Shown here piece by piece: positions 1 to 39,606 of a DNA stretch of 39,606 nucleotides (within the stretch, counting starts at the first letter, position 1; each line of letters starts with the position of its first letter). This DNA is from Bacillota bacterium (GTDB taxonomy: Bacteria; Bacillota_I; Bacilli_A; Erysipelotrichales; Erysipelotrichaceae), in assembly GCA_018065105.1 (NCBI GenBank), contig JAGHTX010000043.1, positions 1 through 39,606 of the forward strand, in the 5' to 3' direction. Made by a program: the position numbers and the translations under genes. The notes below the pieces were generated by a model. That model saw only the letters and a program-made list of their open reading frames with translations. It searched no databases and was not told the origin of the DNA.

Positions 1-465
1 CTGAAAACAAATTAATAGATTTCATCAGTATTCATAATAGTGATAGAACACCATTCTATCTTTTAGAAAAAATCATTCAATTAATGCTAATAACATAAAT
101 ACTCAAATGATGGATTCTAATATGGTAATTAATAGATCTGCAGATATACACCTTATAGAAGAAGCTAAAAAAGCGTTTTGACTACTTGAGTTGTCATCGA
201 ATAGAGGGAAGATATATTTAAAAGATTCTATAAAGATCATAATAGATTTCCTTCTTTTTTATTGGTCCGTGTAATGTCACTATATCATTTCATGACCACC
301 TTTTCGCATCAAACAGACATCATTATTATCGGAATGTTAGTCTAATAATGGGTGATTATACCTAAAATGATTTATAAAGGTATAAGTGTATCCAATGTAA
401 AAGACATTATGTTGGATGCACTCTTTTTTATGATCTTTCTATTTGGAAAAAAAGGGGGAAAGAGG
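1..465. other. Gene-poor stretch with a possible decayed 3' coding remnant
   Basis: No complete gene is seen. Plus frame 3 is open from the window edge to a TAA at 96-98 and reads like the end of a protein (ends in LLEKIIQLMLIT). Frame 2 gives a separate protein-like stretch ending at a TGA at 179-181 (ends LIEEAKKAF). The two would join if a frameshift occurred near position 60-70, so a degraded element gene is possible. From 182 to 465 I see only AT-rich DNA without a convincing promoter, terminator or ORF. Confidence 0.25.
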
Positions 466-588
466 ATGAAAGAGTTTCATTATTGCGAGTACTCGTTTTA
501 CGAGTACTTATCGCTCAAAGTTGGTAAAGGTCGAGTACGCAAATTTATTCATTTATTGCTAAAATTATTACAGGTGGAAATTCTATGA
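466..588 (+). CDS. Small hypothetical protein, translationally coupled to the HTH regulator
   Basis: A 40-residue ORF starts at ATG 466 behind a purine-rich ribosome site (GGGGG at about 453 and GAGG at 462). It ends with a TGA that overlaps the ATG of the next gene as ATGA, a classic coupling arrangement. The first half is aromatic-rich because it is encoded by CGAGTAC repeats (486-540). The second half is basic, then leucine-rich. An upstream in-frame start at 352 is open but has no ribosome site. I recognise no family. It may be a leader ORF controlling the regulator or a real small element protein. Confidence 0.4.
   Translation: MKEFHYCEYSFYEYLSLKVGKGRVRKFIHLLLKLLQVEIL
486..540. repeat. 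Three CGAGTAC repeats, one inside a perfect 10-bp palindrome
   Basis: CGAGTAC occurs at 486-492, 501-507 and 532-538. The first copy is part of the perfect palindrome CGAGTACTCG at 486-495. Such clustered repeats just upstream of an HTH gene resemble operators, although they also lie inside the small ORF at 466-588. Confidence 0.45.
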
Positions 589-983
589 AAGAAACAAAGG
601 ATTATCGAAAACAGGTCGGAAAAAGGATTAGGATTGTACAGCATTTATGCGACCAAGTAGATCAGAATATGGCTGATAGCCTGGGATTATCAATACAACA
701 GTATCGAAAGCTAATATCAGGTATGCATGAAATAGGAGTAGATAAATTGTATTTTATCATTGAAACCTTAAAGCCTGATATGAATTATGTCTTTTATGGA
801 GATCACTCAAATGGTTTCTTTTTTGATAAAAAGATTACAGAAGAAAAAGATGTGAAAAGAATTATCAAGGAAGTAGTTGCATATACTTTAAATCTTCCCA
901 AAAAGGACAGAGTAAACATTTGTATGACACTTATTGATGCAAATAAAACAATTTTTCAATCAATAGCACAGATGGATGAGTAG
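585..983 (+). CDS. Helix-turn-helix transcriptional regulator of the element
   Basis: This 132-residue protein has a Cro/C1 (XRE)-like N-terminal region: a basic start, then a helix-turn-helix with the pattern NMADSLGLSIQQYRKLISG at about residues 27-45, followed by a helix resembling the 'L..I...L' of XRE domains. The C-terminal half is predicted helical and matches no enzyme I know. It begins at ATG 585, four bases overlapped with the small ORF before it, and GGTGG lies about 8 bases upstream. A strong terminator follows at 990. It probably controls the element's own genes, perhaps through the CGAGTAC repeats just upstream; the target is inferred from position only. Confidence 0.65.
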   Translation: MKETKDYRKQVGKRIRIVQHLCDQVDQNMADSLGLSIQQYRKLISGMHEIGVDKLYFIIETLKPDMNYVFYGDHSNGFFFDKKITEEKDVKRIIKEVVAYTLNLPKKDRVNICMTLIDANKTIFQSIAQMDE

Positions 984-989
984 TACTAA

Positions 990-1016
990 GGCATATTTTA
1001 AATATGCCGTTTTAAA
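990..1016 (+). terminator. Intrinsic terminator after the HTH gene
   Basis: A near-perfect hairpin at 990-1008 (GGCATATTT / AAATATGCC) is followed by GTTTTAAAA. It separates the regulator from the toxin-xis-int block. Confidence 0.65.
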
Positions 1017-1285
1017 ATAACCGATTGAAATGAGATCTGAATTATGTCAAATCTGATTCCAATTTGTTATTGGACTGATCTTTGAAAAGTTAATTACCTG
1101 GTAAACACATATAATGATACGTTGGATAACTCGACTGATACTGTCGGGACCATGAAATTTGGACGAGCTAATAGGCTATTTATCAGGATCCCTTAGTTTA
1201 TGGGTATAAACAAATAATAAACAATCGTAAATACAGCATCAGAAGTATTTTTTTATGCTTCTGATCTACATAGGAGGATAATAAA
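1017..1285 (+). promoter_or_regulatory. Promoter and leader region of the toxin-xis-int block
   Basis: A TATAAT box at 1110-1115 has a weak -35 but overlaps the near-palindrome TTACCTGGTAA at 1094-1104, which looks like an operator. Transcription would start near 1122 and leave a leader of about 160 bases. The leader ends in an 8-bp hairpin at 1238-1265 (ATCAGAAG / CTTCTGAT, U-rich loop) that abuts the AGGAGG ribosome site at about 1272 and may limit toxin translation. The 12-mer GATCTTTGAAAA at 1077-1088 recurs at 3331-3342. No gene is seen here. Confidence 0.4.
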
Positions 1286-1690
1286 ATGAATCTACCGAGA
1301 AGAGGAGAAATCTACTATGCCGATTTGGAACCAACTAGAGGTAGTGAGCAGGGAGGAATCCGACCTGTTCTTATTATCGGGAACAACAGTGGAAACAGGC
1401 ATAGTAGTATTGCATTGGTTGCTTGTATATCAAGAACAAAGAACGAAGATGGATACAAAGCAACACATTACCATATCAAGAAATGGCAGGAAGCTGGATT
1501 AAAAGAACCATCTTATGACATGCTTGAACACCAACGTACTATAGATCAGTCAAGGTTTCTGAACTATCTGGGCTCATTGGATAAGAACGAGATGATCGGA
1601 GTGGAATGGTACATTCTGGTTAGTGCTGCCATGAGCAAATGTTATAGGAGAATTATAAGAAGGAGACCTAATCATGGAAGAAAAAAGTAG
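1286..1690 (+). CDS. PemK/MazF-like endoribonuclease toxin (no visible antitoxin)
   Basis: The 134-residue protein has the hallmarks of the PemK/MazF fold: an N-terminal RRGEIYYADL strand, the loop GSEQGGIRPVLII containing the conserved Arg-Pro (about residues 20-32), and a following strand ending in the SRT segment. Members cleave mRNA at short sequence motifs, normally held in check by a co-encoded antitoxin. Here the gene starts behind a good AGGAGG site and its 3' end overlaps the excisionase gene by 17 bases. No short antitoxin ORF is seen directly upstream or downstream. Such orphan PemK-like genes beside xis/int may stabilise the element or act in its excision control; that role is inference. 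Confidence 0.85.
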   Translation: MNLPRRGEIYYADLEPTRGSEQGGIRPVLIIGNNSGNRHSSIALVACISRTKNEDGYKATHYHIKKWQEAGLKEPSYDMLEHQRTIDQSRFLNYLGSLDKNEMIGVEWYILVSAAMSKCYRRIIRRRPNHGRKK

Positions 1691-1892
1691 TAACAATGTT
1701 GATATTTGTGATAAGGTACTTCTCACTTTCAAAGAAGCTTCAAAATACTTTGGGGTGGGAGAAAAAACTTTAAAAAATTACATATCACATCATATGGATC
1801 CGGAGTTTGTAGTACGTGTTGGTAAAAGTGATATAAGAATAAAACGAAGACCTTTCCAAAAACACATAGAAGAAAAAGTGTCGAGGATGTAA
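1674..1892 (+). CDS. xis: Tn916-type excisionase
   Basis: A 72-residue basic protein with a winged-helix/MerR-like DNA-binding pattern (LTFKEASKYFGVGEKTLKNYI at residues ~16-36, split here by a short N-terminal tail) and a basic C-terminus. This is the size and pattern of Tn916 Xis, the directionality factor that bends attachment-site DNA to favour excision. It overlaps the toxin by 17 bases, which suggests co-translation, and is followed by a hairpin terminator and then the integrase. Confidence 0.8.
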   Translation: MEEKSSNNVDICDKVLLTFKEASKYFGVGEKTLKNYISHHMDPEFVVRVGKSDIRIKRRPFQKHIEEKVSRM

Positions 1893-1921
1893 ATCCCGAT
1901 TTTGTACATTAGAAAAATGGG

Positions 1922-1963
1922 CTGGATATTTATAAAATCTTTATATATCCAGTCTTTGTTTTT
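1922..1963 (+). terminator. Hairpin with T-tract between xis and int
   Basis: CTGGATAT-type left arm starting at 1922 pairs with ATATCCAG ending at 1952, followed by TCTTTGTTTTT. It sits just before the int ribosome site (GGAGGTG, 1964-1970), so it may both terminate xis transcripts and limit int expression. Confidence 0.55.
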
Positions 1964-1979
1964 GGAGGTGAGTTAATTA

Positions 1980-3194
1980 ATGGCTGAGAAAAGAAGAGAT
2001 AGCAGAGGTAGAATTTTGCAGACTGGTGAGACACAGAGAAGTGATGGCAGCTATAGATATAAGACCAGAGTAAATGGAAAAGAAATATATCTTACTAGCT
2101 GGCGATTGATACGTTCTGATGTGACTCCGAAAGGAAAAAAGGATTCTCTTTGCTTAAGAGATCAGATCAGGGAACTGAACTGGGATATTGACGAGAAGAT
2201 CCATTTTCAAGGTGGAGGATACACTGTATTTTCTCTTGCGTCTAAATATTGTTCGCAAAAGGTTGGGGTAAAAAAGACAACGAAAGTAGGATACCAAACT
2301 GTATTAAATATTCTAAAGAAGGAAAAGTTTTCGTCGATGAAAATTGCTGATGTTGGAATGATTGAGGCAAAAGAATTCTTAATCAAACTTCAGAGAGATG
2401 ATAGCAGAAGTTTTAGTTCAATACACTGTGTTAGAGGTGTTTTAAGACCTGCATTTCAAAGTGCTGTAGATGATAATTTGATCCGTAAGAATCCATTTGA
2501 ATTTCCTTTATCTGAAGTGCTGATCGATGATTCAACAAGAAGACAGGCACTGACAAGGAAACAGATGAAACAGTTTTTGGAGTTTGTCAAAAGAGACAAT
2601 CATTATTCCCAGTATTATGAAGGAATGTATATATTGTTTCATACTGGGATGCGAATTTCCGAATTTTGTGGATTGACGCATAGTGACATTGATTTAAAAA
2701 ATAGAGTAGTTTCCGTAAATCGTCAATTATTGTATCGAGGGAAGAATGATATGTGGGTCGAATCGACAAAGAGTACAAGTGGAGAAAGACTATTACCAAT
2801 TCCTGCAAAAGATGAGGAATTATTCAGATGCTTTGAGCATCTTTATAAAAAGGCCAAGAAAAGAAAGAGCAATCCTTCTGTTGGTAAGGTAAAGGGATTC
2901 CTTTATTTGAGTGAAGCAGGGTTGCCGATGGTTGGATATCAATGGAGCAAGAAGTTTACTTTTGCGGTGTCATCCTATAATAGAATGTATAAAGAAGAGC
3001 TGCCTAAAATCACACCACATGTATGCAGGCACACATACTGTTCACTTATGATCAAGTCAGGTGCGAATCCTAAAACGGTTCAAAAACTCATGGGACATGC
3101 AAGCATAGAAATAACGATGGATCTGTACACGCACATGAATATTGATGATATAAAGGACGATATAGACAGTCTGAACTACGAGGAAATATTCTAG
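1980..3194 (+). CDS. int: Tyrosine recombinase, Tn916 integrase type
   Basis: At 404 residues the protein is nearly identical in size to Tn916 Int. It has an N-terminal arm-binding domain (about residues 1-75, starting with the basic EKRRDSRGR region), a core-binding SAM-like domain (about 80-180) and a C-terminal catalytic domain. The full catalytic set can be placed: R225 (HTGMRISE), K264 (TKSTSGER), H347 and R350 (HVCRHTY), H373 (LMGHAS) and nucleophile Y383 (DLYTHM). The enzyme should integrate and excise the element by strand exchange with a 3'-phosphotyrosine intermediate. The start at ATG 1980 is supported by GGAGGTG at 1964-1970. It is intact. Confidence 0.95.
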   Translation: MAEKRRDSRGRILQTGETQRSDGSYRYKTRVNGKEIYLTSWRLIRSDVTPKGKKDSLCLRDQIRELNWDIDEKIHFQGGGYTVFSLASKYCSQKVGVKKTTKVGYQTVLNILKKEKFSSMKIADVGMIEAKEFLIKLQRDDSRSFSSIHCVRGVLRPAFQSAVDDNLIRKNPFEFPLSEVLIDDSTRRQALTRKQMKQFLEFVKRDNHYSQYYEGMYILFHTGMRISEFCGLTHSDIDLKNRVVSVNRQLLYRGKNDMWVESTKSTSGERLLPIPAKDEELFRCFEHLYKKAKKRKSNPSVGKVKGFLYLSEAGLPMVGYQWSKKFTFAVSSYNRMYKEELPKITPHVCRHTYCSLMIKSGANPKTVQKLMGHASIEITMDLYTHMNIDDIKDDIDSLNYEEIF

Positions 3195-3342
3195 TCCTAT
3201 GCCAAGTGATACGACAAATATGACAAAAAAGGGGATACGCCATTTTCCCCGACAATTATGCCGTTTTCCCCAAAAGGGGAAAGCGACAAATGCCATGGGA
3301 AGTTTACCCCAAATTTTACCCCAATCTTTAGATCTTTGAAAA
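3195..3342. other. Non-coding terminal region of the element with short repeats
   Basis: After the integrase stop there are related ACGACAA/GCGACAA motifs (about 3211 and 3283), a hairpin TTTTCCCC / GGGGAAA (about 3262-3281) and the tandem TTTACCCC / TTTTACCCC (about 3303-3322). Integrase arm-binding sites normally lie here in Tn916-type elements. The core attachment site itself cannot be identified without an empty-site sequence. Confidence 0.4.
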
Positions 3343-3421
3343 TCACCTTATGCAACTATATGCTACAATATAGCTTGTAGAGAGGAAAAATGTTGGTTAT
3401 GTTGAAAAAACGACGTATTTT

Positions 3422-3450
3422 TTCACAAAGCTGGCATATCTTGGTATATA
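3422..3450 (+). promoter_or_regulatory. Possible promoter of the phosphatase gene, leaderless arrangement
   Basis: TTCACA (3422-3427) and TATATA (3445-3450) are spaced by 17 bases. Only five bases separate the -10 box from the ATG at 3456, so transcription would start at about the initiation codon. Confidence 0.35.
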
Positions 3451-3455
3451 AACGC

Positions 3456-3941
3456 ATGATTAAAGTTCTATTCATCTGCCACGGCAATATATGTCGTTCA
3501 CCTATGTCTGAATTTATACTAAAAGACATGGTGGAAAAAAGAGGCTTAAAAGATATGTTTGAAATTGCTTCAGCCGCTACTTCTACAGAAGAAATTTGGG
3601 GCGATCGGGGCAATCCTGTTTATCCACCATCACAACGAGAATTAAAGAAACATGGGATAGGAAATACAGCGTATACGAATTTTAGTAATAAAAGAGCACG
3701 ACAAGTAAGAAAAAGTGATTATACTTACTACGATTATCTTCTATGTGCGGATTCAGCCAATATTCGTAATACTTTACGTATTGTCGGAAAAGATCCAGAA
3801 CATAAGATTAAGTTATTGCTAGATTATACATCGAATCCTAGAAGTATTGCCGATCCTTGGTATACCGATAATTTTGAAATCACGTATAATGATATTGTGG
3901 AAGGATGTACAGCCTTTCTAGAAAGTGTGCTTTATGATTAA
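3456..3941 (+). CDS. Low-molecular-weight protein-tyrosine phosphatase
   Basis: The protein opens with the family signature VLFICHGNICRSPM, giving the CX5RS phosphate-binding loop with nucleophile Cys near residue 8. It has the general-acid Asp in DPWY near residue 130. Length of about 161 residues matches the family. These cytoplasmic enzymes dephosphorylate phosphotyrosine on proteins through a phosphocysteine intermediate. An in-frame start at 3390 has an AGAGG site close by and would add 22 residues absent from the family; I prefer 3456 by homology, with a promoter placed to make a leaderless message. The gene overlaps the next by eight bases. It is the first chromosomal gene after the integrated element, so its original upstream DNA may have been replaced. 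Confidence 0.9.
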   Translation: MIKVLFICHGNICRSPMSEFILKDMVEKRGLKDMFEIASAATSTEEIWGDRGNPVYPPSQRELKKHGIGNTAYTNFSNKRARQVRKSDYTYYDYLLCADSANIRNTLRIVGKDPEHKIKLLLDYTSNPRSIADPWYTDNFEITYNDIVEGCTAFLESVLYD

Positions 3942-4761
3942 ACAGAATTTACATTCTCACTGTATTTACTGTGATGGAAAAAATACATTGGAAGAAATGG
4001 TATTATCTGCCATCGATAAGAACTTTACGATTTTAGGATTATCCTCTCATGCTTATTCACCTCACGATGATGTAGGAATGAGCAAGGAAGTTCAAGAAAT
4101 CTACAAAAAAGAAATCTTAGAGTTAAAAGAAAAGTATAAAGACAAAATTCAAATTTTCTTAGGATTGGAACAGGACATTACTTATCGTACGGAAGATCCA
4201 GAAAGCTTTGAATACTTAATCGGATCGAAACACTACATGGAAAAGAATGGAGAATATCGAGGAATTGATTACTCCAGCGAAGTTACAACATCTATGGTAA
4301 ACGACTGGTACAATGGAAGCTTTTTAGAATATGCCAAAGATTATTACGAAGGTATGAAAGAAATAGCTACCTGGGATGAAATCGATATTGTTGGTCACAT
4401 AGATCTATTAATGAAATTTAATGAAGACCAGTCTTCTATCCAATTTGATGATCCACAATATCTAGCCTATGCATACGATGCGATTGATTGTCTTGTAGAA
4501 GCTAATAAGATTCTAGAAGTTAATACCGGAGCCATTGCTCGAGGATATAGAACACTTCCTTATCCTCATCAAACTCTATTAGAATACATGGCAAAAAAAG
4601 GAGCTCGTATTCTATTGAACAGCGATTGTCATGATAAAGATTATCTAGACTGTGCGTATGAATTGTCTTTAGATTTAATAAAAAAAGCTGGATTTACTTC
4701 TATGGAGGTATTAACGGAAAACGGATTTGTATCCACTCCAATTGAAAAGTTTATAGCTTAA
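3934..4761 (+). CDS. PHP-domain phosphatase, histidinol-phosphatase (HisJ/HisK) type
   Basis: The 275-residue protein has the PHP metal-binding pattern: HSH near residues 7-9 (LHSHCIYCDG), a Glu/Asp in the LGLEQDI strand, IVGHIDLL near residue 150, and the C-terminal NSDCHD. PHP phosphatases hydrolyse histidinol phosphate in histidine synthesis, but many relatives act on other phosphomonoesters, and no other his gene is in view. The GTG at 3925 is possible but ATG 3934 fits the family start. It overlaps the tyrosine phosphatase gene, so the two are probably co-transcribed, and ends at a strong terminator at 4767. Confidence 0.85.
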   Translation: MIKQNLHSHCIYCDGKNTLEEMVLSAIDKNFTILGLSSHAYSPHDDVGMSKEVQEIYKKEILELKEKYKDKIQIFLGLEQDITYRTEDPESFEYLIGSKHYMEKNGEYRGIDYSSEVTTSMVNDWYNGSFLEYAKDYYEGMKEIATWDEIDIVGHIDLLMKFNEDQSSIQFDDPQYLAYAYDAIDCLVEANKILEVNTGAIARGYRTLPYPHQTLLEYMAKKGARILLNSDCHDKDYLDCAYELSLDLIKKAGFTSMEVLTENGFVSTPIEKFIA

Positions 4762-4766
4762 GAATT

Positions 4767-4798
4767 GTGCATATGTATTGGAACATATGCACTTTTTT
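4767..4798 (+). terminator. Terminator after the PHP phosphatase gene
   Basis: Perfect 10-bp stem GTGCATATGT / ACATATGCAC with a six-base loop, followed by six T residues. It isolates the phosphatase pair from the downstream operon. Confidence 0.85.
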
Positions 4799-4806
4799 AG
4801 TAGAAT
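4778..4806 (+). promoter_or_regulatory. Candidate promoter of the hydE-hypE operon
   Basis: TTGGAA (4778-4783) and TAGAAT (4801-4806) are separated by exactly 17 bases. The sites overlap the preceding terminator. Transcription would begin near 4813, leaving a leader of about 128 bases before hydE. Confidence 0.45.
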
Positions 4807-4812
4807 GAATAT

Positions 4813-4923
4813 AGCTATTCTGACACCGAAGCATGTATATCCTGAGGGGAAAGGTAAGCCAAAAAAGAAAAAACTTTATTATTACTCTTTTTATGGTGCC
4901 CTTATGGATAATAAGGGCTTTTT
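4813..4923 (+). promoter_or_regulatory. Operon leader with intrinsic terminator (candidate attenuator)
   Basis: An 8-bp perfect hairpin (GCCCTTAT 4898-4905, loop GGATA, ATAAGGGC 4911-4918) followed by five T residues stands only about five bases upstream of the hydE ribosome site. No promoter fits between the terminator and hydE, so transcription must pass it. TGAGGG at 4843-4848 can pair with CCCTTA of the left arm and would form a competing antiterminator. The leader matches no riboswitch class I know. Confidence 0.5.
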
Positions 4924-4940
4924 ATATGGAGAAAAGTTTT

Positions 4941-5999
4941 ATGAAACAAGAAGTAAAGTTGTTAATAGATAAACTATATAAAACACAGGAATTAACTAAA
5001 GAAGAATGGGTAAAGGTAATCAAAGAAAGAGATGAAGAAAGTGCAGAGTATATCTTTTCTTTAGCGCAGCCTTTAGCCCAAAAACACTTTGGGAATCAAA
5101 TCTACACAAGAGGATTGATTGAATTTACCAATATCTGTCGAAACGATTGTCTATATTGCGGGATTCGCAAGAGTAACACAAATGTAGACCGATATCGATT
5201 AACTTTGGAACAAATCTTAGAATGTTGTAAAGAAGGCTATAAATTAGGCTTTCGTACCTTTGTTCTGCAAGGAGGCGAAGATGCTGGTTTTTCTAAAGAA
5301 AAATTAGCTCAAATCATTTCCACAATAAAAAAAGAATATCCCGATGCTGCGATTACCCTATCCTTTGGGGAATGGGCATATGAAGACTATAAATTATGGA
5401 AAGAAGCCGGAGCCGATCGTTATTTGTTACGACACGAAACCGCCAGTGAAGAGCACTATAAAAAACTACACCCAAGCGATCTATCCCTTTCAAATCGTAT
5501 GCGCTGTCTTCAGGATTTAAAATCTCTAGGCTATCAAGTGGGAACTGGATTTATGGTAGGCTCTCCTTTCCAAACCGAAGAAGAACTTGCCACAGATTTT
5601 CTATTCTTAAAAGAATTTAAGCCAGAAATGATCGGAATTGGACCATTCATTCCACATCATCAGACCCCATTTAGAGACAAAGAAGCAGGAAGCTTAGAAC
5701 TCACAGTATATTGTCTGGGATTGTTACGATTGATGTTACCCGATGTATTATTACCGGCTACAACGGCTTTAGGAACAATATCACCAATGGGTCGTGAACA
5801 AGGTATTAAAGCGGGTGCTAATGTCATTATGCCAAATCTTTCACCACTGTCCTTGCGCAAGAAATACACACTTTACGACAATAAAATTGGAACAAGTGAT
5901 GAATCCAAAAAGAATGTTGAAGTATTAAAAGAGAAAATGAAAGCCATTGGATACGAACTCGCCGTATCTCGTGGAGACTATAAAAAAATGGAGGAATAA
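4941..5999 (+). CDS. hydE: HydE-type radical SAM protein ([FeFe]-hydrogenase H-cluster maturase family)
   Basis: The 352-residue protein has the radical SAM motif CX3CX2C at Cys66, Cys70 and Cys73 (ICRNDCLYCGIR), then the SAM-binding GGED motif near residue 112, and C-terminal motifs typical of HydE (GIGPFIPHHQTPF, LLPATTALGT, NVIMPNLSP). HydE acts on the HydG product on the way to the diiron subcluster of the H-cluster. Auxiliary cluster cysteines present near the C-terminus of some HydE proteins are missing: the DNKIGTSDESKKN region has none, as in many functional homologues. The start at ATG 4941 is backed by GGAG about 9 bases upstream; a 36-residue longer version from 4833 would be read through the terminator hairpin and is rejected. 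hydF follows three bases later. Confidence 0.9.
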   Translation: MKQEVKLLIDKLYKTQELTKEEWVKVIKERDEESAEYIFSLAQPLAQKHFGNQIYTRGLIEFTNICRNDCLYCGIRKSNTNVDRYRLTLEQILECCKEGYKLGFRTFVLQGGEDAGFSKEKLAQIISTIKKEYPDAAITLSFGEWAYEDYKLWKEAGADRYLLRHETASEEHYKKLHPSDLSLSNRMRCLQDLKSLGYQVGTGFMVGSPFQTEEELATDFLFLKEFKPEMIGIGPFIPHHQTPFRDKEAGSLELTVYCLGLLRLMLPDVLLPATTALGTISPMGREQGIKAGANVIMPNLSPLSLRKKYTLYDNKIGTSDESKKNVEVLKEKMKAIGYELAVSRGDYKKMEE

Positions 6000-6002
6000 A
6001 GT

Positions 6003-7187
6003 ATGAGCTTAAACAATACACCCAGTGCCAATCGAATCCACATTGGATTCTTTGGACAAAGAAATGCCGGAAAATCCAGCGTGGTTAATGCAGTAACCAA
6101 TCAAGATTTAGCCTTGGTATCCGATGTCAAAGGAACCACAACTGACCCTGTCTATAAAGCAATGGAACTTCTTCCATTAGGACCTGTTGTGATTATTGAT
6201 ACACCAGGCTTTGATGATGAAGGAACACTAGGTGAAATGCGCGTTAAAAAGACCAAACAAGTTCTAAATAAAACCGATATCGCTATTCTAGTAGTCGATG
6301 GAACGATTGGAAAAAGTGCTTGTGATAACGAACTGATTTTTCTATTTGAAAAGAAAGAAATTCCCTATCTTGTCGTCTACAATAAGAGTGATTTAGTAAA
6401 AGATGAAATCTCTTTATCCGATAATGAAATCAGTGTCAGTGCCCTAAAAAAGACAAACATTTGGGAACTAAAAGAAAAAATTGGACAAACTGTAAAACTG
6501 GAAGAAAAGAAACCAATCGTAGCCGATTTAGTAAATCCATTGGATACGGTTGTACTCGTTGTACCGATTGATGAATCCGCACCAAAAGGAAGACTGATCC
6601 TTCCTCAGCAACAAACCATTCGTGATTTGTTGGAAGCCGGAGCTATCAGTGTGGTAGTAAAAGAAACAGAATTAAAAGAAACATTAGAAAAATTGAACAA
6701 CAAGGTAGCCATGGTCATTACCGATTCCCAAGCCTTTGAAGAAGTGGTCAAAGATGTTCCAAAAGGAATTCTATTAACTTCTTTCTCAATTCTAATGGCA
6801 CGCTACAAAGGCTATTTAGAAACCGCTGTACAAGGTGTGGAAGCCATTGACACATTATCAGATGGAGACATTGTCTTGATTTCTGAAGGATGTACACACC
6901 ACCGTCAATGTAACGACATTGGTAGTGTGAAAATTCCTCGCTGGATCAAGAATTACACAAAAAAGAATATCGAAATTCAAACAACTTCGGGAATGGAATT
7001 TCCAGAAGATCTATCAAAATATAAAATGATCATTCACTGTGGTGGATGTATGTTAAACGAAAGAGAAGTAAAATACCGTATGAAATGTGCAGTGGATCAA
7101 GGTATCCCATTCACAAACTATGGTATTATGATTGCCCACATGAAAGGCATCTTAAAACGTAGCATTGAAGTATTTAATGAGGAATAG
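6003..7187 (+). CDS. hydF: HydF-type GTPase and cluster scaffold
   Basis: The 394-residue protein carries an N-terminal Era-like GTPase domain (P-loop GQRNAGKSS at 18-26, DTPG at 66-69, NKSD at 127-130), a dimerisation region, and the C-terminal iron-sulfur domain with Cys297 (GCTHHRQC) plus Cys346 and Cys349 (HCGGCM), the three ligands of the HydF [4Fe-4S] cluster. HydF assembles and delivers the H-cluster diiron precursor to apo-hydrogenase. All key residues are present, so it should be functional. It starts after a GGAGG site inside the hydE tail and is followed three bases later by a nifH-like gene, which is not a usual neighbour for hydF. Confidence 0.93.
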   Translation: MSLNNTPSANRIHIGFFGQRNAGKSSVVNAVTNQDLALVSDVKGTTTDPVYKAMELLPLGPVVIIDTPGFDDEGTLGEMRVKKTKQVLNKTDIAILVVDGTIGKSACDNELIFLFEKKEIPYLVVYNKSDLVKDEISLSDNEISVSALKKTNIWELKEKIGQTVKLEEKKPIVADLVNPLDTVVLVVPIDESAPKGRLILPQQQTIRDLLEAGAISVVVKETELKETLEKLNNKVAMVITDSQAFEEVVKDVPKGILLTSFSILMARYKGYLETAVQGVEAIDTLSDGDIVLISEGCTHHRQCNDIGSVKIPRWIKNYTKKNIEIQTTSGMEFPEDLSKYKMIIHCGGCMLNEREVKYRMKCAVDQGIPFTNYGIMIAHMKGILKRSIEVFNEE

Positions 7188-7190
7188 ACT

Positions 7191-7937
7191 ATGAAAAAAA
7201 TTGCGATTTATGGAAAAGGCGGGATTGGAAAATCTACCATTGTATCCAATCTATCGGTAACCTTGGCTAAAAAAGGGTATAAGGTACTTCAAATTGGATG
7301 CGATCCCAAAGCCGATTCCACTTTGTATGTAAGACAAGGAAAACCATTAAATACAGTATTAGCTGTTATGCGAACAAATAATAAAGATATGAAGCTAGAA
7401 GACGTAATCTGTACAGGAGAAGCTGGAGTCATCTGTGTAGAAGCAGGTGGACCTATTCCAGGAATGGGATGTGCTGGACGAGGTATTATCACAGCCCTTG
7501 AAAAACTAGAAACTCTAGGCATTTATAAACAATACGATTTTGACTATGTCTTCTATGATGTATTAGGCGATGTGGTTTGTGGAGGCTTTTCTATGCCAAT
7601 GCGAAAAGGATATGCCGATGAAGTTTATATTGTTACATCCGGAGAAAACATGTCTATCTATGCGGCAGCCAACATTGCCAGTGCAGTGCAAGGTTTTAAA
7701 GGAAGAGGATATGCCACACTTGGTGGTTTTATCCTAAATGAAAGAAATGTAAAAAGAGAACAAGAAAAAGTGGAAGAGCTTGTTCAAGACTTTGAATCCA
7801 AATTAGTAGGAATCATTCCACGTTGCGATATTATTCAAGAAGCTGAAGAAAACAAGAAAGTATATGTAACGTACGAGCAAGAAGAGACACCGTGTAAGTC
7901 TTCTCTAGAAACATTAGCTGAGGCACTTATATGTTAA
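7191..7937 (+). CDS. NifH-like reductase, first copy
   Basis: This 248-residue protein belongs to the NifH/BchL/CfbC family of ATP-dependent iron-sulfur reductases. It has the P-loop GKGGIGKST (9-17), the switch region GCDPKADST, and the two cluster-ligand cysteines Cys94 (GCAGRG) and Cys130 (DVVCGG), which would bridge one [4Fe-4S] cluster in a homodimer. Such proteins pass single low-potential electrons to a component-1 partner with ATP hydrolysis. It is shorter than true NifH (about 290 residues) and lacks the long C-terminal tail. It overlaps the next gene, a component-1-like protein, by seven bases, so this pair plus the following gene probably form one complex. Confidence 0.93.
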
Positions 7938-9253
7938 GAAGAGTAAGAGATGAAATTCTAGAAGGTGTTGAAAAGAAAATAAGTGAAGTTCACTTTCCAG
8001 CTCCCTTTTATGCCGGTCTTGAATACAGTTCGCCAGCTCGTGGAACGTGGAATATTGTACATACCGGAATGTTGATTCCAGAAAGTCATCAAATCTTTGT
8101 GTGTGCTTATGGATGTTTACGAGGGGTTGTATTAACAGCAGCGGAAATGAATGCGTTAGATCGTTATTCTTCCATCAGTATTCGAGAAGAAAATGTACTG
8201 GATGGTTCTATGGAAGAGTTAATGGTGGAAGGGGTTAGTGATGTACTAGAAAAACTACCATACAAACCCAAAGCTATTCTCCTATTCATCAGTTGTCAAC
8301 ACTTCTTCTTAGCCTATGACCAGCATTTAGTGTTTGACCAACTTCGTGCTCGTTTTCCAGACATTCGCTTTACGGATTGTTACATGATACCTACGCTAAG
8401 AAAAAGTGGCTTAACACCCGATCAAAAGATGCGTATACAAATGTATAGCTTCTTGGAAAAGAAGGAAACAAATTTAAAGAAGATTAATTTTATTGGAAGC
8501 AACCTTCCACTATGGAAAGAAAGTGAATTATACACTTGGTTATCTTCTAGTTTTGAAGTATGGGATTTGTATCGATGCCAAACGTTTGAAGACTATCTGG
8601 ATATGGCCAAAGCGAGACTCAATATATATTACGAACCCCTAGCCCAAAAGGCAGCCCAGGATTTAGAACAACGATTATCCATTCCTTCTCAATATCTAAC
8701 GTTCTCCTTTAATGAAGAAGAACTGGACAACAATTATAAAGAATTATCCCAAAGTTTAGACGTTGCTTGTCCTGACTTTGAAAAAGAGAAAATGGAAGCT
8801 AGACGTGCTTTCCAAGAATTAAAAAGGGTGATTGGAAATACTTCAATCGCAATCGATTACACATTTACCTTTAGACCGACTTCTTTAGCCAGAAGATTAT
8901 TGGAAGAAGGCTTTAATGTGACAACATTATATGTGGATGTGTTTGTTGGGGATGATGAAAAAGATTTTGAATGGATTCAAACAAATTATCCAAATATAAA
9001 AATACGCCCAACCAATCAACCAGGCATGCGCTTTATTCACGAAGAAAATGAGAAAATACTAGCCATCGGGCAAAAAGCGGCCTACTTTGAAGCCACGGAC
9101 CATTTTGTGAATGTAGCCGAAAGTGGAGGATACTTTGGATATCGCGGTATGGTAGAAATTTGCCGATTGATGCAAGAGGCATATCTAAACAAAAAAGATA
9201 GAAAGAACATCATCCAGAAAAAAGGGTATGGATGTGAGAGTTGTATAGTATGA
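7931..9253 (+). CDS. Nitrogenase component-1-like protein, NifD-like, first set
   Basis: A 440-residue protein of the nitrogenase component 1 superfamily, judged from position after a nifH-like gene and the pattern of cysteines before Rossmann-like repeats: Cys58 and Cys62 ([10 protein letters not shown]), and Cys122 (ISCQHFF) where NifD has its third P-cluster ligand. The first NifD ligand position reads SSPARG without Cys. I see no counterpart of the NifD FeMo-cofactor Cys and His. The protein ends in GCESCIV, a CXXC motif that could bind metal or be redox-active. It is translationally coupled to both neighbours (7-base and 4-base overlaps). It is not close enough to BchN, CfbD or MarD for me to assign a substrate. 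Confidence 0.8.
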
Positions 9254-10371
9254 GACAAGTAGTAGGATTAACATCAACTTATTCATCGGATGAATTTGGT
9301 GTGTGCAGTGCTCTATATGAATTAGGTGGTATGGTCGTCATGCACGATGCCAGTGGTTGTAATTCTACCTATACAACCCACGATGAGCCACGCTGGTACG
9401 ATCAGGACAGTATGATCTTTATCTCGGCTATCTCCGAAATGGAAGCCATTATGGGAGACGATGATAAGTTTATTGAAGACCTGGTACAAACCGCAAACGA
9501 ATTAAAACCAAGGTTTATCGCTTTAGTAGGCGCTCCTATTCCCTATATGATGGGAACTGATTTTGATGCGATTGCCCAAATTGTTGAAGAAAGAACTGGC
9601 ATTCCTTCCTTTGGGTTTATGACCAATGGAATGCAGTATTATCCAAATGGTATTTCGATGGCCATGGAAAGAATTGTGGATTTCTATTGTACAGAAAAAA
9701 AAGAAACACAACAAAACACTGTCAACATTCTAGGGGCAACTCCTTTGGATTTCTCTATCAATGGAAGTGTGGAATCTATCCAAGAATGGCTAAAATCCAA
9801 TGGATATACAGTGAATTGTACTTTAGCTATGAACTGCAGCTTGGAAGATATTCAAAATATGTCAAAGGCGTCTATCAATCTAGTTGTATCCACAGGTGGA
9901 CTAAAAGCGGCTAAACTCTTAGAATCTCGCTTTGGGATTCCTTATGTCGTCGGTGTTCCATACGGAAAGAAATTCGCATCAAAACTGTTAGAAAAATTAA
10001 AATTAAAAAAGACAAGTTTAGGATGGGATAGGAAACAAGTAAAAAAAGAGAAACATTTAGCCTTGATTGGAGAGGCGGTTACCAGTATTTCACTAGCCTG
10101 TGCGATGGAAGAAGAAAACGATGTCTCTGTAATCGTACTCGATCCATTAAACGAGAATAATGAATTATATAGAACTTTGGATGTATACGTTCCAGAGGAA
10201 GATGACGTGATGGAACAAATTAAAAGCGTGGATGGTATTATTGCCGATCCGCTTTATAAAGCTTTATGCTCAAATAAGGAATTCTATCCTTATGCGCATG
10301 TGGCATTTTCTGGAAGAATTTTTGAAAAAGATCTTCCCAATTTAATCAATACAGAAATGAAAAGGAAATAA
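9250..10371 (+). CDS. Nitrogenase component-1-like protein, NifK-like, first set
   Basis: Starts at ATG 9250, four bases overlapped with the preceding stop (ATGA); a TTG start at 9241 is less likely. The 373-residue protein begins like NifK/BchB-type chains: a strand, an [14 protein letters not shown] segment giving Cys37, with another Cys at 19. The third P-cluster ligand position ([12 protein letters not shown]) has no Cys. Short N- and C-terminal extensions compared with NifK suggest a compact nitrogenase-like enzyme. It should pair with the preceding NifD-like subunit and hold an iron-sulfur cluster at the interface with an unusual ligand set. Confidence 0.8.
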
Positions 10372-10376
10372 AGTTT

Positions 10377-11126
10377 ATGTTGAAACTTGCGATATATGGA
10401 AAAGGTGGCATTGGTAAGTCAACCACAACGGCAAACTTAGCAGCTGCCTTTTCAAAATTAGGAAAAAAAGTTATTCAAATCGGTTGCGATCCTAAAGCGG
10501 ATTCTACCATGAATCTGTTAGGCGGGACTCCTGTACAACCGGTTATGAATTACATTCGAGAAAAAGATGAAGAACCAGAGACGATTGAAGACATTGCCAA
10601 AGTAGGATATGGAAATGTTCTTTGTATCGAAACCGGTGGACCTACTCCAGGACTAGGATGTGCAGGTCGAGGAATCATCACCACTTTCTCTTTATTAGAA
10701 GATTTGGAACTATTCGAAAACTATCAACCCGATGTTGTTTTATACGATGTATTAGGGGATGTAGTCTGTGGAGGCTTTGCGGCACCTATTCGTGAAGGCT
10801 ATGCCGAACACGTATTAATTGTCACAAGTGGAGAAAAGATGGCTCTATACGCTGCCAATAATATCTACAGTGCCGTTCAAAACTTTGAAGACCGTGGATA
10901 TGCTTCGGTTAAAGGAATCGTATTAAACCGTCGAAATGTAGAAAACGAATATGAAAAAGTATCCAACTTTGCCAAAGAAAGAAATCTAGAAATCATTGCC
11001 GATATCCCAAGAAGCAATGATATTACCCACTATGAAGATCAAGGTATGACCGTTATCCAGGGAGATGCCAGTTTACCAATTTCTCAAGTCTATCTGGATT
11101 TGGCAAAAAAACTATTAGAGGAATAA
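10377..11126 (+). CDS. NifH-like reductase, second copy
   Basis: A 249-residue paralogue of the first NifH-like protein, with GKGGIGKST (9-17), GCDPKADST, Cys95 (GCAGRG) and Cys131 (DVVCGG). Its start has an AAGGA site in the tail of the preceding gene. Sequence of the two reductases is clearly similar across the switch and cluster motifs but differs in the middle (residues 50-85) and the C-terminal third, the regions that contact the partner. That suggests each copy serves its own component-1 pair. Confidence 0.93.
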
Positions 11127-11129
11127 ACT

Positions 11130-12416
11130 ATGAGTTATGTATATTCAATCACAGCCAAAGAATTGGTAGAAAAAGGAAGAGACAACATTCCTAATGAGCT
11201 CCAATCTTCAAAACATTTGATTTATAGTTCACCCGCTACCTTGTCTTTTAACTCCCCAGGTGCACAAGGCTTTGGTGTAAAAAGAGCAGGACTAGCCATT
11301 CCAGGCAGTGTGATGTTGTTGGTGGCACCGGTGTGTTGTGGAAGAAATACCCAGGCTTTAGCAGCACCCGATGGATTTGGAGAACGCTTCTTCTTTTTGC
11401 TACAAGATGATACGGACATTGTTACTGGAAGACACTTAAATAAGATTTCTAAAGCGGTAAAAGAAGTGGTAGATTCTTTGGAGACACCACCTAGTGTAGT
11501 TATGATTTGTATCACTTGTGTGGATGCGTTATTAGGAACCGATATGGATCGTGTATGTAAGAAGGCAAGTGAATATGTAGGCATTCCCGTTTTACCTTGT
11601 TACATGTACGCTCTTACTAGAGAAGGAAAACTACCACCAATGGTCTTAGTTCGTAAGACTTTGTATTCGCTGCTTGAAAAGAAACCACGCAAGAAAAATG
11701 TGGTGAATATCTTAGGTGAGTTTGCTCCTTTCCAAGACAATGAATTGTTTGAAATATTAAAAGGATTCGGAATTCAAAGAATCCATGAAATCTCAAAATG
11801 TAAAGATTTTGAAGACTACAAGACAATGGCAGAAGCCAATTTTAATATCATCTTAAATCCAGAAGCTAGACATGTTGCCGATGATATGAAAAAAAGATTG
11901 GGTATCCCATCGATTGAAATGACTCGCGTGTATCAAATTGATAAAATCCATAAACAATACGAATTGTTTGGAAGTGCCTTAGGGGTAAGCATTGATGATA
12001 CAAAATACTATGAGGAAGCAATGAAAGTCATTGAACAGTTTAATACCTTATACCCAAACACGAGCTTTGCGCTTGGAGAATGGTGTAATGCCGATCCATT
12101 CGAATTGGCTCTTGCCCTGCTTCGATATGGACACCAGGTTAAAGAAATCTATGGAACAATCACCAATGTAAATTATGTATATATCAAAAAAATTGCTCAG
12201 ATTTCACCCAACACAAAAATCTTTACGAACCTTTCTCCAACAATGTTGAACTTTAACTGCAAGGAAAGTGAAGTGGATCTATCCATTGGAAAAGATGCCG
12301 CTTATTACCATCCAGAATGTCCAAACATTCCTTGGAACGAAGACAATAAACCATTTGGATATGCGGGATTAAAAGAATTGTTTACCCGTTTATTAGAAGC
12401 CAAGAAAGGAGAATAA
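11130..12416 (+). CDS. Nitrogenase component-1-like protein, NifD-like, second set
   Basis: The 428-residue protein starts three bases after the second NifH-like gene. Its putative cluster cysteines are Cys69-Cys70 (APVCCGRNT) and Cys127 and Cys130 (ICITCVDALLGTD, aligning with the third NifD ligand near ECPIGLIGDD). This set differs from the first NifD-like protein, so the two are not simple duplicates. A tandem Cys pair at this position is unusual. The C-terminal half has Rossmann-like segments and ends with the KPFGYAGLKELFTRLL motif typical of the component-1 last helix (compare [15 protein letters not shown] in the first set). Substrate unknown. Confidence 0.8.
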   Translation: MSYVYSITAKELVEKGRDNIPNELQSSKHLIYSSPATLSFNSPGAQGFGVKRAGLAIPGSVMLLVAPVCCGRNTQALAAPDGFGERFFFLLQDDTDIVTGRHLNKISKAVKEVVDSLETPPSVVMICITCVDALLGTDMDRVCKKASEYVGIPVLPCYMYALTREGKLPPMVLVRKTLYSLLEKKPRKKNVVNILGEFAPFQDNELFEILKGFGIQRIHEISKCKDFEDYKTMAEANFNIILNPEARHVADDMKKRLGIPSIEMTRVYQIDKIHKQYELFGSALGVSIDDTKYYEEAMKVIEQFNTLYPNTSFALGEWCNADPFELALALLRYGHQVKEIYGTITNVNYVYIKKIAQISPNTKIFTNLSPTMLNFNCKESEVDLSIGKDAAYYHPECPNIPWNEDNKPFGYAGLKELFTRLLEAKKGE

Positions 12417-12418
12417 GT

Positions 12419-13462
12419 ATGAAAGGATTATTAAAATATTTATCTCCATTTGCGCCAGATCAATCGGGAGCGGTATCCGTATTCTACGAACTAGGTGGAA
12501 TCATTGTGATTTGTGATGCGGGAGGATGTACCGGAAATATCTGCGGTTTTGATGAACCAAGATGGTTCCAAGAGAGAAGTGCTATCTTCTCCGCAGGCCT
12601 TCGTGATATGGATGCGATTCTAGGAAGAGATGATCGTTTGGTCGAAAAACTAAAGGATGCGGCCAAATATTTAAATAAAGAATTCGCACTTATCATTGGT
12701 ACACCGGTACCCGCGGTAATTGCGACAGATATGAAAGCGATGAAGCGCATGGCCACAAAAAGATGCGGTATGCCTGTTATGAGTATTGAAACCATTGGAA
12801 CAAGATTGTACGATCGAGGCGCTCAAGATGCATATATGGAACTTTTCCAAACGTATGTAGAAGATACACAAGAAAAAAGTTCTAAAACAGGAATTCTAGG
12901 ATGTATTCCATTAGATATCAGCGTGTTAGATCCTAAAGCCTATATTCAGGAAGAAGACTATTACTGTTACGGTATGGGCGATGGCTTAGAAGCTATTAAA
13001 AGGGCAGGTAGTGTTGAAAGAAACATTGTCGTATCACCAGCTTCTTATAAATTAGCTGTTTATCTTCAAAAAAGATTTGGAACACCATTTTCCATTGAAT
13101 ATCCATTTTTACCAGATTCGTTTGAAGAAGAATTGAATAATATTAAAGATAAAAAAGTATTAGTACTTCACCAACAAGTAGCAGCTCACGAGATTCGTAA
13201 CCTATTACGAAAAAATGGATGTGATGTTACCATTGGCACCTGGTTTATGGAAATACCCGAATTAAAAGAAGCACAGGATTTACACTTTGAAAAAGAGAAT
13301 ACCTTTATCGAAACTGTACTAAAAAATGAATACGATGTCATTATTGGAGACCCAGCCTTTAAACGCGCTTTAAAAGGATTTACGGGAAAATATATAGAAT
13401 TGGCGCACTTTGCGGTATCAGGAAAATTTGCGGACGCTTCGCAAAACGCATTATGGAAATAG
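12419..13462 (+). CDS. Nitrogenase component-1-like protein, NifK-like, second set
   Basis: A 347-residue protein, the shortest of the four component-1 chains. Its N-terminus (FYELGGIIVICDAGGCTGNICGF) matches the same segment of the first NifK-like protein ([16 protein letters not shown]) and gives Cys32, Cys37 and Cys42; Cys37 fits the conserved NifK/BchB ligand. The third ligand position (IGTPVPAVIATD) lacks Cys, as in the first set. It follows the NifD-like gene by two bases after a GGAG site. The shared pattern ELGG..V..DA.GC then GDP/GTP..P...TD marks both K-like proteins as one subfamily. Confidence 0.8.
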   Translation: MKGLLKYLSPFAPDQSGAVSVFYELGGIIVICDAGGCTGNICGFDEPRWFQERSAIFSAGLRDMDAILGRDDRLVEKLKDAAKYLNKEFALIIGTPVPAVIATDMKAMKRMATKRCGMPVMSIETIGTRLYDRGAQDAYMELFQTYVEDTQEKSSKTGILGCIPLDISVLDPKAYIQEEDYYCYGMGDGLEAIKRAGSVERNIVVSPASYKLAVYLQKRFGTPFSIEYPFLPDSFEEELNNIKDKKVLVLHQQVAAHEIRNLLRKNGCDVTIGTWFMEIPELKEAQDLHFEKENTFIETVLKNEYDVIIGDPAFKRALKGFTGKYIELAHFAVSGKFADASQNALWK

Positions 13463-13473
13463 AGGAATGGCTT

Positions 13474-15798
13474 ATGAACCAAAAAGTCATTCGTGTATAT
13501 GGAATTGTACAAGGTGTCGGATTTCGTCCTTTTGTGGACCGCATTGCCAGTGCCTTAGATTTAAAAGGCAGTGTAGCCAATAAAGGAAGTTATGTAGAAA
13601 TCTTTGTACAAGGAACAAAAGAACAAATTGCCCAGTTCTTAATCGATTTGGAAAAGAAAGCACCTGAACGTTCTGCCATCCTGAAAGTGGATGTACAAGA
13701 TTGTTCGGTGGAAGCTTTCCAGGATTTTTCGATTATTGAAAGTATTAAAGAAAAAGGAGATATCTTTGTATCTCCCGATATTGGAACATGTAAGAAATGC
13801 CAGCAGGAACTATACGATCCAAACAACCGTCGTTTTATGCACCCTTTTATCAACTGTACGGCCTGTGGACCAAGATTAACCATTCTAGATGCCATGCCTT
13901 ATGATAGAGAACGCACCAGCATGAAGGAATTTCCAATGTGCCCGGAATGCGAAAAAGAATATACAAGCATAGAAACCAGACGTTACGATGCCCAACCTGT
14001 CTGCTGCAACGATTGTGGACCGGAAGTCTATATCATTGGTAAACCCATGAAAGGAAGAATGGCCATTACGTATACGCGTAAGGCAATTCTAGAAGGAAAG
14101 ATTGTGGCCATCAAAGGAATCGGAGGATTCCACTTGTGTTGTGATGCGACAAATGAAGAAGCGGTGGCTCGTCTTCGTACTCTAAAAAGAAGACCCGCAA
14201 AACCCTTTGCGGTAATGATGCGAAACATGGAAGCTGTCCAAAAAAGATGTGTGCTTCATGATTACCAAGAAGAAATACTAGATGGGTATCAAAAACCAAT
14301 CATTTTATTAGAAAAGAAAGAAAACAGTGATTTAGCACCAAGCGTAGCTCCAGACAATCCGAAAGTGGGAGTTATGTTGCCATATGCGCCTGTACAAATG
14401 TTGTTGTTTGATTATAACGATGATGTTGAAATGCGCACAGACTGTTTTGTGATGACCAGTGGAAATGTATCTGGTGCTCCAATCTGTCGAAGCGATGAAG
14501 ATGCGATACAGGAATTATCGGGATTCTGTGATTTAATCCTGTCCCACAATCGTAAGATTCGTCTTCGTGCCGATGATTCGGTTATGGATTTCTACAAAGA
14601 AAAACCGTATATGATCCGCAGATCCAGAGGCTACGCTCCTTTACCTGTAATGATGAATGAAGATTTCAAAGGGCAGGTGTTAGCCATTGGTGGAGAATTA
14701 AAAAATACGTTCTGTTTAGGAAGCAATCAGCTCTTTTATGCTTCTCCTTATGTAGGGGACATGGCCGATTTAAGAACCGTAAGAGCTTTAGAAGAATCGG
14801 TTGTGAGAATGGAAGAATTATTAGAAGTTAAGCCAAGTTTGGTAGCTTGTGATATGCATCCAAAATACAACACAAGAATTGTAGCTGAAGAACAAAATCT
14901 ACCACTTTGTGAAATACAACACCATTATGCCCATATCTTATCTTGTATGGCCGAAAATAATGTATCGTCCAAAGAAAAGGTCATTGGTGTTTCGTTTGAT
15001 GGAACCGGATATGGATTAGACAAAACGGTTTGGGGTGGAGAAGTTTTAATTAGTGACTATACAAACTTTGAAAGAAAGGCAAGTATTGCACCATTTCTAC
15101 AAATTGGTGGAGACACTTCTGCTAAAGAAGGATGGCGAATTGCGCTTTCTATGTTGATTGATCTGTATCCGGAAGAAGAATTGGAATCTATTGTATCCAG
15201 ATTAAATCTATGTGAATCTACCATGATCAAACCAATGTGTGCTATGCACAAAAGAAAAATCAATGCGATTCTTTCAACCAGTGCGGGGCGTTTATTTGAT
15301 GCCGTAAGTGCCATTCTAAACATTCGAAAGGTATCCAGCTTTGAAGGTGAAGCGAGTACAACGCTTATGTTTAGAGCCCAGGCCTGCACCAACAAAGATA
15401 TCCGTGATGTACTACAAACACATCCAGAACTAATGGAACTAAGAAAAGAAGAAGGTCGATATATCCTTCCAACGGATGTATTGTTCAAATATATTGTGGA
15501 AGCAGTTTTAAAAGGAGAAGATTCTAACCGTTTGGCTTATGTATTCCATGCAATACTTGCCAAACAGATTGAAGAAGTTGTAAGAACACTTTCAAAAGAC
15601 TTGGGCTTAAATTCTGTGGCCTTTAGTGGCGGAGTGTTCCAAAATTCGTTATTATTAGAATTGTGCGACAACGCGTTAGAAAAAGAATTCAGAGTATATC
15701 GTCATAGTCTGATTCCACCAAACGATGGAGGAATCGCTCTAGGACAGGCGATTTATGCGATGGTAAAAATAAATGGAGGAAAAGAAACATGTGTGTAG
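13474..15798 (+). CDS. hypF: HypF carbamoyltransferase
   Basis: At 774 residues this has all HypF domains in order: acylphosphatase (GIVQGVGFRPFVDR near residues 10-23), two CX2C-X18-CX2C zinc fingers (CKKC...CTAC and CPEC...CNDC, about 105-180), a YrdC-like domain with KGIGGFHLCCD, and a Kae1-like domain with EIQHHYAHILSCMAEN and VSFDGTGYG. HypF uses carbamoyl phosphate and ATP to make a carbamoyl adenylate and passes the carbamoyl group to HypE for conversion to cyanide. The start at 13474 has AGAGGA seven bases upstream; 13453 would overlap the previous gene without benefit. The gene is intact. Confidence 0.96.
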   Translation: MNQKVIRVYGIVQGVGFRPFVDRIASALDLKGSVANKGSYVEIFVQGTKEQIAQFLIDLEKKAPERSAILKVDVQDCSVEAFQDFSIIESIKEKGDIFVSPDIGTCKKCQQELYDPNNRRFMHPFINCTACGPRLTILDAMPYDRERTSMKEFPMCPECEKEYTSIETRRYDAQPVCCNDCGPEVYIIGKPMKGRMAITYTRKAILEGKIVAIKGIGGFHLCCDATNEEAVARLRTLKRRPAKPFAVMMRNMEAVQKRCVLHDYQEEILDGYQKPIILLEKKENSDLAPSVAPDNPKVGVMLPYAPVQMLLFDYNDDVEMRTDCFVMTSGNVSGAPICRSDEDAIQELSGFCDLILSHNRKIRLRADDSVMDFYKEKPYMIRRSRGYAPLPVMMNEDFKGQVLAIGGELKNTFCLGSNQLFYASPYVGDMADLRTVRALEESVVRMEELLEVKPSLVACDMHPKYNTRIVAEEQNLPLCEIQHHYAHILSCMAENNVSSKEKVIGVSFDGTGYGLDKTVWGGEVLISDYTNFERKASIAPFLQIGGDTSAKEGWRIALSMLIDLYPEEELESIVSRLNLCESTMIKPMCAMHKRKINAILSTSAGRLFDAVSAILNIRKVSSFEGEASTTLMFRAQACTNKDIRDVLQTHPELMELRKEEGRYILPTDVLFKYIVEAVLKGEDSNRLAYVFHAILAKQIEEVVRTLSKDLGLNSVAFSGGVFQNSLLLELCDNALEKEFRVYRHSLIPPNDGGIALGQAIYAMVKINGGKETCV

Positions 15799-15998
15799 GA
15801 TTAGCTGCCAAAGTAGTAGGCCTTAAAGATGGAATGGCTTTAGTGGATGCTTCTGGAGCCAAAAGAGAAGTATCGGCTGAATTGTTAGAAGATGTGGAAC
15901 CTGGGGATTATGTCATGGTTCACGCTGGCATTGCGATTGCCAAGATTACTTCCGATGACGAAGAAGAAACTGATGGATTATTAGGATTGTTAGGATAA
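15789..15998 (+). CDS. hypC: HypC/HybG-family chaperone
   Basis: The 69-residue protein begins MCVGLAAKVV; the Cys after the initiator Met is the ligand with which HypC holds iron in complex with HypD. A GDYVMVHAGIAIAKI strand follows, as in the family, and the C-terminus is acidic. HypC carries the Fe(CN)2CO unit from HypD to the apo-hydrogenase large subunit. Here no large subunit is nearby, so its delivery target is an open question. It starts 10 bases inside hypF with a GGAGG site. Confidence 0.95.
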   Translation: MCVGLAAKVVGLKDGMALVDASGAKREVSAELLEDVEPGDYVMVHAGIAIAKITSDDEEETDGLLGLLG

Positions 15999-16002
15999 GA
16001 CT

Positions 16003-17052
16003 ATGTCAGAAATCATGCAAAGAACAAGAGAGATTATTGAATCCTACAATGGTCCAAAATTAAGAATCATGGAAGTGTGTGGTACTCATACACATGAAAT
16101 CTTCCGTTTAGGAATTCGTAACATCTTGCCAGAAAATATTGAATTAATCTCCGGACCTGGATGTCCGGTTTGTGTAACACCCGTTGATTTTATTGATGAA
16201 GCTGTGTATTTGGCCTTGGAAAGAAATGCCTTAATTTGTACTTTTGGCGATTTAATTCGTGTTCCAGGAACAAAGAAAAGTTTAGCCGATGCCCGAAGTG
16301 AAGGAGCAACCATTAAAATTGTTTATACCGCTTTAGATGCGATCAAAGTGGCACAGGAAAATCCAGATCGTGAAGTTGTTTTCTTATCGGTTGGATTTGA
16401 AACGACTACACCAGCGGTATGTTTGGCAATTAAAAACGCTAAGAAATTAGGAATTAAGAATTTCTCCGTATTAACCGCCAATAAAACGATGCCAGCTGCT
16501 TATCAGGCATTAAAGTTGTCAGCAGATGCCTTTCTTTATCCAGGACATGTCAATGCGATTACCGGGGTAAAGGTATGTGAAGATTTAGCAGAACAAGGGG
16601 TATCTGGTGTTGTAGCTGGATTTACAGCGAAAGAGTTATTAACGGCGATTGCGGTCATTGTCGAAAATGCCAAAAAAGGAAAACCTTATTTTGTGAATTG
16701 TTATCCTCGTGTGGTAAAGGAACAAGGAAATCCATCCGCTGTCAAAGTCATGGAAGAAGTAATTGAACCTTGTGATTCCATTTGGAGAGGATTGGGAGTT
16801 ATTCCAAATTCCGGATTAAAGATTCGTGAAGAATATAAAGAATACGATGTACGTGTAAAATTAGACATGCCACTTATTCAAGGAAAGCCTAACCCAGCCT
16901 GCCGTTGTGGGGATGTCTTACAAGGAAAATGTAAACCATGCGATTGTAAGGTATTTGGAAAGGTATGTACACCATTACATCCTGTAGGTGCTTGTATGGT
17001 ATCCAATGAAGGTGCCTGCAGTGCGTATTATCAATATGGAAGGAAAGATTAG
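16003..17052 (+). CDS. hypD: HypD, Fe(CN)2CO assembly protein
   Basis: A 349-residue protein with all HypD signatures: Cys26 in EVCGTHT, Cys54 and Cys57 in GPGCPVC, GFETTTP near residue 127, and the C-terminal cluster region (CRCGD, CKPCDC, VCTPLHPVGACMVSNEGACSAYY) that binds the [4Fe-4S] cluster. With HypC it is the scaffold on which iron receives two cyanides and one CO. It follows hypC by four bases. Complete, with no missing key residue. Confidence 0.96.
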   Translation: MSEIMQRTREIIESYNGPKLRIMEVCGTHTHEIFRLGIRNILPENIELISGPGCPVCVTPVDFIDEAVYLALERNALICTFGDLIRVPGTKKSLADARSEGATIKIVYTALDAIKVAQENPDREVVFLSVGFETTTPAVCLAIKNAKKLGIKNFSVLTANKTMPAAYQALKLSADAFLYPGHVNAITGVKVCEDLAEQGVSGVVAGFTAKELLTAIAVIVENAKKGKPYFVNCYPRVVKEQGNPSAVKVMEEVIEPCDSIWRGLGVIPNSGLKIREEYKEYDVRVKLDMPLIQGKPNPACRCGDVLQGKCKPCDCKVFGKVCTPLHPVGACMVSNEGACSAYYQYGRKD

Positions 17053-17053
17053 T

Positions 17054-18061
17054 ATGTCAAATAAAAAAGTTACATTAGCCCATGGAGCTGGTGGAAAACA
17101 AACAGCGGAATTGATTGAATCGGTATTTAAACACCATTTTGCCAATCCGGAATTTACTCCAGATGATGCAGCCGTGTTGAATGTAGGAACTGGAAAGATT
17201 GCGATGTCTACCGACGGATTCATCGTTTCTCCTTATAAGTTTAATGGAGGAAATATCGGAAAGCTTAGTATCTGTGGTACCGTTAATGACTTATCTTGTA
17301 TGGGAGCGAAACCTTTATACATGACTTGTTCGTTTATTTTGGAAGAAGGATTTGACTTTGATGAATTGGAAGAAATCGTAGCGGCCATGGAAAAAACAGC
17401 CAATGAAGTAGGCGTTCGTATTGTTGCCGGTGATACAAAAGTAGCTGGTAAAGGACAAGTGGATAAAGTCTTCATCACAACGACTGGAATTGGAAGCTTA
17501 ACCGAAGGTTTCTCAACATCTGGTGCATTTGCCAAACCTGGAGATGCGATTTTAGTAACGGGGGATGTGGGAAGACATGGATGTACCATTTTATTAGCTC
17601 GTGAAGATTTAGGAATTGAAGCCGATATAAAGAGTGATTGTGCTCCATTATGGCACACTGTAGAGTCAATGATCAATACAACCAAAGACATTCATGTCAT
17701 TCGTGATGCGACTCGTGGTGGAGTTGGTACGGTATTGTATGAAATTGCTGCCGAAAGCAACGTTGGAATTCGTTTAAATTCGCAAGATATTCCAGTGGAT
17801 CCAGCTGTTAAAGGGGTTTGCGGTATGTTAGGATTAGATCCACTATACTTAGCCAACGAAGGAACTATGGTTGTGATTGCTCCAAAAGAACAGGCACAGG
17901 CATTACTAAATACTTTAAAACAAGGTAAATATACAAAGAATGCGGCCATCATTGGAGAGATTACCGATGAAATGGTGGGTAAGGTTATGATGACGACCGA
18001 AATTGGTTCACAAACTTTACTTCCTCAACCTGGTGGAGAGTTATTACCTCGTATTTGTTAG
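17054..18061 (+). CDS. hypE: HypE, carbamoyl dehydratase
   Basis: The 335-residue protein belongs to the PurM/ThiL-like ATP-binding family and ends in PRIC; the terminal Cys is the carbamoyl acceptor that becomes thiocyanate and donates cyanide to HypCD. Motifs include AHGAGGK near the N-terminus, DDAAVL, and DATRGGVGTVLYEIA. ATG 17054 lies two bases after the hypD stop with a GGAAGG site; an in-frame extension upstream from 16988 lies in hypD and is rejected. It is the last gene of the operon and ends at a terminator. Confidence 0.96.
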   Translation: MSNKKVTLAHGAGGKQTAELIESVFKHHFANPEFTPDDAAVLNVGTGKIAMSTDGFIVSPYKFNGGNIGKLSICGTVNDLSCMGAKPLYMTCSFILEEGFDFDELEEIVAAMEKTANEVGVRIVAGDTKVAGKGQVDKVFITTTGIGSLTEGFSTSGAFAKPGDAILVTGDVGRHGCTILLAREDLGIEADIKSDCAPLWHTVESMINTTKDIHVIRDATRGGVGTVLYEIAAESNVGIRLNSQDIPVDPAVKGVCGMLGLDPLYLANEGTMVVIAPKEQAQALLNTLKQGKYTKNAAIIGEITDEMVGKVMMTTEIGSQTLLPQPGGELLPRIC

Positions 18062-18070
18062 GAAATGAAC

Positions 18071-18096
18071 AAAAGGACACATAGCGTGTCCTTTTT
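18071..18096. terminator. Bidirectional terminator ending the operon and trpB2
   Basis: AAAAGGACAC (18071-18080), loop ATAGC, GTGTCCTTTTT (18086-18096). A-tract and T-tract flanks serve both convergent genes. Confidence 0.9.
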
Positions 18097-18098
18097 AG

Positions 18099-19484
18099 TT
18101 AGAATTCGTTTCCTGGAAATTTAGGGATTCCATTGAATCCAACTTGTAAATCTTCATCAGTAGGAATGTAGTCACTCATATCTCCATTGTGGAATTTTTC
18201 ATAAGCAACCATATCGAAATATCCAGTTCCTGTTAATCCAAACAGGATTGTTTTTTCTTCTCCGGTTTCTTTACATTTTAAAGCTTCGTCAATCGCTGCA
18301 CGGATGGCATGTGAGCTTTCTGGAGCTGGTAAGATACCTTCCGTTCTCGCAAACATTTCAGCGGCTTCAAAGACAGCGGTTTGTTCCACAGATGTCGCTT
18401 CCATATATCCATCGTGATAAAGTTGAGAAAGAATAGTACTCATACCGTGGAATCGTAATCCTCCCGCATGGTTTGGTGAAGGAATAAATCCACTTCCTAA
18501 AGTATACATTTTTGCCAATGGACAAATCATACCTGTATCGCAGAAGTCATACGCAAATTTTCCTCTAGTAAAGCTTGGACATGAGGCTGGTTCAACGGCA
18601 ATGATGCGATAATTTTTTTCTCCTCTTAGTTTTTCTCCCATGAATGGAGAGATTAATCCACCTAAGTTTGATCCTCCGCCAGCACATCCAATGATAATAT
18701 CTGGAGTAATATTGTACTTATCTAAAGCCGCTTTGGCTTCTAGACCAATAATGGATTGGTGCAATAATACCTGGTTTAGTACACTACCTAATACATAGCG
18801 ATATCCTTCATTTTTAGTCGCAACTTCTACGGCTTCAGAAATAGCACATCCTAAAGAACCTGTTGTTCCTGGATGATCTGCTAAAATTTTTCTTCCTACT
18901 TCGGTTTCCATAGATGGAGAAGGTGTAACACTGGCACCATATGTACGCATAACTTCACGTCGGAATGGTTTTTGTTCATAGGAAACTTTTACCATGTATA
19001 CTTTACAATCTAAATCGAAGTAAGCACATGCCATAGACAATGCAGTTCCCCATTGTCCAGCACCTGTTTCGGTTGTTACCCCTTTTAAACCTTGTTTTTT
19101 AGCGTAATAGGCTTGGGCTAAGGCAGAGTTTAATTTGTGAGATCCACTGGTATTATTTCCTTCAAATTTGTAGTAGATTTTTGCGGGTGTACCTAAAGCT
19201 TTTTCTAGGTGATAAGCTCGCATAGTTGGCGATGGACGGTAAGTCTTGTAGTATTCTTGAATTTCTTCTGGAATATCAATATAAGCTGTATCGTTGTCTA
19301 ATTCTTGTGCAATCAATTCTTCACAGAAGATAGGTGCCAATTCTTCGGCTTTTAATGGTTGTAGTGTTCCTGGATTTAGTAAGGGAGCTGGTTTTACTTT
19401 CATATCCGCTCTTACGTTGTACCATTGTTTTGGGATTTCATCTTCTGATAGATAAATTTTATATGGGATTTTTTCTGTTGTCAT
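18099..19484 (-). CDS. Tryptophan synthase beta-like PLP enzyme (TrpB2 type)
   Basis: The 461-residue protein is of the longer TrpB2 subfamily: an N-terminal region with KPAPLLNP and RPSPTMRAYHLEKAL, the PLP lysine K117 in NTSGSHKLNS, ETGAGQWGTA, the phosphate loop GCAGGGSNLGG, and a C-terminal TGTGYFD. TrpB enzymes condense indole and serine to tryptophan; TrpB2 forms often lack a TrpA partner and may salvage indole. No other trp gene is near. The TTG at 19490 is only three bases from the AAGGAG site, so ATG 19484 is taken as start. It is transcribed away from a LysR gene, which suggests control by that regulator. Confidence 0.93.
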   Translation of the reverse strand: MTTEKIPYKIYLSEDEIPKQWYNVRADMKVKPAPLLNPGTLQPLKAEELAPIFCEELIAQELDNDTAYIDIPEEIQEYYKTYRPSPTMRAYHLEKALGTPAKIYYKFEGNNTSGSHKLNSALAQAYYAKKQGLKGVTTETGAGQWGTALSMACAYFDLDCKVYMVKVSYEQKPFRREVMRTYGASVTPSPSMETEVGRKILADHPGTTGSLGCAISEAVEVATKNEGYRYVLGSVLNQVLLHQSIIGLEAKAALDKYNITPDIIIGCAGGGSNLGGLISPFMGEKLRGEKNYRIIAVEPASCPSFTRGKFAYDFCDTGMICPLAKMYTLGSGFIPSPNHAGGLRFHGMSTILSQLYHDGYMEATSVEQTAVFEAAEMFARTEGILPAPESSHAIRAAIDEALKCKETGEEKTILFGLTGTGYFDMVAYEKFHNGDMSDYIPTDEDLQVGFNGIPKFPGNEF

Positions 19485-19502
19485 AATCAAATACTCCTTG
19501 TA

Positions 19503-19584
19503 AATAATGCAATATTATTAAAACACTAGTATATTCAAATTCCCAATGATAAAATTGACTTTGGTAATAAGAAAATGTTATTAC
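19503..19584. promoter_or_regulatory. Divergent operator region between trpB2 and LysR gene
   Basis: Two inverted repeats lie in the 110-base gap: AATAAT-N5-ATTATT at 19503-19519 and GTAATAA-N7-TTATTAC at 19564-19584. The second fits the interrupted-palindrome form of LysR-type binding sites and lies just ahead of the LysR start. Confidence 0.45.
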
Positions 19585-19600
19585 AAATTAGAGGTAGTGT

Positions 19601-20506
19601 ATGAATTTAAATCAATTAGAGTACTTTATTAGCGTGGCAGAAACCTTGAATTTTACCAAAGCGGCTAGTAATTGTTTTATATCGCAAACAGCTATGACCC
19701 AACAAATCAAAGCTTTAGAAAGAACGGTGGGTGTTCCTTTATTTGTTCGGGATAAGCATCATGTGGAATTAACAAGCGCAGGAGAAGTCTTTTTAAAAGA
19801 AGCCAAACAAATTGTTGATCATTCTCAAAAAGCATTAAAGCTGGCAAGGAATACATCGACGGGGATTCAGGGAAAAATTACCATCGGCTTTATTTGTGGA
19901 TACGGACAAGGAAGATTGGTGGATATTTTAAAGGAATTTCATAATTTATATCCAAATATTCAGATTGCGTTAATAAAAGGGAATATGAGTGTTTTATTTG
20001 AAAAAATGGAAAAGGGAGAATGCGATATCATATTTACGATTGCTCCGTATCGACAGTCTTTTGACCAGTTTGAACATTTGTTTCTAACAAGCTATCCTTT
20101 ATTGGCAGCCTTGGATCCGGATAATCCTCTATCCCAAAAGAACACTTTATCGTATTCCGATTTACAAAATGAAGATTTCATTATTATGCAGCCTTATCGT
20201 CGTGCTAAGGATGAGGCAGAAGAATCTATGTTGATTTATGATAGAGGAGGATTCTTTCCCAATATTGTAGCGATGGAAGGAGATCCAGAAATCTTACTTT
20301 CCATGATTTCTGTGGGACTAGGAATTAGTATCTTACCAGAATATATCATTCGAAATTATCAGAAAGATTCGCATTTGAAATTTTTACCTCTTTTTCGTGA
20401 AAACGGAAGTGTGGAAACCATGGATTTTGAATTAAGCTGGCCCAAACAAAATAAGAACCCAATTATTGACCATTTACTGGATTTGGTTAAAAATAATAGA
20501 AAATAA
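19601..20506 (+). CDS. LysR-family transcriptional regulator
   Basis: A 301-residue LysR protein: winged helix-turn-helix at residues 1-60 (FTKAASNCFISQTAMTQQIKALE), linker helix to about residue 85, then a two-lobe substrate-binding domain (about 90-295) with the usual GDPEILLSMISVGLGISILPE segment. It is divergent from the TrpB2 gene with inverted repeats between them, so regulation of that gene by an aromatic or indole-related ligand is a fair guess. GAGG lies 7 bases before ATG. A GH25 gene follows by 12 bases but has no obvious functional link. Confidence 0.92.
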   Translation: MNLNQLEYFISVAETLNFTKAASNCFISQTAMTQQIKALERTVGVPLFVRDKHHVELTSAGEVFLKEAKQIVDHSQKALKLARNTSTGIQGKITIGFICGYGQGRLVDILKEFHNLYPNIQIALIKGNMSVLFEKMEKGECDIIFTIAPYRQSFDQFEHLFLTSYPLLAALDPDNPLSQKNTLSYSDLQNEDFIIMQPYRRAKDEAEESMLIYDRGGFFPNIVAMEGDPEILLSMISVGLGISILPEYIIRNYQKDSHLKFLPLFRENGSVETMDFELSWPKQNKNPIIDHLLDLVKNNRK

Positions 20507-20518
20507 TGAGGTTTGTAT

Positions 20519-21352
20519 ATGAAAAGAAGAAAAAAGATTCGAAATAGGATAATCCTTCTTTTGTTAGGAGTCTTACTTTTATTGTGTTTTTTAGGCATTT
20601 ATGTTCTTTTTCATTCCGAAAAAGAGGAACCAGTTAGTGAACCGGAAATCGTATATTATTACAATATTGATCAATTTAAAAAAGACGAGAACGGCTTAAT
20701 GACTTTCACTGATCCTGATTACATGTACACAACAGGAATTGATGTATCTCAATTTCAACATTACATTGACTGGGAACAGGTTGCCCAGGAAAATCTAGAT
20801 TTTGTGATGATTCGTGCTGGATATCGTGGAGCGATTGAAGGACTTCTTCATACTGATGAGTACTATGAGCACAATATTCAAGGTGCACTCGACAACAATA
20901 TGAAAGTTGGTGTGTATTGGTACAGCACAAGTCTGAATACAGAAGAACTGGATGAAGAGATTGATTATTTGTTAGAACTGATAGAGCCTTATGATATTTC
21001 CTATCCTGTAGTATATGATATGGAACCTTATTTTCAAGACGAGAATGGGGGAAGAATTCATGTTCTAAGCGTGCAGGAAAAAACAGATCTAGCGAATTAT
21101 TTCTGTGATCGATTGGAAGAGAAAGGGTATAAAACCATGATTTATGGGAATTCCGATTGGTTATACAATAACTTGGATTTCAATCAGATTCGAGATCGAG
21201 AAATATGGTATGCCGCCTATCAATCGAAACCAAGCATGATAGACAGATTTACTATGTGGCAATATTCAAATCGAGGTATTATATCGGGCATTGATACCGA
21301 TGTAGATATTAATATCTATATCCAAAAAAAGGAGGACAAAGTAGATGAATAA
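20519..21352 (+). CDS. Membrane-anchored GH25 lysozyme
   Basis: The 277-residue protein has a basic N-terminus and one hydrophobic segment (about residues 9-30), giving an anchor or uncleaved signal, then a GH25 domain from about residue 70. Catalytic-region motifs visible are TTGIDVSQFQHYIDW, VYDMEP with the DXE pair, and the C-terminal WQYSNRGIISGIDTDVDIN. It should hydrolyse the MurNAc-GlcNAc bond of peptidoglycan at the outside face of the membrane. ATG 20519 is chosen over TTG 20513, with GAGG upstream. It overlaps the next gene by eight bases. Confidence 0.92.
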   Translation: MKRRKKIRNRIILLLLGVLLLLCFLGIYVLFHSEKEEPVSEPEIVYYYNIDQFKKDENGLMTFTDPDYMYTTGIDVSQFQHYIDWEQVAQENLDFVMIRAGYRGAIEGLLHTDEYYEHNIQGALDNNMKVGVYWYSTSLNTEELDEEIDYLLELIEPYDISYPVVYDMEPYFQDENGGRIHVLSVQEKTDLANYFCDRLEEKGYKTMIYGNSDWLYNNLDFNQIRDREIWYAAYQSKPSMIDRFTMWQYSNRGIISGIDTDVDINIYIQKKEDKVDE

Positions 21353-21746
21353 AGAAGTTATGGGAGCCATTATTGGATTGGTAAAAACCTCTCAGAACAA
21401 TCCCAAAACAGAGAATACAGATTCACTGCTTGTACAAGCCTTAAGCGATTGCGACAATGAAAAGTGGATTGAAATTCTTCATCAGGAAAAATATTTAGTC
21501 TCTCCTGGATGTAAAACTTGTGCTTCTCCTTGTGGAAATACAGATGATTATGTATTTAAGAAGGAAGAAGAGGAAGTTGATTCTATAAAGAAATTCTTAT
21601 TGAATTTTTGTATCCAAAATGCGAAAAATGCGGATGCTTATACACTAATAAACCAATGTTTATGTTTTGTAGGCTACGATTTAGAGGCAAAATACTATTC
21701 TCAATTGGTTACACAAGTGAAATCCTTTTTAGCTGAAAAAAAGTAA
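21345..21746 (+). CDS. Small conserved protein with a CX2CX3C motif
   Basis: A 133-residue cytoplasmic protein whose centre reads SPGCKTCASPCGNTDDY, a CX2CX3C motif with a following Asp pair. Similar Clostridia proteins with a CATCASPCGRTADYD stretch are sometimes labelled hydroxylamine reductase, but the size and the rest of the sequence do not support an enzyme assignment. The rest is helical. It starts eight bases inside the lysozyme gene behind GGAGG, so the two are co-expressed. Metal or cluster binding is likely from the cysteines; function unknown. Confidence 0.7.
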   Translation: MNKEVMGAIIGLVKTSQNNPKTENTDSLLVQALSDCDNEKWIEILHQEKYLVSPGCKTCASPCGNTDDYVFKKEEEEVDSIKKFLLNFCIQNAKNADAYTLINQCLCFVGYDLEAKYYSQLVTQVKSFLAEKK

Positions 21747-21849
21747 ATTCTCCTATCCTAAATAGGTTTATTTCGTGATACAATAATATCAGTGTAAAGC
21801 ATAAAACAATTGAAGACATGGAAGTTTTAATGCGACTAAGGAGGATAAT

Positions 21850-22785
21850 ATGAAACAATATGGATTTGGAGTAGATATCGGTGGAACTACTGTAAAAATC
21901 GGTCTATTCGACATGGGTGGAGCCCTTTTAGAAAAATGGGAAATTCCTACTCGTACTCAAAACAATGGAGCATCTATCTTAGATGATATTACAGCTGCTG
22001 TTATGGGAAAAATGGAAGAAAAAGGAATTAAAAAAGAAGACGTACAAGGTATTGGTGTAGGTGTTCCAGGACCTGTTGGAGCTGACGGAACTGTTATGGG
22101 TTGCGTTAACCTAGGATGGGGAACATTCAACGTTGAAGCTGAATTATATCAAAAAACTGGATTACCAGTTAAAGCTGGAAACGATGCTAACGTTGCTGCA
22201 TTAGGAGAAATGTGGCAAGGTGGTGGAAAAGGTCACCAAGATGTAGTAATGGTTACTCTAGGAACTGGTGTTGGTGGCGGAATCGTCATCGGTGGTAAGA
22301 TCGTTGCTGGTGCTCACGGTGCTGGTGGAGAAATCGGACACATTCACGTTAAAGACGGAGAACCTGAAGCTTGTGGATGCGGTAAACACGGATGCTTAGA
22401 ACAATATACATCAGCTAATGGTATCGTTCGTTGCGCACTTCGTAAATTAGCAAAAGAAACTCGTGAAACTACATTACGTAACTTTGATCCACTTACTTCA
22501 AAAGATATCTATGATGAAGCTAAAAAAGGTGATATCGTTGCATTAGAATTAGTTGATGAAACTTGTAAGATGTTAGGTGAATCAATTGCCGTAATCTGTA
22601 ACGTAGTAGACCCTGAAGTTGTAGTTATCGGTGGTGGTGTAAGCCGTGCTGGTACAATTTTAACTGATGGAATCAAAAAATACTTCGTTAAGAATACATT
22701 CCGTGCTTGTGAAGGTACAGACATCACATTAGCATTATTAGGAAATGATGCTGGTATGTACGGTTGTGTAAGACAATTATTCTAA
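21850..22785 (+). CDS. glcK: ROK-family glucokinase
   Basis: The 311-residue protein starts GVDIGGTTVKIG, the ATP phosphate-binding loop. It has the sugar-binding GNDANVAALGE, the second phosphate motif TLGTGVGGG, the GGEIGH motif, and the ROK zinc signature CGCGKHGCLEQY near residues 176-187. Glucose is phosphorylated at C6 with ATP to feed glycolysis. It has its own AAGGAGG site and a terminator after it. The codon choice (GGT, GCT, GTT rich) differs from the neighbours and fits high expression. Confidence 0.93.
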   Translation: MKQYGFGVDIGGTTVKIGLFDMGGALLEKWEIPTRTQNNGASILDDITAAVMGKMEEKGIKKEDVQGIGVGVPGPVGADGTVMGCVNLGWGTFNVEAELYQKTGLPVKAGNDANVAALGEMWQGGGKGHQDVVMVTLGTGVGGGIVIGGKIVAGAHGAGGEIGHIHVKDGEPEACGCGKHGCLEQYTSANGIVRCALRKLAKETRETTLRNFDPLTSKDIYDEAKKGDIVALELVDETCKMLGESIAVICNVVDPEVVVIGGGVSRAGTILTDGIKKYFVKNTFRACEGTDITLALLGNDAGMYGCVRQLF

Positions 22786-22807
22786 TTCGTTAAATAATAA
22801 TTAATCA

Positions 22808-22834
22808 AGCGGGGTTTTACAAGCCCCGCTATTT
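22808..22834 (+). terminator. Terminator after the glucokinase gene
   Basis: AGCGGGG (22808-22814) pairs with CCCCGCT (22824-22830), followed by ATTTT. It lies just before the ribosome site of the next gene. Confidence 0.7.
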
Positions 22835-22848
22835 TAGTAGGAGTCATT

Positions 22849-23682
22849 ATGAGTATTGGTATGAATTTTGTGATTGCCTTTTTAGCTGGATCAGTGGGAA
22901 CGGTCATTGGTGGACTACAAGGCTTTATTATGTATGGTTTTATTGGATTATTTGTGGCTGCAATCTCTCATTTAGGTGGAGATATCGCCTTCTTAGATGG
23001 AACATTTATGAATTTGTTCTTCTTGCCAGCGGTTATGTTCAATGGAGATGTAGTCGGGGCTGCATGGTGTGCCAAAAAACATCCTGACTGGTTTGGTGAA
23101 AACATTGGAAAAGGAATGGCTTCGTATGGGGATGCTTCCGTTCTTCTTGCTGGAGGAATTGGTGGAGTCATTGGGTATGCGGTATTCTATGCTCTAAATC
23201 AAATTGGATTACCAGCGGATACAGGGGCTTGGGCAATGACGCTAGTAGGAATTGCCGTACGTATAGTTTTCAAAGGAAAATATTATGACAAGGGAGCGTT
23301 AGAGTTCTTTACAAGTGGATTTGTGTTCACAAACTTAGCTGGATGGGCATATCCAATCTTCTTGTCTGTCATTGTAGCAACAACTTCTGCAATTTTTGTA
23401 CAAACAACAGGAATTACGAATATTGGATTCTTGGTAAGTGCATGTACTCTAATTTGGAGTTTCTTTGATCCACATTTTCCGGCAACACACCACATTACTT
23501 TAATTGCTGGACTTACTATTTCCTTAACTGGAAATATCGTTTTAGCGGTTCTATTTGGAGTAATTGCTCAAATCATTGGTATCATGTTCGAAATGATTTG
23601 TAACACAAGATGCGGTTCACACATCGACCCACCTGGAGTTGCGATTGCCCTTTGTAGCTTGGTATTAATGTTAATTTTCTAA
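22849..23682 (+). CDS. Multi-pass membrane protein of unknown function
   Basis: A 277-residue, very hydrophobic protein with about seven to eight predicted membrane segments. Glycine-rich helices (GSVGTVIGGLQG, GGIGGVIGYAV), a cytoplasm- or exterior-facing HPDWFGENIGKG loop, and FDPHFPATHHI, a His-rich motif near the C-terminal third, are conserved-looking. The start has AGGAG nine bases upstream. I cannot name a transporter family. It stands directly downstream of glucokinase with a terminator between, so a sugar-related role is possible but not shown. Confidence 0.7.
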   Translation: MSIGMNFVIAFLAGSVGTVIGGLQGFIMYGFIGLFVAAISHLGGDIAFLDGTFMNLFFLPAVMFNGDVVGAAWCAKKHPDWFGENIGKGMASYGDASVLLAGGIGGVIGYAVFYALNQIGLPADTGAWAMTLVGIAVRIVFKGKYYDKGALEFFTSGFVFTNLAGWAYPIFLSVIVATTSAIFVQTTGITNIGFLVSACTLIWSFFDPHFPATHHITLIAGLTISLTGNIVLAVLFGVIAQIIGIMFEMICNTRCGSHIDPPGVAIALCSLVLMLIF

Positions 23683-23720
23683 AAAAAGAGATGGATTACT
23701 GATGTTGTAATCCATCTTTT
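23681..23720. terminator. Bidirectional terminator between convergent genes
   Basis: An 11-bp perfect stem (AGATGGATTAC 23689-23699 / GTAATCCATCT 23707-23717) with A-tract before and T-tract after. It overlaps the 3' end of the acyltransferase gene. Confidence 0.85.
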
Positions 23721-24808
23721 AATTTGTTTAAAATGACGCTTAGCAACAAAGAAAGAAAAAATACGGGAATCATACGAATGAGTAAATAAGTACATTCTTC
23801 TAAAAAAGTAAAGTTAGCGATTGCTTCTGAAGTATAACCTACGATAAAGGAGGTTAAGCGTCCATATGTGTTTCCTTGGGAAAGAAGAGCAATATAGAAG
23901 TGCGTCAAATAAATATAGAAAGTCTGATTTCCAACAAAGTGAATGACCTTACTCAATCTTCCTGTAGGAATAGGGATAGATAATAGCACAATAATCAAAC
24001 TTGCGACCACAATAAAGGAAAAACTGGTTGACCAGTTAAGAAAATAAGCCGATGTGATATCCTTTTGGAGTTGCATATAGTGAAGTGCATATCGAATTCC
24101 TTCAAAAATAAGTGCATTGGCTCCGAATAAGATTATCATCTTCCTGTTTCTTCGAATTCGCTCAATGTTTTTATAGATTGTATATCCAGTAATCGCATAG
24201 ACTATCGGAACGCTTATCGGAATGAAATCCGTAATAGGTACATAATAAGGAATGTTGATATGCAGATCGTTGATCAACATATTGACTAACGCAAAACCAA
24301 TAAGGAAGTATCGTATATTCCTAGTCTTTTGATTCGCTTCTTTATTCTTTAATCCCGGACATATCCACTTTAGGATCGGGAATAGAAGGACCACTAAAAA
24401 ATAGGAATGGATATACCATAAGTGGGTTGCTCCGGACAATTCCGTTCTTCCATAGAGTATACTGGTAAGAAAATTCTTCAAATGGAAATTGGCTGGTACA
24501 AAACAACTGGCTATGGATTGTTTCTCATAGAACCAGGGATAGAATAGCTGGGATAGAAACAAGACAATTAGAGCAGGTAATAAAATATTTTTTGTCGTCT
24601 TTTTTAAGACCTTGATATAAGAATCGTTATTGAATAAAAAGAATCCCATCAAGATAAAAAAGAAGGCGACCCCATCACTAAAAAGCAATCCCCACATGAT
24701 TTTTGTGTGATCCAAGGTAGTAAGGGTTAAGTTGTTGATGTGCCTTCCAATCACGATTAGACATGCTAGAACTCGTATTAAATCAACATTTACATCTCTT
24801 TTTTTCAT
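23696..24808 (-). CDS. Acyltransferase 3 family membrane protein
   Basis: The 370-residue protein has about ten membrane segments and opens with the acyltransferase 3 signature DLIRVLACLIVIGRHINNL, where Arg and His are the conserved pair of the fold. A FFFILMGFFLF segment follows, as in O-acetyltransferases such as OafA- and WecH-like enzymes. These move acyl groups, often acetyl, onto extracellular sugars or cell wall components. A GGTGA sequence precedes the ATG. Acceptor unknown. Confidence 0.85.
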   Translation of the reverse strand: MKKRDVNVDLIRVLACLIVIGRHINNLTLTTLDHTKIMWGLLFSDGVAFFFILMGFFLFNNDSYIKVLKKTTKNILLPALIVLFLSQLFYPWFYEKQSIASCFVPANFHLKNFLTSILYGRTELSGATHLWYIHSYFLVVLLFPILKWICPGLKNKEANQKTRNIRYFLIGFALVNMLINDLHINIPYYVPITDFIPISVPIVYAITGYTIYKNIERIRRNRKMIILFGANALIFEGIRYALHYMQLQKDITSAYFLNWSTSFSFIVVASLIIVLLSIPIPTGRLSKVIHFVGNQTFYIYLTHFYIALLSQGNTYGRLTSFIVGYTSEAIANFTFLEECTYLLIRMIPVFFLSLLLSVILNKLKDGLQHQ

Positions 24809-24913
24809 AGAATCACCATAACACTCAATTCAGTTTAAGGAAAGGGAAAGATACATTCATTTTTAGGAAAACTTCCTTGTTTATAGTAAAGGTGTAAAAA
24901 GGGAGAGATAAAA

Positions 24914-25063
24914 ATGAAAACTTCAAAATTATCAATGGCTTTATATGGAATGAATTTAGTTTTACATACAAGAAAAACAGTAACAAAAACAGCATGCAAA
25001 TTCGCGTTTAAGCATGCCGTGTTATATGGAATTCATCGTCACGCAAAATTGAGAGTTGCTTAG
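24914..25063 (+). CDS. Small basic hypothetical protein (49 residues)
   Basis: An ORF of 49 codons from ATG 24914 to TAG 25063 has a good ribosome site (GGGAGAG) nine bases before the start. The product is very basic (many Lys, Arg and His), with 13 Lys/Arg residues spread along its length, and carries alternating hydrophobic residues suggesting an amphipathic helix. It is not similar to anything I recognise. A hairpin-like AGGAA/TTCCT repeat and a TATAGT box occur upstream near 24865-24890. It lies in otherwise gene-free DNA and could be a real small protein, such as a nucleic acid binder, or noise. Confidence 0.4.
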   Translation: MKTSKLSMALYGMNLVLHTRKTVTKTACKFAFKHAVLYGIHRHAKLRVA

Positions 25064-25110
25064 TGAATTAAATCTTTCGGGATTTAATTTTTTAATTCCT
25101 TTAAAACCTA

Positions 25111-25139
25111 TTGACATAGTAGGAAATGAAGAGTATATT
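25111..25139 (+). promoter_or_regulatory. Consensus promoter of the leader peptide-cysK unit
   Basis: TTGACA (25111-25116) and TATATT (25134-25139) are 17 bases apart. A start near 25146 gives a leader of about 125 bases containing the Cys-rich ORF. Confidence 0.75.
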
Positions 25140-25167
25140 GTGTTCAAGCTTAAGGAGGTAGTACAAA

Positions 25168-25215
25168 GTGACAATCAGACAAATGTGTTGTTGCTGGTGT
25201 ATGTGTACTCGGTAA
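25168..25215 (+). CDS. Cysteine-rich leader peptide upstream of cysK
   Basis: Behind the ribosome site AAGGAGGT (25152-25159), a GTG start at 25168 opens a 15-codon ORF reading (M)TIRQMCCCWCMCTR, with five Cys codons, ending at TAA 25213-25215. It lies about 22 bases after the predicted transcription start and 56 bases before cysK. The composition and position are those of an amino-acid-sensing leader peptide: ribosomes would stall at the Cys run when charged tRNA-Cys is short. No strong terminator hairpin is seen after it, so control may be by mRNA access or stability rather than classical attenuation. Confidence 0.7.
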   Translation: MTIRQMCCCWCMCTR

Positions 25216-25271
25216 CACGAATAAAAAAAAGAAAACTACAAATCAATATATAAAGAAAGAAGGATAAGAAC

Positions 25272-26198
25272 ATGACAATTTATAAAGGAATTACAGAATT
25301 AGTAGGAAACACACCATTAGTAGAAGTAACAAATTACGAAAAGGACAACGATTTACAAGCAACTGTATTAGTTAAATTAGAATACTTAAATCCAGCTGGA
25401 TCGGTAAAAGATCGTATTGCGAAGGCAATGATTGAAGATGCAGTAGAAAAAGGAATCTTAAAAGAAGGCGCTACAATCATTGAACCAACAAGTGGGAATA
25501 CGGGAATCGGATTAGCTGCTATGGCAGCCGCAAAAGGATTCAAAGCCATTCTAACTATGCCAGAAACAATGAGCGTAGAACGTCGTAATCTATTAAAGGC
25601 CTATGGGGCACAAATCGTATTAACACCTGGATCCCAGGGAATGAAGGGGGCTATTGCCAAGGCGGAAGAATTAGCCAAAGAAATTCCAAATAGCTTTATT
25701 CCTGGACAATTCACAAACCCTGTAAACCCAAAAACACACTTTGAAATAACAGGACCAGAAATTTGGAGAGATACAGAAGGAAAGGTAGACATCTTTGTAG
25801 CTGGTGTGGGAACTGGAGGTACAGTATCTGGAATTGGTGGATATTTAAAATCTCAAAACCCAGATGTTAAAGTGGTAGCGGTAGAACCAGCTGGTTCACC
25901 AGTGTTATCACAAGGACATGGAGGAGCTCACAAAATTCAAGGTATTGGAGCTGGATTTGTTCCAGATACACTAAACACAGAAATCTATGATGAAGTATTT
26001 CCGGTAGAAAACGAAGATGCGTTCGCCACTGGAAAAACAATCGCTAAAACAGATGGTATCTTAGTTGGTATTTCTTCTGGAGCCGCTCTTTATGCCGCAA
26101 CACAATTAGCTAAACGACCAGAAAATAAAGGAAAAACAATTGTAGCTTTATTACCAGATACTGGAGATCGTTATTTATCAACAGATTTATTCAAATAG
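25272..26198 (+). CDS. cysK: Cysteine synthase (O-acetylserine sulfhydrylase)
   Basis: The 308-residue protein has the CysK motifs in order: NTPLVEV, the PLP lysine K46 in [10 protein letters not shown], the [11 protein letters not shown] loop (72-82), the phosphate-binding [13 protein letters not shown], and the final SSGAAL. It makes cysteine from O-acetylserine and sulfide. The start has AGGA upstream. The nearby Cys-rich leader and the downstream Rrf2 gene point to sulfur-status control, and sulfur supply would matter in a cell with many iron-sulfur enzymes. Confidence 0.96.
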
Positions 26199-26206
26199 GA
26201 CACATG

Positions 26207-26236
26207 AGACAAGCGAAAAGCTTGTCTTTTCTCTTT
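26207..26236 (+). terminator. Terminator after cysK
   Basis: AGACAAGC / GCTTGTCT stem with a GAAAA loop (26207-26227) followed by a T-rich run. Confidence 0.85.
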
Positions 26237-26238
26237 TA

Positions 26239-26267
26239 TTGACATTGTATATTTAGATTGTTAAAAT
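26239..26267 (+). promoter_or_regulatory. Promoter of the Rrf2 regulator gene
   Basis: TTGACA (26239-26244), a 17-base spacer and TAAAAT (26262-26267) lie 40 bases before the ATG. Confidence 0.7.
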
Positions 26268-26306
26268 AAATCATATATAAACGATAGGAATATAGGAGAA
26301 AAAGAT

Positions 26307-26732
26307 ATGAAAATTTCAACAAAAGGAAGATATGCATTACGTATGATGATTGATATCGCGAGTCATCAAGATGAAGGAAACATCTCTTTAAAAGACATCG
26401 CAAAGCGACAAGAAATTTCTATGAAATACTTGGAACAAATCGTTTCTCCTTTAACGCATGCTGGGCTGATTCGTTCGACTAGAGGAGCGCAAGGTGGGTA
26501 TTCTTTACTACGATATCCAAAAGACTATAATGCCCTAGAAATCATTGAAGCTGTCGAAGGAAAGCTTGCGGTCGTTTCTTGTCTGGAAACGCCAACCAAT
26601 GTTTGTCCACGTTATGCATCTTGTAGCACAATCCATATGTATGAAGGATTGAACAAGGTGATGCGCGATTATTTAGAAAAATTCACCTTACAAGATTTTC
26701 TTGATCAGGGGGTTAATGATTACGTTATTTAA
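26307..26732 (+). CDS. Rrf2-family transcriptional regulator (CymR/IscR type)
   Basis: This 141-residue protein starts MKISTKGRYALRMM, the typical Rrf2 N-terminus, with a winged helix (about 24-60, ending in RSTRGAQGGYSL) and three cysteines, Cys92, Cys100 and Cys106 (CLETPTNVCPRYASC), that could ligate an iron-sulfur cluster as in IscR. CymR proteins, which control cysteine synthesis, are close relatives but usually lack this triad. Its position after cysK suggests control of cysK or of Fe-S assembly. An own promoter is present. Confidence 0.9.
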   Translation: MKISTKGRYALRMMIDIASHQDEGNISLKDIAKRQEISMKYLEQIVSPLTHAGLIRSTRGAQGGYSLLRYPKDYNALEIIEAVEGKLAVVSCLETPTNVCPRYASCSTIHMYEGLNKVMRDYLEKFTLQDFLDQGVNDYVI

Positions 26733-26745
26733 AAAAGAGATAATG

Positions 26746-27144
26746 TCAGTTATCTCTTATTTTTATTTGAATAATCAGATTAAAAGAAACTTTGGTCATA
26801 TCTTTAAATACCAGGACTCTCTCTACTTCGTATACATGTTTTATTTTTCCACTCTTCGTTATGTACTTTTCTGCTTCGGTATCATAATATACAATTTCAA
26901 CCTCAGGCTGTTCTTTAACGCGCGTGAGTAAAACATGAATCGCATGATTTAATTCTTCCAAATCTGTTTCACTTAATTCAATTCTATCTTCTCGGAAACG
27001 ATTTGTATCCTCAATCTGGTCATCATATCCGGTAAGGGCTGCAAAAGGAGAAAATTGGGCAGCACGTTCTTCTAAACTCATATGTTTACGAGAATTTGAC
27101 TGATGATGGGGCAGATAAAGTATTTTCGCATATTTTGAATTCAT
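26746..27144 (-). CDS. YolD-like protein
   Basis: A 132-residue protein of the YolD family, recognised from the RAAQFSPFAALTGYDDQI motif near the N-terminus and a C-terminal beta-rich half. YolD-like genes typically accompany UmuC/DinB polymerases in Bacillota. Its ATG overlaps the polymerase stop as ATGA, so the pair is translationally coupled. Function in the cell is not well defined; a link to translesion synthesis is by association. Confidence 0.85.
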   Translation of the reverse strand: MNSKYAKILYLPHHQSNSRKHMSLEERAAQFSPFAALTGYDDQIEDTNRFREDRIELSETDLEELNHAIHVLLTRVKEQPEVEIVYYDTEAEKYITKSGKIKHVYEVERVLVFKDMTKVSFNLIIQIKIRDN

Positions 27145-28637
27145 GCCTTATGTCCTCCAATTAAGCGGTTTCTTTCTCTAGTGGTTGCTTCTTCTTCCAA
27201 ATCGGTTCCCTTAAGAATGGAATTTTTTCCATATTTATCTTTGATTTTTAAGATAGCTTCTTGAGCAGCACGCTCTCTTTTTAGAGCTTCTGCTTGTTGG
27301 GTTTCTTCTTCCTGAATTGAATCTATATTCGTAAATAAGTCATATTGCTCAAATTTTTTTTGTGGTTTACTTTGGTCTTCAGAAAGGACATGGAGTGCTG
27401 TTAAATGAAAACGACGAACGCTCAAGACTCTAGAAACAATACGATCGTATAACGCTAAACATCCTTTTTGAATGATTGTTGTAGAAGATGTGGGAGATTC
27501 AAAAGTATAGGTACCATGCGCTGATTTAGGAAGTTCTCTTCCGTACCAGTCCTTTTTTGTTTCTTTAATAAATTCAGCTTTTTCTACATCTTTTAGATTT
27601 TCGATGTCATAACCAACCGTTAGAACCATCTTATCGGTAACTAGTCTTTTTTTAACTAAATCTAGAGATAAGAGTTCAGCCATTTCTTTAAGAACGGTTC
27701 TTCCTTCTTCAAAACTATAAGGACGCATTAAGACTTGTCCTTGTCCTAAAGAATTGGATTCTGGTTTATACGCTTTAATCTCTTTGATTGTGCAAGGTTC
27801 CCATCCCCAGGCGTGATCGATTAATAATTCAGCGTTAACTCCAAATAACTTATATAATAGATCCTCATTTTCTAGGGAACAGAGTGCTATATCTCCCATG
27901 GTATACATACCATGTGCTTCCAGTTTTTTCGCATAACCTTTTCCCACTCGCCAAAAATCGGTTAATGGTTTATGTTTCCAAAGTTGTTCTCGATAGCTCT
28001 GTTCATCTAAATGGGCAATTCGTACACCATTTTTATCAGCAGGGATATGCTTGGCAACAATATCCATTGCGACCTTGCTCAGGAAGAGATTGTCAGCGAT
28101 TCCTGCGGTTGCGGTGATACCTGTTTCTTGTAAGACCTCTTGAATAATAGTTTTAGCTAATTCTTGGGCGCTCATTTTATAAACATGGAGATAACTGGTT
28201 ACATCCATAAAGACTTCGTCTATGGAATATACGTGAATGTCTTCGCTGGAAACATATTTATTATAGATATTGTAGATTCTTGTACTGTAATCCATATATA
28301 GAGCCATGCGTGGTTTTGCGATAATATAGCCCACAGCTAAATTAGGATTGTTGAGAATGTCCGTATTATGAAAAGAAGAGGAACGTAAAACATGTCCCGC
28401 TTTATATTCTCTTTGTTTGTTGATCTTAGTTATCTTCTGTATGACTTCGTATAATCGAGCACGCCCAGAGATTCCATATGACTTTAAAGAGGGAGACACA
28501 GCTAAACAAATGGTTTTTTCACTACGACTGGCATCGGCTACGACAAGATTTGTGGTAAGAGGATCCAGGTTTCGTTCTCGGCATTCAACAGAAGCGTAAA
28601 AGGATTTTAAATCAATCGCAATATATGTTTTTTTCAT
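27141..28637 (-). CDS. Y-family DNA polymerase (UmuC/DinB-like)
   Basis: The 498-residue protein has the Y-family motifs: AIDLKSFYASVECRERN at the N-terminus, the catalytic YSIDEVFMDV near residue 127, a helix-hairpin-helix-like ADNLFLSKVAMDIVAK region, and a little-finger domain (about 260-400). It carries out translesion synthesis. An in-frame extension to 28673 adds 12 residues not seen in the family. ATG 28637 sits only six bases after a TATAAT box, so the message would be leaderless. No LexA-like palindrome is visible upstream. Confidence 0.92.
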   Translation of the reverse strand: MKKTYIAIDLKSFYASVECRERNLDPLTTNLVVADASRSEKTICLAVSPSLKSYGISGRARLYEVIQKITKINKQREYKAGHVLRSSSFHNTDILNNPNLAVGYIIAKPRMALYMDYSTRIYNIYNKYVSSEDIHVYSIDEVFMDVTSYLHVYKMSAQELAKTIIQEVLQETGITATAGIADNLFLSKVAMDIVAKHIPADKNGVRIAHLDEQSYREQLWKHKPLTDFWRVGKGYAKKLEAHGMYTMGDIALCSLENEDLLYKLFGVNAELLIDHAWGWEPCTIKEIKAYKPESNSLGQGQVLMRPYSFEEGRTVLKEMAELLSLDLVKKRLVTDKMVLTVGYDIENLKDVEKAEFIKETKKDWYGRELPKSAHGTYTFESPTSSTTIIQKGCLALYDRIVSRVLSVRRFHLTALHVLSEDQSKPQKKFEQYDLFTNIDSIQEEETQQAEALKRERAAQEAILKIKDKYGKNSILKGTDLEEEATTRERNRLIGGHKA

Positions 28638-28643
28638 GGCTTC

Positions 28644-28673
28644 ATTATACACAAAAATACATATTTTAGACAA
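28644..28673 (-). promoter_or_regulatory. Promoter of the polymerase gene, near-leaderless
   Basis: On the minus strand, TTGTCT (28673-28668), an 18-base spacer and TATAAT (28649-28644) lie six bases before the ATG at 28637, so transcription would begin at or very close to the start codon. Confidence 0.5.
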
Positions 28674-28740
28674 AATAGAAAAATAGTCTGTACACGATAG
28701 TGAATTTGTATAGTAAAATAGCTACAAGGAGGCATACATT

Positions 28741-29067
28741 ATGAGTATTACAGTACATTTATTTTATAAGGGTGAAAATGGAAACGCCCAAAAATTTGCG
28801 CAAGAAATGGAAAGCAGTGGAGTGGCAGAAGCCATTCGTCAAGAACCAGGAAATCTAAGATACGATTACTTTATTTCTATGAAAGATCCAGAAACCGTAT
28901 TATTGGTAGATAGTTGGGAAAATCAAGAAGCAATTGATATTCACCACGATTCTCCAATGATGGCACAACTAGGTGCTTTAAGAGAAAAATACGATTTACA
29001 TATGGAAGCAGAACGTTTTGTGGAAGATAGCTTCACAGCACACGATACAAGCTTTATTCGTAAGTAA
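28741..29067 (+). CDS. Antibiotic biosynthesis monooxygenase (ABM) domain protein
   Basis: A 108-residue ferredoxin-like fold protein: a first strand (ITVHLFYKGE), helix with SSGVAEAIRQEPGNLRYDY, strand ETVLLVDSWEN and helix QEAIDIHH, which is the ABM/YgiN pattern. YgiN-type proteins act on quinols, others on heme or metabolites; nothing here identifies the substrate. It has a strong AAGGAGG site and is divergent from the polymerase. Confidence 0.8.
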   Translation: MSITVHLFYKGENGNAQKFAQEMESSGVAEAIRQEPGNLRYDYFISMKDPETVLLVDSWENQEAIDIHHDSPMMAQLGALREKYDLHMEAERFVEDSFTAHDTSFIRK

Positions 29068-29180
29068 GCAGGTTGACATAAAGTCTTATTTGTCAAATTA
29101 TGGATATTCGTTCCTAAGTATAAATAACCAAAGCTTTTAATAAATACTATAATAGAATCACAAATACGGAGGTATAGAAT

Positions 29181-29999
29181 ATGTCAGAATTTATCATCAA
29201 TGAAAAAGGGCAAGCGGTAGCACCAGCTACAGTGAAAATGACAGCGAAAGATTTTGAAAATAATAATAGAACAAGTGTGTATTGGTTAGGTGGCGGAGGA
29301 GCCATGATCAACTCACACGGAACTGTTATCATGATTGACCCATTACTAGAAGGATTTGATATGCCACTTCTTATCGATATGGTTATGGATGTGAAAGATG
29401 TACCACATGTTGAAGGTGTATTTGTTTCTCACGTAGACAATGACCACTATTCACGACCAACATTAAGAGACATCAAAGATGTAATCAAAGAAGTACACAC
29501 ATCACATTATGTAGCAGGATTAATGAAAGAAGAATGTGGAATTGAAGATGCGGTAGGTCATACTTGGTATGATAAAACACAAATCAACGATGTTGAAGTC
29601 GATTTCATGCCGGCAGATCACAACTGGCAAAATGGAATTGCGAAATATCAATATCGTGTGTGGGAAAAAGAAGAATACTTTGGATTCTATCTTCGTTGTA
29701 GAGATGCCAAAATTTGGTATGTAGGAGACAGTCGTTTAATGGATTATCAACTACAAATGGAAGAACCAGATGTAATCTTATTCGACTTTGCCGACAATCC
29801 AGTGCACATTGGATTAGCCGATGCCTACAAATTAGCGAATACATATCCAAACGCAAAATTAGTATGTATTCACTGGGGATGTGTAGATGCTCCTACAGCC
29901 TCTGCATTTAATGGAAATCCTCAAAACATCATCGATAATGTGGTAAATCCAGAACGTGTTATCGTATTAGCACCTGGTGAAGAATACATTGTAAAGTAA
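29181..29999 (+). CDS. Metallo-beta-lactamase-fold hydrolase
   Basis: The 272-residue protein has a beta-lactamase-like start (VYWLGGGGAMINSHGTVIMIDPLL), the metal motif SHVDNDHYS, a later PADHNW His, and WYVGDSR with the bridging Asp, followed by a C-terminal CIHWGC. The second position of the HXHXDH motif is Asp instead of His (HVDNDH), so the metal site may be altered. Relatives include UlaG-like lactonases, but the substrate is not clear. GGAGG lies before the ATG, and a terminator follows. Confidence 0.88.
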   Translation: MSEFIINEKGQAVAPATVKMTAKDFENNNRTSVYWLGGGGAMINSHGTVIMIDPLLEGFDMPLLIDMVMDVKDVPHVEGVFVSHVDNDHYSRPTLRDIKDVIKEVHTSHYVAGLMKEECGIEDAVGHTWYDKTQINDVEVDFMPADHNWQNGIAKYQYRVWEKEEYFGFYLRCRDAKIWYVGDSRLMDYQLQMEEPDVILFDFADNPVHIGLADAYKLANTYPNAKLVCIHWGCVDAPTASAFNGNPQNIIDNVVNPERVIVLAPGEEYIVK

Positions 30000-30013
30000 A
30001 ATATCTGTGAGTC

Positions 30014-30041
30014 AAAGTGCAAGAAATTGCACTTTTTCTTT
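30014..30041 (+). terminator. Terminator after the metallo-hydrolase gene
   Basis: AAAGTGCAA, loop GAAA, TTGCACTTT (30014-30035), then TTCTTTTCTT. Confidence 0.85.
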
Positions 30042-30097
30042 TCTTGTTCTTATTTGAAAACTATAATAAGTAAAGATAATTCGTAAGGAGACTTTTT

Positions 30098-31378
30098 ATG
30101 CCAAAGGTAAGTATTATCGTTCCTGTTTATAATGCCCAAAAGGTAATCGAACGATGTGTGAATAGTATTTTAGGACAAGAATATAAAGATTTTGAATTAT
30201 TATTGATGAACGATGGCAGCAAAGATGATTCTGCCAAAATATTAGATGAATTGGCCCAAACGGATTCTAGAGTACGTGTAGTGCACAAACAAAATTCTGG
30301 TGTCTCAAAAACGCGAAATTTAGCTATTTCTATGGCAAAAGGAGAATACCTTCAATTTCTTGATGCCGACGATTGGATGCGTTCAAATTCGACGAAGGAA
30401 TTAGTACGTGCGATGGAAGAAAACAAGGTAGATATGGTAGTTGCGGACTTTTATCGTGTAGTAGGGGAAAATCTATCAAGAAAAGGTTCGATAGGCGTAG
30501 ATAAACCTCTATCTCTGAAAGAATATGCGCAATACATGATGGATTCTCCAGCAGACTATTATTATGGCGTTGTTTGGAACAAACTATATAAGAAGAGCAT
30601 TATTGAACAGTTTGATTTAAAAATGGACCCAAATTTAAGCTTTTGTGAAGACTTTATTTTTAATCTGGAATATTGTTTACATTGTCAAACCATTTATCCT
30701 TTACCAGTTCCTATCTATTATTATGTGAAAACCGAAGGATCCTTGGTCAGTCAAAACGCAAACCTATCCAGTATTTATAATATGAAGATCAATGTCTTCA
30801 AATATTATGAAAAATTCTTCAAAGAAATATTAAATGAAGAAGAATATCGACAGGAAAGAATGGATATTGCCAAGTTCTATGTGATGGCCGCAAAAGATGA
30901 ATTTACCATTCCACTATTTCCAGGAACTAAGAAAATTGGGGAAGAAAAGAATCCAGTCTATTTTGATACCGAATCCAAAGATATTCCGACTCTACTATTT
31001 TATGCGAATAAGGCATATGATCGTTATCTAAATACAATCGCAGAAAAGCACAAACTGGATCTAAAAGATGTACTAGTCATTGATGCGATCTCTCGTTGTA
31101 AAGATAAGAATTTAAAAGCCGTTGAAGATTATACTGGACTATCGGGTCCACAAGTTATGTTAAGTATTCAAAAGCTTAGCTTAAAAGGCTATATTTCTTT
31201 GTTGAATGAAAGTTTAGAACTAGGCGTGCAGCTTGATTCTAGTGCTAAGACCATTTGTGAAAATATCAATCAGGCAAATGAAGATTTAGAAGCTTTGTTG
31301 AGTCAAAATATGTCACAGGAAATATTCAAAACAATGATTTCATCGAGTATTGATTGTTTAAAAGATTTCTTGAAATAA
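30098..31378 (+). CDS. Glycosyltransferase family 2 fused to a MarR-like winged helix
   Basis: The N-terminal part (residues 1-230) is a GT-A glycosyltransferase: VSIIVPVYNAQ, MNDGSKDDS, SGVSKTRN and the DXD motif in FLDADDW. The C-terminal part (about 300-426) does not look like a transferase. It reads like a MarR family domain: a helix (DVLVIDAISRC), a short helix (LKAVEDYTG), a recognition-type helix (SGPQVMLSIQKLSLKGYI), a wing, and a long final helix ending LSQNMSQEIFKTMISS...LKDFLK that fits the MarR dimerisation helices. Linking a sugar transferase to a DNA-binding-like domain is unusual. The basis is my motif reading, not a fold search. Good AAGGAG site; own terminator. Confidence 0.75.
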   Translation: MPKVSIIVPVYNAQKVIERCVNSILGQEYKDFELLLMNDGSKDDSAKILDELAQTDSRVRVVHKQNSGVSKTRNLAISMAKGEYLQFLDADDWMRSNSTKELVRAMEENKVDMVVADFYRVVGENLSRKGSIGVDKPLSLKEYAQYMMDSPADYYYGVVWNKLYKKSIIEQFDLKMDPNLSFCEDFIFNLEYCLHCQTIYPLPVPIYYYVKTEGSLVSQNANLSSIYNMKINVFKYYEKFFKEILNEEEYRQERMDIAKFYVMAAKDEFTIPLFPGTKKIGEEKNPVYFDTESKDIPTLLFYANKAYDRYLNTIAEKHKLDLKDVLVIDAISRCKDKNLKAVEDYTGLSGPQVMLSIQKLSLKGYISLLNESLELGVQLDSSAKTICENINQANEDLEALLSQNMSQEIFKTMISSSIDCLKDFLK

Positions 31379-31402
31379 GGGAGCAATCCCTTTTTGATTA
31401 TC

Positions 31403-31449
31403 AAAAAAAGAGCTGTAACGTAATGATTTCATTTTGTTACAGCTTTTTA
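31403..31449. terminator. Bidirectional terminator between convergent genes
   Basis: AGCTGTAAC (31411-31419) and GTTACAGCT (31436-31444), with A-tract and T-tract flanks. A weaker hairpin AGGGA / TCCCT at 31378-31395 precedes it for the glycosyltransferase gene. Confidence 0.8.
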
Positions 31450-31452
31450 AAG

Positions 31453-33162
31453 TTATACGCGTTTAAAAATTAGAAGGATGAATCCTACGATTAAGATTAG
31501 GAAAGAAAACCCAATAAGTAGTATGGTTGTTTCATCAATTTCTGAACTTTCTTCACTTACTTCTGTATTTTCTCTAAAATCTCCCTTTTCTTTATTCCTT
31601 GTTTCTTCCGAAAAGTCATGTTTTTTCATTTCCCTTTGTGTATCTAAAGAGAATTCTGCATCCGGCATTTCCATATCCATAGGTGGTTGTTCGCCTTCTG
31701 GTGGAGCAGGAATGTCTTGTGAATCAAAAGATTGATCATCGGGCGGTTCTGGTCTATCAAATGGAACTTGCTCATTTGGATTCTTTTGAAATGAATCCAT
31801 TCTATTCATACCTTGTTTGTTCATAAAACTGTTGGCATTTTCAAAAGTATTTGTGATTGTGTATTCAGAAACAGAATCACCGATATTCAATGTAACCGTA
31901 TCCCCTAATTGTAAGGATGGATCGCTTAGAATTACACAGGAGAAACTGGCAGGAATGGTTTCGGAAAGAATCGTTTCTTCTTGCGCATTGGTTAGGGTCA
32001 ATACACTACCGGCTGGCGAGTTAGAAACTGTGGTAATTAAATACCCTTGGCTGGATTGACTGGACATACCTTCTTGCATAGATGCACTTCCACAAGCGAT
32101 GATTCTTCCTCCTAGAATCATACATTCGCCACCCATTTCACTCGCATAATCAATGGCAGAAGATCCATTGTCGGGCACACTCACAAAGATATTTCCACCA
32201 CGAATAATAATATTTCCGTTTGAGTCGAGACCATCGGCATCTCTTCCGTTTTCATTGACAATGCGTATGTCTCCTCCACGAATGTCGAGTAAAGAAGAGC
32301 CATCTTTTGAAGTCGCATTGATTCCATCATCGCTAGGATGAATCTCGATGTTTCCTCCATCAATTTGAATGTTGATTGCTTCTATCCCTTCGTAACAAGA
32401 AGGAATCGAAATATTTCCGGATTCAATGTAGATAAAGGCATTGTTCTCATCATTGGAAGCACTCATTCCATCGTCACCGGCATGGATTGTTAAATCTAAC
32501 TGACAGATTCGAATACTATCGTGTGCATGAATTCCATCTTTCAGAGCATTGATTTCTATCTTTCCTCCGGTAAGAATTAGATCATCATTGCCTACAATAC
32601 CGTGTGCGTATTCACTATTTATGGTTAAGCTTCCTTGACCTTGAATGGTTAAATCATCTTTGGAATAGATCACACCATCTAAAGTAGTATCTTGCACGCC
32701 TTCGCCACTTGTTAGGGTATTCTGACTGTTTGGTGCTAGATTTAAAAATACTTTATCGGCTTGTTTAATATATAGAGCGCTTGTAGTACTGTTGGATATT
32801 TCTACACCATTGAATAAAATCCAAATCTTATCATCTCCATCCCCGTCCACAATAAGGCTTCCTTCTTTTAAAGAACCCGATATTTCATAATTCCCTGCAT
32901 ATACAATATGAATATCCTTCCCATCGTAATACGCTCCATTACCAGAAATATCAACGCTATTTTCGTGCATTTGAATGGTTGTACTTTGACTGGCATCCCA
33001 AATATCCTTTTTATCATTTGTAGAGAACATTTGTTCTTTTTCTTCTTCGTCCTTAATGACTGTGATTCCAAGTTTTTCACCATTTATGAATAAAAGAGTC
33101 AGGATAAGCATCAATACGGTAATGAAGATACAGAGTTTGTCTAAATGCTTACTTGTAGACAT
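31453..33162 (-). CDS. Cthe_2159-type beta-helix carbohydrate-binding membrane protein
   Basis: A 569-residue surface protein: N-terminal hydrophobic segment (about residues 10-25), a long repeated beta-helix-like body with repeating GDDGI / GGNI and DGMSASNDENN turns (about 100-400), a Pro/Glu-rich spacer (PPDDQ, PPEGEQPP), and a C-terminal membrane segment then KRV. This matches the Cthe_2159 polysaccharide-binding family. ATG 33162 is chosen, since AGGTGAG is well placed for it; the GTG at 33171 is less likely. It is the last gene of a three-gene minus-strand unit. Confidence 0.8.
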   Translation of the reverse strand: MSTSKHLDKLCIFITVLMLILTLLFINGEKLGITVIKDEEEKEQMFSTNDKKDIWDASQSTTIQMHENSVDISGNGAYYDGKDIHIVYAGNYEISGSLKEGSLIVDGDGDDKIWILFNGVEISNSTTSALYIKQADKVFLNLAPNSQNTLTSGEGVQDTTLDGVIYSKDDLTIQGQGSLTINSEYAHGIVGNDDLILTGGKIEINALKDGIHAHDSIRICQLDLTIHAGDDGMSASNDENNAFIYIESGNISIPSCYEGIEAINIQIDGGNIEIHPSDDGINATSKDGSSLLDIRGGDIRIVNENGRDADGLDSNGNIIIRGGNIFVSVPDNGSSAIDYASEMGGECMILGGRIIACGSASMQEGMSSQSSQGYLITTVSNSPAGSVLTLTNAQEETILSETIPASFSCVILSDPSLQLGDTVTLNIGDSVSEYTITNTFENANSFMNKQGMNRMDSFQKNPNEQVPFDRPEPPDDQSFDSQDIPAPPEGEQPPMDMEMPDAEFSLDTQREMKKHDFSEETRNKEKGDFRENTEVSEESSEIDETTILLIGFSFLILIVGFILLIFKRV

Positions 33163-33171
33163 TGGTCTCAC

Positions 33172-33843
33172 CTATCCCATATAGTCTCCATTGTAGCTAA
33201 CTAACATGGCGCTGTTTACTCCATTCATAGAAGAAATCGCATTGATAAAATCCGTATTATCTTTCTTTAGAAGGATTTCCATGTTTAATTCAATCAATCC
33301 GGCTTGTACGGATTTCGATTTTATAGAACAACGATCCACTTTTCTATTTAGATATTTGACAGCTTCGTTTTCCGCTTCACTGTTGGTACAAGAAAGAACG
33401 AAAATATAAGGCACTTTGTAGTTTTTACGATTCACAAAGAATAAAAGAATCAACCCGATTATAACACTTCCAACAACCGCCAAAGGAATCATACCGGAAG
33501 CTAAAATGATACCTGCTGCAATAGACCAGAACAAAAAGGCAATGTCCAAAGGTTCTTTGATGGCTGTACGGAATCGAACAATAGATAGCGCTCCGACCAT
33601 CCCTAAAGATAAAACTACGTTAGAAGTAACGGCCAAAATTACTTGAGAAGTAATCATGGTTAGGGCAATTAAAGTAACTCCAAAAGAAGAGGAATACATA
33701 ACTCCTCGATATGTTTTCTTATAGACAAGAAAGATGAATACACCAATCCCAAAGGCTAATACAATGGTTAATATCATATCGAACAGACTTACAGCTGCTA
33801 CATTTTCTAAGAAACTTGATTTAAAAATATCGCTAAATTTCAT
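33172..33843 (-). CDS. DUF4956 membrane protein
   Basis: A 223-residue protein with about four membrane segments in the first 130 residues (including LSLGMVGALSIVRFRTAIKE, the conserved DUF4956 core) and a cytosolic alpha-beta domain after. It is commonly found between VTC-domain and Cthe_2159/CotH-type proteins. It ends nine bases before the next gene's ATG and starts behind AGGAGG. No biochemical activity is known to me. Confidence 0.88.
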   Translation of the reverse strand: MKFSDIFKSSFLENVAAVSLFDMILTIVLAFGIGVFIFLVYKKTYRGVMYSSSFGVTLIALTMITSQVILAVTSNVVLSLGMVGALSIVRFRTAIKEPLDIAFLFWSIAAGIILASGMIPLAVVGSVIIGLILLFFVNRKNYKVPYIFVLSCTNSEAENEAVKYLNRKVDRCSIKSKSVQAGLIELNMEILLKKDNTDFINAISSMNGVNSAMLVSYNGDYMG

Positions 33844-33860
33844 ATTTATACTCCTCCTGC

Positions 33861-34532
33861 TTATTTATACATTCTAGCTTGTGCATATTTTGAAAAAGCA
33901 CATACGCGTCTTCCTGTTAGAGAAACTACATCTTTGATGATGTCGGGAAGATATTCATCCCATTTTACTTCTAAAATTTTAGGTGAATCTTCTATAGGAA
34001 GGGTCAAACAATTTGGGTTTAAAAATTCATGGGGGAACATATTTGTTCGAATATCGAAGTCAATGGTTACCCGAACATTCCCCGCAGGATATGTAAATGG
34101 ATATCTTGTATAATCCACTATGGTCTTTGGCTTTAATCCAGATGATTTCATTTTTGAATACAGTTCTATACAAAGTGGACGCTCGCTTTCCAACATCCAG
34201 CCAAGATCTCCATTAAGAATGCTTCGTACTTCCGATAGGGAAATAGGACAGCTTTCTTTGTGACATAGGCCATTGATCTTTCCTTTTTTCTCTAAGATCA
34301 TGTACGATGTATCTTTGTTGTAATAACGAATACGAAATTTCTCTCGACAATTGACTCCATCTATTTTTTCAAACAAAGCGCTATCTTTGGGAGTATCAAA
34401 GTATAAACTCCGTATTTCATAGGTCCCATTGATACAATGGCTATCTTGTTTCATAACAGCCTTGAGACGAGAGAGAAGAATTTGTTGATCTAGAAAATTG
34501 ATCTCATGTTTCCATTCATGACGATACTTCAT
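33861..34532 (-). CDS. VTC-domain (polyphosphate polymerase-like) protein
   Basis: The 223-residue protein has the triphosphate-tunnel VTC fold: KYRHEWKHEI, RSLYFDTP, KFRIRYYN, ILEKKG, VDYTRYPF and ILEVKWDEYLP with alternating charged residues that line the tunnel. Yeast VTC makes polyphosphate from ATP; bacterial single-domain relatives in this gene cluster have unknown products. It heads the VTC-DUF4956-Cthe_2159 unit, preceded by GGAGGT. Confidence 0.88.
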   Translation of the reverse strand: MKYRHEWKHEINFLDQQILLSRLKAVMKQDSHCINGTYEIRSLYFDTPKDSALFEKIDGVNCREKFRIRYYNKDTSYMILEKKGKINGLCHKESCPISLSEVRSILNGDLGWMLESERPLCIELYSKMKSSGLKPKTIVDYTRYPFTYPAGNVRVTIDFDIRTNMFPHEFLNPNCLTLPIEDSPKILEVKWDEYLPDIIKDVVSLTGRRVCAFSKYAQARMYK

Positions 34533-34601
34533 GTCTTACCTCCTTTTTTTCCTTTTACGAGCGTATCCTAACAAGTGAATATTTAAAAAAGCTTGAAAAA
34601 G

Positions 34602-34630
34602 AAAAAAATCGATTCATATTCGAATCGATT
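34602..34630 (-). terminator. Terminator of the rhamnosidase gene
   Basis: AATCGATTC / GAATCGATT stem (34607-34630) with an A-tract on the plus strand, which is the T-tract for minus-strand transcripts. Confidence 0.8.
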
Positions 34631-34672
34631 CTTTATAAAGTCATTAATAAACAATTTAATGACAAGGAGAGA

Positions 34673-36940
34673 CTAGTTTTCTAATTCAATGCCATTGCAC
34701 ATTTGTATGTCTTTTTGTAGTATTCCATTTTCTTTATGCCAAGAAGCAAAAATGATTCCTTTTGGAGTAATTACTTGACCTTTAGCCCAGGAAAGTTTTC
34801 CTGGATTTGGAGAGAAATGTAAAGCAGTATATCCTGGTTTTGCGGGACGAATTCCTAAAATGGCACTAGGAAGTTCATATAGAGCTAAAGCTCCCCAAGC
34901 ATGACAATCACTGCGGGCATAACTACCATCAGATTCAACACAAGTTGTTAAGTTATTTTTTAACATATTTCTCCATTTATTCCATAGTGAATCACTATAT
35001 TCGTATAAATCAACGAGTTCTATAGCTCGGAATAAATAGAATGCACTAGCAACTGTACATTGTGGAATTTCTTCATGAAGAAGTGTATATTCTAAAGCTT
35101 TTCTTCCTTCTTCTTTTGACAAAGTGTTTGTTAGAATTGAAAAGACTTGTACGTGTTGAGAAAAAGATAAATAGTTTGGACCATCCATAATCATACCATT
35201 TTCGCACATACAACTTGTTCGGATTGCTTTTTGAATAAGTTTAGCACATTCTCTATATTCTTTTTCCATTCCTTTGTAACCTAAGTATTCAGCAATTTCA
35301 GCAGCTTTTTGAAGACCGTAGCAATACAATAAACTATCCATTGTGGATGGGCCGAATTTAGTTGCGGTAGGAACACCAACATCCCACCCATTTGCCCAAT
35401 CTATAAAGCACCAATAAGCTTGCCCAAATTGGGAATTTGGGATAAACCCAACAAGGTGCTCTTCATTCAATTTATCCTCAAAGAATTCTAAAATACGTTG
35501 GATATTCGGTAAATATTTTCGCAAGAATTTCTTATCTCCAAAGTACATCATATGATCATGTAACATAAGGATGAAGTAAATGGAAAAGCTAGGTATTACA
35601 TTCGGCTTGTATGCTGGATAGCAGGCATTAATTAATCCATCTGCTCTTTGACTTCTCGAAAAGTCATCAATTGCGGCCCTCGCTAAACGATCATCAGCGC
35701 TGGATGCATAAGTATAAAGAATTTCAGAACGTGTATCCATTGCATATTGTAGTTGTTCATAGAATGGACAATCGACATAAGTTTCTTGCATACAGGCTCT
35801 TAAAGAATTTTCTGAAATGTTCCATATTTCTTGTAAAGAAGTATCTGATGTCTCAACTTTTGTTTGTATGTGTAAAGGATACCCTGTTTCTCTATAAGAG
35901 AAGTTTTGAATGGTACATGGAGTATCCTTTGTTTGAATGGATAAACGAATAAAACGGAAAGTATTAAACCAGAATGGTTCGTAGTATTCAGTTTGTCTAT
36001 CATTTCCATAACCTGAAACTGTATATATGTGTTCTGAACCTACTAAGAAACCTGTTTCTTTATCTAAACGATTTCCTTTTAAGTAGGAACCATGAATCTG
36101 TTCTTTTTGTGCATATCCTTCGGATTGTAAAATCGTGATCGTACTGTTTTCTCCGTTTATTAGCTGTAACTGTAAATAACCATTTGTAAGAACATCGTTT
36201 TCAATTTCTACGATTTCTTCTGAATGAGCAGGAATTGTAATTTTCTTGTCCATAAGTAACATTTGATTCCATTCTTCAATGGTATGATTTCCTTTTACTA
36301 TATCAAATATACCCTTAAATCTTTTTTCTGTTTCATATAGAAAAGGAATAGGTCTTTCTTTTTGAAAAGCCGGTGACAAAGAAGAATTGGAAATAGCTCG
36401 ATATTTTTTTGTGGTGTGCCAAAAAGAATCGTTATATCCGTTTTCTTTCCAACCTTGAAGAGAAGCTAAAGAAGTCGCAATTTCTTGCATGAATACACGA
36501 TTTGTATCCGGACAATTACCATGAATTTTAATATGACTGGCACGATAAGCTTTCCAAGTAGCATCTGTATTGAAGTCTTCCTCATTAATTTTCCCAGATA
36601 AAGAAAAACCAGGTGTTTCTTTTCGCCAAATAGAGCGATTTCCTTTTTCTAGAATAGGTGGAAAGTGAAGCACGATTGCAGCAAATGTGTTTTCACCTTC
36701 TTGAAGAAAAGAACGGATATCAATTTTGTCATAAAACCAAATCTTATCGTCTCCTTTTCTTGGCCCATTACAAACAGCTTTACCATTAATAAATAATCGA
36801 TAACGAGAGTCTGCAGTAACCTTGATTAGTGCTTGAGATGGCTTTTCACTTAATTTGATAGATTTTCTAAAAAATACGATTTCTGGATCTGTGGTTTGAG
36901 TCGAATCGTCAATCCAAATCCAATTATTTGAACTACTCAT
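34673..36940 (-). CDS. GH78-type alpha-L-rhamnosidase
   Basis: At 755 residues the protein has an N-terminal beta-sandwich typical of bacterial rhamnosidases (WIWIDDS, TADSRYRLFINGKAV, GEN and HFPP), a (alpha/alpha)6 barrel from about residue 350, with the YVDCPFYEQLQYAMDTR motif carrying catalytic acidic residues and FIDWANGWDVG, and a C-terminal sandwich with GYTALHFSPNPG. No signal peptide is seen, so it is probably cytoplasmic and acts on imported plant glycosides. The gene is divergent from a PRD regulator with a shared operator. GGAG lies before the ATG. Confidence 0.88.
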   Translation of the reverse strand: MSSSNNWIWIDDSTQTTDPEIVFFRKSIKLSEKPSQALIKVTADSRYRLFINGKAVCNGPRKGDDKIWFYDKIDIRSFLQEGENTFAAIVLHFPPILEKGNRSIWRKETPGFSLSGKINEEDFNTDATWKAYRASHIKIHGNCPDTNRVFMQEIATSLASLQGWKENGYNDSFWHTTKKYRAISNSSLSPAFQKERPIPFLYETEKRFKGIFDIVKGNHTIEEWNQMLLMDKKITIPAHSEEIVEIENDVLTNGYLQLQLINGENSTITILQSEGYAQKEQIHGSYLKGNRLDKETGFLVGSEHIYTVSGYGNDRQTEYYEPFWFNTFRFIRLSIQTKDTPCTIQNFSYRETGYPLHIQTKVETSDTSLQEIWNISENSLRACMQETYVDCPFYEQLQYAMDTRSEILYTYASSADDRLARAAIDDFSRSQRADGLINACYPAYKPNVIPSFSIYFILMLHDHMMYFGDKKFLRKYLPNIQRILEFFEDKLNEEHLVGFIPNSQFGQAYWCFIDWANGWDVGVPTATKFGPSTMDSLLYCYGLQKAAEIAEYLGYKGMEKEYRECAKLIQKAIRTSCMCENGMIMDGPNYLSFSQHVQVFSILTNTLSKEEGRKALEYTLLHEEIPQCTVASAFYLFRAIELVDLYEYSDSLWNKWRNMLKNNLTTCVESDGSYARSDCHAWGALALYELPSAILGIRPAKPGYTALHFSPNPGKLSWAKGQVITPKGIIFASWHKENGILQKDIQMCNGIELEN

Positions 36941-36982
36941 AAAAAATCTCCTTTTTCGATTTTCATATTAACACACACCTGC

Positions 36983-37060
36983 ATTATATTTAACGCCATA
37001 GATTACCACATTGAAAATGGTATTTTTTTAATTTGAAATAGGAAATTGATGTTTTACAAT
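36983..37060. promoter_or_regulatory. Divergent promoters and shared inverted repeat
   Basis: A TATAAT box for the minus-strand rhamnosidase gene lies at 36988-36983, with no good -35. The inverted repeat TACCA-N9-TGGTA (37004-37022) overlaps that -35 position, suggesting an activator site. For the plus-strand regulator, TTGAAA (37033-37038), 16 bases and TACAAT (37055-37060) form a promoter. The gap of 140 bases holds no gene. Confidence 0.55.
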
Positions 37061-37080
37061 GTATGTAGGATGGGCAAAAT

Positions 37081-38976
37081 ATGGAAAATAGATTAAAACA
37101 AATACTAAAGATATTGAGTAACCAAAGTTATAGAACCGCTGCTTCGATTGGGAAGGAATTGAATGTTAGTGAAAAGACAGTACGTAATACAATCAAGGAT
37201 ATTAACGTTCTGCTTAAGGGAAATGGTGCTGAAATTATATCGAAACAAAAATATGGCTATAAATTAAAAGTGAATGACATAATTTTATGGAATGAATTTA
37301 AGAACGATGTAGTTCAGGAGGACCACGGATTACCAAACAATGTAGAAGAACGTGTTGAGTTTTTGTTGAATTACTTATTATCTTTAGATCAGTATATAAA
37401 AGTATCTGATTTGGCAGATCAGATTTATGTATCAACGAATACGTTATCTTTGGTGTTAAAAAGAGTAGAAGATTTATTATTATCTTACAATATACAAATC
37501 GATCGAAAACCGTATTACGGAGTGAAAGCAATCGGGCACGAGTTTGATAAACGATGTTGTTTGATTCGTTATTTTTCAGGAAATCATGAAACATTTAAGA
37601 AGACATTTATGGTGGATGATGCCAAGTTTAGTTTTATGTTTGATGCATTAATGAAAACTCTCCCTAATTATCAAGTGTATTTTACAGAATTTGAGTTACA
37701 AAATTTAGCTATTTATTTATATTTAACCCAAACAAGAATCAAGCAGGGATTTGTCATTGATGAATTAGCACTGAAACATGACAATATTGTCTCAAAGAAA
37801 CAATATATGATAGCCAAACAAATATTGGAAGACATTGCATATTCGGAAAAAATAGTGATACCCATGGGGGAAATAGATTATTTGTCGATCTATTTATTAG
37901 GAAAGCGAAATGATAATTATTTATCAAATTTCGTGATTTCAGAGAAGACCGATTATTTGGCATTTCGTATGATTGTATCTATAAAAGAAACATTTAAGAT
38001 AGATTTATTAGATAATTTAACTCTACGTATGATGTTGAATCAGCATCTTGAACCATTAGATATTCGTATGCGCTATGGTATTCCTGTCACGAATCCAATT
38101 CTTGCTGATATCAAAAGAGATTATTTTCTAGCTTTTGCGGTAGCAGGACAGGCTGCTACAGTATTGAGTCAATATTACAATCATCCCATTCCAGAAGCAG
38201 AAATTGGTTGGTTGGCATTGATTTTTCAAATTGCGATTGAAAATAGAAAACAATCCCCAAAATTGAATATATTGATCGTATGCGCAAGCGGGAAGGCTAG
38301 CTCGCATTTATTGAAATCACGTTTCCAAAAAGAATTTGGAGAGTTTATTAACACAATTGATGTTTGCACTGTATCTGAATTGGGACAAAAGAATATAAAT
38401 GGTATTCATTATATATTCACAACAGTACCAATCAAAATTCCAGTATCAGTTCCTATTCTAGAAATTCATGACTTTATTCAACATTATGAAGTGAAAAGCA
38501 TAAAGCGCTTATTAAGCCAGCATGAATCTTTATTCATTTATGATTTTTATAGAGAAGAATTCTTTTTCTCAAGAGTATCAGGAAATACGAAGGAAGAAGT
38601 GCTTGAGAATTTGATTCAAATGGGAAGAAAAATCTATCCTCTTCCAGAAAATTTGTTAGAATCCGTACTAAAGAGAGAAAGTCTAGGTGCAACAGATTTT
38701 GGAAACAACGTTGCTCTTCCTCACCCGTTTGAAATTCTTACCAATGACGATGTAATTTTGGTCGGTATTCTTGAAAAACCTATTAAATGGAATACAAATT
38801 GGGTACAAGTCGTTATACTTATTTCATTAGGAATGAACGAAAACGAAAATACTACAAAGTTTTATAGTATAACTACCGAATTTATATCGAATGAAGAAAG
38901 TATGGAACTTTTAATTAAAGAGCCATCCTATGACACTCTATTAGAGATATTAAATTCAATTAACATCGATGAATAG
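37081..38976 (+). CDS. PRD-containing PTS-type transcriptional regulator (BglG/MtlR-like)
   Basis: The 631-residue protein has N-terminal DNA-binding helices (about 1-65), a second HTH-like part (about 90-150), PRD1 (about 185-280), PRD2 (about 290-390), an EIIB-like domain with Cys401 (VCASGKASS), and an EIIA-type domain with His548 in NNVALPHPF. The second PRD keeps His322 (NQHLEPLDIRMRYGIP); the PRD1 His that usually starts the helix is replaced (YLYLTQTRI). Such regulators activate sugar-use operons in response to PTS phosphorylation. It is divergent from the rhamnosidase gene with an inverted repeat between, so it probably controls rhamnoside use. The start has AGGATGG. Confidence 0.9.
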   Translation: MENRLKQILKILSNQSYRTAASIGKELNVSEKTVRNTIKDINVLLKGNGAEIISKQKYGYKLKVNDIILWNEFKNDVVQEDHGLPNNVEERVEFLLNYLLSLDQYIKVSDLADQIYVSTNTLSLVLKRVEDLLLSYNIQIDRKPYYGVKAIGHEFDKRCCLIRYFSGNHETFKKTFMVDDAKFSFMFDALMKTLPNYQVYFTEFELQNLAIYLYLTQTRIKQGFVIDELALKHDNIVSKKQYMIAKQILEDIAYSEKIVIPMGEIDYLSIYLLGKRNDNYLSNFVISEKTDYLAFRMIVSIKETFKIDLLDNLTLRMMLNQHLEPLDIRMRYGIPVTNPILADIKRDYFLAFAVAGQAATVLSQYYNHPIPEAEIGWLALIFQIAIENRKQSPKLNILIVCASGKASSHLLKSRFQKEFGEFINTIDVCTVSELGQKNINGIHYIFTTVPIKIPVSVPILEIHDFIQHYEVKSIKRLLSQHESLFIYDFYREEFFFSRVSGNTKEEVLENLIQMGRKIYPLPENLLESVLKRESLGATDFGNNVALPHPFEILTNDDVILVGILEKPIKWNTNWVQVVILISLGMNENENTTKFYSITTEFISNEESMELLIKEPSYDTLLEILNSINIDE

Positions 38977-39012
38977 AAAAAGGCGTTCAATTAAAACTGA
39001 ACGTCTTCTTTT
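38977..39012. terminator. Bidirectional terminator between regulator and glycosidase
   Basis: GGCGTTCA (38982-38989) and TGAACGTC (38998-39005) pair across a short loop, with A-tract before and TTCTTTT after. Confidence 0.75.
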
Positions 39013-39606
39013 ATAGTATGAAGTTTTATTTTTAATAATTTTGGAGCGTCAGACATAATAAATTGCATTTCGTCTCCATTTAATTTTCCTAAGCGTCTCC
39101 ATTGTTGATTTTCAAAATATCCTTCTTCTAAAGAAAGTATTTCTGCGAATTCTCTATTGTTGCCTTGAACACTTATTGTACATCCGTTTAAAAGAACAAA
39201 GAATGTATCGTCGGATTCTTCAAGAATTAAGCACGCTCCATTTCTTCTTGTTTGAAAAGGCGAGTGATACACTGTTTTAAATGTATATTTATTAAATTTT
39301 AGATAGGAGTAACCCAAGTCTGTAGACTGTTCAGCACAAGTTGCCTGTAAAGAAGGTGTGCCATAGGCAGCTGCAAGATTTTGAATCATTCCATTGAGCA
39401 AGAACATAACATCGCTGTATTCTTTAGGATCCATAGGTATTTTTAAGCTTGGATCATCTACATCCATACTGAAAAGAAATCCTTGTAAGGAATTAAACTC
39501 TTTTTCAAGATCTTCAATTCCAAAAGGAGAATAACACATTGCATGGTAATGTCCAATCGTGTATATAGCTCTAGAGGCTGCATAACTATGTGTTGCACAT
39601 TCTACG
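38991..39606 (-). CDS. C-terminal part of a GH35-type beta-galactosidase with DUF5597 (partial)
   Basis: The minus-strand frame is open from the window edge at 39606 to the stop at 38991, giving about 204 residues of the C-terminus. It begins with VECATHSYAAS and passes through HYHAMCYSPFGIEDL, the end of a glycosidase barrel, then YSDVMFLLNGMIQ and the beta-sandwich DUF5597. Such enzymes of the GH35/GH42-like group cleave beta-galactosides. The ATG at 39539 is internal, not a start. The gene is convergent with the PRD regulator, sharing a terminator, and may be under the same sugar control. The 5' part is beyond the window. Confidence 0.75.
   Translation of the reverse strand, partial: VECATHSYAASRAIYTIGHYHAMCYSPFGIEDLEKEFNSLQGFLFSMDVDDPSLKIPMDPKEYSDVMFLLNGMIQNLAAAYGTPSLQATCAEQSTDLGYSYLKFNKYTFKTVYHSPFQTRRNGACLILEESDDTFFVLLNGCTISVQGNNREFAEILSLEEGYFENQQWRRLGKLNGDEMQFIMSDAPKLLKIKLHTIKEDVQF

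Follow-up and report, generated by a model that had tools for sequence, protein, structure and literature searches.

Our analysis of a 39,606-nucleotide stretch of DNA (the window), which belongs to a 2.4-Mb draft genome, indicates that a short open reading frame lying directly before cysK is probably a cysteine-sensing leader of that gene, and that ribosome stalling within it would raise cysK output. As read from the sequence, cysteine sensing by way of the Cys codons is well supported, while translation of the leader, stalling and the direction of control are what we infer. The most likely reading is that the leader is real, conserved and cysteine-sensing and that it represents a new form of amino-acid leader peptide. 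The window itself is a modest member, and the survey of cysK genes around it is the more interesting result.

The features of the leader all lie on the forward strand. A promoter scan places a sigma-70-type promoter, TTGACA-17-TATATT, at positions 25111 to 25139, with the -35 box TTGACA at 25111-25116 and the -10 box TATATT at 25134-25139, 17 nt apart and matching the consensus at 11 of 12 positions; the -35 block is kept in G004, a genome of the same genus. There follow a Shine-Dalgarno (SD) sequence, AAGGAGGT, at 25152-25159 and, 8 nt further on, the GTG (25168-25170) that begins the leader ORF VTIRQMCCCWCMCTR at 25168-25215. Its codons, GTG ACA ATC AGA CAA ATG TGT TGT TGC TGG TGT ATG TGT ACT CGG TAA, number 15 before the stop and include five for Cys, three of them consecutive (TGT TGT TGC, 25186-25194) and the other two at 25198-25200 and 25204-25206. 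The original prediction had described just this arrangement of promoter, SD and GTG-initiated ORF before cysK, and both the sequence and the promoter scan confirm it. The spacer that follows the ORF (25216-25271) is A-rich and 56 nt long, and holds the cysK ribosome site GAAGGAT. cysK itself, encoding cysteine synthase A, occupies 25272-26198 and matches TIGR01139 at equivalog level (447.6 bits against a cut-off of 350.95); its protein contains no Cys residue. Just upstream of the cysK promoter we also observed a small ORF, MKTSKLSMALYGMNLVLHTRKTVTKTACKFAFKHAVLYGIHRHAKLRVA, at 24914-25063 on the forward strand, with an SD of its own and followed by a small hairpin and a T-run.

A terminator scan of positions 24600 to 26400 found no intrinsic terminator between the leader ORF and cysK, the sole terminator-like site being the intrinsic terminator downstream of the gene at 26206-26228, in agreement with the earlier claim that no classical terminator stands before cysK. 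The same scan, together with folding, gave no antiterminator competing with a terminator in the window's leader, and the spacer has no strong structure (MFE z for the leader, 0.38). Rfam, T-box models included, had no match in the window at gathering score, and an Rfam scan of the cysK leaders at 12 related loci matched no family, T-box again included.

Could such an ORF have arisen by chance? Short ORFs are common, but when the 135-nt leader was Markov-shuffled 20,000 times, SD-preceded ORFs containing CCC turned up in 5 shuffles and such ORFs with at least five Cys in 7, so that, family-wide recurrence aside, we find a chance ORF scarcely credible. For the recurrence we surveyed 163 distinct regions upstream of cysK, drawn from the family and order to which the window belongs. 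SD-preceded Cys-Cys uORFs are present in 53 of them (shuffle mean 0.99, maximum 3) and Cys-Cys-Cys uORFs in 40 (0.02 in shuffles), where uORFs were picked by pattern as SD-preceded ORFs, so these counts are approximate and some peptides, for example that at L044, are doubtful. The opposite-strand control gave 1, and in the same residue-pair survey the next-best residue after Cys reached 14 against 53. Cys-codon uORFs recur before cysK both in the family and in Clostridia, with the other residues of the peptide varying, and this recurrence supports the logic of a cysteine-sensing leader that had been proposed for the window.

Within the window's genus the same leader form is found in one other genome, G004, where the peptide is MKRKRMCCC. 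The two genomes agree in every letter of the block around the Cys triplet, AATGTGTTGTTG, and of the promoter block, whereas the remaining sequence and the peptide length differ. Cys codons not conserved in relatives had been named as grounds for refuting the idea; the comparison did not bear this out, G004 retaining MCCC in an otherwise different peptide. One could also imagine that the peptide is itself the functional product, either a Cys-rich peptide that binds metals or thiols or the precursor of a RiPP, as the Cys-dense CCCWCMC might suggest. However, the G004 version is just nine residues long and ends in CCC, relatives have the Cys run and its position in common rather than a sequence, and a Pfam scan of nine proteins from the surrounding region found no maturation enzyme; we give this possibility very little credence.

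No Cys uORF precedes the cysK of the congeners G001 and G002 or the second cysK of the window's genome; the G001 and G002 cysK is a different gene and no direct orthologue of the window's cysK, nor is the second copy. These absences, like the GTG start of the leader, count against the cysteine-sensing reading. The second copy, L402 (G000:C214, 1337-2278), is 81% identical, and lies directly behind a 660-codon ORF that resembles a putative anaerobic ribonucleotide reductase. In keeping with specificity for cysK, the 20 cysE upstream regions examined contain no Cys uORF. A scan of 60 genomes for the pattern CCCWC was dropped: 30 had matches, nearly all of them in other frames of unrelated coding DNA, and the reversed-pattern control proved unsuitable. 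A scan of the family for ATGTGYTGYTGYT ran into the same problem. Among 60 loci checked from these two scans only two carried convincing SD-preceded uORFs, both before cysK.

In the window's family about 40 cysK loci (e.g. L130, L133, L153, L180, L186) have leaders with a terminator, which we call type I. Their order is an SD (often GAAAGGAGACGG), an ORF with 2 to 6 consecutive Cys codons, a CCCGGAU-like segment typically 8-18 nt past the last Cys pair, a terminator and then cysK. The terminator, just before cysK, consists of an AUCCGGG...CCCGGAU hairpin followed by a U-rich stretch (UUUU). RNAalifold of the type I alignment recovers the terminator and one other stem only, because the variable spacers align poorly, and for this reason we used an own-versus-swapped test instead: pairing between the post-Cys segment and the terminator 5' arm is stronger within a locus (-11.3 kcal/mol) than with arms swapped in from other loci (-9.7 kcal/mol; permutation p<5e-5). 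Moreover, there are compensatory variants, CCTGG/CCAGG in L153 and L180 and CTCTCGG/CCGAGAG in L192. Rfam had no match for the type I leaders scanned (L130, L133 and L186). In its predicted elements, type I is textbook ribosome-mediated attenuator anatomy. By analogy with what is established for trp and his attenuators, stalling of the ribosome on the Cys codons would leave CCCGGAU exposed and able to bind the terminator arm, while a ribosome running on would cover CCCGGAU. The original prediction had suggested that the mechanism may be different, there being no terminator; this holds for the window and fails for its type I relatives in the family, which have the classical terminator/antiterminator form. 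As a separate observation, a different hairpin, GGCGTCGTG...CACATGATGCC, is present in the leader of cysK at L071 (genome G046, a relative from the same order).

The named genomes nearest to the window by cysK sequence are mostly Clostridia, and there we find leaders of another kind (type II). Of the 80 cysK loci taken from named Clostridia, 27 have a short uORF that carries an in-frame CGA-UGU (Arg-Cys) near its end, with the core CGA-UGU-UG(N) lying 58-117 nt upstream of cysK (L229, L235, L238, L244, L249, L250, L280, L283 and others). The most frequent 8-mer at -150 to -20 in these 80 loci is CGATGTTG, present in 22, and TTGACAAA is present in 12. At 25 of 26 sites, four loci from the window's family included, the core motif is in frame with an SD-preceded start; examples of the peptides are MKRC, MFKRC, MIIVKHERC, MQKRCCAG and MKITTKRCCG. 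When Clostridia Cys-Cys uORFs near cysK are listed without reference to the motif, 9 of the 14 have CGA ahead of the Cys pair, although at motif-bearing loci 1.2% of the Arg codons within cysK are CGA. In 26 type II genomes a single additional KRC uORF was found, which also stands before a cysK (a second copy); having been seen only before cysK, the type II uORF appears to be specific to that gene. In the leaders inspected by eye no terminator was seen, and type II leaders have no common structure (mean folding z -0.03). A phylum scan for the CGATGTTG uORF was set aside, the sampled genomes all being of the window's own class rather than Clostridia and the matches chance-like.

Where does the window's leader belong? 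Compared with attenuators of the trp/his type, the window has the SD-led ORF with a run of codons for the regulated amino acid, and has neither terminator nor antiterminator. With the terminator-less polycysteine uORFs of the mycobacterial kind it has in common a Cys-run uORF before a cysteine gene and the lack of a terminator. We placed 102 CysK proteins in a quick tree with several open forks, in which the window, G004 and the paralogue from the window's genome form a clade (99%). The clade that unites almost all of the family's sampled type I genes does not include it, and the leader-bearing genes closest to it are those of Clostridia type II. The codons before the Cys run are CAA ATG TGT in the window and CGA ATG TGY in G004 and L236, CGA preceding AUG-UGU-UGU-UGU in G004 and AUG-UGC-UGU-UGU in the Lachnospiraceae locus L236. 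Strictly, then, the window fails the CGA-UGU definition of type II, but the absence of a terminator fits, as does position, since the first leader Cys codon lies 86 nt upstream of cysK, within the distances at which the type II core motif occurs. The simplest reading would be that a Clostridia-like cysK arrived with a type II-like leader that was later altered. We tentatively propose, as a possibility still well short of being probable, that Bacillota have a Cys leader without a terminator, where an invariant pair of the rare Arg codon CGA and the Cys codon UGU forms the sensor and the output is mRNA translation or stability rather than termination, the variant of the window's genus (CAA/CGA-AUG-UGU-UGU) having been acquired with the Clostridia-like cysK.

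It could be argued instead that the window's leader is a decayed attenuator, its terminator lost and its Cys uORF a leftover that regulates little or nothing. Full type I leaders do occur in related family members, and the window is without both hairpins. On the other hand, the MCCC block is the same in G004 although the flanking sequence and the peptide length differ, and the window's cysK clade stands apart from the main type I clade, next to type II leaders that are recurrently terminator-less. We therefore consider decay unlikely.

How, if the ORF is a cysteine-sensing leader, would it act on cysK? Under a shortage of charged tRNA-Cys, ribosomes would stall at the leader Cys codons, and stalling in the leader would lead to more cysK output and so to more cysteine being made. 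Since the window has no terminator, the output step must work otherwise, and the scan and folding, which gave neither a terminator nor any significant structure and predicted the ribosome site of cysK to be open, yielded no link from leader to cysK. The likeliest output is at the mRNA level: a ribosome stalled near the 5' end might alter cysK translation or shield the short-leader mRNA from decay. The Clostridia type II leaders, also terminator-less, would share this route.

A more specific possibility is translation attenuation, in which the Cys-codon region would mask the cysK ribosome site by pairing until a ribosome stalling on those codons releases it, a scheme set out for translation attenuators in PMC13236596 with M. 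smegmatis cysteine genes as the example. Some type II leaders do pair strongly with the cysK ribosome site (L301 at -19.8, L284 at -17.6, L300 at -14.1, L273 at -13.9, L275 at -13.8 and L253 at -12.0 kcal/mol), and over 32 loci own pairing differs from swapped pairing (p=0.006). However, pairing is only weak in about two thirds of type II loci, and masking by the uORF was not found in the window, where pairing is weak (-6.2 kcal/mol, against -5.0 in G004) and the ribosome site is predicted to be open (unpaired 0.91, and 0.76 in G004); masking thus seems to us a doubtful explanation. Alternatively, Rho might stop transcription in the untranslated spacer past the uORF stop, which a stalled ribosome would block. 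Rho is encoded in the window's genome (528.7 bits against a cut-off of 509.45), and a role of Rho has been suggested for cys leaders without a terminator in Mycobacterium (PMC1262725). Against this, the untranslated spacer amounts to only 56 nt and is A-rich, not C-rich, and Rho-dependent attenuation appears distinctly improbable.

A second layer of control may act on the DNA. A dyad search revealed a 17-bp dyad, CCTATTGACATAGTAGG, at 25107-25123, of the form CCTAY-N7-RTAGG and overlapping the -35 box, as a candidate Rrf2-type operator. Dyads CCTAY-N3..11-RTAGG occur in 5 of the 163 family and order cysK upstream regions, the window and G004 among them. Of the 80 regions upstream of cysK in Clostridia, 23 have such a dyad, where shuffles average 0.34. 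Directly after cysK, at 26307-26732 on the forward strand, a Pfam/profile scan places a regulator of the Rrf2 family, with a promoter-like site of its own at 26239, which scores under the equivalog cut-offs for both CymR and IscR. This arrangement suggests a second, DNA-level control of cysK by an Rrf2-type protein via the promoter dyad, and we infer that it is the Rrf2-family protein encoded beside cysK that binds there.

Cysteine control in Bacillota is usually credited to CymR and to the T-box (Cys) riboswitch. The Cys uORF leaders would serve the same physiological task, and differ in that neither the window nor the 12 related loci match an Rfam T-box. In the open-access literature we found no description of Cys leaders before cysK in Bacillota, although such an absence is weak evidence. 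Terminator-less Cys uORFs upstream of cys genes are known from Actinobacteria and mycobacteria (PMC1262725), the original prediction having pointed to Cys-rich upstream ORFs of sulfur genes in actinobacteria, and translation attenuation has been reported for the cysteine genes of M. smegmatis (PMC13236596). The polycysteine uORFs of Canestrari et al. 2020, as cited in PMC13236596 and PMC9094748, are leaderless and precede operons. Such uORFs resemble the leaders described here in being short ORFs with a Cys run right before sulfur or cysteine genes and in having no conserved terminator. They belong, however, to another phylum, and whereas those of Canestrari et al. are leaderless and stand before operons, the window's ORF is SD-led and stands before cysK. 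Nearer to the window, His-leader attenuators have been predicted in six Erysipelotrichales species, in a paper that makes no mention of cysteine (PMC9413887), and thus control by leader peptides would have a precedent in that order. The His leaders of Erysipelotrichales and other Firmicutes share the type I logic, with runs of the product amino acid, a terminator and an antiterminator; theirs, however, concern histidine and the his operon, and the window's form has no terminator. The uORFC-8-2 motif, a candidate Cys attenuator before cysS in Rhodobacterales (PMC8632094), is like type I in combining two tandem Cys codons in a uORF with an intrinsic terminator, and unlike the leaders here it is alphaproteobacterial and precedes cysS, not cysK.

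Thus, more generally, our survey points to two additional layers of cysK control, neither of which matches an Rfam family: in one family an attenuator of the classical kind with Cys codons, and in Clostridia a CGA-UGU uORF without a terminator. The latter poses a puzzle, namely why one exact rare Arg codon stays beside the Cys codon. The s2C32 modification of tRNA-Arg ICG limits the decoding of CGA, and CGA might thus report the sulfur state. If the CGA-UGU pair is indeed the sensor, decoding of CGA and charging of tRNA-Cys would both matter.
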